This document shows, one piece after another, positions 1 to 64,000 of a stretch of DNA of 64,000 bases; position 1 is the first letter of the stretch, and each line of letters begins with the position of its first letter. The notes under the pieces are model-generated. The model made no database searches, was not told where the DNA came from, and saw nothing but the letters and a program-made list of their open reading frames with translations. Source of the DNA: a bacterium HR29. GTDB lineage: Bacteria; Chloroflexota; Dehalococcoidia; Tepidiformales; Tepidiformaceae. The DNA is taken from contig BEIF01000002.1 of NCBI GenBank assembly GCA_002898215.1, forward strand, positions 1 through 64,000, written 5' to 3'. Both the position numbers and the translations under genes were made by a program.

Positions 1-532
1 CCTTTCGGCATCAGAGGTTTTTGCACCACCTCCTCGAGCGTCAGCGTGACGTCCGTCCACCACGTGCTCAACGCCTTTCGGCATCAGAGGTTTTTGCACG
101 TGGGCCGACCTGGGCGACACTCAGCTTGAGGCCACGTGCTCAACGCCTTTCGGCATCAGAGGTTTTTGCACCCGCATGTCCTTACCTCCTAATTATTCCG
201 CAGGACCACTAGTGCTCAACGCCTTTCGGCATCAGAGGTTTTTGCACGGACGTAGAGGAGCGTGAGCCCGAGGAGTGCCTGGTGCTCAACGCCTTTCGGC
301 ATCAGAGGTTTTTGCACATCCGTCACTCTCGCCGCTGACCCGCGGTGGCCCGGGTGCTCAACGCCTTTCGGCATCAGAGGTTTTTGCACTGGTTGAGGGG
401 GCATTCAACAACGTGCGGATCATGTGCTCAACGCCTTTCGGCATCAGAGGTTTTTGCACAGCAGCTCCTGGCCTACGGCTTCGCCGCCGAGGACGTGTGC
501 TCAACGCCTTTCGGCATCAGAGGTTTTTGCAC
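1..532 (-). CRISPR. CRISPR array, 7 full repeats plus one cut by the window start
   Basis: Seven identical 36-bp repeats begin at 64, 136, 212, 282, 354, 424 and 497, and the last 26 bp of another fill 1-26, so the array continues beyond the window. On the plus strand each repeat starts GTGCTCAACG and ends TTTTTGCAC. Spacers are 37, 36, 40, 34, 36, 34 and 37 bp and look unrelated to each other. Read on the minus strand the repeat folds as ATGCC-GAAA-GGCGT, a five-pair stem with a GNRA tetraloop, followed by a short TGAGCAC tail. That fits Cas6 processing with a handle of about 8 nt. The plus-strand RNA turns the G-U wobble into a C-A mismatch. Minus-strand transcription, away from cas2, is therefore inferred. 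Confidence 0.98.
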
Positions 533-653
533 GGCACCCTGCGTGGCGAATCTAACCGCGGGGCGATTTTCAAGCACCCCCCGCCCAAGGCCGCTTACGG
601 TCACGCTCCCACTCCTGAACGGGCCCGCCACCCGCCGATCCTTGAACGCAGGT
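533..653 (-). promoter_or_regulatory. Probable CRISPR leader
   Basis: These 121 bp separate the cas2 stop codon from the first complete repeat and hold no open frame. By position this is the leader, where new spacers would enter and from which the array would be transcribed leftward. No clear -10 or IHF-like site stands out; it carries a few A/T runs (CGATTTTCAAG, and GAATCTAACC close to the repeat). Confidence 0.6.
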
Positions 654-935
654 TTAGACGATGCGATACAGCTCATCCTTTTCCTCGGTCGTGAATCCGT
701 GGCGAGCCACGGCGCCGGAGCAGCGATCGCACAGGGGAAGGATCATCAGGTCATCCTCCTTCTCGAGCACCATGGACAGCTCCCACCGCAGCCTCTCGAT
801 CTCCAGGGACGTTAGACGGCACCGGAACACGCTATACTGCACGCGGTCGCCGTAGCCCTCGAGTAACCGCGCAGTACGCCGCAAGCGAAGGTCGTCGCGG
901 ACATCGTAAGCGATGAGATACCATCGTCGCGCCAT
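654..935 (-). CDS. cas2: CRISPR-associated endonuclease Cas2
   Basis: This 93-residue protein begins MARRWYLIAYDVRDD, the ferredoxin-like first strand of Cas2 with the metal-site Asp at residue 11, and the length is normal for the family. Cas2 dimers bridge two Cas1 dimers in the complex that inserts spacers. The start is the ATG that overlaps the cas4-cas1 stop as TAATG; an in-frame upstream ATG at 980 would extend it into cas1 and is not needed. It is the last gene of the cas operon, next to the array. Confidence 0.95.
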   Translation of the reverse strand: MARRWYLIAYDVRDDLRLRRTARLLEGYGDRVQYSVFRCRLTSLEIERLRWELSMVLEKEDDLMILPLCDRCSGAVARHGFTTEEKDELYRIV

Positions 936-2659
936 TACCTGAGCCTTAGCCGCGCAAAAAGTCCGGGAGACCCCGTCCATTCTTTCTCGAGAAGTCTAAC
1001 CTCAAGCTCGATGGTTCTAGCGTAGCTCAGAGAGTAGCCGAGAACAGGATGCTTCCAGCTCTCCGCAAGCCTATCCTCGAATAACTTCGCAGCCTTCCTG
1101 CGCCCGCTGTCGGATAGCCAAATGCTGCCCCCTGCTTCGACGAAATCGGACGAACTCCACTGCCGCCGATTGATCGAGGCGACCAGGGGCATATCCCATA
1201 ACGGGACTCGAAAGAGCTCCATCACGTCTAGGGCAAGCGGATATGCCGCCGAGCGCGGCGCGTGATAGAAGCCGAGGGCAGGATCAAGTCCAACGGCGAG
1301 GATCGATTGCTGCACGCGGCTGTACAGGAGAGCGTAGCCGAAGCTGAGCGCTGCGTTGAATCGGTCCCGGGGAGGCCTGCGGCTCCGCCCGCGAGGCGCA
1401 AGGAGCGAGCGCATCTCCTGGTGAATAAGCAGGGGAAGTGCAGCGAAGTAGGCCTTCGACGCCACTCCCTCATAGCCGCGCAGCGCAGCGACCCCTTCAG
1501 CCCGAGCGACCTGTTTCAGCTGCGCCCGGAGGACAGCTACCGTCTCTGCCACCGCCGTTCGAGCCTCCCCATCGCCCCTCGTCGCCCGGAGCAGGAAACG
1601 CAACTGGCTCTCCACTCTGGCGCTGACCAGCCGGCGGGCGAGACGCAGCGCCGTCCCCGGGTCGGTCACAGCGGCATATTGGCGCAAACGGCGCTGAACG
1701 CTCCCTGCCGACGGCGCGAGGCTCCCCATGTACCGGCCGCCGGCCGTGAGCCAGTGCACCGACACATCGTGTGCGAGGCAGAGTTGAAGCGCTTGGGCGC
1801 TGACCTGCACCGCTCCATGGAGCACTAGCGCACCGACCGCCCGGATGGGCAGCGATTCGAGCTCGGAGTCGCCTGCTCTGATTACGAGCCGTTCACCCGA
1901 GCGCCGCACCATGGCGCCTGCCGTCATCACGTGGACCACTTCCCGGTCGGGCACCGCCGGAAAGAGCCTTGCCGGCTCCCCAGCCGTTCCCAAGGCGAAC
2001 CGCTCCTCTTCGGGGAGGCATACGGGTGCCAGGGAGCAGCGTGCGCAACGCCGCTCGTCGTCGGACACCGGCGGGCGCTCCAGCCGTGCGCGAACGGACC
2101 GGGCGCGAGCGACAGCCGCAACTACTGCAGCGCGAAGCTCTTCCGTGAGTGGAACCCTCACGGTCACGTTCTCCGCGTGGTACCGAACACGGCCCTCCGG
2201 GACGGGCCGCCCGAACCGCTCCTCCAGAAGCATTGCGTACGCTGCCACTTGCAAGGCGTCGGACGGCCAGGCCGTCGGCTGGCCCTGCGCGTCACGGAAC
2301 GCCCGCCCCCGCTTGTGTTCGTACGGGACCAGATTTCCCTCTCTCGTCCGGACTGCGTCGACGCGGCCCCGTAAGCCCAACCGCTCGCTCGATACCTCGA
2401 GTCCTCGCAGCTCGGTGCCGCTCGGGTCGAGCTCTCCCCGCTCTTCGTGAAGTGCCCGGCCGGCATACACCGCCTCGTCCGCCAAGAGGATCCCCTCGAC
2501 CTCTTCGAGGTAGAAGAGCCTCTCACAGTACGTGAGGGAGTGCAGGCCCATCACCCGGATCGGCTCGTCCGCCTCCAGGACACCGGAGCTCCCTCCCGGC
2601 ATCGCTGCGCCGGGCACCGAGGCGTCCTGGCCGCTTGTCATCCCGTCAGCGCTCATCAT
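935..2659 (-). CDS. cas4-cas1: Cas4-Cas1 fusion protein (adaptation nuclease/integrase)
   Basis: This is a single 574-residue polypeptide. Residues about 35-220 are a Cas4 RecB-like nuclease: Cys45 in TYCERLFYL, Asp101, the YEHK motif (Glu114, Lys116), Gln137/Tyr141 and the Fe-S cysteines Cys205, Cys208 and Cys214. Residues about 238-574 are Cas1 with catalytic Glu397 (YEGVASKAYF), His466 (GFYH) and Asp478/Glu481 (LALDVMELF). All active-site residues are present, so trimming of PAM-containing prespacers and integration should both work. Cas4-Cas1 fusions are known from type I-G (I-U), V-B and the MYXAN branch; here the neighbours are MYXAN-like. The start is one of two tandem ATGs embedded in the end of cas5 (ATGATGAGCGCTGA). 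An earlier in-frame ATG at 2830 would overlap cas5 heavily. Confidence 0.95.
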   Translation of the reverse strand: MMSADGMTSGQDASVPGAAMPGGSSGVLEADEPIRVMGLHSLTYCERLFYLEEVEGILLADEAVYAGRALHEERGELDPSGTELRGLEVSSERLGLRGRVDAVRTREGNLVPYEHKRGRAFRDAQGQPTAWPSDALQVAAYAMLLEERFGRPVPEGRVRYHAENVTVRVPLTEELRAAVVAAVARARSVRARLERPPVSDDERRCARCSLAPVCLPEEERFALGTAGEPARLFPAVPDREVVHVMTAGAMVRRSGERLVIRAGDSELESLPIRAVGALVLHGAVQVSAQALQLCLAHDVSVHWLTAGGRYMGSLAPSAGSVQRRLRQYAAVTDPGTALRLARRLVSARVESQLRFLLRATRGDGEARTAVAETVAVLRAQLKQVARAEGVAALRGYEGVASKAYFAALPLLIHQEMRSLLAPRGRSRRPPRDRFNAALSFGYALLYSRVQQSILAVGLDPALGFYHAPRSAAYPLALDVMELFRVPLWDMPLVASINRRQWSSSDFVEAGGSIWLSDSGRRKAAKLFEDRLAESWKHPVLGYSLSYARTIELEVRLLEKEWTGSPGLFARLRLR

Positions 2660-3311
2660 CGGGTCGAAGGATCGGCACCCAGGCTTCGCTCGGCGGTTCT
2701 CCGTCACCGGGTGACCCGCGCTGAAGCCGGAATTGCCGGTACACCGTGCCTGCCGCGCCGACGTGGTCGACCCAGACGGGAAGCGCGAGCGGCCCGGCCG
2801 GGTCCGGGACGAGCCAGGTCGGCTCGACACCTATGACGTCCTCCGGTCGAAGTGGCCGCAGCTCGTCCACGAGGTGCGTGCTCTCTCCCAGGGAGAGTCC
2901 ACCGCATCGCGAAACCGAGCCGGGATCCGCGAACGCTTGCGAGACTCGCTCGGCGAGCTTCGGGTGCCCCTCGTTCGCTCCAGGACGAACGCCTATCGCG
3001 AGCTTGACGCCGATGAGCAACTCCTGAAAGTCCAGCCTTTGATTCCCTTCGACGCCCGGCGGAAACCTCTTGTCACTGACGCTCCAGGTCGTCCGCACGA
3101 CGCGGGAGAGCCGTGGCTGGGAAAGGACCCCGACCGCCAGCTCCGCGCCGACGTGGGCGTTGCGGTCCCACTCTCCCACCGCCGAGCACAACATCCCATA
3201 CACGGTGGCGGGGGGCGGGACGGGGAGTGTTTCGAGATACTCGCGTGCCCGCGGGGAGCGGAAGGACGCGATGGGTACCGAAACGTAACAGGTGACCGCG
3301 GAAACCATCAT
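2646..3311 (-). CDS. cas5: Cascade subunit Cas5 (DevS/Cas5t-like)
   Basis: About 221 residues. The N-terminus, CYVSVPIASFRSPRAREYLE followed by LPVPPPATVYGML, is the characteristic Cas5 first strand and the PPP/YGML segment. Cas5 caps the 5' handle of crRNA in Cascade and contacts the large subunit. It is closest in feel to the I-B/TNEAP Cas5t and Myxococcus DevS families. I chose the first ATG of a tandem pair, which has AGGGAGGG a few bases upstream; an ATG at 3386 exists without such a site. It overlaps the start of cas4-cas1 by 14 bp. Confidence 0.9.
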   Translation of the reverse strand: MMVSAVTCYVSVPIASFRSPRAREYLETLPVPPPATVYGMLCSAVGEWDRNAHVGAELAVGVLSQPRLSRVVRTTWSVSDKRFPPGVEGNQRLDFQELLIGVKLAIGVRPGANEGHPKLAERVSQAFADPGSVSRCGGLSLGESTHLVDELRPLRPEDVIGVEPTWLVPDPAGPLALPVWVDHVGAAGTVYRQFRLQRGSPGDGEPPSEAWVPILRPDDER

Positions 3312-3422
3312 GCAAGCCCTCCCTCTCTTCGCTCTGCCCAGTCCGGTTCGTCGTCGCGGGCTCCGGGTCGCTCGAGCTACTGGCAAAGCCGCCCTCGCCT
3401 CCGGCAGGCCACGCCCCGAACC

Positions 3423-4352
3423 TCAGCCAGGGGACGCCAGGAAGTCTCGGAGGATGCGTTTGACTTCAGCTGCCGCTTCCTTCACGCCGGCGAACACCTT
3501 GGCGCCGCGGCTCCTCAGCTCCTCACCGTCCGGGGTGGCGCTGAGCGCTCCTCCGACGACCAGCTCGTCGGCTGCGATGTCGCCCGACCGAACGCGCTCC
3601 AGCAGCGCCGGCGCACGTACGGCGTTCCTGTCGTCGCGGAACGCGTAGAGGATCCGGGGAGCGAAGTCGTCCGTCCAACGGAACACCACCGACTCGGGCG
3701 AGAAGTCGAAGAGGAAGCGGGCGTGGTTGCCCGCCACTTCGCCGAGTTCCACGAAGCCGTCGACCACGTGCAAGGCCCGCTCGGGGCGCGCCAGGTCGGC
3801 CGGCGTGAGCGCGAAGCCGTACTGGTAGCGCGTGGCGTGGACCTCGGTTCCGTACGGCACCGGGAAGTCCCCCTGCAGTGCGGCCGAGGGGGTCGCATTG
3901 ATGCTGGCAGCGTTGAAGGTGATGTCGCCGGACCACGGTGTGAGCGAAACCGCTCGCGTCACTTCCAGACGTGCACGCCGGACATTGGCGGTTCCTCGCG
4001 CCCGACCGCGCCGCCCTTCTTTTTGCGCTTCGCTTCCCTCGGCAGGCGCGGCTTTCGCCGACATGAACCCCAGGACATCGTCGTCGATGAACTCCTCAGC
4101 CCCTCGCTTGAACTCCGGGTCCTCCCACGTGTGACGATTCAGGTCGTCCTGCCACCGCCGGTTGGTCGGAAGGCCTTTCCGCTGCCAGACGTAGCGGAGC
4201 GCCCACCGGATGGCCTCGGCCGACACGGTGGTATGGATGGCGTCGTTCCAGAGGATCTTCTGGAGCGTCGTGATGTTCCCCTCGGTCTCGGCTCGATTGT
4301 TGGCGGCCGTTCCGTGGTGCGTGCAGATGATTCCGAAGAGGTGCTTCGCCAT
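3423..4352 (-). CDS. cas7: Cascade backbone Cas7 (DevR/Cst2 family)
   Basis: 309 residues. The opening MAKHLFGIICTHHGTAANNR and the following GNITTLQKILWNDAIHTTVS are typical of the Cas7/Cst2/DevR group of I-B-type systems. Cas7 polymerises along the crRNA spacer. A central segment with EGSEAQKEGRRGRARG is probably a flexible loop. The start ATG has GGGAGGGAGAG just upstream; an in-frame ATG 24 bp earlier would place the SD inside the gene. It lies 51 bp after cas8 and 111 bp before cas5, in the DevT-DevR-DevS order. Confidence 0.93.
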   Translation of the reverse strand: MAKHLFGIICTHHGTAANNRAETEGNITTLQKILWNDAIHTTVSAEAIRWALRYVWQRKGLPTNRRWQDDLNRHTWEDPEFKRGAEEFIDDDVLGFMSAKAAPAEGSEAQKEGRRGRARGTANVRRARLEVTRAVSLTPWSGDITFNAASINATPSAALQGDFPVPYGTEVHATRYQYGFALTPADLARPERALHVVDGFVELGEVAGNHARFLFDFSPESVVFRWTDDFAPRILYAFRDDRNAVRAPALLERVRSGDIAADELVVGGALSATPDGEELRSRGAKVFAGVKEAAAEVKRILRDFLASPG

Positions 4353-4403
4353 CGCTTCTCTCCCTCCCATGGTCATAGGTCATTCCACTTTTCCCCGCGT
4401 CCG

Positions 4404-6167
4404 TCAGCTGCCCTCCGGCAGCTCTTCGGCGCGGTCGGCGCCGTTGCTTGCCTCGCGGTTCTCCTCCTGAGCCGCGTAGCTCACCAGGGCGAGGAGGGCG
4501 AGGTCTCTCGTCAGCTGCCACCGCTCCGGACCCAGGTAGGGCAGGACCTCGCGCCAGCGCTCGCGGAGCGTCGGAATCGTGCCGGCTCTCGACCAGAAGT
4601 CGATGAGCGCTGCGCGGAGACTCTCAGCGTTCTTGCAGTGGGCGAACGCTATCCTGAGCCGTTCCCGCTCCCGCTCGACGAGGTCCTGGAAGCGCTCGCC
4701 CCTGGTCCTCGCTCTCTCGCTCAGCGCTCCCAAGCGGCGGCGCCACGCTTCCTGGCAGGCTTCGACGATCGCCTCTTCTGCGGTGGTGAACGCATCCGGT
4801 TGCGAGACCATTGCAGCTACTCCTCCTGGCGCGGATTTCAAGTCGCTCCTTCGACGGCGCATGGCCAACGCTCGGTCATAACGCCGCCACTGCGCCCACG
4901 TATCGGGCGCGCGTATCAAGGAAGTCACCCCGTTCCACCAGGGCCTGCCCGCAGCGACATTGCGGGCTACGAGGTCCAGAAGCGGGCTCACCTCCCAATT
5001 CAACTCGCCGCCGTCCCCCTCACTGTCCCCTTCCGGCCCTGCCGCGTCACCTCGCCCGCCGGTTGCACCTCGCCTGCTCCGCCGGGAACCCCCACCGACC
5101 GAACCTTGCGACGGACCCTCCGCCTCTTCCGGGCGCTCATTGGGGAGCGGGCGCGCGGCAAGCGTGGGCAGGAGGTGAACAGCGTTCCGGAACATCCGGA
5201 GCTCTTTTCCCCCGACACCTTCGACGACGTACCGGTCGACGCGGGTTCGTTGTTGCCGCGCCCAGGGCGCAACCCCGAAGGCGAAGACGTGGCACCTGGC
5301 TGCCACTCCCTTTGCTATCAACCGCTCTGCTTCGAGCTTGGCCAGCACCCTGAGGCCCGCATCGGCGACGCCGGCGACGACCAAGTCCTGGACCGGACTC
5401 GAGAGGAAGAGCCTTCTCATCCGCGCGTACCGCTCGAGGTCGTCCAGGTCGGGGACGGCGAGGCAGAACTGGGGCTTGACACCCCGCGCATAGCTGCGAA
5501 TCCGGAAGTAGATCGACCCCACGGGTGCGTAGAGCAGGGCGAGCCAAAGTCCAGGATCCTCTACCAATTCGGTCTCACGCTCGAACACTTGGTGACGAAC
5601 GATTCCTCCAGGGATGAGCCAAGTCCGGACACCGTTCTGCTTTGTATGCCTAAATATTTCCGCACACTTCTGGTGTTTGTACCACCGTACAACCCTATAG
5701 GAAAAACGAAGGTTGTTACCATCGATATCGAGCACGAGCCTGCCCGAGGGGTTTTTGGCCTCGTCGGCTTCGCGTGTTCTGGGGTGTTGTAGGAACGTCT
5801 CCAGAACGGCGGCCTGCAGGACCGTGCCTCCATCCTTGTGACCATCGGGATGTCCGAGCCCCAGAAACCAGAACCTCCCGTCCTCGGTGAGACGGAACGA
5901 TTGCCGAATCAGCTCCGAAAAGAACGCTTTTCCTTCCCCGCTCCAGGTGAACGTGACCGAGTCCCTCGCTCGCTCCCACGACCCGCCGAGGCTCTGGAGG
6001 CGTTCCCGCGTTTCCGAGTCTTCCGGTCGCTCATCGAGGGCCGCGAGCGTCATCCACAGTCCGGCGAGCCCGGCCCGATGGAGCGGCGTCATGCCCGGGT
6101 CGAAGAGCCCGATGCGGAGCGTCCCGCCCGTTGCCGTCCCCTTCGTTCCTCTTTTCGTTGCAGGCAT
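4404..6167 (-). CDS. cas8: Cascade large subunit Cas8 (MYXAN Cas8a1/Csx13, DevT-like)
   Basis: 587 residues between cas3 and cas7, the slot of the large subunit that recognises the PAM and recruits Cas3. The opening GGTLRIGLFDPGMTPLHRAG followed by LAGLWMTL resembles the N-terminal part of the MYXAN Cas8a1/Csx13 (DevT) family as I remember it. A low-complexity hinge near residues 365-400 (GSRRSRRGATGGRGDAAGP) separates an N-terminal part from a helical C-terminal domain rich in Arg/Glu, reminiscent of families described as separate N- and C-terminal models. Large subunits diverge strongly, so subtype assignment rests mainly on context. ATG start, 24 bp after cas3. Confidence 0.82.
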   Translation of the reverse strand: MPATKRGTKGTATGGTLRIGLFDPGMTPLHRAGLAGLWMTLAALDERPEDSETRERLQSLGGSWERARDSVTFTWSGEGKAFFSELIRQSFRLTEDGRFWFLGLGHPDGHKDGGTVLQAAVLETFLQHPRTREADEAKNPSGRLVLDIDGNNLRFSYRVVRWYKHQKCAEIFRHTKQNGVRTWLIPGGIVRHQVFERETELVEDPGLWLALLYAPVGSIYFRIRSYARGVKPQFCLAVPDLDDLERYARMRRLFLSSPVQDLVVAGVADAGLRVLAKLEAERLIAKGVAARCHVFAFGVAPWARQQRTRVDRYVVEGVGGKELRMFRNAVHLLPTLAARPLPNERPEEAEGPSQGSVGGGSRRSRRGATGGRGDAAGPEGDSEGDGGELNWEVSPLLDLVARNVAAGRPWWNGVTSLIRAPDTWAQWRRYDRALAMRRRRSDLKSAPGGVAAMVSQPDAFTTAEEAIVEACQEAWRRRLGALSERARTRGERFQDLVERERERLRIAFAHCKNAESLRAALIDFWSRAGTIPTLRERWREVLPYLGPERWQLTRDLALLALVSYAAQEENREASNGADRAEELPEGS

Positions 6168-6191
6168 CTCAGTCCGCTCACCTCCACGAAG

Positions 6192-8477
6192 CTACGTCCT
6201 CCAACGTGCGCCCCATCGGGGCGAGTACTCGATGCTGCCGGGCGGGGCTACCAGCACCCCTCGCTCGGTGCTCCAACGCACCGCTTGCTCGGCCACCGGG
6301 CGCCACAGCATCGGGATGGTGCAGGCCACGAGCCGGTCAGCACATACTCGACCTCGGCCATCCCTGCATGACGGGAGGTCCTCCTCCCGCACCACGGGCA
6401 CCGTCGCGCCCGGCTCGCGCAGGGGCGCCGGTTCGAGGTGCCAGGCCTCGTCGAGCCAAGCACTGCGGACACTCCGCGGTGGAGGCTCCGACTGGAGGAC
6501 GTGGACAAATGCCTCGCTCAGCTCCCGCTGGGAGACCGGCCGCCCTGCCACATCTCCGAGCCAGCGTCGGGCGCGCTCGAGATCCTCTCTGCGATACGGC
6601 GAGGAGTCCGGCGGTTCGATAACCAGCGCCTGCTTCGGTCCCTCTCCGGATTCCGGAGTTGCCCAGCGGTTGAGTCGGCCGAAGCGCTGGATGAGCGACG
6701 CGATCGGGGCGAGCTCGGTTACGAGCAGGTCCGCCGAGATGTCGAGGGAGACCTCGCAGACTTGAGTGGTGGCAGCCAGGATCCCCTCGCACGACGAGCC
6801 CGGCCGAAAGCTTCCGACCACCGCCTCGTGCCGCTTCAACCGGTCCTCGTACCGGTATCGGCTGTGATACGGCTCGACGCGAATGCCGAAGGTCTCGGCC
6901 TGCTTCGCCACCGCTACCGCACGCTCCACGGTGTTGGCGACCCAGAGCACTCGCAGCCCGTCGCGGGCGGCACGCACAGCCCGCTCGAACGCCTCCTCGC
7001 GGGATGCGCTCGCGAGCTCGTACCGCGGCAGCGTCTCCAGCTCCTCCGGTCCCGCGAACTCGGAGAGCTCCTCGCCCAGCTTGTCGCACAGCTCCTCGAG
7101 GGCGCGCCTCCGCGCAGGCGGGAGCGTGGCCGTCATGAGCAGGATGGGCGCTCCTCGGAAGGCGGCGATGAACGCGAGGAGCGCGCCGAAAAGCTTATCG
7201 TCGTAGAGATGCACCTCGTCGAACACGAAGGCTGAGCCCGCCAGTGCGGGGAAGCTGAAAACCCCTACGCGATTCAGCTGAACGAGGCCGAGGACGGCGT
7301 CGGCAGTGCACACGACGACCTTCGCACCCCAGGGGTTCAGCCCTTGGTACCGGACGAGTTCGCGAACGGCGTAACTTTCCTCACCCTCAGACCCGTTTTC
7401 CAGGAACCGCACGATATCGAAGGACGCGCGGCTGTGAACGAGCTTGGTATCGCCTGCGAACTCCGGCAGCGCGTACGTGGCGAACCCCTCCGTCGCAGTT
7501 CCGGTCGTGGGATAGGAGAAGAAGAGTTTTCTCCCCACCGCGTGGCGCGCTGCCCAAAGGTACGCCGCGACGGTCTTCCCGGCTCCGCACCCGGCGGTAA
7601 GCAGCGTCACTCTCGTGCGTGTTTCCGCCACCGCCTTCTGGAACGGGCGCGGAGGCTGGTCGCCCAACCTCCTTCGCACCACGTCCCGGAGGTCGCCCCC
7701 GGAGCACGTTTGGGAGAGCGCTTCGGCGGCCCAATTCGCAGGCTCGTGCTTCCCGTCGCGGAGGAGCGCCGAGCCGCAAACATCGGCGGCGATGACGGTA
7801 GCAGCCACTGCCCCAGCGAGGCGCCGTTCCTCCTCGGAGCATTGCTGCCACCACTCGTCGACCTCCAATACGAGGCCCTCGACCGGTTGAAGCGCTTCCG
7901 GGTCCGCTAACTCGATGCGGAGTCGCGGAAGTGACGGGGGTGCTCCTCTCCCGAGCTCCCTCCCGAAGGCGTTGAGGGCGCCGACAAAGTCGGGATGCTC
8001 GGAGAAGACGTCCATTACCGTCGTCCCTGATGGGCGCGCCCTGAGCGACCGGCCCGGCTCGAACTGGAGGTGGTGACCGAGAACAGCGCGGAGCGCGAGC
8101 AGGCAAACGGGCCGGCGGAGGCCGGCGAAGAGCCAATCCTTCAATCGTTCCTGCGATGAGATCAGCCACGCGCCCACGACCTCGTGTCGCAATGCCTGGG
8201 GGAGCCCCCGCCCCCTCACCACCAGCTGGAACTGGTCGTTCGCCTTCCCGATGTCGTGAAGCAAGGCCCCGGCCAGTACGGCCGCCCGGAGCCAATCCCG
8301 GTACCGGTCGGGGGCGAGCCCGAGCGCTGACAGGATTGCATCGCCCCGACGTTCGACGAGGGCTCGGGCAACCCGGCCCACTCCCTTCAGGTGGCCGGGA
8401 AGTGTTTCGGCCTCTCGCGGCTCATCAGGAGTGGTCGAGCTTTTCGCGAGCAATCGTTTCGGTGCAACACTGGCCAT
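6192..8477 (-). CDS. cas3: Cas3 helicase-nuclease (HD + SF2 helicase)
   Basis: 761 residues. The N-terminal HD nuclease keeps its metal ligands: His29, His74-Asp75 (LLHDIGKANDQF), His98 and His135-His136 (GHHLQFE). The SF2 helicase follows, with Walker A TAGCGAGKT (295-302), DEVH (420-423), TAT (449-451) and motif VI QRFGRLNR (597-604). Every signature residue is intact, so this Cas3 should unwind and degrade DNA flagged by Cascade. I prefer ATG 8477, which has GAGAG about 10 nt upstream; a GTG at 8486 in the same frame sits directly on that purine run. It starts 21 bp after the cas6 stop. Confidence 0.95.
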   Translation of the reverse strand: MASVAPKRLLAKSSTTPDEPREAETLPGHLKGVGRVARALVERRGDAILSALGLAPDRYRDWLRAAVLAGALLHDIGKANDQFQLVVRGRGLPQALRHEVVGAWLISSQERLKDWLFAGLRRPVCLLALRAVLGHHLQFEPGRSLRARPSGTTVMDVFSEHPDFVGALNAFGRELGRGAPPSLPRLRIELADPEALQPVEGLVLEVDEWWQQCSEEERRLAGAVAATVIAADVCGSALLRDGKHEPANWAAEALSQTCSGGDLRDVVRRRLGDQPPRPFQKAVAETRTRVTLLTAGCGAGKTVAAYLWAARHAVGRKLFFSYPTTGTATEGFATYALPEFAGDTKLVHSRASFDIVRFLENGSEGEESYAVRELVRYQGLNPWGAKVVVCTADAVLGLVQLNRVGVFSFPALAGSAFVFDEVHLYDDKLFGALLAFIAAFRGAPILLMTATLPPARRRALEELCDKLGEELSEFAGPEELETLPRYELASASREEAFERAVRAARDGLRVLWVANTVERAVAVAKQAETFGIRVEPYHSRYRYEDRLKRHEAVVGSFRPGSSCEGILAATTQVCEVSLDISADLLVTELAPIASLIQRFGRLNRWATPESGEGPKQALVIEPPDSSPYRREDLERARRWLGDVAGRPVSQRELSEAFVHVLQSEPPPRSVRSAWLDEAWHLEPAPLREPGATVPVVREEDLPSCRDGRGRVCADRLVACTIPMLWRPVAEQAVRWSTERGVLVAPPGSIEYSPRWGARWRT

Positions 8478-8498
8478 CTGCCGCACTCTCTCGAGCTT

Positions 8499-9254
8499 TC
8501 AGTTCGAGCGCTCCCCGGTCTCCTGCACGGCTTGAGTGGGAGTTGAAGTCCGTTCGGGGAGGAAGATGCCGCAGCCGAAGCGGCGCCTGCCCCCCAGTCC
8601 GGCAATCTGCAGCCGAATCGAGGCCTCCGGGCTCAATCCGGCGACACGGAGGGCGTAGCCGACCACCTCTTTGTCCCTGACACGCAGTGTCCTACGAATC
8701 CAGGGCGAGGAAGGCGCGGCCCCTCGCCCCTCGATAGCCCGCGTCCCGGCGCGCTCCAGCAGAGCTGGCTGACCATCGACCCCGAGCTCCGCGAGCTGCC
8801 TACGAGCGGCCTCCAGGAAGGCATCGGGTTCGAGCATCCCCTTGATCGTGACCAGCCGACTTGACAGCACCGGCGAGGGCCTCAGCGCCCGCACGTGCGG
8901 AAGCCCGACGCGCAGCACCGTCCCTTCGAGGTCAATTGACTGGCCGGCCAGGGGCAGAAGTCCCGGGAGCACCGTCACAGGCACGCGGAACGCGAGAGTA
9001 GAAGCGGGAGTCAGGGCCAGCGCTCGGTTGCCGACGAGCTGCCCCCGGATGGGATGGACCCCCACGAGAGGGCTGCCGTGCAGCCACGGCAGCAGTCGAC
9101 TCAGTGCGCCGAAGAGGGCGTACCCGTGGTCTGCCGGAATAAGAACAGCCGGGCCTACGAGCCCATGCAGACGGAAATGGACATCGACGACCGCCGCTCC
9201 CGACAGGTGGGCGTCCTGTACCTGTCTCGTTGTATCCCCATCGAGCTGCCCCAT
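8499..9254 (-). CDS. cas6: CRISPR RNA endonuclease Cas6 (MYXAN type)
   Basis: 251 residues and first gene of the operon. Hallmarks are a ferredoxin-like strand (VVDVHFRLHG), the segment DHGYALFGALSRLLPWLHGS that I associate with MYXAN Cas6, and a C-terminal glycine-rich loop IAGLGGRRRFGCGIFLP, which is the Cas6 G-loop. Cas6 would cut the repeat hairpin of the array transcript. An N-terminal His (HFRL or DHGYALF) may be catalytic. The ATG is preceded by GAGGTGAGG at good spacing; a longer in-frame form to 9344 has no SD. The cas6-first, cas3-second order is the Dev operon order. Confidence 0.88.
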   Translation of the reverse strand: MGQLDGDTTRQVQDAHLSGAAVVDVHFRLHGLVGPAVLIPADHGYALFGALSRLLPWLHGSPLVGVHPIRGQLVGNRALALTPASTLAFRVPVTVLPGLLPLAGQSIDLEGTVLRVGLPHVRALRPSPVLSSRLVTIKGMLEPDAFLEAARRQLAELGVDGQPALLERAGTRAIEGRGAAPSSPWIRRTLRVRDKEVVGYALRVAGLSPEASIRLQIAGLGGRRRFGCGIFLPERTSTPTQAVQETGERSN

Positions 9255-9452
9255 CGCTGCCTCACCTCGTTGAATGGCCGGGCTCCGGCCGCCAGCTCGG
9301 AGCACGTGCGCCACCATGCAAGTACGGGGAGGCGGGCGCGCCACCTCCAGTCCGGCAACGATTGACGCCTCGCCACGCGTACTCGCCCTCCACCCGACAC
9401 CGTCACGCGCATCGCGACCCCAACTGCGTACTCGGCAACCCGCCGGCCTGTT

Positions 9453-9487
9453 GGCGGGATTCTACCGCACGACCGCGTCATCTCCTG
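9453..9487 (-). promoter_or_regulatory. Candidate cas operon promoter block
   Basis: Reading the minus strand, the block is CAGGAG-ATGACG-N11-TAGAAT followed by CCCGC. TAGAAT is a good -10, and CAGGAG lies 17 nt upstream where a -35 should be. An almost identical block is found at 61281-61314, upstream of a protease. Function as promoter or operator is inferred from this recurrence. Confidence 0.4.
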
Positions 9488-9807
9488 ACGCTCTTTGTCA
9501 TTCCCCCGTACGAAAACGAAGCTCCGTCCCACCTCGCCGGCGTCCCGGTGCCGCTTCCGAGCCTTCGGCACCCGCCGTGGCTCCCCAGCCGCCAGCTCGA
9601 TGGCGACGCCTGTCCGCCTGCACGTACGCCTCGCGCAACCCGCCGTCCGGGGAAGGTTCGCTCCGGTGGGGCGCTCGCAGGCTTCGAGGGGCGGGCGCGC
9701 GCTGGACCAGGGAGGGGGGCCATCGCACACCCTCCTCCCCCGCAGCCACCGCCAACGCCGCTTGTCGGGGCCTCCCTCACCGGAACCCGACTAGGAACCA
9801 CTGCTGA

Positions 9808-9948
9808 CGACTCTTCACGCCCGTTCGAACGCAGGGGAAGCCCGGACGGCGCTGCGGTCTCAAGGTCATTGTCGCCGCCCTGCCCGAAGCGTTCGTCGTC
9901 AACGCCGTCGGGACGCTCTACCGCTTCGCGGCGCCGGAGGGCGAGTAG
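9808..9948 (+). pseudogene. C-terminal remnant of an unidentified gene
   Basis: After a stop at 9805-9807, a plus-strand frame stays open to TAG at 9946-9948 and ends with about 29 protein-like residues (LKVIVAALPEAFVVNAVG, then TLYRFAAPEGE). The alternating hydrophobic residues and GC-ending codons look coding, unlike the flanking noise, but no start or upstream domain exists. I read it as the tail of a gene lost by deletion beside the CRISPR locus. I do not recognise the family. Confidence 0.3.
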
Positions 9949-9961
9949 GTCGCGTCCTCGG

Positions 9962-11098
9962 TCAGGGCGACCTTCGGGCCAGGCGAGCGCTCGCGCAGGC
10001 GGCGGCGAGGAGCAGAGCGGCCGCTGCCAGCGCCCACGGCGCCCCGCCTCCCGCCCCTCCCTCGGCCCTACCCGAGCCGGTCCGCGGAGCCGCGGGCGTC
10101 GCGGTCGGCGAGGGCGACGGAAGCAGCCCGGCGGCGTACGGCGCCAGCGGCGGCTCCTCCGTCAGCATCTCTCCGGCGGCGATGCGCTGGAAGGCGAGCC
10201 CTCCGAGCTCCTCCGCCTTCGCCGCCGCGAGGGCCGGCGTCACGCCCGGCACGAGCGTCCCGCAGACCGACGAGGGCACCCGCGCCGGGTCCGCCGGCCC
10301 GTCGTTGAGGAGGGCATCGAGCACGAGGGCGAACACCACCCCGTCAGCCGGGAACTGGATGTGGAGAAGCTGCGACTCCGGGCACAGCTCCTGCACGGCG
10401 ATGTTCCGCACCTGCACGCCCGGACGCTGCGGCAGCGGGGACCGAGCGGCGGGCGGCACCACGACATCGTCGGTCTCCGAATAGATCACCGTCCAGTCCG
10501 GCCCGGGGAAGACGTCGCCCGCAGCCGCGAGCGCCCGGAGCAGCTTGGAACCCGGCACCATCTGCCAGATGGCCGCCGGGCACGCACCCGCCCCGCAAAA
10601 GGCCGCTGCCGCATCGGTCCCGCCGTTCGCAGGCGCCAACCCGACGACATCGCGCACCACCGCGCGCACATCGGGCCAGAAGGCGAGCGCCCAGCGAATG
10701 TTCAGCCCGCCCTGGCTGTACCCGACGACCGAGACGGGCTTCCCCGTAACCGCGTACATCCGGCGGATGGCGAACACGACTCGCTCGGCTGTCAGCTGCA
10801 CATCGCCGGTGCCGTACGCCTTCGTGTCGACGGTGCAGACGTCGAACCCCTCCGCTACCAGGGCCGGCGCGAAGCCCCAATCCCAGTTCTCCGGACCGGT
10901 GAGCCCCGTGCCGGGCACGAGGAGCACGGGTCCGCGAACAGCCGACCCGAACGACGCCGGGCAGTGGAGCGCCGCCTCCAGTTCGGCTTCTGGCTCGCTG
11001 AGCGGGGGCGACTCCGCCCGCACGCCGCCCGGCCAGAAGGCCGCGAAGAGAGATAGCAGCAGGGCCGAGAACGCGATGCGGCCGGTCGTTCGAAGCAT
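9962..11098 (-). CDS. Secreted, membrane-anchored lipase-like alpha/beta hydrolase
   Basis: 378 residues. It starts with a signal peptide (MLRTTGRIAFSALLLSLFAA, cleavage near VRAES). The hydrolase core has an oxyanion-type strand VLLVPGTGLTG and the nucleophile elbow GYSQGG; a likely Asp (SETDD) and His (LLHIQFP) complete the triad. The WDWGFAP / YGTGDVQLTAERV pattern recalls Candida antarctica lipase B-like lipases. A Ser/Pro/Thr-rich linker and a C-terminal hydrophobic helix ending ARLARRSP suggest anchoring on the outside of the membrane. In-frame codons upstream to 11194 are not needed, since the signal peptide begins at this ATG. Substrate is unknown, probably an ester or lipid. Confidence 0.82.
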   Translation of the reverse strand: MLRTTGRIAFSALLLSLFAAFWPGGVRAESPPLSEPEAELEAALHCPASFGSAVRGPVLLVPGTGLTGPENWDWGFAPALVAEGFDVCTVDTKAYGTGDVQLTAERVVFAIRRMYAVTGKPVSVVGYSQGGLNIRWALAFWPDVRAVVRDVVGLAPANGGTDAAAAFCGAGACPAAIWQMVPGSKLLRALAAAGDVFPGPDWTVIYSETDDVVVPPAARSPLPQRPGVQVRNIAVQELCPESQLLHIQFPADGVVFALVLDALLNDGPADPARVPSSVCGTLVPGVTPALAAAKAEELGGLAFQRIAAGEMLTEEPPLAPYAAGLLPSPSPTATPAAPRTGSGRAEGGAGGGAPWALAAAALLLAAACASARLARRSP

Positions 11099-11873
11099 CG
11101 TTCGCCTCCGAGCGGGTTCCTCCGTCCGCCCGGGGACCATACCGCGACCCGCCGTCGTACGCAATGCCTCGCTAACAAGCCGTTCATCGGCCACTGCGAT
11201 GCTCGGATGCCGTGACGCCTCCCTGCCCCGCTGCCGCGCACACCGGGCTCCTCGGAACGGCCTTCCTGCTCGTTGCCGGCCGGAGCGCCATGTCCGTGCG
11301 GAACGCTTCCGACGGCCGGGCCGCGGCCATAAGGGTCGGCCCAGCAGTCGGGGTCGCGATGGCGCCCCCGATGGCTGGGTACGGCCACCTCCCGGGCTCC
11401 CGCGCCATCTGCGCGCACACCTTCGTCCGCGCGGGCCAGTTGGGGCCGCGCCGGCTTTCCGTGTCCGGGATGGGGCAGCGCGGCGGTACGGCGGCAGGTA
11501 GAACCACCATCCGCAGCACGGTCGGGTCCCCCATCGACGTCGGCGTACCGACCCCGGCGATGGGCGGTGTCGAGGCGGCGTGCTGCTCCGACCCGGCCCT
11601 TACCCTCTTTCCCCTGGCCATCCTGTTCCCTCCAGGGGCCGACCGCGCCTGCGCCCCGGTCGCCGGAAGGGGCTGCGTCGCGGCCGCGGCCGGCGGCTGG
11701 GGAGGGGTCGCCGACGCCTCCCCGAACCCGGACCGCTCATCCGTCCCGGCGAAGCGCGCCAGGTTGCCCTCCGCCCGCTGGGCTCACCGGGCCGGACATC
11801 CCGGCGGGGCCGCCGGCTTCCCCTTCGCGGCGCTCCCCGATGCACCGGCTTCCCGCCCGAAGGGGGAGGCGGC
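11099..11873. other. Gene-poor stretch between hydrolase and arsC
   Basis: Open frames exist on both strands (for example plus 11212-11877 and minus 11184-11621). Their translations are Ala/Pro/Arg/Thr-rich without recognisable motifs, they lack ribosome binding sites, and the plus frame runs into arsC. I cannot support a gene here. The promoter of arsC should lie near its end. Confidence 0.55.
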
Positions 11874-12302
11874 ATGAAGAGGCCGACCATCCTCTTCCTC
11901 TGCGTCCACAACGCCGGCCGCTCCCAGATGGCCGCGGCCTTCGCTCGCCGCCTTTCCGCCGGACGCGTCGAGGTCCTGAGCGGCGGCTCGGAGCCCGCGG
12001 CCGAGGTGAACCCCTCGGCGGTCGCTGCGATGGCCGAACTCGGCATCGACCTGGCGGAGGAGCGGCCACGTCGCTGGACGGAGGAGGACCTCGCCCGCTC
12101 CGACGTGATCGTCACCATGGGCTGCGGCGACGCCTGCCCCGCACTCCCGGGCAAGCGTTACCTCGATTGGCCCGTCCCCGACCCCGCCGGCCTGCCGCTC
12201 GAAGCCGTCCGTCCTATCCGCGACGAGATCCGCAGCCGCGTGGTCGCCCTCCTCCGCGAGCTGGGGGTGGCCGAGGGGCCGCCCGGCGCCGCCGAGCCTT
12301 AG
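11874..12302 (+). CDS. arsC: Arsenate reductase, low-molecular-weight phosphatase type
   Basis: 142 residues. The P-loop FLCVHNAGRSQMA (nucleophile Cys10, Arg16) and the redox pair Cys84/Cys88 in TMGCGDACP, followed by PGKRYLDWPVPDP, define the LMW-PTPase-type arsenate reductase. This family reduces arsenate to arsenite via a three-cysteine relay, with thioredoxin or a mycothiol/bacillithiol-type thiol restoring it. GGGGGAGG stands just before the ATG. No arsR or arsB is adjacent. It converges with the next gene and overlaps it by 4 bp; that gene is a thiol-redox protein, a suggestive partnership. Confidence 0.93.
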   Translation: MKRPTILFLCVHNAGRSQMAAAFARRLSAGRVEVLSGGSEPAAEVNPSAVAAMAELGIDLAEERPRRWTEEDLARSDVIVTMGCGDACPALPGKRYLDWPVPDPAGLPLEAVRPIRDEIRSRVVALLRELGVAEGPPGAAEP

Positions 12303-12697
12303 CGGTCGATGGCGTCGCCCGCCTCTGTGCTTCCGGCGGCCCCGCCGGCAGCGTCCAACGCCCGCTGGACGGCCTCGGCAGTGATGTCGCCGTGGGAGGC
12401 GTGCCAGAGCGCCCGCCCCTCCGAGAGGACGAGCACCTGCGGCGATTCGTGCCGCACCCCTGTTTTCCGCTCGATTCGCCACTTGAGCGAGTCGTCGGCA
12501 GCGACGTCGAGGACCCGTATCTCGCCGCCCACGCCGCGAAGCCGGAACCGCGCGACGGCGCTCACAGCGCAGTGCGGGTCGTGGAGGAAGAGCACCACGG
12601 GCCGCGCGTGCGAGGCGTGGAAGAGCTCCTCCAGCTCCTGAGCCCGGGCGAGCGGCACGAACTGCGTCGAGGTTCGACCCCGGCTCCTGCCGAACAT
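12299..12697 (-). CDS. YtxJ-like monothiol bacilliredoxin
   Basis: 132 residues with a thioredoxin-like fold: VVLFLHDPHCAVSAVARFRL carries the single active-site Cys43, and the cis-Pro region reads ESPQVLVLSEGRALWHASHG. This pattern (monothiol Cys, SPQ, then a W-x-S-H element) matches the YtxJ/bacilliredoxin family that removes bacillithiol from oxidised proteins. Bacillithiol in this organism is not shown; a general thiol-redox role is safer. GGAGGAGGGA precedes the ATG. Tail-to-tail with arsC. Confidence 0.8.
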   Translation of the reverse strand: MFGRSRGRTSTQFVPLARAQELEELFHASHARPVVLFLHDPHCAVSAVARFRLRGVGGEIRVLDVAADDSLKWRIERKTGVRHESPQVLVLSEGRALWHASHGDITAEAVQRALDAAGGAAGSTEAGDAIDR

Positions 12698-12811
12698 CGG
12701 TCCCTCCTCCGTTCCCCTCGTGTTGTGCTCTCCCCATCGTCCTGCAGTGATCCTTCCTGGGATGTGACGGCCCGCACGTTCGCGGTCAGGTCAGCCGGGA
12801 AACCTTCACGT

Positions 12812-12841
12812 TTGCGTCAAGGTGCGCGCGTGGGTCATACT
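12812..12841 (+). promoter_or_regulatory. Candidate promoter of the ABC exporter operon
   Basis: TTGCGT (12812-12817), an 18-bp gap and CATACT (12836-12841) make a fair sigma70-type promoter, and transcription would start about 20 nt before the GTG of the first ABC gene. Confidence 0.4.
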
Positions 12842-12869
12842 TTGCATAGAGCAAAGGGGGCCCGGCCTC

Positions 12870-14720
12870 GTGCGTTACCTCCTCCGCCTTCTGCCGTACC
12901 TGAAGCCCTACCGCTGGCTCTTCGTCGCAGGCGTGCTCTGCACCATCGCCTCGGCCGGGCTGGTGATGCTGAACCCCCTCCTGGTGGGCTGGGCCATCGA
13001 CTTCGGCCTGAAGCCGGTGCGGAACGAGCGGGGCATCGCGGTCGACTTCGCCGGCAACGAGCGGCTCCTCCTCCTGGCGGCGCTGGCGATCGTCCTCGTG
13101 GCCATCGGACGCGGCCTCGCCGCCTTCGGGCAGCAGTTCCTGGGCGAGAACATCGGCCAGCGGGTGGCCTACGACCTCCGGAACCGCATCTACGACAACA
13201 TCCAGCGCCTCAGCTTCGCCTACCACGACCGGGTCCACTCCGGGCAGATCATGTCCCGGGCGACCCAGGACGTGGAGAACATCCGCATCTTCTTCAACAT
13301 GGGAGGCATCCGGCTCTTCTACATCGTCCTCCTCCTCTTCGTGGCCCTCGGCGGCATGTTCGCCATCAACTGGCAGCTGGCGCTGGTGAGCATCGTCTCC
13401 TTCCCCATCATCGCCTGGCGCTCCATCGTCACGAGCCGGCGGCTGCGTCCTCTCTGGATGGAGATCCAGCAGAACCAGGCGATGCTCACCCAGGTCTCGG
13501 AGGAAGGCCTCTCGGGCATCCGGGTGGTGAAGGCCTTCGCCCGCGAGGAGTACGAGGCGGAGAAGTTCCGGCGGGTCTCGCAGAGGCAAGCGGACCTGAA
13601 CTACACGCAGGCCCGCATCCAGGCGTTCCACGCCCCCCTGATGAACGCCATCTCGATGGCACAGATTGCGGCCACGGTGGGCTTCGGCTCCTGGCTCATC
13701 GCCCGGGGGCAATTGGCGCCGGGTGCGCTCCTCACCTTCGTCCTCTGGCTCAACCTCCTCCAGCTCCCGGTGCGCTCGCTCGGCTGGATCATCAACATCT
13801 TCGCCCGGGCGGCGAGCGCCGCCGAGCGCGTCTTCGAATTGATCGACGCCGAGTCCGAGGTGAAGGAGAAGCCGAACGCCATCGTCCTCCGCGACGTCAA
13901 GGGGCACGTTCGTTTCGAGAACGTCTCCTTCGCCTACAACAACGTGAGCCCGGTCCTGCACGACATCACCATCGACGCCCCGCCCGGGAAGCTCATCGCC
14001 CTGCTCGGGCCGGCGGGCAGCGGCAAGTCCACCATCGTCAACCTCATCCCGCGCTTCTACGACGTTTCCGCCGGCCGGATCACCATCGACGGCATCGACA
14101 TCCGCGACGTGACCATCGAGTCGCTCCGGAAGAACATCGGGATCGTCCAGCAGGACGTCTTCCTCTTCGTGGGGACCATCCGCGACAACATCGCCTACGG
14201 CCGGCCCGATGCGACCCAGGAGGAGATCGAGCGGGTCGCGAAGGCGGCCCGCATCCACGACTTCATCGTCAGCCTGCCGAACGGCTACGACGAGTGGGTC
14301 GGTGAACGGGGCGTCACCCTCTCCGGCGGCCAGAAGCAGCGCATCGCCATCGCCCGCACCCTCCTTCTCGACCCGAAGATCCTCATCCTCGACGACGCCA
14401 CCGCCAGCGTCGACAGCCAGACGGAGTTCCTCATCCAGCAAGCCCTGCACGAGCTGATGACGGGCCGGACGACCTTCGTCATCGCCCAGCGGCTACGCAC
14501 GATCATGCGGGCGGACGAGATCATCGTCCTCGACCGCGGCCGGATCATCCAGCGTGGCACACACGCCGAGCTCATCGCTCAGGAGGGGCTCTACCGCCGC
14601 ATCTACGAACTGGAGCTGAAGGACCAGGAGGAGGCGCTCGGGAAGGTTCTCGCGGACGAGCGGGCAGCCGGTTTGCAGCGGGGCTTCCGCGCGGCGCCCG
14701 CTCCGGGAGGGGGGAGCTGA
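12870..14720 (+). CDS. Heterodimeric ABC exporter, degenerate-site subunit
   Basis: 616 residues: six transmembrane helices (about 1-310) and a nucleotide-binding domain. Walker A is GPAGSGKST, signature LSGGQ, and Walker B ILILDD. Two catalytic positions are altered: the general-base Glu is Asp509 (LDDATA) and the switch His is Gln540 (IAQRLRT). With the partner subunit this gives one degenerate and one working ATP site, as in TM287/288 or BmrCD-type exporters. Start: the GTG at 12870, with AAAGGGGG nine bases upstream, gives the natural N-terminus (RYLLRLLPYLKPYRW); an upstream GTG at 12822 adds an unlikely leader. Stop and next start overlap as TGATG. Confidence 0.93.
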   Translation: MRYLLRLLPYLKPYRWLFVAGVLCTIASAGLVMLNPLLVGWAIDFGLKPVRNERGIAVDFAGNERLLLLAALAIVLVAIGRGLAAFGQQFLGENIGQRVAYDLRNRIYDNIQRLSFAYHDRVHSGQIMSRATQDVENIRIFFNMGGIRLFYIVLLLFVALGGMFAINWQLALVSIVSFPIIAWRSIVTSRRLRPLWMEIQQNQAMLTQVSEEGLSGIRVVKAFAREEYEAEKFRRVSQRQADLNYTQARIQAFHAPLMNAISMAQIAATVGFGSWLIARGQLAPGALLTFVLWLNLLQLPVRSLGWIINIFARAASAAERVFELIDAESEVKEKPNAIVLRDVKGHVRFENVSFAYNNVSPVLHDITIDAPPGKLIALLGPAGSGKSTIVNLIPRFYDVSAGRITIDGIDIRDVTIESLRKNIGIVQQDVFLFVGTIRDNIAYGRPDATQEEIERVAKAARIHDFIVSLPNGYDEWVGERGVTLSGGQKQRIAIARTLLLDPKILILDDATASVDSQTEFLIQQALHELMTGRTTFVIAQRLRTIMRADEIIVLDRGRIIQRGTHAELIAQEGLYRRIYELELKDQEEALGKVLADERAAGLQRGFRAAPAPGGGS

Positions 14721-16696
14721 TGGCGTTCTGGGGAGGTGCAGGCGCCGGCGGATGGAGCATCGGGATCGGCGGCCAACCCGGCGGGCCGGGGATGAACCGC
14801 TTCGCCCGCGCCGGCTTCGACGGCTGGACGGAGGAGTACCTGGGGAAGCCGTACGACGCCGAAGTCGTCCGGCGGCTGCTTCCCTACCTCAAGCCGTACA
14901 AGTGGCGAGTGGCTGCCTCGCTCGTCTGCATGGTGGTCATCGCCGTCACCCAGTTCCTCCAGCCGCTCCTCATCGGCTTCACGGTCAAGGCGGGCCTCGC
15001 CCACGACCTCGAGCGGGTGTACTGGCTCACGGCCACGATGGGCGGCCTGGCGGTGACGACGTTCGTTGCCGCCCGCATCCAGCAGCTCCTCACCGCCTGG
15101 GTCGGTACGCGGCTCCTCCATCAACTCCGCACCCAGATGTACGAGCATATCCAAGGCCTCTCCCTTAGCTTCTTCGACGACATGGAGGTGGGCCGCATCA
15201 TCAGCCGCCTCACGAGCGACGTCACGGTGATGCAGGAGCTCCTCACCAGCGGCTCGCTCACCTTCGCCTCCGACTTCGTCGGGCTGGCCATCGTGGTGAC
15301 GACCCTCCTCATCCTCGATTGGCAGCTCGCCCTCGTCACCTTCGCCGTGGTGCCACCCCTCGTGGCCATCATGGTCTGGTGGGCGCGCCATGCTCGGGCG
15401 GCGTTCATCAACGTCCGGGTGAAGATCAGCCAGCTCTACGGAACGTTGGGCGAAAACGTGGCCGGCGTGCGCGCCATCCAATCCCTCTCCCGGGAGGATG
15501 TGAACGCCCGCCTCTTCGACCGGCTCAACCAGGAGAACCGGAACGCGAACATCTGGGCGGGGATGCTGACGGCCGCCATCATGCCTGTGATCGAGCTCGC
15601 CGTCGCCGTGGCGACGGCCCTCGTCCTCGTCGTCGGCGGCTTCATCGCCCTGCGCGCCTCCTCCGTGGACGTCGCCACCACCCTCGGTGCCCTCACCGCC
15701 TTCGCGGTCTACGTGAGCCGCTTCTTCGACCCCATCCGCGACCTCGTCCTCCAGTACACGATGCTCCAGCGGGCGATGGCAGGCGGCCAGCGCATCTTCG
15801 AGGTGCTCGATACCGAGCCGAGGGTGAAGGACAAGCCGGACGCCATCGAGCTGGACCACGTCGAGGGACGCATCGATTTCGAAGACGTCTGCTTCGAATA
15901 CGTTCCCGGGGTGCCGGTGCTGAAGCACATCACCCTCCACGTCGAGCCCGGGGAGACCATCGCCCTCGTCGGCCACACCGGCGCAGGGAAGACCACGATC
16001 ACGGCCCTGCTTGCCCGCGGCTACGACGTGACCAGCGGGGCGATCCGCGTCGACGGCATCGACATCCGGGACATCAAGCGGCGCTCCCTCACCCGCCACA
16101 TGGGCGTGGTGCTGCAGAACCCGTACCTTTTCAGCGGCACAATCCGCGAGAACATCGCCTACGGCCGGCCCGACGTCACCGACGAGGAGATCATCGAGGC
16201 GGCGAAGGCGGTCGGTGCCCACGAGTTCATCGAGCGGCTGCCGAACGGCTACGACACCGAGATCGTGCAGGGAGGCCACAACCTCTCCGTGGGTCAGCGG
16301 CAGCTCATCAGCTTCGCCCGGGCCATCGTCGCCAAGCCGCGGATCCTCATCCTCGACGAGGCCACGGCCTACGTGGACACCCAGACCGAAGCCGTCATCC
16401 AACGCGCCCTCAAACGCCTCCTGGAGAACCGCACCTCCTTCGTCATCGCTCACCGCCTCTCCACCATCCGCTCCGCCGACCGCATTGTGGTGCTGGACCA
16501 CGGCGAGATCGCCGAAATTGGCACCCACGAGGAGCTGCTGGCGAAGAACGGCATCTACGCCACCCTCTATCGGATGACGTACGAGCGCGAAGCCGCCCGC
16601 GCCGCCGAAGCCCTCATGGGCGAGGACGAGGCAGTCGCTCGACGGCGCCGAGCGGAAGCCGTCCCCCTCCGCGCCGAACCAGCGGCCGGTTCGTGA
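14720..16696 (+). CDS. Heterodimeric ABC exporter, catalytic subunit
   Basis: 658 residues. A Gly-rich N-terminal extension (FWGGAGAGGWSIGIGGQPGG) precedes six transmembrane helices and a nucleotide-binding domain with Walker A GHTGAGKTT, canonical Glu547 (LDEATA) and His578 (IAHRLST). Its signature is LSVGQ (522-526) rather than LSGGQ. The weak signature faces the degenerate Walker site of the first subunit, while the first subunit's perfect LSGGQ faces this good site. Probable multidrug or lipid export; substrate cannot be read from sequence. It is translationally coupled to the preceding gene. Confidence 0.93.
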   Translation: MAFWGGAGAGGWSIGIGGQPGGPGMNRFARAGFDGWTEEYLGKPYDAEVVRRLLPYLKPYKWRVAASLVCMVVIAVTQFLQPLLIGFTVKAGLAHDLERVYWLTATMGGLAVTTFVAARIQQLLTAWVGTRLLHQLRTQMYEHIQGLSLSFFDDMEVGRIISRLTSDVTVMQELLTSGSLTFASDFVGLAIVVTTLLILDWQLALVTFAVVPPLVAIMVWWARHARAAFINVRVKISQLYGTLGENVAGVRAIQSLSREDVNARLFDRLNQENRNANIWAGMLTAAIMPVIELAVAVATALVLVVGGFIALRASSVDVATTLGALTAFAVYVSRFFDPIRDLVLQYTMLQRAMAGGQRIFEVLDTEPRVKDKPDAIELDHVEGRIDFEDVCFEYVPGVPVLKHITLHVEPGETIALVGHTGAGKTTITALLARGYDVTSGAIRVDGIDIRDIKRRSLTRHMGVVLQNPYLFSGTIRENIAYGRPDVTDEEIIEAAKAVGAHEFIERLPNGYDTEIVQGGHNLSVGQRQLISFARAIVAKPRILILDEATAYVDTQTEAVIQRALKRLLENRTSFVIAHRLSTIRSADRIVVLDHGEIAEIGTHEELLAKNGIYATLYRMTYEREAARAAEALMGEDEAVARRRRAEAVPLRAEPAAGS

Positions 16697-16791
16697 TCGC
16701 CGTCATACGTGCTCCCTCGCAGGCCACTGCGCTCCCGACCTCGCGATGCCGATGATCCGCTCGTAATCGCCATCGAGGAGGTGCGCATCGG

Positions 16792-16968
16792 ATGAAGGAG
16801 TTCCATTGCGGCGACGTCGTCCCCGGCTGCACCGCCACGTTCCGCTTCGCCACCGACGAGGAGATCTTCGCCGCCGTGGTACGCCACGCCCGCGCCGACC
16901 ACGGGATGGCCGAGGTCCCGCCGGAGGTGATGGAGGAAGTCCGCCGGCTCATCCGCCCAGCAGCGTAG
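16792..16968 (+). CDS. Small DUF1059-family protein
   Basis: 58 residues, MKEFHCGDVVPGCTATFR and then a DEEIFAAVVRHARADHGM core. Cys6/Cys13 and the HARADHG motif are typical of the DUF1059 family of small predicted metal-binding or redox proteins; their function is unknown. GAGGAGGT lies nine bases before the ATG. It stands alone, ending at a hairpin terminator shared with the convergent EAL gene. Confidence 0.85.
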   Translation: MKEFHCGDVVPGCTATFRFATDEEIFAAVVRHARADHGMAEVPPEVMEEVRRLIRPAA

Positions 16969-16996
16969 CCCCTTCCTCGCCACCAGCCATTCGCCT

Positions 16997-17026
16997 CGGC
17001 GGCCTGGGCGGATGCTCAGGCCGCCG
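16997..17026. terminator. Bidirectional hairpin terminator
   Basis: A perfect 10-bp stem, CGGCGGCCTG and CAGGCCGCCG with a 10-nt loop, sits between the convergent DUF1059 and EAL genes and overlaps the EAL stop codon. There is no T-tract, as often in GC-rich genomes. Confidence 0.6.
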
Positions 17027-18113
17027 CCTCGCTCGCCAGGACCTCCACCATCCGCTCCACGCGGACAATCCCCAGCAGCCGGCCCGCGTCGTCGACCACC
17101 GTCAGGGGAAGGAAGCGCTCCCCGTACGGGCGGAGCATCGCCCGGCGGGCTGCCTGCGCGACGGCCGTCGAGGGGGAAATCTTCATCGCCGCCCCGTCGC
17201 GCTCTCCATCCCACACCCGGAGCGGGCGGCCCCAGCCGTCCACGACCACGGCAATCCTGCCCGGGGGAAGCTCACCCTCGCGGACCGCCTCGGCCGCTTC
17301 CAGGAGAGCTTCGGCCACCAGTCCGAGCCGCCGGCGCTCCGCGACGCGCCGGATGAGCTCGCCGATCTCGCGGGGGAGGGGACGGAATTCCGGCGCCGGG
17401 CGGTTCAAGAGGAACCCCTGGCCGAGAGGAACGCCGAGACGGATGAGCTCCGCGAGCTCCTCCACCCGCTCGATCCCCTCCGCAACCACCCAGGCGTCGA
17501 GCCGGGAGGCGAAGTGCCCCACCAGCTCCAGGAGCGCCCGCTTCGCCCCGTCCTGGTCGACGCCTTCCACGAAGGCGCGGTCCACCTTGACGAACTGCGG
17601 TCGTACGGCAAGGAGCCGCTCCAGCCCGGCGTACCCCGTGCCCGTGTCGTCGACGGCGATGAACGCCCCCCGCTCTCGCAGCTCCTTGGCGACCCGGCCG
17701 AGCTCGCCGACGTCCCCGAGCGGGCTCGTCTCCGTGATCTCGATGACCACCCGGTCCAGCCTTGTCTCGACGAGCAACACCTCCGCCGCATCCGGGTGGG
17801 CGACCGCTGCCGGGTCCAGGTTCACCGTGAGGAAGGTGTTCGGCGGAAGCTCGTCCCGCAGGCGGAGCGCCTGGCGCACGACCGCCGCCTCCAGCCGTGG
17901 CCCCAAGCCGAAGGCGTACGCCTGCCGGAACCATTCGAAGGGCGGCGCGTCCACCTCTGGGTCGGCGAAGCGGGCGAGCAGCTCGAAGCCAGCCGTGACG
18001 CCGCGCCGGAGGTCGACGATCGGCTGTCGGTACAGCGCGATCCGCTCCGGGTCCCGGAGGACGCGTACGAGTGCCTGCTCCCACTGGAGTTCCGACGGTT
18101 GGCCCGGCCCCAC
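17016..18113 (-). CDS. EAL-domain c-di-GMP phosphodiesterase with C-terminal CBS-like domain
   Basis: 365 residues. EAL motifs present: ELLARF (Glu44), NLDPAA, EITETS, VDDTGTGYAGL (double Asp), VKVDRAF (Lys), VVAEGIE and GQGFLLNRP. All metal and catalytic residues are kept, so hydrolysis of c-di-GMP is likely. The C-terminus (about 240-365) looks like a CBS pair, with the clear repeat FLPLTVVDDAGRLLGIVRVE, which may bind a nucleotide and tune activity. No transmembrane helix, so cytosolic. The GTG start has no good SD and is uncertain. A diguanylate cyclase near the window end is a possible counterpart. Confidence 0.88.
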   Translation of the reverse strand: MGPGQPSELQWEQALVRVLRDPERIALYRQPIVDLRRGVTAGFELLARFADPEVDAPPFEWFRQAYAFGLGPRLEAAVVRQALRLRDELPPNTFLTVNLDPAAVAHPDAAEVLLVETRLDRVVIEITETSPLGDVGELGRVAKELRERGAFIAVDDTGTGYAGLERLLAVRPQFVKVDRAFVEGVDQDGAKRALLELVGHFASRLDAWVVAEGIERVEELAELIRLGVPLGQGFLLNRPAPEFRPLPREIGELIRRVAERRRLGLVAEALLEAAEAVREGELPPGRIAVVVDGWGRPLRVWDGERDGAAMKISPSTAVAQAARRAMLRPYGERFLPLTVVDDAGRLLGIVRVERMVEVLASEAAA

Positions 18114-18165
18114 GCTTACAGCGTCGGCGCTCCCGCGTCCCTTCCACAGACCCCACGCCCTACTC

Positions 18166-18199
18166 GGGGAATCCCCGGGGAATCACCCGGAGATTCCCC
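18166..18199. repeat. Nested inverted repeats GGGGAATC/GATTCCCC
   Basis: Two overlapping palindromes: GGGGAATCCCC at 18166-18176, and an 8-bp perfect stem GGGGAATC (18177-18184) / GATTCCCC (18192-18199) around a 7-nt loop. They lie about 50 bp upstream of the EAL gene start and about 205 bp before the divergent EamA gene. An operator or alternating RNA hairpins are possible. The rest of 18114-18404 shows nothing else. Confidence 0.5.
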
Positions 18200-18404
18200 T
18201 ATCCCCGCCGCCTCGGCGCTCCCCGCCCCTCGCCCGAGGCCAGCGATTCCGGCATCATGCCCTCGAACTCCCGTGCCAACCCAGCCCGAATCCACCCTCC
18301 CTACCGACCGCGAAGCGAAGCTCCCACCGGCGGATCCCCTGCTTCCCGGCACCTTCCTCGTCATCCTCATCCCGCCGACCAGCTCGGCTGCCTAGGGGGA
18401 TCCC

Positions 18405-19298
18405 TTGGGAGAGGGGATGGCGCTCACCGCAGCCTTCCTCTGGGCCATCACCAGCACCATGCTGCGCGCCCTGGGCCAGGCGGCGTCGCCACTTTGGATC
18501 GGGGTCGTACGCCTTTGGGTCGCCTCGGCCTTCATTCTCCTCGTGGCGACCGTTCTCGGCGATGCGATGGCGCTTCCTGGCATCACGCCGGGAGCCGCCG
18601 CTGCCGTGGCAGGGAGCGGCATCCTCGCCTATGCGGCCGGAGACACGCTGTACATTCGCGCCCTCGCGCGCTTCGGGATGGGGTCCGTGTTCCCCGCCAC
18701 GATGTCGGGCTTCATTGGGCTCACGGTGTTGGGAGGGGTGGTGCTCCTCGGCGAACCCTTCACCCCGGGGCTCGGGGTCGGCGGGGCAGCGATCGTGGCA
18801 GGAGTGTGGCTGCTGACACGCGGGAGAGAACCCGTCGCGGTATCGGGCGGAGGCGCGGCCGGCGCGTCGCGGTGGGAGGAATTGGCCTTCGTGGGCTCCA
18901 TTGCGGCGCTGTGGACGGCGGCGACGCTCTGGCTGACGTGGGGCCAAGGGGACCTTCCTCCGCTGGCCGTCGGCGCGGTGCGGACGCCGGTAGCGGCCAT
19001 CGCCCTCACGCTCCTGGCGGTTGCGGCGGACAGGAATGGGGCAGGGCAGCTCGTCGGCAACTGGAGGCTGCTCGTGGGGGCGGCCACGGCCGGACTCGTC
19101 GGGACGGGAGTCGGAAGCCTCCTCTACATCCTCGCTCTCCAGGATGCCGGTGCAGCGCGCACGGCGGTGCTCTCCTCCACCTCGCCGGTGTGGGGCCTCC
19201 CTCTCGCGATCCTCGTCCTCGGAGAGCGGGCTACACCGGCGCGTTTGGCAGGGACGGCGTTGGCGGTGGGCGGCGCGATGGCGGTGGCCGTGCTCTGA
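18405..19298 (+). CDS. EamA/DMT-family transporter
   Basis: About 297 residues with ten hydrophobic helices arranged as two EamA repeats (first LTAAFLWAITSTMLRAL, second beginning LAFVGSIAALWTAATLW). The end-of-repeat signature is GEPFTPGLGVGGAAIVAGV in repeat 1 and GERATPARLAGTALAVGGA in repeat 2. Drug/metabolite exporters of this type move amino acids, nucleosides or similar; the substrate is not readable. Start is uncertain between TTG 18405 (AGGGGGA upstream) and ATG 18417. It is followed at once by the obg promoter. Confidence 0.85.
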   Translation: MGEGMALTAAFLWAITSTMLRALGQAASPLWIGVVRLWVASAFILLVATVLGDAMALPGITPGAAAAVAGSGILAYAAGDTLYIRALARFGMGSVFPATMSGFIGLTVLGGVVLLGEPFTPGLGVGGAAIVAGVWLLTRGREPVAVSGGGAAGASRWEELAFVGSIAALWTAATLWLTWGQGDLPPLAVGAVRTPVAAIALTLLAVAADRNGAGQLVGNWRLLVGAATAGLVGTGVGSLLYILALQDAGAARTAVLSSTSPVWGLPLAILVLGERATPARLAGTALAVGGAMAVAVL

Positions 19299-19319
19299 GG
19301 TGGGGCGGGGGCCGGCTGC

Positions 19320-19325
19320 TACGAT
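19320..19325 (+). promoter_or_regulatory. -10-like TACGAT, leaderless obg
   Basis: TACGAT ends 9 nt before the obg ATG, and there is no Shine-Dalgarno. This is one of a set of similar hexamers described in the findings. Confidence 0.4.
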
Positions 19326-19334
19326 GGCAGTAGG

Positions 19335-20633
19335 ATGTTGGATTCGGTCGTCATCGAGGTCATCGGGGGGCGCGGTGGCCACGGGTATGTGAGCTTCCAC
19401 CGCGAAAAGTTCGTGCCCAAAGGGGGCCCCGACGGGGGAGACGGGGGCCGCGGGGGGGATGTGTACCTCCGCGCCGTGGACGACGTCTACACCCTGGAGC
19501 AGTACCGCTCGAGGCGGCGGTTCGAGGCGGGGCCCGGCGGGAACGGCGCGGCGAACCTCAAACATGGGGCCGACGGCGAGGACCTCGTGCTCGATGTCCC
19601 GGTGGGGACCGTGGTCATCGACGAGGCGAGCGGCGATGTCATCGCCGACCTGAAGCGCCCGGGCCAGCGTGTGCTGGTGGCGCGGGGTGGGCGGGGCGGT
19701 TGGGGGAACAAGCGCTTCGCGACCAGCACGAACCAGGCGCCCCACTACTCGCAGAAGGGCGAGCCGGGGCAACGCGTGGTGCTGCGGCTCGAGCTGCGGC
19801 TGCTTGCGGACGTCGGCTTGCTGGGCCTCCCGAACGCGGGGAAGTCGACGCTGCTGGCTGCGGTCTCGAACGCGAAGCCGAAGATCGCGGCCTACCCGTT
19901 CACGACGCTCGAGCCGATGCTAGGGGTGGTCGAAGTCGGGTGGGAGCGGTTCACGCTCGCAGACCTCCCTGGGCTCATCGAGGGGGCCAGCGAAGGGTAC
20001 GGCCTGGGGTTCGAGTTCCTCAAGCACGTTCGCCGGTGCCGGGTGCTGGCCCACCTCGTCGATTGCACGTCGCCCGACCCGGTCACCGATTACGAGCTCA
20101 TCCGCGGGGAGCTGCGTGCCTACGACCCCTCGTTGGATTCGATCCCGGAGGTGCTCGTGGTCACGAAAGCGGACCTCGATGGAGAGGCGGCGCAGCGGGC
20201 GGCGGCGTTGCTCACCGACCACACGGGCCGCGAGACATTCGTTATCTCGGCGCTGGAGCGGCAGGGGTTGGAGCCCCTCGTTGCGAGGTTGATGGAGCTC
20301 GTGAGGGCGGCGCGGGAGGCGGAGGCTGCCCGGGGGGTGGAGAGCGTGCCGGTGCTCCGCCCGGCGCCGCAGGAGCGGTTCCGTGTCGTGCGGGAGGGGG
20401 ATGGGCGGTTCGCCGTCGAGGGAGAGAGGGTGGTTCGCTTCGTGGAGATGACCGACACCGGGATGGAGGGGGCGGAGGACGAGATCGTGCGCCGTCTGGA
20501 GCGCTGGGGAGTGGCGAAGGCCCTGCGACGGGCGGGAGTGCGGCCCGGGGACCGTGTTCGCTTCGGCTCCGTCGAGCTGGTGTGGCAGCCGGAGGCGGCC
20601 GCCGCCGAGGCCCTGGAGATGGAGGAGGGCTAG
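19335..20633 (+). CDS. obg: Obg/CgtA ribosome-assembly GTPase
   Basis: 432 residues in the full three-domain layout. The glycine-rich Obg fold (about 1-160) holds VIEVIGGRGGHGYVSFHREK and GGPDGGDGGRGGDV. The GTPase has P-loop GLPNAGKST, switch I PFTTLEP, DLPGLIEGA and VTKADL. The C-terminal OCT domain is at about 345-425. Obg acts in 50S subunit maturation and the (p)ppGpp/stress response. Its stop overlaps the stop of the convergent enoyl-CoA hydratase by 4 bp. In many bacteria obg follows rplU-rpmA; here it is alone. Confidence 0.97.
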   Translation: MLDSVVIEVIGGRGGHGYVSFHREKFVPKGGPDGGDGGRGGDVYLRAVDDVYTLEQYRSRRRFEAGPGGNGAANLKHGADGEDLVLDVPVGTVVIDEASGDVIADLKRPGQRVLVARGGRGGWGNKRFATSTNQAPHYSQKGEPGQRVVLRLELRLLADVGLLGLPNAGKSTLLAAVSNAKPKIAAYPFTTLEPMLGVVEVGWERFTLADLPGLIEGASEGYGLGFEFLKHVRRCRVLAHLVDCTSPDPVTDYELIRGELRAYDPSLDSIPEVLVVTKADLDGEAAQRAAALLTDHTGRETFVISALERQGLEPLVARLMELVRAAREAEAARGVESVPVLRPAPQERFRVVREGDGRFAVEGERVVRFVEMTDTGMEGAEDEIVRRLERWGVAKALRRAGVRPGDRVRFGSVELVWQPEAAAAEALEMEEG

Positions 20634-21427
20634 CGGCCGCGGAAGACGGGCTCCCGTTTCTCGAGGAAGGAGCGAACCCCCTCCTGGAAGTCCTCCGTGC
20701 GGCGGACGGCCTGCTGCAGGTACTCCTCCCGCTCGATGTGCGAGGCGAGGTCGGCGGTGAGGGACTCCCGCGCCAACCGCTTCATCGTCTCGATGGCGAC
20801 GGTGGGACCGTGGGCGATGTCGGCGGCGAAGGCCTCGACTCGCGCCAGCAGCTCCTCGTGGGGGACGACCTCGCTGACAAGCCCGAGGCGCAGCGCTTCC
20901 TGGGCGTCCACCATGCGGCCGGTGTAGAGCATACGCAGGGCCTCGGAGAGGCCGACGATGCGGGGCAGGAACCAGGTGCAGCCCATATCGGCGGAGAGCC
21001 CTCGCCGGACGAAGATGGCGCTGAAGCGGGCCTGTTCGGAAGCGATGCGGATGTCGCAGGCGAGGGCCAGCGAGAAGCCGGCCCCCACACAGGGGCCGTT
21101 CACGGCGGCGACCACGGGTTTCCGGCAGTTCCACACGAGCTCGGTCGCGCGGTACCGACTCCGGGTCAGCGCCTCGCGGGGCGGGAACGGGCGGGGCACC
21201 TCGTCCTCCCCCTGATCGGCGGCGGTGAGGTCGGTGCCGGCGCAGAATCCGCGCCCGGCACCCGTGATGACGACGGCACGCACGCCGTCGTCGCCGTCGG
21301 CGGCCGAGATGGCGTTCTCGACCTCGGCCCAGGAGGCCCAGGTCATGGCGTTCAACTTCTCCGGGCGGTTGAGGGTGAGCCACGCAACGGCGTCGCGCAC
21401 CTCGTAGGTGATGTGCCGGAACTCCAC
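20630..21427 (-). CDS. Enoyl-CoA hydratase/isomerase family protein
   Basis: 265 residues of crotonase fold. N-terminal signature VAWLTLNRPEKLNAMTW, first oxyanion loop GAGRGFCAGTDL, and second loop AAVNGPCVGAGFSLALACD. The usual hydratase Glu positions are not evident: Ser/Asp-rich ASEQARF and SADMGCTWFLPR follow instead, as in many variant crotonases, so hydration is not certain. GTG start chosen because GGGAGGG lies five bases upstream and the fold begins right there. It probably acts in beta-oxidation-like degradation together with the nearby genes. Confidence 0.9.
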   Translation of the reverse strand: MEFRHITYEVRDAVAWLTLNRPEKLNAMTWASWAEVENAISAADGDDGVRAVVITGAGRGFCAGTDLTAADQGEDEVPRPFPPREALTRSRYRATELVWNCRKPVVAAVNGPCVGAGFSLALACDIRIASEQARFSAIFVRRGLSADMGCTWFLPRIVGLSEALRMLYTGRMVDAQEALRLGLVSEVVPHEELLARVEAFAADIAHGPTVAIETMKRLARESLTADLASHIEREEYLQQAVRRTEDFQEGVRSFLEKREPVFRGR

Positions 21428-21515
21428 GGCGACCCTCCCAATCGTTCGCTTCGAGCGAAGGGTAGCGGTCCGGGGGAAGGCCGTCGACCGGGGTGCGCCC
21501 GTAGTGGGGACGTCG

Positions 21516-21521
21516 TACGCT
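21516..21521 (+). promoter_or_regulatory. -10-like TACGCT, leaderless dehydrogenase gene
   Basis: TACGCT ends six bases before ATG 21528, with no SD. Confidence 0.4.
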
Positions 21522-21527
21522 GCGGCC

Positions 21528-22550
21528 ATGCGGGCGCTGCGCTTCTTCGCACCGGGGCGGGTGGCGGTGACCGAGGTCCCCGACCCTGAGCCGGGGCCGG
21601 GCGAGGTGGTCCTGCGCGTCCACGCTGTGGGGCTGTGCAATAGCGATGTGCGCGTCTTCCTGGGCGAGAAACGTGCCCAGCCGGGCGTCATCCCCGGCCA
21701 CGAATTCACGGGGGAGGTGGTCGCCGCGGGTCCGGGAGCGCGCACGCCGCTCGGGGCGGTGGTGGCGGTGTGCCCCATCGTCGCCTGCGGCTGGTGCGGC
21801 TTCTGCCGGGATGGGTACCGGAACCGGTGCAGCCGCAGACGCACCCTCGGTTACGACCTCGACGGGGGGTGCGCCGAGTTCGTGCGCATCCCGCGGGAGC
21901 TCGAGGCCGGCGGACACCTCCTCCCCGTCGACCCTTCCCTTCCGGCCGAGCGCCGGGCGATGGTCGAGCCCCTGGCCTGCGTGCTGGCCTCGCTGGAAGC
22001 GCTGGGCGTGGCCGCGGGCGAAGGCCTGGCAGTCGTCGGAGGGGGTCCCATGGGCCTGCTCCACGTCGTGGCCGCACGGGCGATGGGCGCCGGCCCGATC
22101 CTCGTGGTCGAGCCCGATGCGGAGCGTCGCGAGGCTGCTCTCGAGCTGGGGGCGGATGTGGCCTGCGCGCCGCAAGAGGCTTTCGAGCGAGGGATGGGCC
22201 TTACGAGCGGCGAGGGGTTCCCGGCGGTGGCGGTGGCCGTCGGCCTCGCCGAGGCGGCGCCCCAGGCGCTGCGCCTGGCGAGGAAGATGGGCAGGGTCAA
22301 CCTCTTCGCCGGCTTCCCGCCCGGGACGACGCTCTCGCTCGACGCGAACCAGCTCCATTACGACGAACTCCGGCTCGTGGGCACCCAGAACGCGCCGCTG
22401 CGCCTCTACGCGCGGGCGGCGGCGATGCTCCCGCGGCTGCCGGCCCTCGACCGGGTCGTGACGCACCGCTTTCCCCTCGACCGGGCCGACGAGGCGTACG
22501 CCGCCCGGCTCGAGCGGCGCGGCCTGAAAGGCGCCGTGGTGATGGTGTAA
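21528..22550 (+). CDS. Zinc-dependent alcohol/polyol dehydrogenase (MDR family)
   Basis: 340 residues. Catalytic zinc ligands sit in VGLCNSDVRVF and GHEFTGEVV, the structural-zinc cysteines in ACGWCGFCRDGYRNRC, and the NAD(P) fold is GGGPMGLLHVVAARAMGA with a following Glu/Asp-type strand end (VVEPD), which suggests NAD. The sorbitol/threonine dehydrogenase subgroup fits best (EPLACVLASLE motif). The substrate is some secondary alcohol or polyol. Starts with MRALRFFAPG, and the nitrilase gene follows after 33 bp. Divergent from the enoyl-CoA hydratase. Confidence 0.9.
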   Translation: MRALRFFAPGRVAVTEVPDPEPGPGEVVLRVHAVGLCNSDVRVFLGEKRAQPGVIPGHEFTGEVVAAGPGARTPLGAVVAVCPIVACGWCGFCRDGYRNRCSRRRTLGYDLDGGCAEFVRIPRELEAGGHLLPVDPSLPAERRAMVEPLACVLASLEALGVAAGEGLAVVGGGPMGLLHVVAARAMGAGPILVVEPDAERREAALELGADVACAPQEAFERGMGLTSGEGFPAVAVAVGLAEAAPQALRLARKMGRVNLFAGFPPGTTLSLDANQLHYDELRLVGTQNAPLRLYARAAAMLPRLPALDRVVTHRFPLDRADEAYAARLERRGLKGAVVMV

Positions 22551-22586
22551 GGAGCGAGACGCGAGTACTGGCCAAGGAGGCGGATG

Positions 22587-23615
22587 ATGGGCGACGAGTT
22601 CCCCGATGTCACGCTGGCGGCAGTGCAGGCGGCGCCGGTGTACCTCGACCGCGACGCCTCGGTGGAGAAGGCCTGCCTCTGGATCGACAAGGCGGCGGAA
22701 GCCGGGGCCGACCTCGCCGTCTTCGGCGAGACGTGGATTCCCGGGTACGCCTCGTTCGCCGAGTGGTGCGGACATCGGCGCTTCGGGTCGGCGCTGCGCC
22801 GGTTCGTCTTGAACGCGGTCGAAGTCCCCTCGCCGGCGACCGATGCCCTCTGCCGGGCGGCGAAGCGGGCGGGCATCGACGTCGTCATCGGTGTGGCCGA
22901 GCGCGACGCCGTGACCGGCGGGACGGTCTACTGCACCCTCCTCTTCATCGGCCGGGAGGGGAAGCTGCTGGGAAAGCATCGGAAGCTGAAGCCCACGATG
23001 TACGAACGCATCGTGTGGGGTGAGGGCGACGGGTCGACCCTACGGGTGTACGAACGCCCGTACGGGAAGCTGTCGGGCCTCAACTGCTGGGAGCACCAGA
23101 TGGTGCTGCCGACGTACGCGCTCGTCGCCCAAGGGGTTCACTTCCACGCCGCCGCCTGGCCCGGCTGGACCGGGACCCGCCAGGAAACGCTCTCCGCGGC
23201 CTTCGCCATGCAGGCGGCGGCCTACGTCGTGATGGCGGGCGGCCTCCTGCGCGAATCGGACATTCCGGAGGACCTGCGGGAGATCGTGCGGCCCATGAAC
23301 GGCCACTCGGGGATCTTCGGACCGGACGGGCGGCTGCTCGCCGGCCCCCTCGACGACGAGGAGGGGGTGCTGACGGCGAAAGCGAACCTGGGGACGGTGA
23401 TGGTGCACAAGATGATCGCGGACCATGGCGGGCACTACAGCCGGCCCGACATCTTCCGGCTCACGGTGGACCGCCGCCCGCGCTTCCGGGCCGCGTTCGA
23501 GGACGCCCCCGTGGAGGAGGCCCGGGAAAGCGAAGCCGGGGCTCCGGAGTGGCCTTCCACCCCGGCCGAAAGCCTCTCTCCCGCCTCCTGTGCGCCCGAA
23601 GGTTCCGCCTCGTAG
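22587..23615 (+). CDS. Nitrilase-family carbon-nitrogen hydrolase
   Basis: 342 residues. The catalytic triad is complete: Glu in VFGETWIPGY, Lys in KHRKLKPTMYER, and Cys in LNCWEHQMVLPTYAL. The LNCWEH sequence and length are those of true nitrilases and cyanide-type hydrolases, more than of amidases, so conversion of a nitrile to an acid plus ammonia is likely. AAGGAGG lies six bases before this ATG (three before the tandem ATG at 22584). The tail after residue 300 is Pro/Ala/Glu-rich. Ammonia release fits the neighbouring glutamate dehydrogenase only loosely. Confidence 0.9.
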   Translation: MGDEFPDVTLAAVQAAPVYLDRDASVEKACLWIDKAAEAGADLAVFGETWIPGYASFAEWCGHRRFGSALRRFVLNAVEVPSPATDALCRAAKRAGIDVVIGVAERDAVTGGTVYCTLLFIGREGKLLGKHRKLKPTMYERIVWGEGDGSTLRVYERPYGKLSGLNCWEHQMVLPTYALVAQGVHFHAAAWPGWTGTRQETLSAAFAMQAAAYVVMAGGLLRESDIPEDLREIVRPMNGHSGIFGPDGRLLAGPLDDEEGVLTAKANLGTVMVHKMIADHGGHYSRPDIFRLTVDRRPRFRAAFEDAPVEEARESEAGAPEWPSTPAESLSPASCAPEGSAS

Positions 23616-23662
23616 GATCGGCGGAGCAGCGAACTCCCGCTCGACCAACTGAGGGGCAAAGG

Positions 23663-24505
23663 ATGAAGTACGCCGTCGAGATCTTCCCTACCGACTACAC
23701 CATCCCGGTCACCGAGCTCGGCCGCGCTGCGGAGGACCTTGGCTTCGAATCACTCTGGTTCCCGGAGCACACGCACATCCCCGCTAGCCGCCGCAGCCCG
23801 TGGCCTGGCGGGGCGGAGCTCCCGAAGGAGTACTGGCACACGCTCGACCCCTTCGCCGCCCTCGCCGCCGTAGCGGTGGTGACCACCAGGCTGAAGCTCG
23901 GCACTGGCATCTGCCTGGTGGTGGAACGGGACCCGATCACCACCGCGAAGGAGGTGTCCACGGTCGACTTCCTCTCCAACGGCCGCTTCCTCTTCGGCGT
24001 CGGCGGCGGCTGGAACTACGAGGAGATGGAGAACCACGGCACCAACCCGAAGCTGCGGTGGCGCATCATGCGGGAGCGCATCCTGGCCATGAAGGCCATC
24101 TGGACCCAGGAGAACGCCGAATACCACGGCCGGTACGTGAACTTCGATCCCATCTGGCAGTGGCCGAAGCCGGTCCAGAAGCCCCACCCGCCCATCGTCG
24201 TCGGCGGGAACGGCCCCGGTACGCTCGACCGTGTGCTCGAGTACGGCGACGAGTGGATGCCCATCGCCGGGCGGGGGCCCGACCTCGCCCCGCGCATCGC
24301 CGAGCTGCGGGAGCGGGCGGCCGCTGCCGGACGGGGCTACATCCCGGTATCCGTCTTCGGCGCTCCTCCTCGGCCCGACCTGGTCCGCACCTACAAGGAG
24401 ATCGGTGTCGACCGCGTGATCTTCCGGCTGCCGTCGGCGGACCGGGAGACGGTCCTCGCGGAGCTGCGCAAGGCGGCGGAGGTGGCGCGGGAGGTGGGCG
24501 AATGA
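23663..24505 (+). CDS. Luciferase-like (LLM) F420- or flavin-dependent oxidoreductase
   Basis: 280 residues of TIM-barrel LLM fold: FPTDYTIPVTELGRAAEDLG, FESLWFPEHTHIP, then VTTRLKLGTGI, STVDFLSNGRFLFGVGGGWN and the phosphate-binding PPIVVGGNG. The TIGR-type F420-dependent branch is favoured by the SLWFPEH motif, but an FMN-dependent enzyme cannot be excluded. It has GGGGCAAAGG before the ATG and its stop overlaps the next start (ATGA), so it is co-translated with an enoyl-CoA hydratase. Confidence 0.88.
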   Translation: MKYAVEIFPTDYTIPVTELGRAAEDLGFESLWFPEHTHIPASRRSPWPGGAELPKEYWHTLDPFAALAAVAVVTTRLKLGTGICLVVERDPITTAKEVSTVDFLSNGRFLFGVGGGWNYEEMENHGTNPKLRWRIMRERILAMKAIWTQENAEYHGRYVNFDPIWQWPKPVQKPHPPIVVGGNGPGTLDRVLEYGDEWMPIAGRGPDLAPRIAELRERAAAAGRGYIPVSVFGAPPRPDLVRTYKEIGVDRVIFRLPSADRETVLAELRKAAEVAREVGE

Positions 24506-25389
24506 GCGAGGCCCAGAACGCCCCGCCCGTGCTCTACGAGGAGCGGGACTCGCTCGCCATCGTGACCCTGAACCGGCCCGAAAAGCTGAACACGCTCAAC
24601 GAGGCCATGATCCAGGGGATCGCCGACGCGGTCGAGCGCGCCACCCTCTCGGAGGCGGTGTCGTGCATCATCCTCCGCGGGGCGGGGCGAACCTTCTCGG
24701 CGGGGTACGACCTCACGGCCGGCGGCGAGGCCGGGGCCGGCTTCCGGCCCCGCTTCGGGGCGCCCCGGCCCGAACCCCGTCCCGGCGCCTGGGACCCGGT
24801 GCGGGACCTCGCCTTCATGGGCCACAACATGCGCCGCTTCATGACGCTCTGGGAGTGCCCGAAGCCGGTCATCGCCCAAATCCATGGGTACTGCCTGGGC
24901 GGCGCCACCGACCTGGCCCTCTGCGCCGACCTCATCTTCATGGCGGAGGACGCGATCATCGGCTACCCGCCTTCACGTATTTACGGCACGCCCACGACGA
25001 TGCTCTGGGTGTACCGGTTGGGTCTCGAGCACGCGAAGCAGTTCCTGCTTTCCGGGGACCAGATCGATGCGGCGACGGCCTACCGAATCGGCCTTTGCTC
25101 GAAAGTCTTTCCGCCCGATCGCTTGGCGGAGGAGACGGAGGCGTACGCGCGGCGCTTCCGGCACATCCCGGCGAATCAGCTTGCGCTGAACAAGCTGCTC
25201 ATCAACCAGGCGTTCGAGAACATGGGCTTGCGGACCACCCAGCTCCTGGGGACGCTCTTCGACGGGATCGCGCGGCACACGGAGGAGGCGCTCCGCTGGG
25301 TGGAGAGCTTTCGAGAGGTCGGCTTCCGGGAGGCCATCCGCCGCCGGGACGCCCCCTTCGGCGACTACGGCGAAGCGAAACGCCGCTGA
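24502..25389 (+). CDS. Enoyl-CoA hydratase/isomerase family protein
   Basis: 295 residues. Crotonase signatures: AIVTLNRPEKLNTLNEAMI, first oxyanion loop RGAGRTFSAGYDL, second loop AQIHGYCLGGATDLALCADL. An insertion rich in Pro/Arg (FRPRFGAPRPEPRPGAWD) lies between them. The long C-terminal helices (ALNKLLINQAFENMG) recall hydratase-like proteins of aromatic or branched-chain degradation. Overlaps the LLM gene by 4 bp and converges with glutamate dehydrogenase. Confidence 0.88.
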   Translation: MSEAQNAPPVLYEERDSLAIVTLNRPEKLNTLNEAMIQGIADAVERATLSEAVSCIILRGAGRTFSAGYDLTAGGEAGAGFRPRFGAPRPEPRPGAWDPVRDLAFMGHNMRRFMTLWECPKPVIAQIHGYCLGGATDLALCADLIFMAEDAIIGYPPSRIYGTPTTMLWVYRLGLEHAKQFLLSGDQIDAATAYRIGLCSKVFPPDRLAEETEAYARRFRHIPANQLALNKLLINQAFENMGLRTTQLLGTLFDGIARHTEEALRWVESFREVGFREAIRRRDAPFGDYGEAKRR

Positions 25390-25405
25390 CCCACCCCCGC
25401 CGATC

Positions 25406-26839
<1,434 letters not shown>

Positions 26840-26922
26840 CGACTCCTGGAGCGGGTTCCTGCTCCGAGCATGCGGCACGGAGCCGGCCCTGACGATACTG
26901 CAATTCCCCGACCGCCGTGGAG

Positions 26923-26928
26923 TAGACT
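26923..26928 (+). promoter_or_regulatory. -10-like TAGACT, leaderless phosphoribosyltransferase gene
   Basis: TAGACT ends seven bases before ATG 26936, with no SD. Confidence 0.45.
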
Positions 26929-26935
26929 GCGCGGC

Positions 26936-27481
26936 ATGAAGCCGTACGACTACGCCCGCCGCTCCGGTGTGTACGAGATGAGCTGGCGCGACTTCGGCGA
27001 GCTCTGCATCCGCATGGCGGAACTTTTGGAGCCCTACCGCCCCGACCTCGTCGTGGGGAACGCCCGGGGTGGGCTCTTCCCGGCCACGCAACTCGCCATC
27101 ATGCTGCGGAAGGAGCTCATCCCCGTGCGGCTGAGCCGGCGGGTCGATGACGAGGTGGTGTACGAAGAGCCCACCTGGCGCGTACCGCTCGCGGCCGAAG
27201 TGGCCGGGAAGACGGTGGCCGTGGTCGACGACATCGTCGACACGGGCACCACGTTGCGCATCCTCACGCTCCGCGCCCACGAGCTCGGGGCCGGGCGGGT
27301 GGTGACGGCGGCGCTCGCCAGCCACTCCTGGGCCGAACCCGCGCCGGACGTCAGCGGCCTCGTCACCGATGCCTTCGTCATCTTCCCCTGGGACCGCCAG
27401 GTGCTGGTAAAGGGCCAGTGGGCGCCGCATCCGGAGATCGCGGCGGCGCTGGAAGCGCTCGAGGAAGGCGGCGATGCCTGA
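26936..27481 (+). CDS. Phosphoribosyltransferase family protein
   Basis: 181 residues. The PRPP loop is VAVVDDIVDTGTTL, a classic type I PRTase motif, preceded by VGNARGGLFPATQLAIML (the PPi loop). Length and layout match bacterial hypoxanthine/xanthine-type or ComFC-less PRTases; the purine base is not determinable. Leaderless start. Its end overlaps the start of the lipoprotein gene by 8 bp. Confidence 0.87.
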   Translation: MKPYDYARRSGVYEMSWRDFGELCIRMAELLEPYRPDLVVGNARGGLFPATQLAIMLRKELIPVRLSRRVDDEVVYEEPTWRVPLAAEVAGKTVAVVDDIVDTGTTLRILTLRAHELGAGRVVTAALASHSWAEPAPDVSGLVTDAFVIFPWDRQVLVKGQWAPHPEIAAALEALEEGGDA

Positions 27482-27857
27482 ATTCCGGTGGGTGGCGCTG
27501 GCCGCCGTATCCGCCGCGCTGCTGGCGGCCTGCGGGAGCGAGGACGGCGGGCGCCTAGACACCTTCGAAGGGACGTACTACACCGCCTTCGAGACGTCGA
27601 ACTTCGTCCCCGGCGAGCTCTGCCGTCCGGCGGGGCCCACCTACTGGCTCATCCCCGAGCCCGACTCCGGCTTCCAGGAGGCGCTGCAGGCGGCGGGCTG
27701 GCAGCCGGTGGCACCGCAGGCGTTCTACGTCCGCTTCGAGGGCGAGCTCTCGGAGCCCGGGCGGTACGGCCATTTGGGTGCCTACGAACGGGAGGTTCGG
27801 GCGTTCAAGACGCTGGAGGTGCGCGCCGCGCCGGAGTGCATCCAGCCACCGCGATAG
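27474..27857 (+). CDS. Small lipoprotein of unknown function
   Basis: 127 residues beginning MPEFRWVALAAVSAALLAAC. The lipobox LLAAC at residue 20 predicts a lipid-anchored exported protein. The mature part is compact, with FEGTYYTAFETSNFVPG and two further Cys (LCRPAG, ECIQPPR) that could form a disulfide. No family recognised. Translationally coupled to the PRTase gene and followed by a strong hairpin. Confidence 0.8.
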   Translation: MPEFRWVALAAVSAALLAACGSEDGGRLDTFEGTYYTAFETSNFVPGELCRPAGPTYWLIPEPDSGFQEALQAAGWQPVAPQAFYVRFEGELSEPGRYGHLGAYEREVRAFKTLEVRAAPECIQPPR

Positions 27858-27871
27858 GCCCGAAGGACGGC

Positions 27872-27899
27872 CGAGCCCCGCCGGGGAGGGCGGGGCTCG
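27872..27899. terminator. Hairpin terminator between convergent genes
   Basis: A perfect 11-bp stem, CGAGCCCCGCC and GGCGGGGCTCG with a GGGGAG loop, lies 14 bp after the lipoprotein stop and 24 bp before the thiolase stop on the other strand. No U-tract. Confidence 0.7.
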
Positions 27900-27923
27900 C
27901 GCGGAGCACGGATGACGGTGGCC

Positions 27924-29099
27924 TCAGCCGATGCGTTCGAAGATGGTGGCGATGCCCTGGCCGCCGCCGATGCAGAGGCTCACGATGCCGAAGCGGCCGC
28001 CGGTCCGCTCCAGTTCGTACATCAGCTTGACGGTGAGGATGGCGCCGGTGGCCCCGATGGGGTGGCCCAGGGCGATGGCCCCGCCGTTCGGGTTCGTCTT
28101 CGCCGGGTCGAGGCAAAGCTCGCTGGCGCAGGCGCAGGCTACGCTGGCGAAGGCTTCGTTCAGCTCGATGCAGTCGATCTGGTCGAGGGAGAGCTTCGCC
28201 TTCTCGAGCGCTTTGCGGATGGCCGGGATGGGCCCCGAACCCATGATGGCGGGGTCGACGCCGGCCTCGGCACGGGCGACGATGCGCATCTTCGGGGTGA
28301 CCCCCAGCTCCTTCGCACGGGTGGCGCTCATCACGACCACGGCCGCAGCGCCGTCGTTGATGCCCGAGGCGTTCCCCGCCGTGACCATGCCGCCCTCCTT
28401 GAAGGCGGGGCGGAGCTTGGCGAGGGTCGCCTCGTCGGTGGGCCGAGGATGCTCGTCGGTGTCGAACACCTTCTCCTCGCGGCCCACGCGCACAGTGACG
28501 GGGACGATCTGGCTTTTGAAGTACCCCTTCTCGATGGCGTTGAGGGCGCGGCGCTGGCTCTCGGCGGCGAGGGCATCCTGGGCTTCGCGACTGATCTGGA
28601 AGCGCTCGGCGAGATTCTCCGCCGTGATGCCCATGTGGTAGCCGTGGAAGGGGTCGGTAAGCATGTGGATGATGCCGTCCTCGATGGCATCGTGGCCGAG
28701 CCGGTAGCCGAAGCGCGCCTTGCGGAGGTAGTAGGGCATGCGGCTCATGTTCTCGGCGCCACCGGCCACCACCACCTGCGCGTCACCGGAAAGGATGAGC
28801 CGGCTGGCGGTGTTGATGGCCTCGAGGCCGCTCCCGCAGATCCGGTTCACGTTCATGGCCGGCGTGCCGATGGGCAGCCCCGCCTTCACGGCGGCGTGCC
28901 GCGAGAGGTAGGCGTCCTCCGCCACCTGGCCGACGATGCCCATCACCACGTGGTCGACGTGCTCGGGCTGGATGCCGGCCCGGTTCACCGCTTCGCGGAT
29001 GACGGTGGCGGCGAGGTCGGAGGCGGGAACGTCCGCCAGGGAACCCTGGAAGCGGCCGATGGCCGTGCGACAGCCACTGACGAGGACGACATCTTCCAT
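27924..29099 (-). CDS. Acetyl-CoA acetyltransferase (thiolase)
   Basis: 391 residues. Nucleophile Cys in NRICGSGLEAINTASRLI, His in GGAIALGHPIGATGA, and second Cys in SLCIGGGQGIATIFERIG; all three thiolase active-site blocks are intact. It makes or cleaves acetoacetyl-CoA or 3-ketoacyl-CoA. ATG 29099 gives the usual N-terminus MEDVVLVSGCRTAIGRF; AAGGAG lies about ten bases upstream. Likely works with the local enoyl-CoA hydratases. Confidence 0.95.
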   Translation of the reverse strand: MEDVVLVSGCRTAIGRFQGSLADVPASDLAATVIREAVNRAGIQPEHVDHVVMGIVGQVAEDAYLSRHAAVKAGLPIGTPAMNVNRICGSGLEAINTASRLILSGDAQVVVAGGAENMSRMPYYLRKARFGYRLGHDAIEDGIIHMLTDPFHGYHMGITAENLAERFQISREAQDALAAESQRRALNAIEKGYFKSQIVPVTVRVGREEKVFDTDEHPRPTDEATLAKLRPAFKEGGMVTAGNASGINDGAAAVVVMSATRAKELGVTPKMRIVARAEAGVDPAIMGSGPIPAIRKALEKAKLSLDQIDCIELNEAFASVACACASELCLDPAKTNPNGGAIALGHPIGATGAILTVKLMYELERTGGRFGIVSLCIGGGQGIATIFERIG

Positions 29100-29211
29100 A
29101 ACGAAGCGGACTCCTTCCTGGGGGTCGTGTCGGGAACGCGCGTACGCCCGATTGTACCGGGCAGCAGGCCCACGAGCCACGAAGGTCTGCCGTCGCAGCT
29201 ATCGCTCTGAG

Positions 29212-29700
29212 CTATGAATCGCCACCCGGGAGCGGGACGTGCGTCAGGAGCAGGGTGCCGGAGGGCTCGTAACGCCGCACGTCGGTCGACTAGAGGCGAC
29301 CCCGGGGAACCGGCGGGGGCAGGAAGGGCGCGTCGCCTCCGAGGAGGATGGGAACGACCGTGACCTCGACCGTATCGAGGAAGCCCAGTTGGAGGAGGGA
29401 GCGGAAGGGTCTCCCGCCGCCGAAGACTCCAGGCTCGGAACGACGGTGAGGTGGGAACGCTCCTCCGGCCTCAGCGTGCGGGAGACGACAAGCCGGCTCT
29501 TCCCTTCGAGGAAGGGGCCGAAGGTGGGGTCGTCGAGGTCGAGGGTCCTCCGTCCTCCCGTCCATGAGCAGGGTGTCGACATCCTCGAAGAGCCCGGCGG
29601 AGTCGATTTCCTGCGCCTCGGCGATCCAGTGGAATCGGCCGTGAGCGCCGGCGATGAAGCCGTCGAGGCTACGGGCCACCCGGTAGCGAAACCCTCGCAG
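29212..29700 (-). pseudogene. Disrupted dihydrofolate-reductase-like (RibD C-terminal) gene
   Basis: Three pieces of one RibD_C/YwjB-type reductase lie in order on the minus strand but in different frames: RVARSLDGFIAGAHGRFHWI to TLLMDGR; then FLEGKSRLVVSRTLRPEER to HLTVVPS; then LDTVEVTVVPILLGGDAPF. An in-frame TAG at 29290-29292 interrupts the last part, after which DVRRYEPSGTLLLTHVPL completes the family's usual C-terminus. The segment before the third piece, including the glycine-rich cofactor strand, is shortened. The expected start reads CTG instead of ATG after AAGGAG. At least two frameshifts, a stop and a deletion make it clearly dead unless the assembly is faulty. Confidence 0.75.
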
Positions 29701-29807
29701 GGTAGCTCCTTCCGGCGGCGGCGCACGGCGACGGTAACGGCACGGAGGCGCGCGGGCTCCGGCGATGGCCTACGCTAGGGTGCGAACCTGCTCTGGAGGA
29801 ACGCGCC

Positions 29808-30371
29808 ATGGCCCAGCCCGAAGGGAACCTCCCGGGCTTCGGGAACCCGCCGACCGTGGCCGCTCAGTACTCGCGCCTGGTGGAGCGGCTCCTCGACTAC
29901 TGTGAGATGGGACTCACGGGGCTGAGCCCCGAGGAGCTGAACGACACGCACGGTGGGCGGACGAACTCCATCGGCTTCGACATCTGGCACGTCGTCCGGA
30001 CGGCCGACAACATCATCCATTTCGCCTTCGATCGAGAGCAGCCAGTCTGGCTGCGGGGCGGGTTCGACGTTCGCTGGGGGCTCCCGCGGGTGAACCAGGG
30101 GACGGGTATGCCCCCGGAGGAGGCGTATGCCCTGCGCTTCCCGCCGGCCGAGGAGTTCCTGGAGTACGTCCGGGCGGTGAAGGAGGCCATCGTGCCGCGC
30201 ATCGCCGCGATGAGCGAGGAGTACCTTGCGTCGCCGGTGCGCATCTGGCCGTGGGGCGTGGTCCCGCGGATGGAGGCCATCGGCCACGGACTCATCGGCC
30301 ACGGGAACGGCCACCTGGGTAGGGTCTGCCTGGCGCGGACGCTGTTGGGGAAATCCGGCTTGCCGTTCTGA
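29808..30371 (+). CDS. DinB-like four-helix protein
   Basis: 187 residues. The helical pattern with SRLVERLLDYCEMGLTGLSP, then FDIWHVVRTADNIIHFAF, and a C-terminal HGLIGHGNGHLGRVCLAR supplies the His ligands of a DinB/YfiT-type metal site. Members act as thiol transferases (mycothiol, bacillithiol) or have unknown function. CTGGAGGAA precedes the ATG. Nine bases before cysteine synthase, so likely co-transcribed; a link to low-molecular-weight thiol chemistry is tempting but unproven. Confidence 0.75.
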   Translation: MAQPEGNLPGFGNPPTVAAQYSRLVERLLDYCEMGLTGLSPEELNDTHGGRTNSIGFDIWHVVRTADNIIHFAFDREQPVWLRGGFDVRWGLPRVNQGTGMPPEEAYALRFPPAEEFLEYVRAVKEAIVPRIAAMSEEYLASPVRIWPWGVVPRMEAIGHGLIGHGNGHLGRVCLARTLLGKSGLPF

Positions 30372-30380
30372 GAGGGTGGA

Positions 30381-31328
30381 GTGGACGTCGCGGCTTCGGT
30401 CGCCGACCTTGTGGGGAAGACGCCGCTGGTGGAGCTGAAGCGGCTCTCGCCGAAGCCGGGCGTGCGCTTCTTCGCGAAGCTCGAAGGGCAGAACCCCACC
30501 GGCAGCATCAAGGACCGCGTGGTGGTGAGGCTCTTGGAGCGTGCACGGGCGGCCGGCGCGCTGCGGCCGGGCCAGCCGGTTGTCGAGGCATCGACGGGGA
30601 ACACCGGCGTCTCCCTGGCGCTCTTCGGGCGGCTGCTGGGGCACCCGGTGGAGGTGTGCGTCCCCGAAAGCGTCTACCCGGAAATCGAGCTGCTGCTGCG
30701 GTCCTTCGGGGCGCGGGTGCGGCGCATTCCTCGGCAGGCGGGCATCAAGACGGCCTACGAAGCGGCCCAGACGATCGCCCGGGACGAGGGGGCCTACCTC
30801 CTGAACCAGTTCGGCGACCCCGAGAACGCGCTCGCCCACTACGAGGGGACTGCGGCGGAGATCCTGGCCGACCTGGACCGAGTCGACGTCTTCGTCGCCG
30901 GGCTGGGGACGGGAGGGACCATCACCGGCGTCGGCCGCCGGCTGAAGGAGGCGAATCCCGCCTGCAAGGTGGTCGGGGTCGAGCCGCGCCTCGGGGTGCA
31001 CGTGCAAGGGCTCCATTCACTTGCCGATGGGTTCATCCCGCCGGTGCTGGACGAGTCCGTGCTCGACGCGAAGATCATCGTCGGGAACCGGCACGCGTTC
31101 TCGCACGCGCGGCGGGCGATGCTGGCGGAGGGGATCTTCGGCGGGATCTCCAGCGGGGCCGTGCTGCACGCGGCGATGCGCATCGCCAAGCGGATCGAGC
31201 GGGGGAACGTGGTGATGATCTTCGCGGACGGCGGCTGGAAGTATCTGGGGACGAGCCTCTGGGAGGCGGAGGAGGAAGCGGACATCGACGCTGCGGAGGA
31301 CCCGCTCGATGACGTCCTCTGGTGGTAG
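30381..31328 (+). CDS. cysM: Cysteine synthase (PLP-dependent)
   Basis: 315 residues of the OASS/CBS fold II family. PLP Lys lies in NPTGSIKDRVV, substrate loop EASTGNTGVSLAL, and phosphate loop GLGTGGTITGVG. It makes cysteine from O-acetyl- or O-phosphoserine and sulfide; the CysK/CysM/CBS choice is uncertain. The C-terminal acidic extension (EEEADIDAAEDPLDD) is unusual. GTG start with GAGGGTGGA just before. Converges with gpmA, five bases apart. Confidence 0.92.
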   Translation: MDVAASVADLVGKTPLVELKRLSPKPGVRFFAKLEGQNPTGSIKDRVVVRLLERARAAGALRPGQPVVEASTGNTGVSLALFGRLLGHPVEVCVPESVYPEIELLLRSFGARVRRIPRQAGIKTAYEAAQTIARDEGAYLLNQFGDPENALAHYEGTAAEILADLDRVDVFVAGLGTGGTITGVGRRLKEANPACKVVGVEPRLGVHVQGLHSLADGFIPPVLDESVLDAKIIVGNRHAFSHARRAMLAEGIFGGISSGAVLHAAMRIAKRIERGNVVMIFADGGWKYLGTSLWEAEEEADIDAAEDPLDDVLWW

Positions 31329-31333
31329 TGGGG

Positions 31334-32077
31334 TCAGCCGGCCTGGCGGGCGACGGCTTCGGCGGCGGCGCGGGCGGCGTCTTCGTCCCCCAGGTATCGC
31401 CGCTCGATAGGCCGCAGCTCGTCGTCGAGGCGGTAGAGGAGGGGGATGCCCGTCGGGATGTTCAGCTCGGCGACGGCCTCGTCGCTGATGCGGTCGAGGT
31501 GCTTCACCAGGGCACGCAGGCTGTTCCCGTGCGCCACCACCAGCACCCGCTTCCCCTCGAGCAATCGGGGAGCGATGGCGTCCTGCCAGTAGGGGAGCAT
31601 GCGCGCCACCACGTCTTTCAGGCACTCCGTCGCGGGCAGGACCTCCGGAGGGAGGAGGCGGTAGCGGGGGTCGTGCCGAGGATGGCGCGGGTCATCCGGC
31701 TCGAGAGGTGGCGGGGGCACGTCGTAGCTTCGCCGCCAGCGGAACACCTGCTCGCTCCCGTACCGCTCCGCGAGCTCCTTTTTGTTGAGTCCCTGAAGGG
31801 CACCGTAGTGGCGTTCGTTCAGCCGCCAGGAACGCTCGACCGGCAGCCAGCTTTGGCCGAGCTCCTCGAGGGCGATCTCGGCGGTGCGGATAGCCCTCGC
31901 GAGGAGGGAGGTGAAGACGATGTCGAAGACGAGCCCCTCCTCCCGCATGAGGCGGCCTGCGGTCCGGGCCTCCTCGACGCCCCGCTCGCTGAGGGGCACG
32001 TCGGTCCAACCGGTAAAGAGGTTCTCCTTGTTCCAGGTGCTCTCGCCGTGGCGGAGGAGGACAAGGGTCGCGGGCAT
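31334..32077 (-). CDS. gpmA: 2,3-bisphosphoglycerate-dependent phosphoglycerate mutase
   Basis: 247 residues. Phosphohistidine motif [20 protein letters not shown], second His in [17 protein letters not shown], and the acid/base loop [14 protein letters not shown] are all complete. Interconverts 3- and 2-phosphoglycerate in glycolysis and gluconeogenesis. ATG start; upstream minus-strand sequence has TTAGCAT as a possible -10. The 133 bp to the orn stop hold no gene. Confidence 0.96.
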
Positions 32078-32210
32078 GCGGCTCCTCGTGCTCGGGTTGC
32101 GCGGTTCTTCCGCTTATGCTAACCGAGGGGGTTGCGGCGCTGGTAGAATGAGAGTGCGGGCGCGCCGCACGCTGCTTGGTTCGTGCTTCCCTCCGCCTTG
32201 CAGAGCTTCC

Positions 32211-32825
32211 CTACTCCTCGGGTGGCGCGCCCGCTTCGCGTCCCTCCTTCGTTACGTTCTCGGCACCGGCGCGGATCTCTTCCGGCTCGCGGAAAATAGT
32301 CTCCCGGTAGAAGCGGAGCTCCGCGATCGATTCCCGAAGGTCGTCGAGGGCGCGGTGGCGCTCGGCCTTCTTCGGCGGCTGCAGGGCCGGGTACCAGCGG
32401 CGCGCCAGCTCCTTCACCGTCGAAACGTCCACGTTCCGGTAGTGGAAGAAGTCGTGCAGGCGGGGCATGTGCCGGGCGAGAAAGGCACGGTCGACATGGA
32501 CGGAGTTCCCGGCCAGCGGGGCCTCGCCGGGGCGAAGGCGGCTTTCCAGGAAGGCGAGGGCCCGAGCTTCGGCTTCGGCCAGGGAAAGGCGCGAGCGGCG
32601 GGATGCCTCCGTGAGACCGGATGCGCCATGGTGTTCGACGCACCACGGATCCATCGCCGCTAACACCTCCTCGGGCTGGTGGATCACGAGCGGGCCCAGT
32701 TCGGCGATGACCGCGAGCTGCCCATCGGTGATGATGAGGGCGAGTTCGAGGATGGTGTGCCGCTCCGGGTCGAGCCCGGTCATCTCCATGTCGAGCCAGA
32801 CGAGGGGCGCGCCCGCGGGCTGCAT
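32211..32825 (-). CDS. orn: Oligoribonuclease (DEDDh exonuclease)
   Basis: 204 residues. DEDDh motifs: WLDMEMTGLDPERHTILELA (Asp, Glu), GNSVHVDRAFLARHMP (Asp) and HRALDDLRESIAELRFYR (His, Asp). Degrades 2-5-nt RNAs, including pGpG made when c-di-GMP is broken down, so it connects with the EAL and GGDEF proteins here. The ATG is supported by CACACT six bases upstream (leaderless pattern). The tail after FYRETIF is charged and not part of the fold. Divergent from the GGQ protein gene. Confidence 0.94.
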   Translation of the reverse strand: MQPAGAPLVWLDMEMTGLDPERHTILELALIITDGQLAVIAELGPLVIHQPEEVLAAMDPWCVEHHGASGLTEASRRSRLSLAEAEARALAFLESRLRPGEAPLAGNSVHVDRAFLARHMPRLHDFFHYRNVDVSTVKELARRWYPALQPPKKAERHRALDDLRESIAELRFYRETIFREPEEIRAGAENVTKEGREAGAPPEE

Positions 32826-32831
32826 GGCGGG

Positions 32832-32837
32832 AGTGTG
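32832..32837 (-). promoter_or_regulatory. -10-like CACACT, leaderless orn
   Basis: On the minus strand CACACT ends six bases before the orn ATG; the same word at the same distance precedes the tRNA nucleotidyltransferase GTG at 58255. Confidence 0.4.
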
Positions 32838-32876
32838 CCCGGGCCTCGTGCTTCGGGCAACGGCGAAGGGCGCGCA

Positions 32877-33389
32877 GTGAGCGAACGCGACCGCTGGCTG
32901 GCCGCCGGGGACGAGGAGCTTGCCCGCGACTGCGAGGAGGAGCGGTTCCGCTCCGGTGGGCCCGGCGGCCAGCACCGGCAGAAGAACGCCACCGGGGTCC
33001 GGTTGCACCACCGTCCGAGCGGAGTGAGCGCCGCCGCGTCCGAGTCCCGCTCGCTCGCCGAGAACCGCCGGCGGGCCTTGCGGCGGCTCCGACTGCGCAT
33101 CGCCTGCGAGGTACGGGAGCGGTTTCAGGGCGATGCCTTCGCGTGGCCAGCGGAGCTCGCGCGGTATATTGCTGGGGGTGCGGTGCGCATCGACCCGCGG
33201 AACCCCGATTACGCCCGCCTTGCGGCGCTGGCGCTCGACGCCCTGCTGGCGTCCCAGGGGAGGTATGCTGCGGCCGCGCGCGCCGTGGGGCTGTCGACGT
33301 CCCAGTTTGTGGGGCTCCTCGAACGCGCGCCGGAGGTTCGCCGGGCCGCGGCGGCGCTCAGGGCTGCGTCGGGCGACGGGGCGGGCTAG
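32877..33389 (+). CDS. Release-factor-like GGQ-domain protein
   Basis: 170 residues. RFRSGGPGGQHRQKNATGVRLHH is the peptidyl-tRNA hydrolysis loop of class I release factors, split here by no insert, within a domain of about 100 residues. No codon-recognition domains are present. It resembles ArfB/YaeJ-like or RF-H-like stand-alone proteins that rescue stalled ribosomes; the canonical ArfB C-terminal Lys/Arg tail is not obvious and the rest (YAAAARAVGLSTSQFVGLLE) looks like a helix-turn-helix. GTG start with GAAGGG at good spacing. Divergent from orn. Confidence 0.8.
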   Translation: MSERDRWLAAGDEELARDCEEERFRSGGPGGQHRQKNATGVRLHHRPSGVSAAASESRSLAENRRRALRRLRLRIACEVRERFQGDAFAWPAELARYIAGGAVRIDPRNPDYARLAALALDALLASQGRYAAAARAVGLSTSQFVGLLERAPEVRRAAAALRAASGDGAG

Positions 33390-33434
33390 AGTGAGGGCCG
33401 AAGCTGCCACAGGCCAGTGAAGGAGTTGCCGACG

Positions 33435-33611
33435 ATGAGTCAGCCGACCGTCGAGGAGCTGCAATGGCTCTTCCGGCGCGCGGGCGTCCGCGTGCCCCGG
33501 GAAGATGCGGAACGGGTAGCGGCCATCGGCCGGTATGCGGCCGGGCTCCACTCCGAGATCGCCGACGAACCAGCGCTCCGTCCGGTGGTGCAGCGGTGGC
33601 CGAACGCCTGA
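33435..33611 (+). CDS. GatC/AtzG-like small amidase partner
   Basis: 58 residues, MSQPTVEELQWLFRRAGVRV with a GRYAAGLHSEIADEPALRP tail. Size, position directly upstream of an amidase-signature enzyme and the helical character recall AtzG, the GatC-like subunit that stabilises AtzE (1-carboxybiuret hydrolase), and GatC itself. AAGGAG lies nine bases before the ATG. It overlaps the amidase start by 16 bp. The assignment rests mostly on context. Confidence 0.6.
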   Translation: MSQPTVEELQWLFRRAGVRVPREDAERVAAIGRYAAGLHSEIADEPALRPVVQRWPNA

Positions 33612-35002
33612 CGGACCTCACCCGTCTGACCATCGCCGAGGCTGGCCGTCGGCTGCGTGCCGGTGAGGTGACGAGCGCGGAGCTCACCGAGGCCTGCCTC
33701 TCCCAGATCGACGCCGTCGAACCTGTCCTCAACGCCTTCATCACCGTGCTGGCCGACCAGGCGCTGGCCGACGCCCGGCGGGCCGATGAGGAGCTTCGTG
33801 CTGGACGGGATCGCGGCCCTCTGCACGGCATCCCGGTGGCGGTGAAGGACCTCTGCCAGACGAAGGGTGTGCGCACCACCGCCGGGTCGGACATCCTTCG
33901 GGACTGGCTTCCCGAGGAGGATGCGACGGTGGTCCGCCGGCTTCGGGACGGGGGAGCGGTCCTCCTCGGAAAGCTGAACCTGCACGAGTTCGCCTACGGA
34001 GTCACCAGCGCCAACCGCTGGTATGGGCCGGTGGCCAACCCCTGGGACACGCAGCGGCACCCCGGGGGGTCCAGCGGGGGGTCGGGCGCGGCGGTGGCGG
34101 CGTTCGAATGCTTCATGGCCGTGGGGACCGACACCGGGGGCTCGGTCCGTATCCCGGCGGCGCTGTGCGGGGTGGTTGGGCTCATGCCGACCTACGGGTT
34201 GGTCTCCCGGGCGGGCGTGGTGCCTCTGGCGTGGTCGCTCGACCACGTGGGCCCGCTGGCGCGGACGGTCGAAGACGCCGCCCTCGCCCTCAACGTCATG
34301 GCGGGCTACGACCCGGCCGACCCTACCTCGGCCGACGTCCCTGAGTTCGACGCCGCGGCCGAGCTCGGGCGACCGATCGACGGGGTGCGCATCGGTGTCG
34401 CCTGGGAGCAATTCGAACGGGTGACGCCGGACGTGCGGCGCGCCTGCGAAGAGGCGGTGCGAACCGTGGCCGGCCTCGGCGCTCGGGTGACGGAGGTGAC
34501 GCTTCCCTACTTCGCCGAGATGGCCACCACGCGGGTGCTGGTGGCCGAAGCGGCCGCCTACCACGTCCGCTGGCTGAGGGAGATGCCCGAGCGATACAGC
34601 GACGACCTGCGGGCGCTCTTCCTGCGCGGCCTGGCCGTCACGGCGGTGGAGTACCTCGCCGACCTGCGCCTTCGGCGGCACTTCACGGAGCGCATCCGGG
34701 AGCTGATGCGCGAGGTCGATGTCATCATGCTGCCCACCTGCCCGATGGTGGCCTGCCGCTTCGAGGAGATCGACGCCACGGTGTACCGCTACGCCTCGTT
34801 GACGAGCCCCTGGGACCACACGGGCCAGCCGGTCATCTCCGTGCCCTGCGGCTTCGGCGATTCCGGGATGCCGGTGGGGATCTCCTTCGCGGGGCGCCCG
34901 TTCGAGGAGGCGCTGCTCTGCCGCGTGGCGCACGCCTATGAGCAAGCCCGCGGCCCGTTGCCCGAACCTCCGGCTGCCCGGGGCGGCGACTCGTCACCCT
35001 AG
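33596..35002 (+). CDS. Amidase-signature hydrolase (GatA/AtzE-like)
   Basis: 468 residues with the Ser-cisSer-Lys triad: Lys in HGIPVAVKDLCQ, cis-Ser in RHPGGSSGGSGAAVAA, nucleophile Ser in VGTDTGGSVRIPAALCG. It hydrolyses an amide, perhaps a small urea-derived compound if the AtzE-like idea is right; it could also be a GatA paralogue. GatB is absent, so tRNA amidotransferase activity is unlikely. Start: GTG 33596 within the end of the small gene, no SD, presumably by translational coupling. Confidence 0.88.
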   Translation: MAERLTDLTRLTIAEAGRRLRAGEVTSAELTEACLSQIDAVEPVLNAFITVLADQALADARRADEELRAGRDRGPLHGIPVAVKDLCQTKGVRTTAGSDILRDWLPEEDATVVRRLRDGGAVLLGKLNLHEFAYGVTSANRWYGPVANPWDTQRHPGGSSGGSGAAVAAFECFMAVGTDTGGSVRIPAALCGVVGLMPTYGLVSRAGVVPLAWSLDHVGPLARTVEDAALALNVMAGYDPADPTSADVPEFDAAAELGRPIDGVRIGVAWEQFERVTPDVRRACEEAVRTVAGLGARVTEVTLPYFAEMATTRVLVAEAAAYHVRWLREMPERYSDDLRALFLRGLAVTAVEYLADLRLRRHFTERIRELMREVDVIMLPTCPMVACRFEEIDATVYRYASLTSPWDHTGQPVISVPCGFGDSGMPVGISFAGRPFEEALLCRVAHAYEQARGPLPEPPAARGGDSSP

Positions 35003-35640
35003 TGGCAGGCGGCTCCGCCGATCGCGCAGGGCTCGTTCTCGAGCCCCTCGGGCGGGATGCGCCCTTGGCACAGCCCGGACACGATGCAGGCCTCGTCGCT
35101 CACCCACTCGTCGAAGCGGGCTGCCACCGCCTCCGCGTCCTCGGGGCCGTAGTAGACGAGGACGCGCTGGAGGTCGGCAATGGGAAGGAAGCGGATGTCG
35201 TCCACCTCGACGCCGTTGACGAAGAACCGCAGGCGCTCCCGCTCGTCGGAGCAGAATTCGCCCCGCCCGGGGAGGCGCAGGCACGCCTGGGTGAGGCCGA
35301 CGCCCAGCGACTCGAAGAACTCGCCCCACGTGGTCTGCTCCCGGTGGACGTGGACGACGTTGTGCCGCGGGGCGTGGATGTGGACGTTCGGGCTCAGCTC
35401 CCGCTCCTCGGTGGAGATGAAGCGCGGGTCGTCGAATTCGAACGCCTCGCCGCGGATGACCACGCGGAAGTCGGCGTGCCAGTGGACCGGCTGGCGAAGG
35501 GCCTCCGGTGAGGCGAGCTGGGGCCCGGCATCGGCTCCCTCCCCCCTGGCGAAGGCCCAGGCGGCAAGGCCGCCCATGACGACCGCGGCAGCGGCCGCGA
35601 GGGCGGTCCAGGTCCACGGCGTTCGAAGGACGGTCCGCAT
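34999..35640 (-). CDS. Membrane-anchored His/Cys-rich protein of unknown function
   Basis: 213 residues. One N-terminal helix (TALAAAAAVVMGGLAAWAF), then an extracytoplasmic part with clustered His (PVHWHADFRV; NVHIHAPRHNVVHVHREQ) and six Cys (120, 130, 185, 191, 205, 212). The HxH pairs suggest metal binding, copper among the candidates, and the even number of Cys suggests disulfides. Directly follows the DsbA-like gene (3 bp gap), the obvious candidate for oxidising it. I do not recognise a named family. The stop overlaps the amidase stop by 4 bp. Confidence 0.75.
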   Translation of the reverse strand: MRTVLRTPWTWTALAAAAAVVMGGLAAWAFARGEGADAGPQLASPEALRQPVHWHADFRVVIRGEAFEFDDPRFISTEERELSPNVHIHAPRHNVVHVHREQTTWGEFFESLGVGLTQACLRLPGRGEFCSDERERLRFFVNGVEVDDIRFLPIADLQRVLVYYGPEDAEAVAARFDEWVSDEACIVSGLCQGRIPPEGLENEPCAIGGAACH

Positions 35641-35643
35641 GCC

Positions 35644-36540
35644 CTAGGGGGTCGGCGTGGCGGCGGCCGTCGGGTTTGCGGTCGGCGTTTCCGTCGGAGC
35701 CGGGGTCGGACTCGACGAAGAGCCCAACACCTGGTCGAAGATGGACTTCCAGCCGTCGATGGTCTGGGGCGCACCGCCGACGAGCGGGCGACCGTTGAGG
35801 ACGAAGCTCGGGGTGCCGGTGAGACCGTACGACTGACCTTCGGCCTTATCCTTCTGCACCTGGTCGAGATACTTGTCGCTGTCGAAGCAGGCGTTGAACC
35901 GCTCCATGTCCAGGCCGAGCTCCTGGGCGTACCGTTTCAGGTTCTCATCGCTGAAGCGCCCCACGTTGATGCGCTCGTTTTCGATCTGTCCGGCCTCGGC
36001 CTGGACGCGGAAGAGTTTATGGTGGTACTCCCAGAAGGCGTTCTGCTCGGCGGCGCAGAGGGAGGCTTGGGCGGCCTGCACCGACTCCCGCCCGGAGAAC
36101 ACGGGGAAGTGTCGGTAGGTGAGGCGGAGCTGCCCTGTCTTCACGTACTGCTCCAGGAGCTGGCCCTCCTGGAAGGCGGTGAAGCGGAGACAGAAGGGGC
36201 ACTGGAAGTCCTCGTACGCCTCCAGGTGCAGCGGGGCGTCCTCACGGCCGACGCTCGTGCCGTCGACGAGGCCCATCTCCTTCAGTTCGGCGATGAGGGC
36301 CGACCCCTGCTCGATCTCGGCGACGGCCTCCGAGCCGCCGTCGCCTCCGCCGGTGCTCATGGAGAACCAGACGAGGAGGCCGACGAGCACGAGGACGAGG
36401 ACGGCGACGCCGGCGATGAAGGGGAAGGAGAGGAGGGAGCTCGACCCGCCGCCGCGGGATGGCGGGGTGGGGCGGCGTGCGCCGGCGCGGGTCACCTGGC
36501 CGCTGCGGCGGAGTTCGCGACGGAGCTGACGGTTCGACAT
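35644..36540 (-). CDS. DsbA-family thiol-disulfide oxidoreductase, membrane anchored
   Basis: 298 residues. A basic N-terminus (MSNRQLRRELRRSGQVTRAG) precedes one transmembrane helix (FIAGVAVLVLVLVGLLVW), then a thioredoxin-like domain with active site CPFC in AYEDFQCPFCLRF and cis-Pro in TGTPSFVLNGRPLVGG. The layout is that of Gram-positive-type DsbA/BdbD proteins that form disulfides outside the membrane. A Thr/Pro/Ala-rich tail (PTPAPTETPTANPT) ends it. ATG 36540 chosen because the basic segment begins there. First gene of a two-gene operon with the His/Cys-rich protein. Confidence 0.9.
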   Translation of the reverse strand: MSNRQLRRELRRSGQVTRAGARRPTPPSRGGGSSSLLSFPFIAGVAVLVLVLVGLLVWFSMSTGGGDGGSEAVAEIEQGSALIAELKEMGLVDGTSVGREDAPLHLEAYEDFQCPFCLRFTAFQEGQLLEQYVKTGQLRLTYRHFPVFSGRESVQAAQASLCAAEQNAFWEYHHKLFRVQAEAGQIENERINVGRFSDENLKRYAQELGLDMERFNACFDSDKYLDQVQKDKAEGQSYGLTGTPSFVLNGRPLVGGAPQTIDGWKSIFDQVLGSSSSPTPAPTETPTANPTAAATPTP

Positions 36541-36688
36541 GCCACCTGCCTGCCGACGGGTGTCTCGGCGCGCAGCCTCGGCCCCGGCACCCGGCGCCCG
36601 CCGCGCGCATCCGCGAGCCACGATACCACGCGGCGGGAAAGGGACCACCGGCAGGAAGGTGGCTCTTTCCGTGCCGTTGCCGCCGAAC

Positions 36689-37543
36689 TCAGCTCGCCAG
36701 GAAGGCCTCGACCTCGCGCATCACGGCGTCGAGCTGGTCGTGGTGCACCCAGTGGCCCGCCCCGGGGATGACGACGGAACGGCAATCGTGGAAGGGGCTG
36801 AGGTCGACGGCCATGCCCCGCTGCGTCCAGCTTTCGGCACCGAAGATGATGAGGATGGGGCAGCGGATCTGGTTCCAGATGTCCCTGGCATCCTCCATGT
36901 TGAATTCGTAGGGCGAATGCGCCCGGGTGAAGTTGTCGAATTTCCAGACGTAGCCGCCCTCCACCGGGCGCACGCCGTGGATGGTGAGATGGCGCGCCAG
37001 CTCGGGCGTGAGGTGGGGGTTCGCCTCCAGCATTCGCTGGGCGGCCGCCTCGATGGAGGGATAGACACGGGGCTGACGCCGCTCGAGCGCTCGCATGTCG
37101 CTCACCCACTGTCGCATGCGGAGGTGCGCCGGAACGCGCTCCCGGCGCCACAAACCGCCGATTCCTTCGATGCTCACCAGACGGGAAACGTGTTCCGGGA
37201 AGGTGCCCGCGTAGAGGAGGGCAACGGACCCGCCCAGGGAGTGGCCGATCACCGTGTAGGGGGGCCGGCCGATGGTCTCGGCGAGGGCGTGGATATCGAG
37301 GACGTAGTCGATGATGGAGTACTGCCCACCGATGGCCCAGGCGGAGTCACCGTGACCTCGAAGGTCGGGGGCGTAGATGCAGTACCGGTCGGCGAGGCGC
37401 ACCGCCACCCGGTCCCAGGAGCGGGCGTGGTCGCGGGTGCCGTGAATCAGGATGAGCGGCGGGTTCGCTTCGTCGCCCCAGACGACGTAGCTCAGCTCCA
37501 AACGCTGCGAGGTGTAGGTGCGGCGGATGGGCTCGGCTTCCAT
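36689..37543 (-). CDS. Alpha/beta-fold hydrolase
   Basis: 284 residues. LILIHGTRDHARSWD (oxyanion), nucleophile GHSLGGSVAL, acid near IFGAESW and His in VVIPGAGHWVHHD. Lid-type insert at about 135-215. Esterase or epoxide/haloalkane-type hydrolase; substrate unknown. The start ATG has TAGACT seven bases upstream and no SD, consistent with leaderless transcription; longer in-frame forms run into sequence with no coding look. Confidence 0.87.
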   Translation of the reverse strand: MEAEPIRRTYTSQRLELSYVVWGDEANPPLILIHGTRDHARSWDRVAVRLADRYCIYAPDLRGHGDSAWAIGGQYSIIDYVLDIHALAETIGRPPYTVIGHSLGGSVALLYAGTFPEHVSRLVSIEGIGGLWRRERVPAHLRMRQWVSDMRALERRQPRVYPSIEAAAQRMLEANPHLTPELARHLTIHGVRPVEGGYVWKFDNFTRAHSPYEFNMEDARDIWNQIRCPILIIFGAESWTQRGMAVDLSPFHDCRSVVIPGAGHWVHHDQLDAVMREVEAFLAS

Positions 37544-37550
37544 GCCGACG

Positions 37551-37556
37551 AGTCTA
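37551..37556 (-). promoter_or_regulatory. -10-like TAGACT, leaderless hydrolase gene
   Basis: TAGACT on the minus strand ends seven bases before the ATG, with no SD. Confidence 0.45.
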
Positions 37557-37670
37557 CCAAGCCACGAGCGCGGGGCCGCCGCCCGGGCCGGTGAAGGGCC
37601 GGTGAAGGCGCGGGCGAGTGGGAGTGATCGGAGGGGACCTCCCGAGCGAAGGAGGGGAGAGGAGGTGGAC

Positions 37671-38330
37671 ATGGTCTGCACCCCCCGTCACGCTCCTTCC
37701 GTCGTCGTTCTCCTGGTGCTGGCGGCGCTCGTCGCAGGGGCCTGCGGCGGAGGGGATGGTTCGGGCGCCGCCAGCCCATCGCCGGAGGAGCGCCCGGCGA
37801 CGGCAGCAGAAACGCCCGCGGCCTCCCCCACCCGGGCCGGCTCGGACGCCGGTCTACCCGAATACCCCGGCTCCGCCGGTCCAGGGGCGAGCCCGACCCG
37901 GCCCGGAGCCTCTCCCACGACGTCCGCCCCGACGCCCACCCCGACATCGCGTCCTGCGGCCCAGCCTACCTCCACGCCGGCGCCTCAGCCGACGCCGACT
38001 CCAACGTCCGCCCCGCGGGCGACCCAGTCCCCGACCGGCGGCCCGACGGTGGTCGACCTCACGGCGCAGAACTTCGCCTTCAGCCGGGGGCGGATCGAGG
38101 TCCCGGCGGGCGCACTGGTGACGGTCCGCCTTCGGAACGCCGACGGAGTGCCGCACAACTTCGCGGCCTACACGAACGCCCAGGCCATCGAGGGCATCGC
38201 CTCCAGCCCCGCCGCCCAGCCGGGCGGTACGGTCGAGGTGACCTTCACCGCCCCGAGCCAACCCGGCGAGTACTTCTTCCGCTGCAACTTCCACCCCGAC
38301 TTCATGACCGGGACGCTGGTTGTCCGGTAG
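37671..38330 (+). CDS. Lipoprotein with C-terminal cupredoxin domain
   Basis: 219 residues. Lipobox LVAGAC near residue 24, then a long Pro/Thr/Ser/Ala linker (about 35-125) and a cupredoxin domain (about 125-219). The type 1 copper ligands are His in VPHNFAAYTN and Cys/His/Met in FFRCNFHPDFMTGTL. The fold suits electron transfer or copper binding on the outside of the membrane. GGAGGTGG precedes the ATG closely. Divergent from the hydrolase; the DsbA and His-rich genes nearby strengthen a copper/envelope theme. Confidence 0.88.
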   Translation: MVCTPRHAPSVVVLLVLAALVAGACGGGDGSGAASPSPEERPATAAETPAASPTRAGSDAGLPEYPGSAGPGASPTRPGASPTTSAPTPTPTSRPAAQPTSTPAPQPTPTPTSAPRATQSPTGGPTVVDLTAQNFAFSRGRIEVPAGALVTVRLRNADGVPHNFAAYTNAQAIEGIASSPAAQPGGTVEVTFTAPSQPGEYFFRCNFHPDFMTGTLVVR

Positions 38331-38918
38331 GACGCGATGCTCGGCCAGCTGGAGCCCAGGTCGAGCTGGCTCCGCCGCAAGTCGAACGCGAGGGCAACGT
38401 CGTTCGCGTCGCGGAGGACAGGGAGGCGCCGCCCTTCCTCCGCTGCCCGGGGTCGCCTCTCGACCCTGGGCAACCACGAGGGAGCAGGCTGCGAAACCGT
38501 GGACTCGAGCCGACTCGGTCCGCGCTAGTTCTCCGGAGCGCTGCGGAGGATGCGGCCGCCGACGGTGGACGATGTCGGCGTTCGCTGCGCCGTTCACCGG
38601 ACGTACGGACGCCGGGGACGAAGAACAACAGCTCGGCGCTCGAGCCCCCGGCGGCGGCGCGCGAGGGGACGCCGCGCGGGGGGCGCCCGTGTCGATGCCC
38701 GAGAGCTGGCGCACCTGTCGGCGCCCCGAGAGGCGGCGCCTCATCGGCCACCTCCAGGCGCGCGGCCTCGTCCCTGACCCTGCCCCCTCGTCACCGCCGA
38801 TGCCGGCGCAGCCCGTTCGTCGAGCGCCGTGTTCGAACCCCCTGCGTGACACCTTCGTGACGTCGGGAACTACCCTACTAGGCCGTTCGGCCCTGCTGCG
38901 GTAGACATGATGGGTCCC
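38331..38918. other. Gene-poor stretch before the histidine kinase
   Basis: Nearly 590 bp with only low-complexity Arg/Ala/Ser open frames on both strands. A minus-strand piece near 38340-38440 (DVALAFDLRRSQLDLGSSW) looks faintly protein-like but has no gene around it. The kinase promoter is probably TAGACA at 38902-38907. Confidence 0.5.
38344..38370 (+). terminator. Possible hairpin after the cupredoxin gene
   Basis: GCCAGCT and AGCTGGC form a 7-bp perfect stem around a 13-nt loop, 13 bp after the stop. There is no T-tract. Confidence 0.3.
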
Positions 38919-41855
38919 ATGGTTCGCGACCGGCCCGCTACCGACCTGTTGTTGTCGCTCGCCCGGCTGGCCATCGAGCGGCGCACCCTGGCGGAGGTGT
39001 TCGGTTCGTTCGCGTCGCGGCTCGTGGAGGGCGCAGCGGTCGACTACGCCTCTCTCCTCGCCCGGGACACGGAGGCGAACACGTGGCGGGTGGTGGCCAT
39101 CTATCCGGAAGAGCGGGCCCGGGACGTCGGTGGCGTGCCCCGCGTGCAGGAGGCGGACGTCGAGACCCTTCGGCGCCATCCGGAGGGGCTGCTGTACCGC
39201 ACCGAGGGTGATTCCCCCGTTCTCGAGCTCTTCCGAAGCTTCGGGCTGCAGTGGGGGTGGTCCTCGCTGCTCACGCTGGAAGAGGAGGTGGTTGGCCTCT
39301 TCACCGTGGCCCGTACCGCCTCCGAGCCCTTCAACGACGAAGAGCAGGAGTTTTTGCGCGCGGCGGCGCGCTTCCTCTCCCACGCCCTGCGTGAGGAGGT
39401 GCGGCTGGCTATCGCCCAGCGTTGGGCCAGCCGCTCCCGGCTCCTCAACGACGTCTCCATCCTTCTGGGCGGTGGGGCGCCCGTGGAGACGCTCTTCGTC
39501 GAGCTCGCTGGGCGTGGACAGGAGGAGCTGCCCTTCGACCTGCTGCTCCTCTTCCGCGCGGTCGAGGGCCAGCTTCGCGCGTCGGGTGCCCACCCGGGAA
39601 CCGTGCGGCCGTGGTCGCACCTCAGCCGCCAAGAGGCCGCCTGGCTCGAGAGGAGGGTGGCGGCGCTCCGGAAGCCGGAAATCGCCGCCACAGAGGAGCT
39701 GCCGGAGGGCATCGCCCGGAGGCTCCTGGGGCAAGGGGTCCGCAGGATCTGGCTGGGCCGTCTCGACGACCCCGAGGGCACCCTCGGCGCACTCGTCGTC
39801 GGTTGGCGCTCCGAACGGCGGCCCACGCCGACCGACGATTGGTTCGTGCGGACGTTGGCGACGCTCATCGCCCAGGCCCTCGGCCGCGAGCGGGCGCTGG
39901 CGCGCGCGAGGCTGGAGGCGGAGCAGCGGGAGGTGCTGGCGCGGGCAGCGGCAGTGGCTGCGGCGCACGCCTCCACCGAGGAGACGGTGCGGGCGCTGGC
40001 CGGCGCCGTGGGGCGCATCGTACCGCGGCCGGTCATCGGATGGGCCTTCGTCGGCGAATCCTCGTTCCGGGTAGCTGCCGGCCGGAACGCTCCCCTGGGC
40101 GTGCTCCCGCGGGAGGCCCTCCCGGGCCTGCCCCTGACAGGCGACATCGTCTTCTCGTTCGAGAGGCTCCCCGAACCCTTGGCGGCGGCCGGGGCGCGTT
40201 CGCCCAGCGTAGCGGTCGTCGCCGCATCGTCGGGCGGCGAACTCGTTGGACATCTGCTGGCCGCCTCGCGCGCCTCCGGGTTCCGCTTCGACGAACGCAC
40301 CGTCGGGCTCGTTTCCCTGGTGGCGAACGTGGTCGCCCCCGCGCTCCGGAACGCCCGCCTGGCGGAAGACGCCGACCGCCTCCGGCGGACGATGGAGGTG
40401 ATCCTGGAATCCCTCTCCGAGGCGATCCTGCTGCTCGACAAGGACGTCCGGCTCGTGTGGGCGAACGAGGGTGGGCGCTTCATCGCCGACCTGGTGGACC
40501 CGGAGCGGAGGCTCCGCGGCGTTGTCGCCCACCTTCCTCGCCTCCCCAAGGAGGCAGGCGAGGCGCTGGCGACGGCGCTGCAACAGCGCCAGCGCGCCGT
40601 GGGCCGCACGTCGTGGGTGATCGATGGCCGGCGACGATGGTGGGATTTCGAACTCGTGCCGCTGGAGCACCCGGAGTTCTCGGTGGTCTGCGTGGCGAGC
40701 GACGTCACCGCCGAGGTGGAGGCGAAGGAGCGGGAGGAGCGCCATCGCGAGGAGATGGAGCGGGCCTCGCGGCTCGCGACCATCGGCGAGATCGTGAGCG
40801 GCGTCGCCCACGAACTGAACAACCCCCTCACGTCGGTCCTCGGGTTCGCCGAATTGGCCGCACAAAGCCCAGCCGGAGCCGGCGTGCGCGAAGAGCTGGA
40901 GCTCATCCGCCGCGAGGCGCTCCGCGCGCGGAACATCGTCCGCGACCTCCTCTTCATCGCCCGGCCGGGGACGCCCGAGCGGAAGCCGTTCGACCTCCGT
41001 GACGTGGTCGACCACGTCGCGCGGCTGAGGGAGGCAGGCTGGCGCCAGGGCGGACTCACCTCGGAGGTCGATGTGGGCGTCGCTCGGCCGGTGATGGGGT
41101 CGGAGGGGCAGGTGACCCAGGTGGTGCTCAACTTGGTGACGAACGCGGAGCAGGCGCTCGAAGGCCGAGCCGGTGCCCGCCTCTGGATCCGGGCCTGGGA
41201 GGAGGGGGACCACGCGGTCGTGGAAGTGGGCGACAACGGTCCTGGCGTTCCGCCCGAAGCGCGCGACCGCATCTTCGAGCCGTTCTTCACCACGAAGTCG
41301 GGACGGGGCACCGGGCTGGGGCTCAGCCTCTCCCGGAGCATCGTGGAATCACACGGGGGCCGGATCTGGCTCGAAAACGAGGCCGGGGCGACCTGCTTCC
41401 GCTTCACGCTTCCGCTGGCCGCCAGTGACGCTGAGCCGGAGGAGGACACACGGGACGGCCGCGGAAACGCCCGGCCGTGCCGGGTCCTCGTGGTGGACGA
41501 CGAGCCGGGTATCCGGCGGATGGCGGAGCGACTGCTCGCTTCGGCGGGACACCAGGTGCGCTGCGCCGCCACGGTGGGCGAGGCGGTGGCGGCCGTGCGC
41601 GAGTGGAAACCCGACGCGGTTCTCTGCGACTACCGCCTCCAAGGCGAGACGGCCGACGCGGTGCTCGAGGAGATCCGGAGGGTCGACCCGGCGTACGTGG
41701 GGCGGGTTCTCCTCGTGACGGGGGCGACGTCGGACCGCGGGGTGGTGGAGCTCGCCGAGCGGTACGGCCTGCCGGTGCTGGCGAAGCCGTTCGCGCACGA
41801 GGAGCTGCTGGCGGCCATCGCCGCTTTCACGCCCCGGGTCGACCCCGGCCGATGA
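38919..41855 (+). CDS. Hybrid sensor histidine kinase (GAF x3, PAS, HisKA/HATPase, receiver)
   Basis: 978 residues. Three GAF-like sensors (about 10-165, 175-330, 340-475), a PAS domain (about 480-600, from RRTMEVILESLSEAILLLDK), then HisKA with phospho-acceptor His near 631 (GVAHELNNPLTSVLG). The ATPase has N, G1 and G2 boxes (NLVTNAEQAL, VGDNGPGVP, GRGTGLGLSLS). A receiver domain (CRVLVVDDEPGI) with phospho-acceptor Asp near 904 and a conserved Lys (LAKPF) follows. No membrane helix, so it senses cytosolic signals. I use the ATG at 38919: TAGACA ends 11 nt before it, and there is no SD. ATGs at 38907 and 38910 would also be in frame. Partner regulator unknown. Overlaps the glycosylase gene by 29 bp tail to tail. 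Confidence 0.93.
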   Translation: MVRDRPATDLLLSLARLAIERRTLAEVFGSFASRLVEGAAVDYASLLARDTEANTWRVVAIYPEERARDVGGVPRVQEADVETLRRHPEGLLYRTEGDSPVLELFRSFGLQWGWSSLLTLEEEVVGLFTVARTASEPFNDEEQEFLRAAARFLSHALREEVRLAIAQRWASRSRLLNDVSILLGGGAPVETLFVELAGRGQEELPFDLLLLFRAVEGQLRASGAHPGTVRPWSHLSRQEAAWLERRVAALRKPEIAATEELPEGIARRLLGQGVRRIWLGRLDDPEGTLGALVVGWRSERRPTPTDDWFVRTLATLIAQALGRERALARARLEAEQREVLARAAAVAAAHASTEETVRALAGAVGRIVPRPVIGWAFVGESSFRVAAGRNAPLGVLPREALPGLPLTGDIVFSFERLPEPLAAAGARSPSVAVVAASSGGELVGHLLAASRASGFRFDERTVGLVSLVANVVAPALRNARLAEDADRLRRTMEVILESLSEAILLLDKDVRLVWANEGGRFIADLVDPERRLRGVVAHLPRLPKEAGEALATALQQRQRAVGRTSWVIDGRRRWWDFELVPLEHPEFSVVCVASDVTAEVEAKEREERHREEMERASRLATIGEIVSGVAHELNNPLTSVLGFAELAAQSPAGAGVREELELIRREALRARNIVRDLLFIARPGTPERKPFDLRDVVDHVARLREAGWRQGGLTSEVDVGVARPVMGSEGQVTQVVLNLVTNAEQALEGRAGARLWIRAWEEGDHAVVEVGDNGPGVPPEARDRIFEPFFTTKSGRGTGLGLSLSRSIVESHGGRIWLENEAGATCFRFTLPLAASDAEPEEDTRDGRGNARPCRVLVVDDEPGIRRMAERLLASAGHQVRCAATVGEAVAAVREWKPDAVLCDYRLQGETADAVLEEIRRVDPAYVGRVLLVTGATSDRGVVELAERYGLPVLAKPFAHEELLAAIAAFTPRVDPGR

Positions 41856-42678
41856 GCGGACCACCCGGCTGACATGCCCGGCAGAAACTGGTGACGCGGC
41901 CGCCGGCGGTGATTTCGCTGATGGGTGTTCCGCAGCGCGGACATGGCTGCCCGCCCCGGCGGTGGACGCGCAGGAACTCCCGCCGTTCGTCGTAGTCGAG
42001 GCGGTCGCCCCGGATCATGGCCGCGGCAGCGAGCGGCTCGGCCCAGGCCATCACCGCACGTCCCGCTCGGAAGATGGCTCGGAGCTGGGCGTCGCTCAGG
42101 GCGGTGCGAGGCGTGAAGGGGTTGACCCCGGCTTCCCACAGGATCTCGTCCGCGTAGGCGTTGCCGATTCCCTGCACGAACTTCGCGTTCGTCAGCACGG
42201 CCTTGATGGCTCCGCGAAAGCGCCGGACCCGTTCGAGCCACGCTTCCTCGTCGAGAGCGGGGTCCAGGAAATCCGGCCCCGCGTCGCTCCACCCCGGGAT
42301 CCGCGCGAGGCTCTCCGCCGGGAGGAAGTAGAGCTTCCCCATCACGCGCTCGTCGACGTAGCGGAGGTCGTTACCCCCTTCGATACCGACGCGCAGGCAG
42401 GTGCGTTTCGCAAGGGGCTCGCTGGCGGGCAGGTACTGGAATCGGCCCGTGAGCATCGGGTTGATGGCGAGGACCATACCGCTGGCGAAGGGGAGAAGGA
42501 GGTACTTCCCGTGCCGCAGCGGAACGCCGAACACATCGCCGGGGAGGCGCTCCCGAAGCTCGGCGGTGGGAGTGCGGAAGACGGGCGGGATGCGCGGTTC
42601 GGCCGCCTCCACCCGTCGGCCGGGGAGCCGATCGGCGAGGAAGCTGCGAATCGCCTCCAGTTCCGGAATCTCGGGCAT
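41827..42678 (-). CDS. mutM: Formamidopyrimidine-DNA glycosylase family protein
   Basis: 283 residues. N-terminal PEIPELE supplies the catalytic Pro2 and Glu3; Lys57 lies in RHGKYLLLPF. FVQGIGNAYADEILW is the H2TH segment, and a zinc finger CPRCGTPISE to FCRACQ closes the protein. All Fpg/Nei hallmarks are present. It removes oxidised purines such as 8-oxoguanine and nicks DNA. A Nei-type paralogue cannot be excluded. Ten bases after the dehydrogenase gene, same operon. Its stop end overlaps the kinase gene. Confidence 0.9.
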   Translation of the reverse strand: MPEIPELEAIRSFLADRLPGRRVEAAEPRIPPVFRTPTAELRERLPGDVFGVPLRHGKYLLLPFASGMVLAINPMLTGRFQYLPASEPLAKRTCLRVGIEGGNDLRYVDERVMGKLYFLPAESLARIPGWSDAGPDFLDPALDEEAWLERVRRFRGAIKAVLTNAKFVQGIGNAYADEILWEAGVNPFTPRTALSDAQLRAIFRAGRAVMAWAEPLAAAAMIRGDRLDYDERREFLRVHRRGGQPCPRCGTPISEITAGGRVTSFCRACQPGGPLIGRGRPGA

Positions 42679-42688
42679 GAGCGGTTCG

Positions 42689-43663
42689 CTACCGTCTCAG
42701 GGCGCGGGGAAGCGCCTCGGGGTTCACACAGGCGGGGGGCACGCGGCCGGCGAGAACCGCCAGGAGGTTCTCGATCGCCAGGTCGAGCATCGCGGCGCGC
42801 GTCTCGGCCGTCGCCGAACCGACGTGGGGGAGGAGGATGACGTTCGGCGCCCGGAGGATGGGGTCGTCGGGTGCGGGGGGTTCGGTCTCGAGGACGTCGA
42901 GGGCAGCCCCGGCGATGCGCCCTGCCCGGAGCGCGGCGACGAGGGACGGCTGGTCGACGACGGCCCCCCGGGAGGTGTTCACGAGGACGGCCGTCGGCTT
43001 CATCAGGGCGAGCTCCCGTTCGCCGATGAGACCAGCGGTGGAGGGGTTGAGGTCGACGTGGAGCGTGACGGCATCCGCTTCGGCGAGGAGGCTAGCCAAG
43101 GAGGGGGCGCGTTCCGAGGGGTCGCCGGCGTCGGGACGGATGTCGAACCAGCGGATGCGCATGCCGAAGGCGCGGGCGCGGTGGGCCACGGCCCGGCCGA
43201 TGCGCCCCATGCCCACGATGCCCAGCGTCTTGCCGCGGAGGTCCCAGCCGAGCGGGGGCGGTGGGAGACGAGCGGGCCAGCCCTCGCGCGCATAGGCGGC
43301 GTTCTCGAAGAGCCGCCGGGCAAGGGCCAGGAGGAGCGCCATCGTCAGGTCGGCGACGGCATCGCTGAGGACGTCGGGCGTATTGCAGACGGCGACGCCC
43401 CGCGCGGTGGCTGCGCCGACGTCGAAGAGGTCGTAGCCGACGCCGAACCCGGAGAGGACGCGGAGGCGGGGTGCGACCTCCAGGAGGTCGGCGGTAATCG
43501 GCGTTTGGTTGGAGACGAGAAGCCCTTCGGCTTCGGCCAGGGCGTGGATGAGCTCGGCGCGGGACGGCGGCCAGGGGAGGGAGCGGACGTCGCAGGCGGC
43601 GGCGATGCGGCTGATCGCCTCTTCCGGCAGGGGGAGGGCGAGCACGGCGACGGGCCGGTCCAC
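42689..43663 (-). CDS. D-2-hydroxyacid dehydrogenase (glyoxylate reductase-like)
   Basis: 324 residues. NAD fold GIVGMGRIGRAVAHRARAFG, catalytic Arg in LVNTSRGAVVDQ, Glu in DVLETEPPAPDD and His in LLPHVGSATAETR. It is the glyoxylate/hydroxypyruvate reductase branch rather than PGDH (no regulatory ACT domain). GTG start with TACACT six bases upstream and no SD, a leaderless arrangement. Followed by the DNA glycosylase gene in a minus-strand operon. Confidence 0.9.
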   Translation of the reverse strand: MDRPVAVLALPLPEEAISRIAAACDVRSLPWPPSRAELIHALAEAEGLLVSNQTPITADLLEVAPRLRVLSGFGVGYDLFDVGAATARGVAVCNTPDVLSDAVADLTMALLLALARRLFENAAYAREGWPARLPPPPLGWDLRGKTLGIVGMGRIGRAVAHRARAFGMRIRWFDIRPDAGDPSERAPSLASLLAEADAVTLHVDLNPSTAGLIGERELALMKPTAVLVNTSRGAVVDQPSLVAALRAGRIAGAALDVLETEPPAPDDPILRAPNVILLPHVGSATAETRAAMLDLAIENLLAVLAGRVPPACVNPEALPRALRR

Positions 43664-43669
43664 GCCGGG

Positions 43670-43675
43670 AGTGTA
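43670..43675 (-). promoter_or_regulatory. -10-like TACACT, leaderless dehydrogenase gene
   Basis: TACACT on the minus strand ends six bases before GTG 43663, with no SD. Confidence 0.45.
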
Positions 43676-43712
43676 CTCCCGGCGCCGCTCCTCGGGGAGC
43701 GCCGGTCGTCCG

Positions 43713-44411
43713 TCAAGGGGTTGCCGGGAAGGCGGGCTCGGGGGCGATGGTCGGATCTCGGGCGGCGATGAGGTCGGCGAGGGCCGCGTAGGCCGCGTCG
43801 AGCTGGGAGAGCGTCCTCGCGGGGTCTCCTTCCAGGTAGGAGGTGTCGAGGGCGGAGCGGCATGCCTCGGCCGCCGGCCCTCCGTCGCTTCGCGCCTCGG
43901 GGAGGACGGTGCAGGCTCCGCGAATGGCAGCCTGGCGGGCGGCGACCGCGGCGCTGCTGCTCCCGGGGGCAGCGCGAAGCCAGAGGACGAGCTGTGCCTT
44001 CGCCTCGAGGACGAGCGCGGCCAGCCGCTGCACGGGCAGGAGGGAGGGGTCGGCGCTGCAGGCGAGCGCGCCCGTGAGCGGCGCGGCGGCGCGCTCCACT
44101 CCCGCGGCGGAGCCGAATGCCCGGCAGAGCGCCGTCCAGCCCGCGGGAGTCCCGGCAGCCGCCAGGAGCTGGGTAGCGGGCTGCCAGAGGGCGGGACTGA
44201 GGGGGTCGGCGCCTTCAGGCGCGGCGAAGAGCGCGGCGGGGTCGAGCGTCACCTCCGGCGGAGGCGCTGGCGTTCCGAGAAGGGCGAGCGACGGCGGCTC
44301 GGTCGGAGACGGAGCGAGGAAGGGGAGTTCGACGCCACCCCAATCGACGGCGTAGAGGAACGCCGGCAGCGTGACCGCGAGGGCCAAGATGGCGTACCCG
44401 ACCTTCGCCAC
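43713..44411 (-). CDS. Membrane-anchored protein of unknown function
   Basis: 232 residues. An N-terminal helix (KVGYAILALAVTLPAFLY) is followed by a Pro-rich stretch (APSPTEPPSLALLGTPAPPP) and an Ala/Leu-rich helical domain with several Cys (LCRAFG, LACSAD, RGACTV, EACRSA). No motif recognised. The GTG start lacks an SD; in-frame codons extend upstream but are Arg/Pro/Ser-rich noise. Convergent neighbours: none on this side, 49 bp from the dehydrogenase start. Confidence 0.65.
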   Translation of the reverse strand: MAKVGYAILALAVTLPAFLYAVDWGGVELPFLAPSPTEPPSLALLGTPAPPPEVTLDPAALFAAPEGADPLSPALWQPATQLLAAAGTPAGWTALCRAFGSAAGVERAAAPLTGALACSADPSLLPVQRLAALVLEAKAQLVLWLRAAPGSSSAAVAARQAAIRGACTVLPEARSDGGPAAEACRSALDTSYLEGDPARTLSQLDAAYAALADLIAARDPTIAPEPAFPATP

Positions 44412-44458
44412 ACCCCGATCATCGGCAGCTTCGCAGGGCTTCCCTGCCCTCCTGCCAG

Positions 44459-44488
44459 TTGACCCGTCCGGTCCGCCAACCGTAGCCT
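44459..44488 (+). promoter_or_regulatory. Promoter of the Mn riboswitch-terC operon
   Basis: TTGACC (44459-44464), 18 bp and TAGCCT (44483-44488) form the best sigma70-type promoter in the window; transcription would start around 44494, at the first helix of the riboswitch. Confidence 0.6.
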
Positions 44489-44634
44489 CGGAATGACAGG
44501 GGGAGTAACCGCGGCCCCGCAAGGGCCGAGGCCGGTCGTCAGGACGCGCCCCCAGCGCCGGCCGGCCGCGAGCGCTCGACTCGTCGGTGAGACCCTGGCC
44601 ACACCACCGCGTGGTTGCGGCCAGGGTCGTTTCG
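44489..44634 (+). promoter_or_regulatory. yybP-ykoY manganese riboswitch
   Basis: The conserved yybP-ykoY elements appear in the right order: GGGGAGTA (44500-44507), GTCGTCA near 44538-44544, and GGTGAGACC (44586-44594). Helices fit: a closing helix CGGAAT/GTTTCG (44489-44494 with 44629-44634), a hairpin GGCCC-CGCAA-GGGCC (44513-44527), and the long final hairpin GACCCTGGCC / GGCCAGGGTC (44591-44600 with 44619-44628). The downstream transporter is TerC, a class this Mn2+ riboswitch often controls. Whether it acts on transcription or translation is not clear: no T-tract follows and the next ATG is 40 nt away. Confidence 0.82.
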
Positions 44635-44674
44635 TACCCGGGCCGCTCCCGCGCAGGCTCGGAGCTGGGAGCAC

Positions 44675-45016
44675 ATGCTCGACGAACTCTTCGAAGCGCT
44701 CTTCGAACGACGGAAGAAGCGGTACCACTACGAGGAGGAGTGGGAACCCCCGAGAGGGCAGCCCCGCCGCCACTGGGAGGACGTGCCGCCAGGGGGAGGG
44801 AAGCGGCACCCGGGGCGGCCACCACGCCGCTACCAGGATGATGACGGCCGGTACGAGTACTCCGCCCGTTACCCCCGGAGGGGGTGGGACGAGGAGGAGT
44901 GGGACGACGACTGGGAGCACCGTTACCGGTACCGCCGCGGAGACCGGTACGCCCTACCGCCGAAGAAGAAGCCTTGGTGGAAGAAGTTGGGCGACCTGTT
45001 CGAGTTCGGAGATTAG
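44675..45016 (+). CDS. Small, highly charged Arg/Asp/Glu/Tyr-rich protein
   Basis: 113 residues, MLDELFEALFERRKKRYHYE then a disordered-looking mixed-charge region (RPPRRYQDDDGRYEYSARYP, EEEWDDDWEHRYRYRRGD) and a terminal KKKPWWKKLGDLFEFGD that could bind a membrane surface. Repeated Asp/Glu/His clusters could bind metal. GGGAG stands four bases before the ATG. It sits between the manganese riboswitch and terC (3 bp gap), so it is very likely in the same metal response. No family recognised. Confidence 0.8.
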   Translation: MLDELFEALFERRKKRYHYEEEWEPPRGQPRRHWEDVPPGGGKRHPGRPPRRYQDDDGRYEYSARYPRRGWDEEEWDDDWEHRYRYRRGDRYALPPKKKPWWKKLGDLFEFGD

Positions 45017-45019
45017 CCA

Positions 45020-45982
45020 ATGGACGTCCTGATGACCATCGCGCCCTGGGCAGGCTTCCTCGCCCTGGTCGGGGTTCTCCTGGCAATCGACCTGGGCGTC
45101 TTCCATCGTGAGGCCCACGAGGTCGGGCGGCGAGAGGCGCTCGTCTGGAGCATCGTGTGGATTGGCCTGGCGCTTATCTTCAATGCCGGCGTCTACCTCG
45201 TGCGCGGCTTCGAGGACGGCCTCCGCTGGACCACCGGCTACATCGTCGAGAAGTCGCTGAGCGTCGACAACATCTTCGTCTTCGTGCTCATCTTCTCCGC
45301 CTTCGCGGTGCCAGCCGCGTACCAGCATCGCGTGCTCTTCTGGGGCATCGTGGGGGCGTTGGTGATGCGCGCCATCCTCATCGCCTTCGCCGGCTTTCTC
45401 CTCTCCACCCTCCATTTCACCGTCTACCTCTTCGGCGCGTTCCTGGTGTTCACCGGCATCCGCTTCCTGCGCGAGGAGCAGCACGAGCCCGACCTGCGCC
45501 GAAGCCGGGTGCTGCGGCTCGCCCGGCGAATCTTTCCAGTGACTGACGGCTACCGGGGCCAGAAGTTCTTCGTGCGGGAGCACGGGGTGCGGTACGCGAC
45601 GCCGCTCTTCCTCGTGCTCATCTTCATCGAAATGACGGACCTCGCCTTCGCGGTCGATTCGGTGCCGGCTATCTACGCCATCACCGACGACCCCTTCATC
45701 GTCTTCACCTCGAACATCTTCGCCATCCTGGGGCTGCGGGCCCTCTACTTCGTGGTGGCCGGCTACCTGCGCTCCATAGCGCTGCTACGGCCGGCACTGG
45801 CAGTGATCCTCGTCTTCGTCGGCGGAAAGATGCTCGCGTCCGACTTCTACAAGGTCCACCCGGCCTTCTCCCTCGCCTTCATCGTGTCGGTGCTCGTGGC
45901 GGCCGTTGTCGGCTCCGCCCTCCTCCGCAGACGGGAGGCTGCACACCCGCCGACGCCGGCGGGAGCCCCCGGCGCGGAGTGA
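45020..45982 (+). CDS. TerC/Alx-family transporter, probable Mn2+ exporter
   Basis: 320 residues and about nine membrane helices. Family signatures: AIDLGVFHREAHEVG, WTTGYIVEKSLSVDNIFVFV and FIEMTDLAFAVDSVPAIYAIT, whose Asp/Glu residues in the membrane are the likely metal sites. TerC/Alx relatives (MeeF, YceF, Alx) export manganese, some during metalation of secreted enzymes. The upstream riboswitch supports manganese. Coupled to the charged small protein gene. Confidence 0.93.
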   Translation: MDVLMTIAPWAGFLALVGVLLAIDLGVFHREAHEVGRREALVWSIVWIGLALIFNAGVYLVRGFEDGLRWTTGYIVEKSLSVDNIFVFVLIFSAFAVPAAYQHRVLFWGIVGALVMRAILIAFAGFLLSTLHFTVYLFGAFLVFTGIRFLREEQHEPDLRRSRVLRLARRIFPVTDGYRGQKFFVREHGVRYATPLFLVLIFIEMTDLAFAVDSVPAIYAITDDPFIVFTSNIFAILGLRALYFVVAGYLRSIALLRPALAVILVFVGGKMLASDFYKVHPAFSLAFIVSVLVAAVVGSALLRRREAAHPPTPAGAPGAE

Positions 45983-46052
45983 GCCCTCAAGGCTTCCTTG
46001 TTCCGAGCCGACACTTCCGGCGACTCCACTCCACGACGGGGAGGCTCGGACT

Positions 46053-46421
46053 GTGTCGGAACTCGAGGCGCTCGTCACGAAGGCTATCGCTGCCCACGGC
46101 CAGTGGAAGATTCGCCTGCGCCAGGCAATCGAAACGGGGAAGAGCGAATGGACCGTCGACCAGGTGAAGGTCGACGACCAGTGCGTCCTCGGCAAGTGGA
46201 TTTACGGCGATGCCGTGGTCCGCTTCCCGGGCGACTCGCTCGTCCGGGAGATTCGAGAGCTGCACCGGGAGTTCCACCAGGAGGCGGCGAAGGTGCTCTC
46301 GTTGGCGCTCATGGGCCGAAAAGCCGAGGCGGAGCGGTTGATGGAGCAGGGGAGCGCCTACGCCCGCATTTCCGGCTCGCTGGTTCGTGCCCTGCAGAAG
46401 CTGGGGCAGAAGGCGGCCTGA
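46053..46421 (+). CDS. Stand-alone CZB-domain zinc-binding protein
   Basis: 122 residues. The CZB pattern is complete: His15 (AHGQWKIRLR), Cys44 in DDQCVLGKWIYG, His71 and His75 (LHREFHQEAAK). CZB domains bind zinc very tightly and usually sit at the end of chemoreceptors or diguanylate cyclases; here the domain is the whole protein. GTG start with GGGGAGG eight bases upstream; extension upstream would run into terC. A role as zinc sensor or buffer, or partner of a separate signalling enzyme, is possible. Confidence 0.85.
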   Translation: MSELEALVTKAIAAHGQWKIRLRQAIETGKSEWTVDQVKVDDQCVLGKWIYGDAVVRFPGDSLVREIRELHREFHQEAAKVLSLALMGRKAEAERLMEQGSAYARISGSLVRALQKLGQKAA

Positions 46422-46432
46422 GCCGGGCTGGC

Positions 46433-47302
46433 CTACACGAGCGTTTCCAGCAGCGGCGGGAAGGCGATGAGGTCGCGGACGAAGCGGTCGCCCTCCCGCT
46501 GCCAGCCCCGTTCCTCCAGTTCGCGGGCAAGGGGGATGAGCAGCGGGCTCGCGGCGGCGACGATGCGCTGAGCTCCGTGCATCGCGGCGTACTGGGCGGC
46601 GCGTTCCAGCATCCAGCGTTCGAGCCCTCGGCCGCGGTACTCCTCGAGCAGGAGGGGCCCGCCCACGCGCCAGTCGGCCTCGCGGCGCTCGGCCCACACG
46701 ACGCCCACCACCCGCTCCCCATCGGCAGCGGCGTACCAGCCGGGCCGGGCCAGCTCGGCGAAGAACCACGCGTCCCGCCCCGTGAGGCTGGCCAAGGCCT
46801 CGGCGTCGGCGCGGCGGACCTCGCGAACGGTGAGGAGCGGCAGACGCCGCTCGAGGACGAGCAGGGGGCGCGCGACGCCCTCGCGCCGGGCCACGGGCGT
46901 GTACCCCCAGAAAGCGAAGGCGGCTTGGGCCCGCGAGCCCTCAACGACCGCGACCCGGGCGAATCGAAGCCCTCGGTCCTGGGCGCGTCGCTCGATGGTG
47001 CGGACCAGGGCTCGGCCTGCCCTCGGCTGGACCGAAGCAGCGAACTCGATCCACGCCGCGCCGTCGTCCTCCCGCCACGACGCGGCGCCGACGATGCCGG
47101 ACTGCCCTTCCGCGACGAGGACGGCCGCGCCGGTCTGGATGAGCATCGCCAGCCGTTCAGCGTCCGCAGCCTCGGCGGCGGCTGGACACGACTCGAGCAA
47201 GTCTCCGTACGCCTCGCGGACGACCGACGCGGCCGTTGGGGCGTCGGCCGGCTCGGCCGCCCTGACGATGAAGCCGCTGGAGTGCCCGACCGTCGGCGCC
47301 AC
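46433..47302 (-). CDS. Tandem GNAT-domain acetyltransferase
   Basis: About 289 residues with two GNAT halves. The first runs from FIVRAAEPADAPTAASVVRE to ARVAVVEGSRAQAAFAFWGY; the second from LLTVREVRRADAEALASLTG to LLEEYRGRGLERWMLERAA, which holds the acetyl-CoA loop RGRG. The first half keeps fewer of the CoA-binding residues and may be structural. Acceptor unknown. The GTG start is uncertain (an in-frame GTG at 47341 is possible) and no SD is visible. Divergent from the PAS kinase. Confidence 0.78.
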   Translation of the reverse strand: MAPTVGHSSGFIVRAAEPADAPTAASVVREAYGDLLESCPAAAEAADAERLAMLIQTGAAVLVAEGQSGIVGAASWREDDGAAWIEFAASVQPRAGRALVRTIERRAQDRGLRFARVAVVEGSRAQAAFAFWGYTPVARREGVARPLLVLERRLPLLTVREVRRADAEALASLTGRDAWFFAELARPGWYAAADGERVVGVVWAERREADWRVGGPLLLEEYRGRGLERWMLERAAQYAAMHGAQRIVAAASPLLIPLARELEERGWQREGDRFVRDLIAFPPLLETLV

Positions 47303-47388
47303 GGACGCGATCAGCCTACGGGAGAGGCGCGGTCGCTGCACCGTTCCACGTAGGGGTATGCCCCATATGCCGAACCGCAAGTCAGCTG

Positions 47389-47394
47389 TAGGCT
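47389..47394 (+). promoter_or_regulatory. -10-like TAGGCT before the PAS kinase gene
   Basis: TAGGCT lies 24 nt before ATG 47419 and matches the -10 words used elsewhere in the window; the -35 is not clear. Confidence 0.35.
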
Positions 47395-47418
47395 GGCAGC
47401 AATCGTTGCCGTGACGGC

Positions 47419-49362
47419 ATGAGGAGGAGAGCAACGGCCAGCGAGCTTCGGCAGCCCGAGCCGGCCATCGGGCGGGAGACGCTGCTCGCCGTCCTCGCCG
47501 AGGTGCACGAGGCGATCGCACTCATCGGCCCCGACGGCCGCTTCCGCTACCTCGGTCCTACCCTCGTGCGCGTCCTTGGATGGGACCCGAGGGAGCGAGT
47601 CGGCGCTGACGCGTTCGAGAACGTCCACCCAGAGGACGTGGAGCGAACCAAGGCTGCCTTCCGGGAGCTGCTCGCCACGCCGAACGGAACGGCGGAGTTG
47701 GAGCTTCGCGGGCGTCGTGCCGACGGAACGTACCGCTGGCTGCGGCTGGTCGGCCGGAACCTGCTCCACGACCCGCGAATCGGCGCCGTTCTCGCCAGCT
47801 TCTGGGACATCGAGGAGGAGCGGCGGGCGCGGGAGGCGCTGGCCGAGCGGGAGGAACGCCTCCGCCTCGCTCGGCGTGCCGCCCAGCTCGGCTTCTGGAC
47901 GTACGACGTGCGCGCCGACCGTTTGCGGATCGAGTACGCGAGCGACCCGGCCATCGCTATCGACCCGGTGCGGGGAGCCTCCGCGAACGAGTGGCTCGAG
48001 GCCGTGCACCCGGCTGACCGGGAGGCGGCGAGCGGCATCGTCGAAGCAGCCTTCCGCGGCGACATCGATACGTACGCCTGCGAGGTGCGCGTCCGCGACC
48101 GTAGCGGTGACTGGCGGTGGCTCTCCATCCACGCCAGCGTCGTGAGCCGCGGCCGGAGCGGGCTCCCGCGGCTCATCGTCGGAACGTACCAGGACGTGAC
48201 GACTCGGCGCCGAGCCGAGGAGCAGCTCCGGGAGAGCGAGGAGCGGTATCGCCTCGTCGCCGAGGCGCAGTTCGCCGCCGTGTACGAGTGGACAGCCGAC
48301 GATGGCCGCATCGCTTGGTCCTCCGGCCTCACGGAGGTTTTCGGCTACCGTCCCGAGGAAGTACCGGACTGGCCGACCTGGTTCGTTCACGTCCATCCGG
48401 ACGATGCCGAGGCCTTGCGGGCCTCGCTCCGGAAGTTCCACGCCGAGCGGGGCATCATCTGGCGAGGCGAGTACCGGTATCGGCACGCCGACGGCACCTA
48501 CCGCTTCGCCCGTGAGCGCGCCTACGCCATCCGGAACGAAGAAGGCCGAGCGGTGCGGATGGTAGGCGCCATTGCGGATGCGACGGCGGAATACGTCGCC
48601 CGGGAAGCGGAGCTCGAGCGGCGGAAGTTCGAGAGCCTCACGGTGATGGCCGCGGGTATCGCCCACGACTTCAACAACCTGCTCACCGCCATCCTCGGCA
48701 ACGCCAGCATCGCCAGGGCGGCCTTGGGAGGCACGAGCGGGGAGGCCGTACAGGCCCTCGGAGACATCGAGGCAGCGGCGAGGAGGGCGGCGGCGCTCGT
48801 GCGCCAGATGCTCGACTTCGCCGGGGCTGGCGAGCCTGCCCAAGGCCGCTGCGACCTGAACGCGGTGGCCCAGGAGGCAGCCGCGATCGTGCGGGGCACC
48901 ATGGAGGGGAACGTTCGCCTCGTGCTGGAGCTGGCCGCCGAGCCGGTGGTCGTCCGCGGCGAAGAGCAAGCCCTTTCGCGAGTGGTGGTGAACCTCCTCT
49001 CGAACGCGCGGGAGGCGTTGGCAGGCGCGCGCGGCCGGGTGACGGTTCGCACGACCGTGGCCGACCTGAGCGAGGAGCAGCTCGCGGCCGAGGGCTGGGT
49101 TCCGGCCGGCGCGGCCCGGCCAGGACGCTTCGGCATCGTGGAGGTGGAGGACACCGGCCCGGGGATCCGCGCCGAGACGCTGGGGCGGATCTTCGACCCC
49201 TTCTTCTCGACGAAGTTCGCCGGGCGCGGCTTGGGGTTGGCGAGCGTGCTCGGCATCGTTCGCCGCCACAACGGGGGCGTGCGGGTCCGCTCCACCGTCG
49301 GCGTCGGGACCTGCTTCACCGTGGCCATCCCCCTCGCGGAAGGGGGGCCGGAGCGTGCGTGA
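47419..49362 (+). CDS. PAS-sensor histidine kinase (three PAS domains)
   Basis: 647 residues. Three PAS/PAC modules (about 20-140, 145-275, 280-400; clear PAC ends such as DGTYRWLRLVGRNLLHD and DGTYRFARERAYAIR), then HisKA with His416 (GIAHDFNNLLTAILGNAS) and an ATPase domain (LLSNAREAL, VEDTGPGI, GRGLGLASVLGIV). No receiver and no membrane helix, so a soluble redox, light or ligand sensor. The DFNN form of the HisKA box is common in kinases that work with a separate receiver. No response regulator is adjacent. Confidence 0.93.
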   Translation: MRRRATASELRQPEPAIGRETLLAVLAEVHEAIALIGPDGRFRYLGPTLVRVLGWDPRERVGADAFENVHPEDVERTKAAFRELLATPNGTAELELRGRRADGTYRWLRLVGRNLLHDPRIGAVLASFWDIEEERRAREALAEREERLRLARRAAQLGFWTYDVRADRLRIEYASDPAIAIDPVRGASANEWLEAVHPADREAASGIVEAAFRGDIDTYACEVRVRDRSGDWRWLSIHASVVSRGRSGLPRLIVGTYQDVTTRRRAEEQLRESEERYRLVAEAQFAAVYEWTADDGRIAWSSGLTEVFGYRPEEVPDWPTWFVHVHPDDAEALRASLRKFHAERGIIWRGEYRYRHADGTYRFARERAYAIRNEEGRAVRMVGAIADATAEYVAREAELERRKFESLTVMAAGIAHDFNNLLTAILGNASIARAALGGTSGEAVQALGDIEAAARRAAALVRQMLDFAGAGEPAQGRCDLNAVAQEAAAIVRGTMEGNVRLVLELAAEPVVVRGEEQALSRVVVNLLSNAREALAGARGRVTVRTTVADLSEEQLAAEGWVPAGAARPGRFGIVEVEDTGPGIRAETLGRIFDPFFSTKFAGRGLGLASVLGIVRRHNGGVRVRSTVGVGTCFTVAIPLAEGGPERA

Positions 49363-49446
49363 TGGTTGGCTATGCCCTTCTGGCGTATCTGGTACGCTGG
49401 TGGCGAGGCCCGCTGCGAGCGGAGTACGGGAAGGAGTCCGGGAGCA

Positions 49447-49815
49447 TTGGCATTTGCCGATAAGCAGCTCACCTGCCGCGATTGCGGCACCATCTTCGTG
49501 TTCACCGCCGGAGAGCAGGAGTTCTACGCGAACAAGGGGCTGATGAACCAGCCTAGCCGGTGCCCGGCCTGCCGTTCGGCCCGGAAACAGAGCGCCAGCA
49601 GCCTGGAGGCACAGGACGGCTACGTCCGGTACGGCAACTTCGCCAGCTTCGGCGGCAAGACCCCTCGCCAGATGCACCCTGCCGCCTGCGCCGAGTGCGG
49701 GCAGATGACCGAGGTGCCGTTCGTGCCTCGGGGCGAGCGTCCGGTGTACTGCAGCACCTGCTACAGCAAGCTCAAGCCTTCGAACGAACGGGAGCGGCAA
49801 GAGACCGCCCGCTAG
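49447..49815 (+). CDS. Zinc-ribbon protein
   Basis: 122 residues. Four pairs of Cys: LTCRDCGTIFVFTAGEQEFY, RCPACRSAR, AACAECGQMTEV and VYCSTCYSK, so two zinc sites. The first half (CRDCG-IFVFTAGEQEFY-NKGL) is a well-known small zinc-ribbon family often seen in Chloroflexota; function unknown, maybe RNA or protein binding. TTG start assumed because coding character begins there and GGAAGGAG lies 10 bases upstream; longer in-frame forms to 49366 have no support. Confidence 0.82.
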   Translation: MAFADKQLTCRDCGTIFVFTAGEQEFYANKGLMNQPSRCPACRSARKQSASSLEAQDGYVRYGNFASFGGKTPRQMHPAACAECGQMTEVPFVPRGERPVYCSTCYSKLKPSNERERQETAR

Positions 49816-49820
49816 GCCAG

Positions 49821-50135
49821 ATGTCGGCCGACGAGCGGACGCGCCAGCTCGCCCGACTTCTCGGCCTCCCGCGCGAAGCGGATTCCACCCGCGCTGCCGA
49901 GGCCGCCGCCGACGCCACCGAGCGGCTCGCTGCCGCCCTGGCGGCGGAGGCGGCCGAGAACGACGACGTCACCAGCGCCGCCGCCGCCCTCGACTACCTG
50001 GAGCTCCGTCTGCGCTTCTTCGGGGAGCTCATTCCTCCCGAGGTCGGGGAAGCGGTCCGCCGGCACTTCGCCGAGCTCGTGGCTTCCTGGGAGCGCATCG
50101 GGCCTCAAGGCGCCGAACCACCCGGCCGATCCTGA
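49821..50135 (+). CDS. Small helical protein, unknown function
   Basis: 104 residues, MSADERTRQLARLLGLPREA, then a long Ala/Glu helix region and YLELRLRFFGELIPPEVGEA-type helices. No recognised motif. Five bases after the zinc-ribbon stop, likely in the same transcript; no clear SD (GGCCAG only). Confidence 0.55.
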   Translation: MSADERTRQLARLLGLPREADSTRAAEAAADATERLAAALAAEAAENDDVTSAAAALDYLELRLRFFGELIPPEVGEAVRRHFAELVASWERIGPQGAEPPGRS

Positions 50136-50164
50136 AGGCGAGAGCCTGCGAAGGGCAGCCAGCC

Positions 50165-50329
50165 ATGGCCGAGCAGCAGCCCGAACCCGAGCGTCTCATC
50201 GCCGAAGCCCGACGCCTCCGCGATCAGTGGGAGGCAGGCGTCTACGTCTCCCTCGCGAAAGCCATCCGCGTCGCGAACCAGCTCGCCGACCGGCTGGAGC
50301 GGCGACAACGTCCCCGCCGCGCCGCCTGA
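50165..50329 (+). CDS. Very small helical protein, unknown function
   Basis: 54 residues, MAEQQPEPERLIAEARRLRD then QWEAGVYVSLAKAIRVANQLADRL, an amphipathic helix with a basic end. GAAGGG is about eight bases upstream. It continues the zinc-ribbon operon by position. Weak evidence because of size. Confidence 0.42.
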   Translation: MAEQQPEPERLIAEARRLRDQWEAGVYVSLAKAIRVANQLADRLERRQRPRRAA

Positions 50330-50400
50330 GCGATCCGCCTCGGCCGTCCGGCCCCTCCGAACTTCCCCGTCCGGCCGCTTCCGGCGGCGCCCGGCTGCCG

Positions 50401-50406
50401 TAGGCT
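50401..50406 (+). promoter_or_regulatory. -10-like TAGGCT, leaderless membrane protein gene
   Basis: TAGGCT ends six bases before ATG 50413, with no SD. Confidence 0.45.
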
Positions 50407-50412
50407 CGTCCC

Positions 50413-51561
50413 ATGAAACGGTCGGAGTCCTACGGAAATACCCGCGCGTCGCTTCTCCGCGTACCCGTCATGGCCCTCGGAGGTGCGGCTCTCCTTCTGG
50501 GCATGGCTGCCGGACTTGCGCGCGCGGGGGTCGAGGTTCCGCGGCTGCCCGAAGCCGCTCCCCTCCGCCACGGCCCGTTGATGGTATCGGGGTTCCTGGG
50601 AACCCTCATCGCCGTCGAGCGGGCGGTCGGGCTCGGGAGGCCCTGGGCGTGGCTGGGGCCCCTTGCGTCGGCGGTGGGGGCTGCGCTGCTCCTCGCCGGT
50701 GGCAGCCTAGAAGCGGCGTGGGCCGCCTTCACGGTGGCAGCGGCCGTGCTCGTGGCGGTGTTCGCCGAGGTGTTTCGCCTTCGTCCGGAGGCGAGCGCCG
50801 CGGTACTCCTGGCTGGAGCGGCGGCCTGGCTCGGGTCCGCCCTCCGCGGGCTCGCCGGGGTGGGGACCGTGGAGCTGGTGCCGTGGTGGACGGCGTTCCT
50901 GGCCCTCACCATCGCCGGGGAACGGCTCGAGCTGGGGCGGTTTCGAGCCCCGGGAGCGCGGGCGGTGCTCCTCTTCGCCCCGGCAGCCGGACTGGTGGTG
51001 GTCGGCGCACTCCTCACCGTCGCCGACCTGCGAGTGGGAGTCCGAGTGCAGGGCTTCGGCCTGGCCGCCCTGGCCCTCTGGCTCGCCCGCTACGACGTCG
51101 CCTGGCGGACCATCCGCTCTTCGGGACAAGCGCGCTACATCGCCGCCTGTCTCCTCAGTGGGTTCGGCTGGCTCGTGGCCGCCGGGGTGCTGTACGCCCT
51201 CTGGCCGAAGGAATTCGCCGCAGGTCTCCGGTACGACGCCATGCTCCATGCCTTCTTCCTCGGGTTCGTCATGGCGATGGTGTTCGGGCACGCGCTCATC
51301 ATCCTCCCGGGTGTTCTCGGGGTACGCGTGCCGTACCGGCGCGGGTTCTACGCGCAGCTCCTGCTCCTGCAGGCGGGGCTCGTCGTGCGGGTGAGCGGCG
51401 ACCTTGCCGGCCAGGCGTCCCTCCGCGAGGCGGGCGCGGTCCTGAACGTGGCGGCGGTACTCCTCTTCCTCGCGGCCACGGCCTCTTCGGCGCTGGCGGC
51501 GGCCCGTGGGCCCGTCTTCAGCCGCGGGAGCGCAGCGCCCAGGCCGTCAGGCTCAGAGTGA
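50413..51561 (+). CDS. Polytopic membrane protein, NnrS-like
   Basis: 382 residues with roughly 11-12 hydrophobic helices. Conserved-looking His-bearing helices include LRHGPLMVSGFLGTLIAVER and DAMLHAFFLGFVMAMVFGHA, reminiscent of NnrS-type haem/copper proteins linked to nitric-oxide response. Function cannot be stated firmly. Leaderless start. Its last 44 bp overlap the 3' end of the ABC permease gene on the other strand. Confidence 0.75.
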   Translation: MKRSESYGNTRASLLRVPVMALGGAALLLGMAAGLARAGVEVPRLPEAAPLRHGPLMVSGFLGTLIAVERAVGLGRPWAWLGPLASAVGAALLLAGGSLEAAWAAFTVAAAVLVAVFAEVFRLRPEASAAVLLAGAAAWLGSALRGLAGVGTVELVPWWTAFLALTIAGERLELGRFRAPGARAVLLFAPAAGLVVVGALLTVADLRVGVRVQGFGLAALALWLARYDVAWRTIRSSGQARYIAACLLSGFGWLVAAGVLYALWPKEFAAGLRYDAMLHAFFLGFVMAMVFGHALIILPGVLGVRVPYRRGFYAQLLLLQAGLVVRVSGDLAGQASLREAGAVLNVAAVLLFLAATASSALAAARGPVFSRGSAAPRPSGSE

Positions 51562-52270
51562 ACCCCCCGATTCCCGCGATGGCCCCGAACGCCCGAAGGA
51601 GCGCACCCCCGTCCCAGCCCTCGAGGACGAGCGAGCGCATGCCTTCGAGGACGTAGGTGACGGGGTTGATGGTGGCGGCGAAGGAGAGCCAGGGCGCGAA
51701 GACCTCCTTCGGCGCGAAGGCGGGCGAGAGGAAAAGGAGCGGGAAGAAGAGCAGGAAGGAGAGCTGCGCTGCCTGTGGGCTCCCGGTCCGCAGTCCGAAG
51801 GCCACGCCGAAGGCCGAGAAGACGAACCCGAAGGCCCCGGCCATCCCGACCAGGAGAAGGAACCCCAGCGGCCCGGCTGCAAACCCCGTTCCGACGAGCA
51901 GTCCGATGCCGGCGATGAGCGCTGCCAGGACGGCAGCCTTCACGCTGTCGGCCGTGACGCGCCCGAACACGACCGCGAAGCGGGGCGCCGGCGTCAACAG
52001 CAGCTTCTCGAAGTAGCCGCTCACCACGTCCTGGGTGATCGCCAAGCCCGCAGTCCCGCTCGCGGCGGCGTTGAGCACGGCGACGGGCATCTGGAAACCG
52101 GTGAAGTTCTCGACCCCGAAGGCCCTCTCGGCGACCCGCCCGACAGCTCCGACGGTCACGGCGAAGAAGAAGAGAGGGATGACGAGGTTACCGACCTCGT
52201 TCACCGGCTGGCGCACGATCTCGCGAAGGGCTCGGATGGTGAGGAGCCAAGTGGCGCGGAGCGTGTTCAC
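51518..52270 (-). CDS. ABC-2 type exporter permease
   Basis: 250 residues with six helices: the N-terminal TIRALREIVRQPVNEVGNLV, central GLLVGTGFAAGPLGFLLLVG and the ABC-2 signature FLLFFPLLFLSPAFAPKEVF, then FAATINPVTYVLEGMRSLVL. DrrB-like. GTG start overlaps the ATPase stop (GTGA). Drug, lipid or polysaccharide export. Confidence 0.9.
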   Translation of the reverse strand: MNTLRATWLLTIRALREIVRQPVNEVGNLVIPLFFFAVTVGAVGRVAERAFGVENFTGFQMPVAVLNAAASGTAGLAITQDVVSGYFEKLLLTPAPRFAVVFGRVTADSVKAAVLAALIAGIGLLVGTGFAAGPLGFLLLVGMAGAFGFVFSAFGVAFGLRTGSPQAAQLSFLLFFPLLFLSPAFAPKEVFAPWLSFAATINPVTYVLEGMRSLVLEGWDGGALLRAFGAIAGIGGFTLSLTAWALRSRG

Positions 52271-53304
52271 CGGTCGCCCTCCCGCTCGGGTGACTTCGCT
52301 GCCCGAAGGTTGGCTCGGGGGCCCGCCGCGCCGTCCCCTGCCGTGGATGGCGGCTGAACGGCAAGGTGGTGCCCGGTGATGCGCAGGAAGACGTCGTCGA
52401 GGGTCGGCCGGGCGACGGTCACCGCCCGCGGCCGCACGCCCACCCGCTCCAGTTCGACCACCACGCGCGGCACGAGCCGGGCCCCTTCGCGCACGTACAG
52501 GTAGAGGTGACCGTCGGCGACGCGCTTTTCGGCCGCAGCCGTGAGAGGGGTGAGGGCTTCGACGGCGAGCGCGATAGCGGAAGGGTCCTCGCCGAGCTCG
52601 ACGGCGATGACGTCGGCGCCGATGCTCGACTTCAAGGCCTCGGGGCTGCCTTGGGCGACGATGCGGCCCCGGTGGATGATGGCCACCTCGTCGGCGAGGC
52701 GGTCGGCCTCCTCCAGGTACTGGGTGGTGAGGAAGACGGTGACCCCCTCTTCGCGGTTGATGGAGCGGATGTACTGCCACACGCTCTCCCGCGAGCCGGG
52801 GTCGAGGCCGGTCGTGGGCTCGTCGAGAAAGAGGACGCGCGGCCGGTGGACGAGGGCGGCCGCGAGGTCGAGCCGGCGGCGCATACCTCCGGAGTAGGTG
52901 CCGAGGCGCCGGTCGGCATCGGCTTCGAGCCCGACGACGGCCAGGAGCTCGCCGGCGCGGCGACGCGCTTCGCCCCTCGAGAGGCCGAAGAGCCGGGCCT
53001 GGAGCTCCAGAAGCTCCCGCGCGGTCTGGAGGTCGTCGAGCCCGACCTCCTGGAGGGCGACGCCCGCCGCCCGGCGCACGTCCCCCGGGCGCTCGACGAC
53101 GTCGAACCCGGCAACCCATGCCCGTCCCGAAGTGGGACGCAGAAGGGTGGTGAGCATCCGGACGGTGGTGGTCTTCCCCGAGCCGTTCTCCCCGAGGAAG
53201 GCGAAGATCTGCCCTTCGCGGACGTCGAGGTCGATGCCGTCGACCGCGCGGACGCCTCCCCGCCGGTACACCTTGGTGAGCCCCTCGGCGCGGATGCCTC
53301 CCAA
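52267..53304 (-). CDS. ABC-2 exporter ATP-binding protein (DrrA-like)
   Basis: 345 residues. Walker A LGENGSGKTTTVRML, signature YSGGMRRRLDLA, Walker B VLFLDEPTTGLDP, H-loop FLTTQYLEEADRL. The C-terminal domain after residue 230 (AVTVARPTLDDVFLRITGHH) is the regulatory tail of daunorubicin-resistance-type ATPases. Start: TTG 53304 after AAGGGGGCAAGG, giving LGGIRAEGLTKVYRRGG; longer in-frame forms go through non-coding-looking Ser/Thr/Arg sequence. Confidence 0.9.
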   Translation of the reverse strand: MGGIRAEGLTKVYRRGGVRAVDGIDLDVREGQIFAFLGENGSGKTTTVRMLTTLLRPTSGRAWVAGFDVVERPGDVRRAAGVALQEVGLDDLQTARELLELQARLFGLSRGEARRRAGELLAVVGLEADADRRLGTYSGGMRRRLDLAAALVHRPRVLFLDEPTTGLDPGSRESVWQYIRSINREEGVTVFLTTQYLEEADRLADEVAIIHRGRIVAQGSPEALKSSIGADVIAVELGEDPSAIALAVEALTPLTAAAEKRVADGHLYLYVREGARLVPRVVVELERVGVRPRAVTVARPTLDDVFLRITGHHLAVQPPSTAGDGAAGPRANLRAAKSPEREGDR

Positions 53305-53383
53305 TGCCTTGCCCCCTTGCTCCGCTGTCGCGCGACCCTCCGCCAGTGTAGCCTTCCCCTGCGAAGCCGCGCCGGAACGAGGT

Positions 53384-53908
53384 TCAGCCGTGGTCCTCGA
53401 AGCGGCGCTCCCCCGCGCGGATGGGGACGGGGATGCGGTTTTCGGGCGGGGGCAGGGCACAAGCCCAGTTCTCGTTGTAGCTGCAGTACGGGTTCTCGGC
53501 GTAGTTGAAATCCAGCAGCACGCGGCCGTCGGGCAACAGCCGGGGCTCGAGGTACCGTCCGTCCCCGTAGGTCTCCTCACCCGCGGTCGCGTCGGTGAAG
53601 GGGAGGAAGAGCGTGCCGGTCTCGGGGTCGCGGAATACCGTCAGGCTGACGGCGCGGCCCGCCACCTGGAAGGTCACGCGGGCCCAGCGGAGGTAGACGC
53701 GCTCGCCTCCGTCGGTGGTAGCCAAGGTGACGGGGTCCGGTTCGGCAAGCAGCTCGGGCTCGATGACGAAAACGAGCTCGGGGTTCTCGGGAAAGTAGCT
53801 GAGGCCGGTGAACCGCGCTTGCTGCTCCGGGGTGAGCGGCGAGGATGGGTGGCTGCGGAAGAAGGCGTCCTTCTTCCGGCGGTAATCGGCGAGGGCCGTG
53901 CTCGTCAT
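53384..53908 (-). CDS. DUF1684-family protein
   Basis: 174 residues. YRRKKDAFFRSHPSSPLTP at the start and the C-terminal LLDFNYAENPYCSYNENWAC are DUF1684 hallmarks, with central VTFQVAGRAVSLTVFRDPETG-type strands. The family is cytosolic and its function is unknown. GGAGGCACCTGC before the ATG gives an SD. It stands between the ABC exporter and the aldo/keto reductase on the same strand. Confidence 0.85.
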   Translation of the reverse strand: MTSTALADYRRKKDAFFRSHPSSPLTPEQQARFTGLSYFPENPELVFVIEPELLAEPDPVTLATTDGGERVYLRWARVTFQVAGRAVSLTVFRDPETGTLFLPFTDATAGEETYGDGRYLEPRLLPDGRVLLDFNYAENPYCSYNENWACALPPPENRIPVPIRAGERRFEDHG

Positions 53909-53968
53909 GCAGGTGCCTCCGCTACGGCGGGGCGGAGGGGCCCGCCCTGCGGCTCCCGGTCGCGGCGT

Positions 53969-54907
53969 TCACCGCTGGGTCAGGGCATCCACCTCCGCCA
54001 TCTCCTCGGGGGTGAGCCGCCACTCGGCGGCGCGGACGTTCTGCTCCACCTGCTCCGGCTTGGTTGCCCCCGCGATGACGGAGCCGATGTACGGCTTGGA
54101 GGCGAGCCAGCCGATGGCGAGGTCGAGGATGGTGTGGCCGCGGGCCTCGGCGAAGGCGGTGAGCTTCTCAACCAGGTCGAAGTTGCGGTCGGTGAGGATA
54201 CGCTCCGCCCCGGGCCAGGCGGCGAGTCGGGTTCCCGGCGGTGGCGGTTCGCCCCGCCGGTACTTGCCGGTGAGGAGGCCGCTGGCCAGCGGGAAGTACG
54301 GCAAGATGCCGAGACCACACGCCTGGCAGGCGGGGACCAGCTCCCGCTCGATGCGGCGGTCGAGGAGCGAGTACTCGTTCTGGGCCGAAATGAAGGGGGT
54401 CAGGCCGCGGTGCTCGGCGATGAGGTGTGCCTGCACCACCTGCCACCCCGCGAAGTTCGAATTGCCGATGTAGCGCACCTTCCCCGCCCGCACCAGGTCG
54501 TCGAGGGCCCGCAGCGTCTCCTCGATCGGCGTGTTCGGGTCGGGAGCGTGCATCTGGTAGAGGTCGATGTAATCGGTGCGCAGACGGCGAAGGGAGGCTT
54601 CGACCTGCTCCATGATGTGGCGGCGGCTTCCGCCTCGCTGCATCGGCCCCTCGCCCATCGGGTTGCCGAACTTCGTGGCGATGACCACCTGGTGGCGGCG
54701 CCCCTGGAGGATCTCGCCGAGGATCTCTTCGGAGCGCCCCCCGCCGCCGTAGACATTCGCCGTGTCGAAGAAGTTGATCCCGAGGTCGAGCGCCTTCTCG
54801 ACGACAGCGCGGGCTTCCTCCGGGCCGATGCGCCGGCCGAAGTTGTTGCACCCCAGCCCGACGACGGACACTTCGAGGCCGGAGCGGCCGAGGCGTCGGT
54901 ACTCCAT
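53969..54907 (-). CDS. Aldo/keto reductase
   Basis: 312 residues. (beta/alpha)8 motifs: GINFFDTANVYGGGGRSEEI (catalytic Asp/Tyr), ATKFG (Lys), DLYQMHAPDP (His), and NADP site TPFISAQNEYSLLDR with GVIAGATKPEQVEQN-like end (SVIAGATKPEQ). The whole tetrad is present. Substrate unknown. GGGAGGGAG before the ATG; TATACT at about 54951 on this strand may be the -10. Confidence 0.93.
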   Translation of the reverse strand: MEYRRLGRSGLEVSVVGLGCNNFGRRIGPEEARAVVEKALDLGINFFDTANVYGGGGRSEEILGEILQGRRHQVVIATKFGNPMGEGPMQRGGSRRHIMEQVEASLRRLRTDYIDLYQMHAPDPNTPIEETLRALDDLVRAGKVRYIGNSNFAGWQVVQAHLIAEHRGLTPFISAQNEYSLLDRRIERELVPACQACGLGILPYFPLASGLLTGKYRRGEPPPPGTRLAAWPGAERILTDRNFDLVEKLTAFAEARGHTILDLAIGWLASKPYIGSVIAGATKPEQVEQNVRAAEWRLTPEEMAEVDALTQR

Positions 54908-54962
54908 GCGGTCTACTCCCTCCCGGTTCGTGGTGTTGGTGGGGGCAGTATAACGCTCGCGT

Positions 54963-55316
54963 TCAGGTAAAGCGGACGATCGGTGCAGCCCGGCTCCACA
55001 GCTCTTCCAGCCGGTAGTACTCGCGCTGGGGCGGCGAGAAGAGGTGGACGATGACGTCGCCGAAGTCGAGCAGCACCCAGCCGCTATCGGGGGTCCCCTC
55101 CACGGCGCGGAGGCTGGCACCCTCGCGGCGCAGCTCCTTTTCCAGGTTTTCGATGAGGGCCTTAAACTGAAGCGGGGAGACGGCCGTCGCGATCACGAAG
55201 TAGTCGGCGAACGTCACCACCCGCGAAATGTCGAGCAGCGCGATATCGGACGCCTGCCGATCGGAGAGGATATCGATCGCCCGGTGGGCCAGCGCTTCCG
55301 AATCCAGCGGCTGCAC
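54963..55316 (-). CDS. rsfS: Ribosome silencing factor RsfS
   Basis: 117 residues. KALIENLEKELRREG and PDSGWVLLDFGDVIVHLFSP followed by REYYRLEELW are diagnostic of RsfS (formerly DUF143/IojAP). It binds uL14 and blocks subunit joining when nutrients are scarce. GTG start with GGGGCGAGG just before. Divergent from mnmA with a shared, perfectly palindromic -10. It is unusual that nadD is not beside it. Confidence 0.93.
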   Translation of the reverse strand: MQPLDSEALAHRAIDILSDRQASDIALLDISRVVTFADYFVIATAVSPLQFKALIENLEKELRREGASLRAVEGTPDSGWVLLDFGDVIVHLFSPPQREYYRLEELWSRAAPIVRFT

Positions 55317-55343
55317 CTCGCCCCGGCGGTTCCGGGTGAAAGG

Positions 55344-55349
55344 ATTATA
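55344..55349. promoter_or_regulatory. Palindromic -10 shared by rsfS and mnmA
   Basis: ATTATA reads TATAAT on the minus strand, a perfect consensus -10 for rsfS (27 nt before its GTG). On the plus strand ATTATAG would serve mnmA, whose ATG is 11 nt downstream. The two promoters therefore overlap. Confidence 0.5.
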
Positions 55350-55360
55350 GCGAACCTCCC

Positions 55361-56467
55361 ATGAGCCGCCCTCGCGTCCTCGTCGGCATGTCCGGCGGTG
55401 TCGATAGCACCGTCGCCGCCGCCCTTCTCGCCGAGGCGGGGTACGAGGTCATCGGCGTGACCATGCGCCTGTGGACCATCCCCCGCCCCGACGAGTTCCG
55501 CGGTCGCCAGCAGTGCTGCAGCGTCGAGGACATCGACGACGCCCGCCGCGCCGCGGGTCAGCTCGGCATCCGACACTACGTGCTCAACTTCGAGGAGGAG
55601 TTCCGCCGCTTCGTCGTCGAGCCGTTCGTGGCCGACTACGCGGCCGGGCGCACTCCGAACCCCTGCATCCGGTGCAACGAACACATCAAGTTCCGCGTCC
55701 TGTTCGAACGAGCCCAGGCCCTCGGGGCCGATTTCCTGGCCACCGGCCACTACGGCCGCGTCCTCCGCGACGAGGGGGGCGGGCTGCACCGGCTGTTGCG
55801 GGCTCGCGACCCGGCGAAGGACCAGTCGTACGTCCTGTACATGCTCGGCCAGCGGGAGCTGGCCAGGCTCCTGCTTCCCATCGGCGAATTCTCGAAGGCC
55901 GAGGTCCGCGCCCATGCCCGGCGTCTGGGGCTCGACGTTGCCGACAAACCCGACAGCGTGGAGATCTGCTTCGTGCCCGGCAACGACTACCGCCGCTTCG
56001 TGGCGGAGCGGGTCCCGCCGACGCCCGGGCCCATCGTCGATACCGAGGGCCGTGTGGTGGGTCGCCACCACGGCGTGGCCGCCTACACCATCGGCCAGCG
56101 GCGCGGGCTGGGCATCGCGCTCGGCGAGCCGCGGTACGTGACGGCCATCGACGCGGCGGCCAACGTCGTCGTCGTCGGCCCGGAAGAGGAGCTGTTCGCG
56201 GACACCGTCGAGGCGGAGGAGGTGCGGTGGACGGCGGGCTGCGCGCCACCTCCGGGGGCCGAGGTCGAGGCGAAGGCGCGCTCCAAGGCCGAGCCGGCAC
56301 CGGCGGTCCTCGTTCGGGCCGAGGGAGACCGGGTCGTGGTGCGCTTCCGCAGGCGCCAGCGGGCCCTCACCCCAGGCCAGGCGCTCGTGCTGTATCGAGG
56401 GGAGGAGGTGCTTGGCGGGGGGACGATCCTCCGGGCGTGGCGCTGGGACGACGCCGAGCAACGGTGA
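55361..56467 (+). CDS. mnmA: tRNA-specific 2-thiouridylase
   Basis: 368 residues. ATP loop [12 protein letters not shown], then [20 protein letters not shown], catalytic Cys102 in [12 protein letters not shown] and Cys203 in [14 protein letters not shown]. The C-terminal beta barrel ([20 protein letters not shown] onward) is complete. It thiolates U34 of tRNA Lys, Glu and Gln. No SD and an ATTATAG 11 nt before ATG suggest a very short leader. Confidence 0.96.
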
Positions 56468-56581
56468 AGATTTCGCATTGATCTGCCCCCTCGGGACTTT
56501 CCCTAGTAGACGGGCGGTGAATGTCCGGATTATGGTCGAGCCGCGCATCTCGGCAGCGGATGCCGGGAAAGGAGGAGCGGT

Positions 56582-56905
56582 ATGGCGAAGCGGCAGGTCC
56601 CGAACTCCGGCCCGTCCATCGGCCATCGGGAGACGCGCCTCTGCGACGTCTTCGATGCGGCGGGGAACTACCTCGCCTCGGCGGTGATGCGCTTGGCCGA
56701 CGGGGGCGGCGCCCTCCTCCTCTCCCGGGTGGTGGGGAAGGGAAACCTCCTCGGCTACTACTTCGGCCGGGGAGGGCGCCTCGTCACCATCGAGGCGGGC
56801 GACTTTCGCCTCCGCGGGAGGTTGCGCACGCGCTGGATGGAGAACGAACGCCTCTGGATCGTCGACCTGGAGGAGAGTGCGGCGGCGTCGGCGGCCGAGA
56901 GGTAG
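56582..56905 (+). CDS. Small beta-rich protein, unknown function
   Basis: 107 residues, MAKRQVPNSGPSIGHRETRL and then alternating strands (LCDVFDAAGNYLASAVMRLA, LVTIEAGDFRLRGRLRTRW). AAAGGAGGAG is a strong SD. It looks like a small barrel or PilZ-like fold, but I do not recognise it. It lies between mnmA and the convergent tRNA nucleotidyltransferase (3 bp). Confidence 0.72.
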   Translation: MAKRQVPNSGPSIGHRETRLCDVFDAAGNYLASAVMRLADGGGALLLSRVVGKGNLLGYYFGRGGRLVTIEAGDFRLRGRLRTRWMENERLWIVDLEESAAASAAER

Positions 56906-56908
56906 GGC

Positions 56909-58255
56909 TCACACCCGCTGCGATTCCAGGAGTTCGCGGGCGATGCGGGCGGCGGCTTCTTTGTCGCCCGGGGCGAGTTCGCCATCGAGCACGAGGGAGC
57001 TGAGCCGCTCCTTCACGCGGGCGATCCACGGCCCGGGTGGCCGCCCGAAGATGGCCATGAGCTCGTCACCGGAGAGCGGGCTGCGGGCGCGGAGGAGTTC
57101 GGCCTCTTCCCGTTCGACGCGTTCGCAGGCCGCCTCGAGGCGGTCGTGGTACTCCCGGTCGTCGTAGGTGTGGGAGGCGTTGTCGGCTCGCTTCAAGGCG
57201 AGAAGGTCCCGCCAGTGCCCCCGCAGCCGGGCCATGAAGCGCCGCACGGCCTTCGGGTCGTCCGGGTCGGGGCGGTCCATGTGTCGCCGCACGAGGAGGA
57301 CCACGCTCTCGGCCTCGCGCCGGCCGAAGCGGAGGCGATCGAGGAGCGCGGCGGCGAGCTCGGCGCCGACCACTTCGTGGCGGTAGAAGCCCCACTCGCC
57401 GTTCGGCTTCGGGTGGCGGACGGCCGGCTTGCCGAGGTCGTGGAGGAGGGCGGCCCAGCGCCGGAGCCGGCGCTCCTCGCCCACGTCGATGGCATCTACG
57501 GTCGCCACGGTATGGCCCCAGACGTCGAACTTGTGGAAGCGGTTCTGCTCGCAGCCCACCATCGGCTCCAATTCGGGGAGGGCGTAGCGGAGCGCGCCGG
57601 TCTCCCGCAGGTACTCGAGCCCGCGCGCCGGTTCGCGCCCTTGGAGCATGCGGTCGAGCTCGGCAGTGACCCGCTCCTGGCTGAGGGTTTCGATGAGGTG
57701 CGCCGTCGCCCGCATGCCCTCGAGGGTGCGGGGCTCGATGGTGAAGCCGAGCTGGCTTGCGAAGCGGATGCCGCGGAGGATGCGGAGCGGGTCTTCGCGG
57801 AAGCGGGTCGCCGGGTCGCCGACGGCGCGGATGATGCGGGCGGCGACGTCCTCGGCGCCTCCGAAGAGGTCGATCTGCTCCCCGGTGAAAGCGTTCTCGG
57901 CGATGGCGTTGACGGTGAAGTCCCGACGGGCAAGGTCCTCCTCGATGCTGGTTCCGAACCGCACGTCGGGCCAGCGGCTGCCGGCCGTGTACGACTCGCC
58001 GCGGAAGGTGGTGATCTCGGTCCAGCGCCCGTCGACGAGGATGCCGATGGTGCCGTACTTCTTCCCCACCGTGGTGACGGGCGCCCCCAGCTCGCGCGCG
58101 ATGGCCTCCACCTCGTCGGGAAGGGCGTCGGTGGCGTAGTCGGCGTCGCTGCCGGCGATCCCGAGCAGCCGGTCGCGGATGGCCCCGCCGACGACCCACA
58201 GTTGGCGGCCGCGGCGGCGGAAGGCCTCGAGGAGGTCGGCGCGGGAAACGCTCAC
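56909..58255 (-). CDS. tRNA nucleotidyltransferase/poly(A) polymerase with HD domain
   Basis: 448 residues. LWVVGGAIRDRLLGIAGSDADYAT holds the nucleotidyltransferase GGxxRD and DxD; the RRDFTVNAIA motif and RILRGIRFASQLGF follow. An HD domain (ALLHDLGKPAVRHP) and a C-terminal helical part (GDELMAIFGRPPGPWIARV) complete it. The family adds or repairs the tRNA CCA end. GTG start with CACACT six bases upstream (leaderless). Divergent from groESL. Confidence 0.94.
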   Translation of the reverse strand: MSVSRADLLEAFRRRGRQLWVVGGAIRDRLLGIAGSDADYATDALPDEVEAIARELGAPVTTVGKKYGTIGILVDGRWTEITTFRGESYTAGSRWPDVRFGTSIEEDLARRDFTVNAIAENAFTGEQIDLFGGAEDVAARIIRAVGDPATRFREDPLRILRGIRFASQLGFTIEPRTLEGMRATAHLIETLSQERVTAELDRMLQGREPARGLEYLRETGALRYALPELEPMVGCEQNRFHKFDVWGHTVATVDAIDVGEERRLRRWAALLHDLGKPAVRHPKPNGEWGFYRHEVVGAELAAALLDRLRFGRREAESVVLLVRRHMDRPDPDDPKAVRRFMARLRGHWRDLLALKRADNASHTYDDREYHDRLEAACERVEREEAELLRARSPLSGDELMAIFGRPPGPWIARVKERLSSLVLDGELAPGDKEAAARIARELLESQRV

Positions 58256-58261
58256 AAGGCC

Positions 58262-58267
58262 AGTGTG
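58262..58267 (-). promoter_or_regulatory. -10-like CACACT, leaderless nucleotidyltransferase gene
   Basis: CACACT on the minus strand ends six bases before GTG 58255, with no SD; same arrangement as orn. Confidence 0.4.
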
Positions 58268-58302
58268 GCAGAGCGCCCCGCGGAAGGGCGAGCGGCCCCG
58301 CT

Positions 58303-58329
58303 CTAGCACTCTTCGGGCGAGAGTGCTAA
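58303..58329 (+). promoter_or_regulatory. CIRCE element (HrcA operator) of groESL
   Basis: CTAGCACTC (58303-58311), nine bases, GAGTGCTAA (58321-58329). This matches the CIRCE inverted repeat in 8 of 9 pairs, the outer pair being C/A. It lies 51 bp before groES and predicts heat-inducible control by HrcA. Confidence 0.93.
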
Positions 58330-58379
58330 CATCGGGTCGAATCCCAACCCACAGGACGCAGCAGGAGGATTCGCGCACC

Positions 58380-60387
<2,008 letters not shown>

Positions 60388-60425
60388 GGCCGACGCCCGT
60401 TCCAGCCGTCGTCTCCCCCCATCGA

Positions 60426-60460
60426 GCGGCGGCCCCCGGACCTGTACCGGGGGCCGCCGC
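60426..60460 (+). terminator. Terminator of the groESL operon
   Basis: A perfect 14-bp stem, GCGGCGGCCCCCGG and CCGGGGGCCGCCGC with a 7-nt loop, lies 38 bp after the groEL stop. No U-tract. Confidence 0.7.
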
Positions 60461-61050
60461 GCGTTGCGACGCCGAGTGCGGCTGCCGGAGGGGGTCGCGA
60501 GCCTCCCGCAGGAGCTGGGCCTCCTCCGGAGCGGTGGCCTCGGCCGCCTCCGGGCACGCACATGAGAGCGGCTGCAGGGAGGCGAGGGCCTAGGGGCGCG
60601 CCCTGGGACAGTCGCGCCCGGTACGGACCCGGACAGGGTCGGCCGCGATGGGGCCGAAGTGAGGGTCGGGGTCCGTCGGCATGGGGGAGGTGACCGACGA
60701 GGCTCGTTGTCCGGTCCGACCGGGGGTAGCGGCCCCGGACGTTCGAGGTACGGGGTCCAAGGGTTCGAAGGGAGCGACCCGGCGTCGGGCGACGGCGATC
60801 GCCTGCGGAGTTTCGGCGGTCGGCGGTCCTCGGGACCTCGTAGCTCGTTGGGAGGCCGTTGAAGCTCACGGCCCCGCCGAGGGCCTCGGCGAGAGCGGCG
60901 GCGGTGGTTCGGCCTCGCGAGGTGGCGTGCACGGCTCCTGCTCCGCGCGGGGTGGTCCGTCCGGGAGGAATGGGGCGGGAGCCTGGGGACGTTCCCGCTC
61001 GCGCACCGGTGGGAATCTTGGGAATGCGAAGTTGGAATGGCGAGGCGGAA

Positions 61051-61072
61051 GAATGCGACAGGGGTTGACGCG
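61051..61072 (+). repeat. Direct repeat, copy 1
   Basis: A 22-bp sequence beginning GAATGCGACAGG and ending GGTTGACGCG; copy 2 at 61273-61294 differs at one base. At the spacing of the TAGAAT of copy 2, this copy has GAGAAG (61082-61087). Confidence 0.7.
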
Positions 61073-61272
61073 CCCCGCGGGGAGAAGAGAATCGCCGACG
61101 CCGATGCCTACAGAGGCTCGGTCTCCGACCTCGACCCGCACCTCTGAGACGGACTTCGACGCTACCTCCAACTCGGACTCGCGGAGGACTTGGTCCGTGG
61201 AGAGAAGCGTTGCCGCTGGAACGGGTGCTGGGGGTGAAGATGGAGATACGAACTTGGCATAGGGGCGGCGAC

Positions 61273-61294
61273 GAACGCGACAGGGGTTGACGCG
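61273..61294 (+). repeat. Direct repeat, copy 2
   Basis: Second copy of the 22-bp repeat, within the promoter-like block of the protease gene. Confidence 0.7.
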
Positions 61295-61314
61295 GTGTAC
61301 GGGTAGAATTCCGC
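61281..61314 (+). promoter_or_regulatory. Candidate protease promoter block, like that of the cas operon
   Basis: CAGGGG-TTGACG-N11-TAGAAT followed by TCCGC, 26 of 34 bases identical to the block upstream of cas6 by my count. TAGAAT is a good -10; TTGACG is too close (11 bp) to be its -35, while CAGGGG is at 17 bp. Start codon 25 bp beyond. Confidence 0.4.
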
Positions 61315-61338
61315 GCAGAACCTCGGGAGCGGTGGCCC

Positions 61339-62538
61339 TTGACGAGGAAGGTAAGACTTGCTGCGACCTTCTCCTCAGTTGCCTGTTTGGCGCTGCTGGC
61401 GTTTTCGTTGCCTGCGACGGGCGTTGCGGACCCGCCCTCCGATCCGTGGGCGCCGCTGCCCGTTCCGAGTCATCCAGAACTGTCGAAGTGGGCCGAGCGT
61501 GAGGTCTACCGCGTTCTCCAGAACGCACCGAATCCCCTCCCGCTTCCTAATTCAGGAAACGTTTCGGGGGCGACGGTCTTTAGCCCGGACGATAGGGTGC
61601 CAATCACCGACCAGAGATTAATCACGAACTCAGTTGCGAAGTGGGTGACCCTCAATATCGCGCTTTTTGATAACGACACGGCGAAGATTTGCTCAGGCTT
61701 ATTGCTCAACTGGAACGCCGGGATTACGGCGGCTCATTGCTTGTACGATAGGCAGTCGCTATCCGTTGCGGCGGCTGTCCTGGTTGTGCCTGGGGCAACA
61801 ATCGACGCGTTCGGGCGACCTGTATTCCCGTACGGCGGCGGGGTGGCCTACATCGAAGACTTTGCCATCCCCAGAGGATGGGTGGAGGCACCCGAACCAG
61901 AAAGCCTGAAATATGACATAGCTCTGATCAAGATACGAGAAGCAAGCTGGGATGCGCCCCAGATTGGCCCGTTCCCTACTGTGTCCGCACCGTGGATCGT
62001 GCCGATAGATCCCAGGCTCTTCCGACAGGACTTTCGGCTTATGTCCATGGGATATCCGGAGTCGGCTTGCGGTGAAAGCGGATGTCAGATGGTGGGTCAG
62101 GTTCAGCCGGCGTCGAGCGCGTGGTATCCGGATGAAGTATGGGGCGAGCCGCTGTTTGGGACCTCTATCGACGGCGAGCCAGGGCAAAGCGGTTCGGCGG
62201 TGATTTTGGTAAAGCCAGAGGGCAGTCGGGCATACTGGCCGTACTCCTCGACCGCTGTTGTGATGGGGGTGCTAACTGGGCAAAGTCCGACTCGAAACTG
62301 GGGAGTGATGTTCACGAGCGAGGTTGTGACCGCTCTTGTTTCCTATTGCCAATCCCGAGGGTGCTCCTTTGCTTACTCTCTGGCTTCGCCTGCTCCCACT
62401 CCGACCCCAACAGCGACACCGACACCAACGCCCACGCCAACGCCGACTCGCAGCCCCACCCCGACTCCGACTCCCACACCGACGCCGCCGACGGCTGGGC
62501 CGCATCGGGTCGTAGTGCCGGGCCTTACGCGGAACTGA
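61339..62538 (+). CDS. Secreted trypsin-like serine protease, atypical composition
   Basis: 399 residues. Signal peptide (KVRLAATFSSVACLALLAFS, cleavage near TGVADP), then a chymotrypsin-fold domain with His in NAGITAAHCLYD, Asp in LKYDIALIKIRE and Ser in DGEPGQSGSAVIL; disulfides likely. The C-terminal PTPTPT repeat (about 350-385) is a wall-spanning or linker stalk, ending VVVPGLTRN. Between about 61500 and 62390 many codons end in A or T (aat, gat, ttt, ata), unlike every neighbour, which suggests recent transfer. The TTG start is the best available; an SD-like GGGAGCGG lies just upstream. Confidence 0.88.
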   Translation: MTRKVRLAATFSSVACLALLAFSLPATGVADPPSDPWAPLPVPSHPELSKWAEREVYRVLQNAPNPLPLPNSGNVSGATVFSPDDRVPITDQRLITNSVAKWVTLNIALFDNDTAKICSGLLLNWNAGITAAHCLYDRQSLSVAAAVLVVPGATIDAFGRPVFPYGGGVAYIEDFAIPRGWVEAPEPESLKYDIALIKIREASWDAPQIGPFPTVSAPWIVPIDPRLFRQDFRLMSMGYPESACGESGCQMVGQVQPASSAWYPDEVWGEPLFGTSIDGEPGQSGSAVILVKPEGSRAYWPYSSTAVVMGVLTGQSPTRNWGVMFTSEVVTALVSYCQSRGCSFAYSLASPAPTPTPTATPTPTPTPTPTRSPTPTPTPTPTPPTAGPHRVVVPGLTRN

Positions 62539-62614
62539 GCGAGGACGCGGCCCCGTGAGCGCGTGAGCTCCACCACTGGCGGGCGGCGCGGCTGCGGCCG
62601 AAGATCGAAGTGCC

Positions 62615-63397
62615 ATGGCCGAGCGCGACGAGCGACCCCAAGCGGTGCCGCCCTACGGCACCGTCCTCCCCAACGGACGCGAGGAGCGCCGCTTCCTCTC
62701 CGGTCCGCAACCCCGCGGCTCGGAGCTCGCCCGCGCTCTCCGCATCTTCGCCGAATTCATGAAGGGCTTCCGCGCCCTCCACTTCGTCGGCCCCTGCGTC
62801 ACCATCTTCGGCTCGGCCCGCTTCACCCCCGAGAACCCCTACTACCAGGCGGCGCGCGAAACCGGCCGCCTGCTCGCCGAAGCGGGGTTCACGGTCATGA
62901 CCGGCGGCGGCCCCGGCATCATGGAAGCGGCCAACCGCGGCGCCAAGGAGGCAGGCGGCCTCTCCGTCGGCTGCCTCATCGACCTCCCGAACGAGTACCC
63001 GAACCCCTACCTCGATAAGCTGGTCACCTTCCGCTACTTCTTCGTCCGCAAGGTGATGCTGGTCAAGTACTCCTACGCCTTCATCGTCTTCCCCGGCGGG
63101 CTCGGGACGCTCGACGAGGTGTTCGAAACGGCGACGCTCATCCAAACGGGGAAAATCGAAAACTTCCCCGTGGTGCTGTTCGGCAGGGAGTTCTGGCGGC
63201 CGCTCATCGACTTCATGCGCGATACGCTGCTCCGTGAGGGCACCATCGACCCCGCCGACCTGGCCTCGCTGGCCATCACCGACTCGCCCCAGGAGGCGGT
63301 GGATTTGGTGCGGGACACGGCCATCCGGCGGTTCGGGTTGAGTTACGGCCCTCGCGCCCGCCCCCGCTGGTTCTTCGGCGAATGGATGCTCCGCTGA
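62615..63397 (+). CDS. LOG-family (TIGR00730) nucleotide phosphoribohydrolase
   Basis: 260 residues. The LOG motif PGGLGTLDEVFE and the nucleotide-binding GGGPGIMEAANRGAKEAGG are intact, with Rossmann-type VTIFGSARF at the start of the fold. The family releases free bases from nucleotide monophosphates (cytokinin riboside 5'-monophosphate or AMP). A Pro/Arg-rich N-terminal stretch precedes the fold. ATG with no clear SD. High GC, native composition again. Confidence 0.9.
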   Translation: MAERDERPQAVPPYGTVLPNGREERRFLSGPQPRGSELARALRIFAEFMKGFRALHFVGPCVTIFGSARFTPENPYYQAARETGRLLAEAGFTVMTGGGPGIMEAANRGAKEAGGLSVGCLIDLPNEYPNPYLDKLVTFRYFFVRKVMLVKYSYAFIVFPGGLGTLDEVFETATLIQTGKIENFPVVLFGREFWRPLIDFMRDTLLREGTIDPADLASLAITDSPQEAVDLVRDTAIRRFGLSYGPRARPRWFFGEWMLR

Positions 63398-63491
63398 GGG
63401 GCGAACCACTTTCGACCGCGCACTCGGGCGTCGACTGTTCGAATGAGGACGGAATCCAGAAGGGTTGCCTGGGAGCGGGCCATTGTCTCCG

Positions 63492-64000
63492 GTGCGGGTG
63501 CTGTGGGGCCTCGTCCTGCGGGCCGCGGTTGGCGGATCGCTGGCGGGTTTCGTCGCGAGGGTCGTCGCTTTCGCCGCCTTCCTGCCCGTCGCTGCCGCTC
63601 TCGCCGCACCGCCAGCGGCGGCGGTGCCGGCAGCCGCCCTCTCCGCTGCCGCAGGGGCGACCACTGCCGGATTCGCGTGCTCCCTGGCCACACGCCGAGC
63701 CTTCCGGGAAGTGCGCAGACTGCTGGCGCTCGCGGAGCGAGGGGAACCGCTGCCCAGTGGCGGCCTGGCGCTGGCCGAGGTCCGGGATGCGGGCCGCGCT
63801 ATCCTGGCCCTGGCAGAGGCGTACCGGAGTTCGGCGGACGCGCTCGTACACCAGGCGTACCACGATCCGCTGACCGGACTCCCCAACCGCGCGCGGTTCC
63901 TCGCGGCGCTGAGACAGGCGCTCCGCGACGCCGGTCCCGATGAGCAGGTGGCGATCCTCCTCTTCGACCTGGACCGCTTCAAGCTCATCAACGACAGCCT
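63492..64000 (+). CDS. Diguanylate cyclase (GGDEF protein), cut off by window end
   Basis: Partial; 169 codons visible. Two predicted helices (GLVLRAAVGGSLAGFVARVV, VAAALAAPPAAAVPAAALSA and following AGFACSLA) precede a linker helix and the beginning of a GGDEF domain: HQAYHDPLTGLPNRARFLAA and ILLFDLDRFKLINDS. The signature GGDEF itself lies beyond 64000, so activity cannot be judged. Start could be TTG 63483 or GTG 63492; GGGAGCGGG lies upstream. Probably makes c-di-GMP, which the EAL protein at 17016 would break down. Confidence 0.88.
   Translation, partial: MRVLWGLVLRAAVGGSLAGFVARVVAFAAFLPVAAALAAPPAAAVPAAALSAAAGATTAGFACSLATRRAFREVRRLLALAERGEPLPSGGLALAEVRDAGRAILALAEAYRSSADALVHQAYHDPLTGLPNRARFLAALRQALRDAGPDEQVAILLFDLDRFKLINDS

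Follow-up and report, generated by a model that had tools for sequence, protein, structure and literature searches.

Manganese riboswitches of the yybP-ykoY class (Rfam RF00080) include experimentally studied elements. In the solved aptamers of Lactococcus lactis and Xanthomonas oryzae, loop L3 reads UCAAUUC and ACAUACU, respectively, and the adenosine that contacts Mn2+ is the third nucleotide (PMC6754395). Switching in L. lactis is a competition between helix P1.1 and a terminator, where binding of Mn2+ stabilizes P1.1 and leads to read-through (PMC11087558). The leader of E. coli alx is reported to be a Mn-sensing riboswitch (PMC9603457). The TerC proteins, to which Alx belongs, have been described as Mn exporters (sometimes minor ones) and as metalating factors for exported enzymes, and their role has been called controversial (PMC10550928, PMC13274385).

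The locus relevant to this report lies in a 64,000-nucleotide stretch of DNA from bacterium HR29 (Chloroflexota, Dehalococcoidia, Tepidiformaceae; GenBank contig BEIF01000002.1, positions 1 to 64,000), referred to below as the window. Its leader at 44495–44646 is very probably a divergent yybP-ykoY (Mn2+) riboswitch that controls an operon of two genes, the first for a small charged protein and the second for an Alx-type TerC. The computed basis for this reading is the architecture of the aptamer, its conservation and covariation, the cross-detection of E. coli mntP and alx, and an overlap between the 3′ strand of P1.1 and a conserved downstream hairpin. Abundant manganese probably turns on both genes of the operon. 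Mn-responsive control of TerC is thus predicted for the Tepidiforma group of Dehalococcoidia.

Organization of the locus

The features of the locus are collected in Table 1. The gene order given in the first-pass annotation, from riboswitch to 113-residue protein to TerC, agrees with a direct reading of the sequence, as do the sequence and spacing of its promoter. A similar pair, TTGAC(A/C)-16/18-TAnnnT, occupies the equivalent site just 5′ of the aptamer in most relatives, although the window pair fails a strict sigma-70 scan. A consensus promoter/terminator scan likewise returned no matches in the window or in the related locus L014. The latter has a hairpin followed by TTTTTT, yet was missed by the terminator scan; its stem is interrupted, and the scan seemingly does not permit interrupted stems.

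Table 1. Features of the candidate manganese-responsive locus, in window coordinates
Feature	Position	Strand	Evidence or remarks
Locus as a whole	44459–45982	+	Promoter, riboswitch leader, 113-aa ORF and terC, in that order
Candidate promoter: -35 TTGACC (44459–44464), 18-nt spacer, -10 TAGCCT (44483–44488)	44459–44488	+	Direct reading
Predicted Mn2+ riboswitch aptamer, yybP-ykoY class, four-way junction, 105 nt	44495–44599	+	Held-out covariance model R2 and covariation
Switch helix P1.1, 5′ strand CAGGG; partner CCCTG at 44593–44597	44497–44501	+	Fold; covariation in helix 1
Motif GGGGAGTA	44500–44507	+	Direct reading
L1 loop, 5′ part, GGAGTA	44502–44507	+	Invariant in alignment
P1.2, 5′ strand ACC; partner GGT at 44586–44588	44508–44510	+	A-U, G-U and U-A variants among relatives
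Motif GTCGTCA	44535–44541	+	Direct reading
L3 loop UCAGGAC	44539–44545	+	CGUCA invariant in alignment
Motif GTGAGACC	44587–44594	+	Direct reading
Hairpin A (CCCTGGCC...GGCCAGGG), proposed OFF state	44593–44626	+	-23.9 kcal/mol; 5′ arm overlaps P1.1 3′ strand
Hairpin B (GCGGCCAGGGT/ACCCGGGCCGC), alternative to A	44617–44646	+	-19.7 kcal/mol; constrained fold
Small charged protein, 113 aa	44675–45016	+	ORF; homologues; codon-position GC
TerC/Alx-family membrane protein, 320 aa	45020–45982	+	ORF 3 bases after small ORF; TIGR03718, Pfam TerC

At loci L005, L007, L010 and L024 of relatives (also at L006 and L009), the -35 and -10 elements flank an inverted repeat, ATACGACannnaTGTCGTAT in most of them, placed as an operator for a repressor would be; it is not evident in the window promoter. 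Just 5′ of the latter, at 44433–44452, is a GC palindrome, GCAGGGCTTCCCTGC. A PhotoRC-I match to this segment, which at 19.2 bits stays below the cut-off of 45, was dismissed as a simple GC palindrome outside the riboswitch.

Architecture and conservation of the aptamer

The conserved yybP-ykoY motifs noted in the first reading stand where it placed them. The string that combines all three has a single copy in the window, and none of 100 dinucleotide shuffles contained it. The riboswitch stretch is 78% GC, and helices arise commonly by chance in such DNA. Nonetheless, the probability of a mere coincidence of motifs in GC-rich DNA is negligible given the shuffles, and this explanation is already refuted by conservation. 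Of 22 loci gathered through terC matches in 61 genomes of the same family and class (Dehalococcoidia, Tepidiforma group), 18 carry the element upstream of terC.

Constrained folds yield a single architecture: switch helix P1.1, loop L1 (GGAGUA/NAGA), P1.2 (ACC/GGU), P2, P3.1 capped by a 7-nt L3 (UCANNAC), P3.2 (GCGC/GCGC) and P4. The first reading's count of three helices was therefore too low. Both the four-way junction of P1.2, P2, P3 and P4, with its covarying helices, and the combination of an L1 GGGGAGUA with a 7-nt L3 that holds an invariant, Mn-contacting adenosine are shared with the RF00080 class, including E. coli alx and mntP, as judged from the alignment and published structure descriptions. 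The L3 strings of L. lactis and X. oryzae line up with that of the window, such that A44541 aligns with the Mn2+-contacting A41 and A48 of the respective aptamers. One change counts against the window, since its L3 departs from the UCANYAC of relatives at an otherwise pyrimidine position.

Covariation was assessed with 17 sequences in a structure-based alignment with N padding in the loops; a plain MAFFT and RNAalifold alignment had been dropped, as it misaligned P2 and P4. Because the alignment was segmented by folds of the same sequences, its pair counts lean towards the structure, and the following values are to be read with that in mind: 30 pairs with 92.7% of cells paired, changes on both sides in 16 of them, and a covariation score of 0.453, compared to 0.149 for shuffled alignments and at most 0.067 when partners were slid.

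Detection by covariance models

Two covariance models were built from these elements, one including the window (R1) and one without it (R2). The held-out model, R2, matches the window element over its full length with 48.3 bits (E = 2.3e-9), and the next-best match in the window reaches only 14.8 bits. It also recovers the E. coli leaders of mntP (36.4 bits) and alx (26.9 bits), both at full model length, so the window shares a profile with experimentally studied members of the class.

RF00080 itself behaves differently. At E ≤ 10 it matched neither the window stretch, nor 12 loci of relatives, nor this site in the window's own genome, and nothing in 294 genomes of the class exceeded its cut-off. 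The window thus falls short of the gathering score, but that threshold serves detection in the database and is not a fair criterion for belonging to the class. Among control leaders of E. coli K-12, mntP (L040) obtained 41.6 bits where the gathering score is 45, and alx (L041) went unfound at E ≤ 10 with the Rfam 15 model. The first-pass annotation had named the lack of a significant covariance-model hit as evidence against its reading, and for RF00080 that is formally what was found. However, since RF00080 misses alx too, a missing match does not refute a Mn riboswitch, and the match of the held-out model points the other way. The current Rfam model evidently misses Tepidiforma-group elements, and even E. 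coli alx. The new models offer a usable replacement for GC-rich Chloroflexota.

A conserved structured RNA that merely resembles a Mn riboswitch, such as a protein-binding leader or an attenuator, would account for the silence of RF00080. Such a look-alike is very improbable, in view of the equal silence on alx, the R2 match, the covariation, and gene contexts typical of Mn riboswitches. The earlier assignment of a yybP-ykoY-class riboswitch ahead of the small ORF and terC is instead borne out by the held-out model, covariation and conservation in relatives.

R1 has matches in 26 of the 294 genomes from the class and in 33 of 400 from the phylum. Four full-length or near-full-length RF00080 matches below threshold in class genomes (L069, L070, L071 and L073) are also matched by R1; one of them, L073, is the element that precedes terC in a relative. 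Judged from its sequence, the window element is genuine, and represents a divergent form of an established riboswitch class before a known kind of transporter. Its resemblance to the class extends to short strings, with E. coli alx carrying GGGGAGUAAC and CGUCAUUACG, which are closely similar to those of the window, and to the terC/alx gene downstream. In contrast to the class, it is very GC-rich, its short P3.2 is nearly fixed as GCGC/GCGC, the Rfam 15 model is blind to it, its first gene encodes a small charged protein, and its hairpin is not followed by a T-run.

Expression platform and proposed switching

The 3′ strand of P1.1 (44593–44597) doubles as the 5′ arm of hairpin A. This sharing of a strand between P1.1 and the hairpin of the expression platform is a trait of transcriptional members of the class. 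An equivalent of hairpin A is present in nearly all relatives, and in the Tepidiforma-type loci L011, L012, L014 and L016 it is followed by a run of six to seven T residues, i.e., an intrinsic terminator. Neither direct reading nor the scan revealed a T-run 3′ of hairpin A in the window.

According to fold predictions, a window transcript that ends at 44605 folds as a complete aptamer, and hairpin A, once transcribed, displaces P1.1. Conversely, if P1.1 is imposed in a constrained fold, hairpin B forms in place of A. Because P1.1 and hairpin A exclude each other, and since this matches the mechanism of L. lactis, Mn2+ should turn expression ON. In the proposed sequence of events, Mn2+ bound between L1 and L3 would stabilize P1.1, leaving 44593–44597 unable to build hairpin A; hairpin B would form instead and the operon would be expressed. 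In the absence of Mn2+, hairpin A would form and expression would fall. The OFF step in Tepidiforma-type relatives would be intrinsic termination. That of the window may differ because no T-run follows hairpin A: termination could depend on Rho, a weak terminator could act, or control could be translational. TerC would then lower cytosolic Mn2+ or hand Mn2+ to exported proteins. The small protein might be induced by Mn and serve as a partner or buffer, which is guesswork based on gene order and composition.

TerC and gene contexts across the phylum

The TerC of the window scores 390 bits with TIGR03718 (R_switched_Alx), well above the curated cut-off of 246.4, and 173 bits with Pfam TerC. Across 315 aa it shares 46% identity with E. 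coli Alx. Unlike in the Alx/TerC family, its gene is second in the operon, not first. The riboswitch had been taken to give the transporter a firm function in Mn2+ export. A Mn-linked role of this TerC is well supported, but “firm” export is too strong, since the literature is divided on what TerC proteins do; export by the window protein is likely. The stretch just after terC, 46053–46421 on the + strand, encodes a small protein that bears a chemoreceptor zinc-binding (CZB) domain.

Mn riboswitches typically control TerC, P-type ATPase and UPF0016 genes, and other contexts are additional or less usual. Downstream of the model matches, TerC is found in most cases, and the remainder includes CaCA (Na+/Ca2+-type) exchangers, P-type ATPases and a YkoY-type TerC. 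A GDT1/UPF0016 gene follows the sub-threshold RF00080 match at L069. MgtC is found in one genus; at L068 and L109, a MgtC-family gene takes the place of terC in the operon of riboswitch and small protein. At two separate loci (L032 and L083), the first gene after a riboswitch-like element encodes a Zn_peptidase_2 (YugP-like) membrane metallopeptidase.

Contexts such as MgtC, CaCA-exchanger and P-type ATPase genes are not exclusive to manganese, and together with the G in L3 of the window they could suggest that the yybP-ykoY fold has been kept while its ligand changed or its specificity broadened, e.g., to Mg2+, Ca2+ or several divalent metals. This is improbable, as the Mn-contacting adenosine and the L1/L3 core are invariant and both E. 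coli leaders, mntP and alx, are found by the models. Moreover, yybP-ykoY control is likewise predicted for a CaCA-type gene, yrbG, of V. vulnificus.

The 113-residue charged protein

The family of the small protein is uncharacterized and riboswitch-linked, and is the least familiar part of the locus. Its ORF looks coding, with GC contents of 0.70, 0.46 and 0.83 at the three codon positions. The product is 47% D/E/K/R with a net charge of about +1, and had no matches in Pfam or NCBIfam. A single-sequence structure prediction gave a mean pLDDT of 58.6, with only the terminal helices (residues 3–16 and 100–109) near 70.

A profile built from 16 relatives and searched against 119 genomes detected homologues in 17. 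The gene lies directly 3′ of the riboswitch at all 16 profile loci and also at L109, which is outside the profile. It stays with the riboswitch where MgtC replaces TerC, as well as at L054, where TerC was not found nearby. An uncharacterized small-protein family is thereby tied to manganese.

A TFIIB-type zinc ribbon (PF13453) was considered for the protein and rejected: there is no Pfam match and no cysteine, and only the C-terminal tail is similar. Like the short PF13453 proteins beside terC or the Mn riboswitch at L117, L141 and L071, it is small with a charged linker, and it shares their basic stretch, which precedes a hydrophobic C terminus resembling LxxLF(D/E)F (KKKPWWKKLGDLFEFGD in the window, RKKKGGFLGELFEFGD in L118). 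In contrast to them, the window protein and its close relatives lack the zinc ribbon and have a different N-terminal helix (MLDELFEALFER). The likeness does not establish common descent, as charged tails of low complexity may arise by convergence, and a shared role for the two kinds of protein is a working idea. A literature search found no paper tying TerC or Mn riboswitches to zinc-ribbon tail proteins, and the window's own genome has no PF13453 match.

Tentatively, the 113-residue protein may represent a new family of Mn-riboswitch-controlled polyampholytes, with two short amphipathic helices and a disordered charged linker. It could buffer Mn2+ or assist the transporter as a soluble partner, and thereby fill the role that TFIIB-zinc-ribbon tail proteins have in terC operons of other Chloroflexota; this proposal is rather doubtful as a whole. 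Zinc-ribbon genes follow terC at L117 and L141 (in the order riboswitch, terC, zinc ribbon at L141), and one lies directly after the riboswitch at L071. At L059 (about 1702–1810), the riboswitch is immediately followed by a TFIIB-type zinc-ribbon gene that is apparently frameshifted in the assembly.
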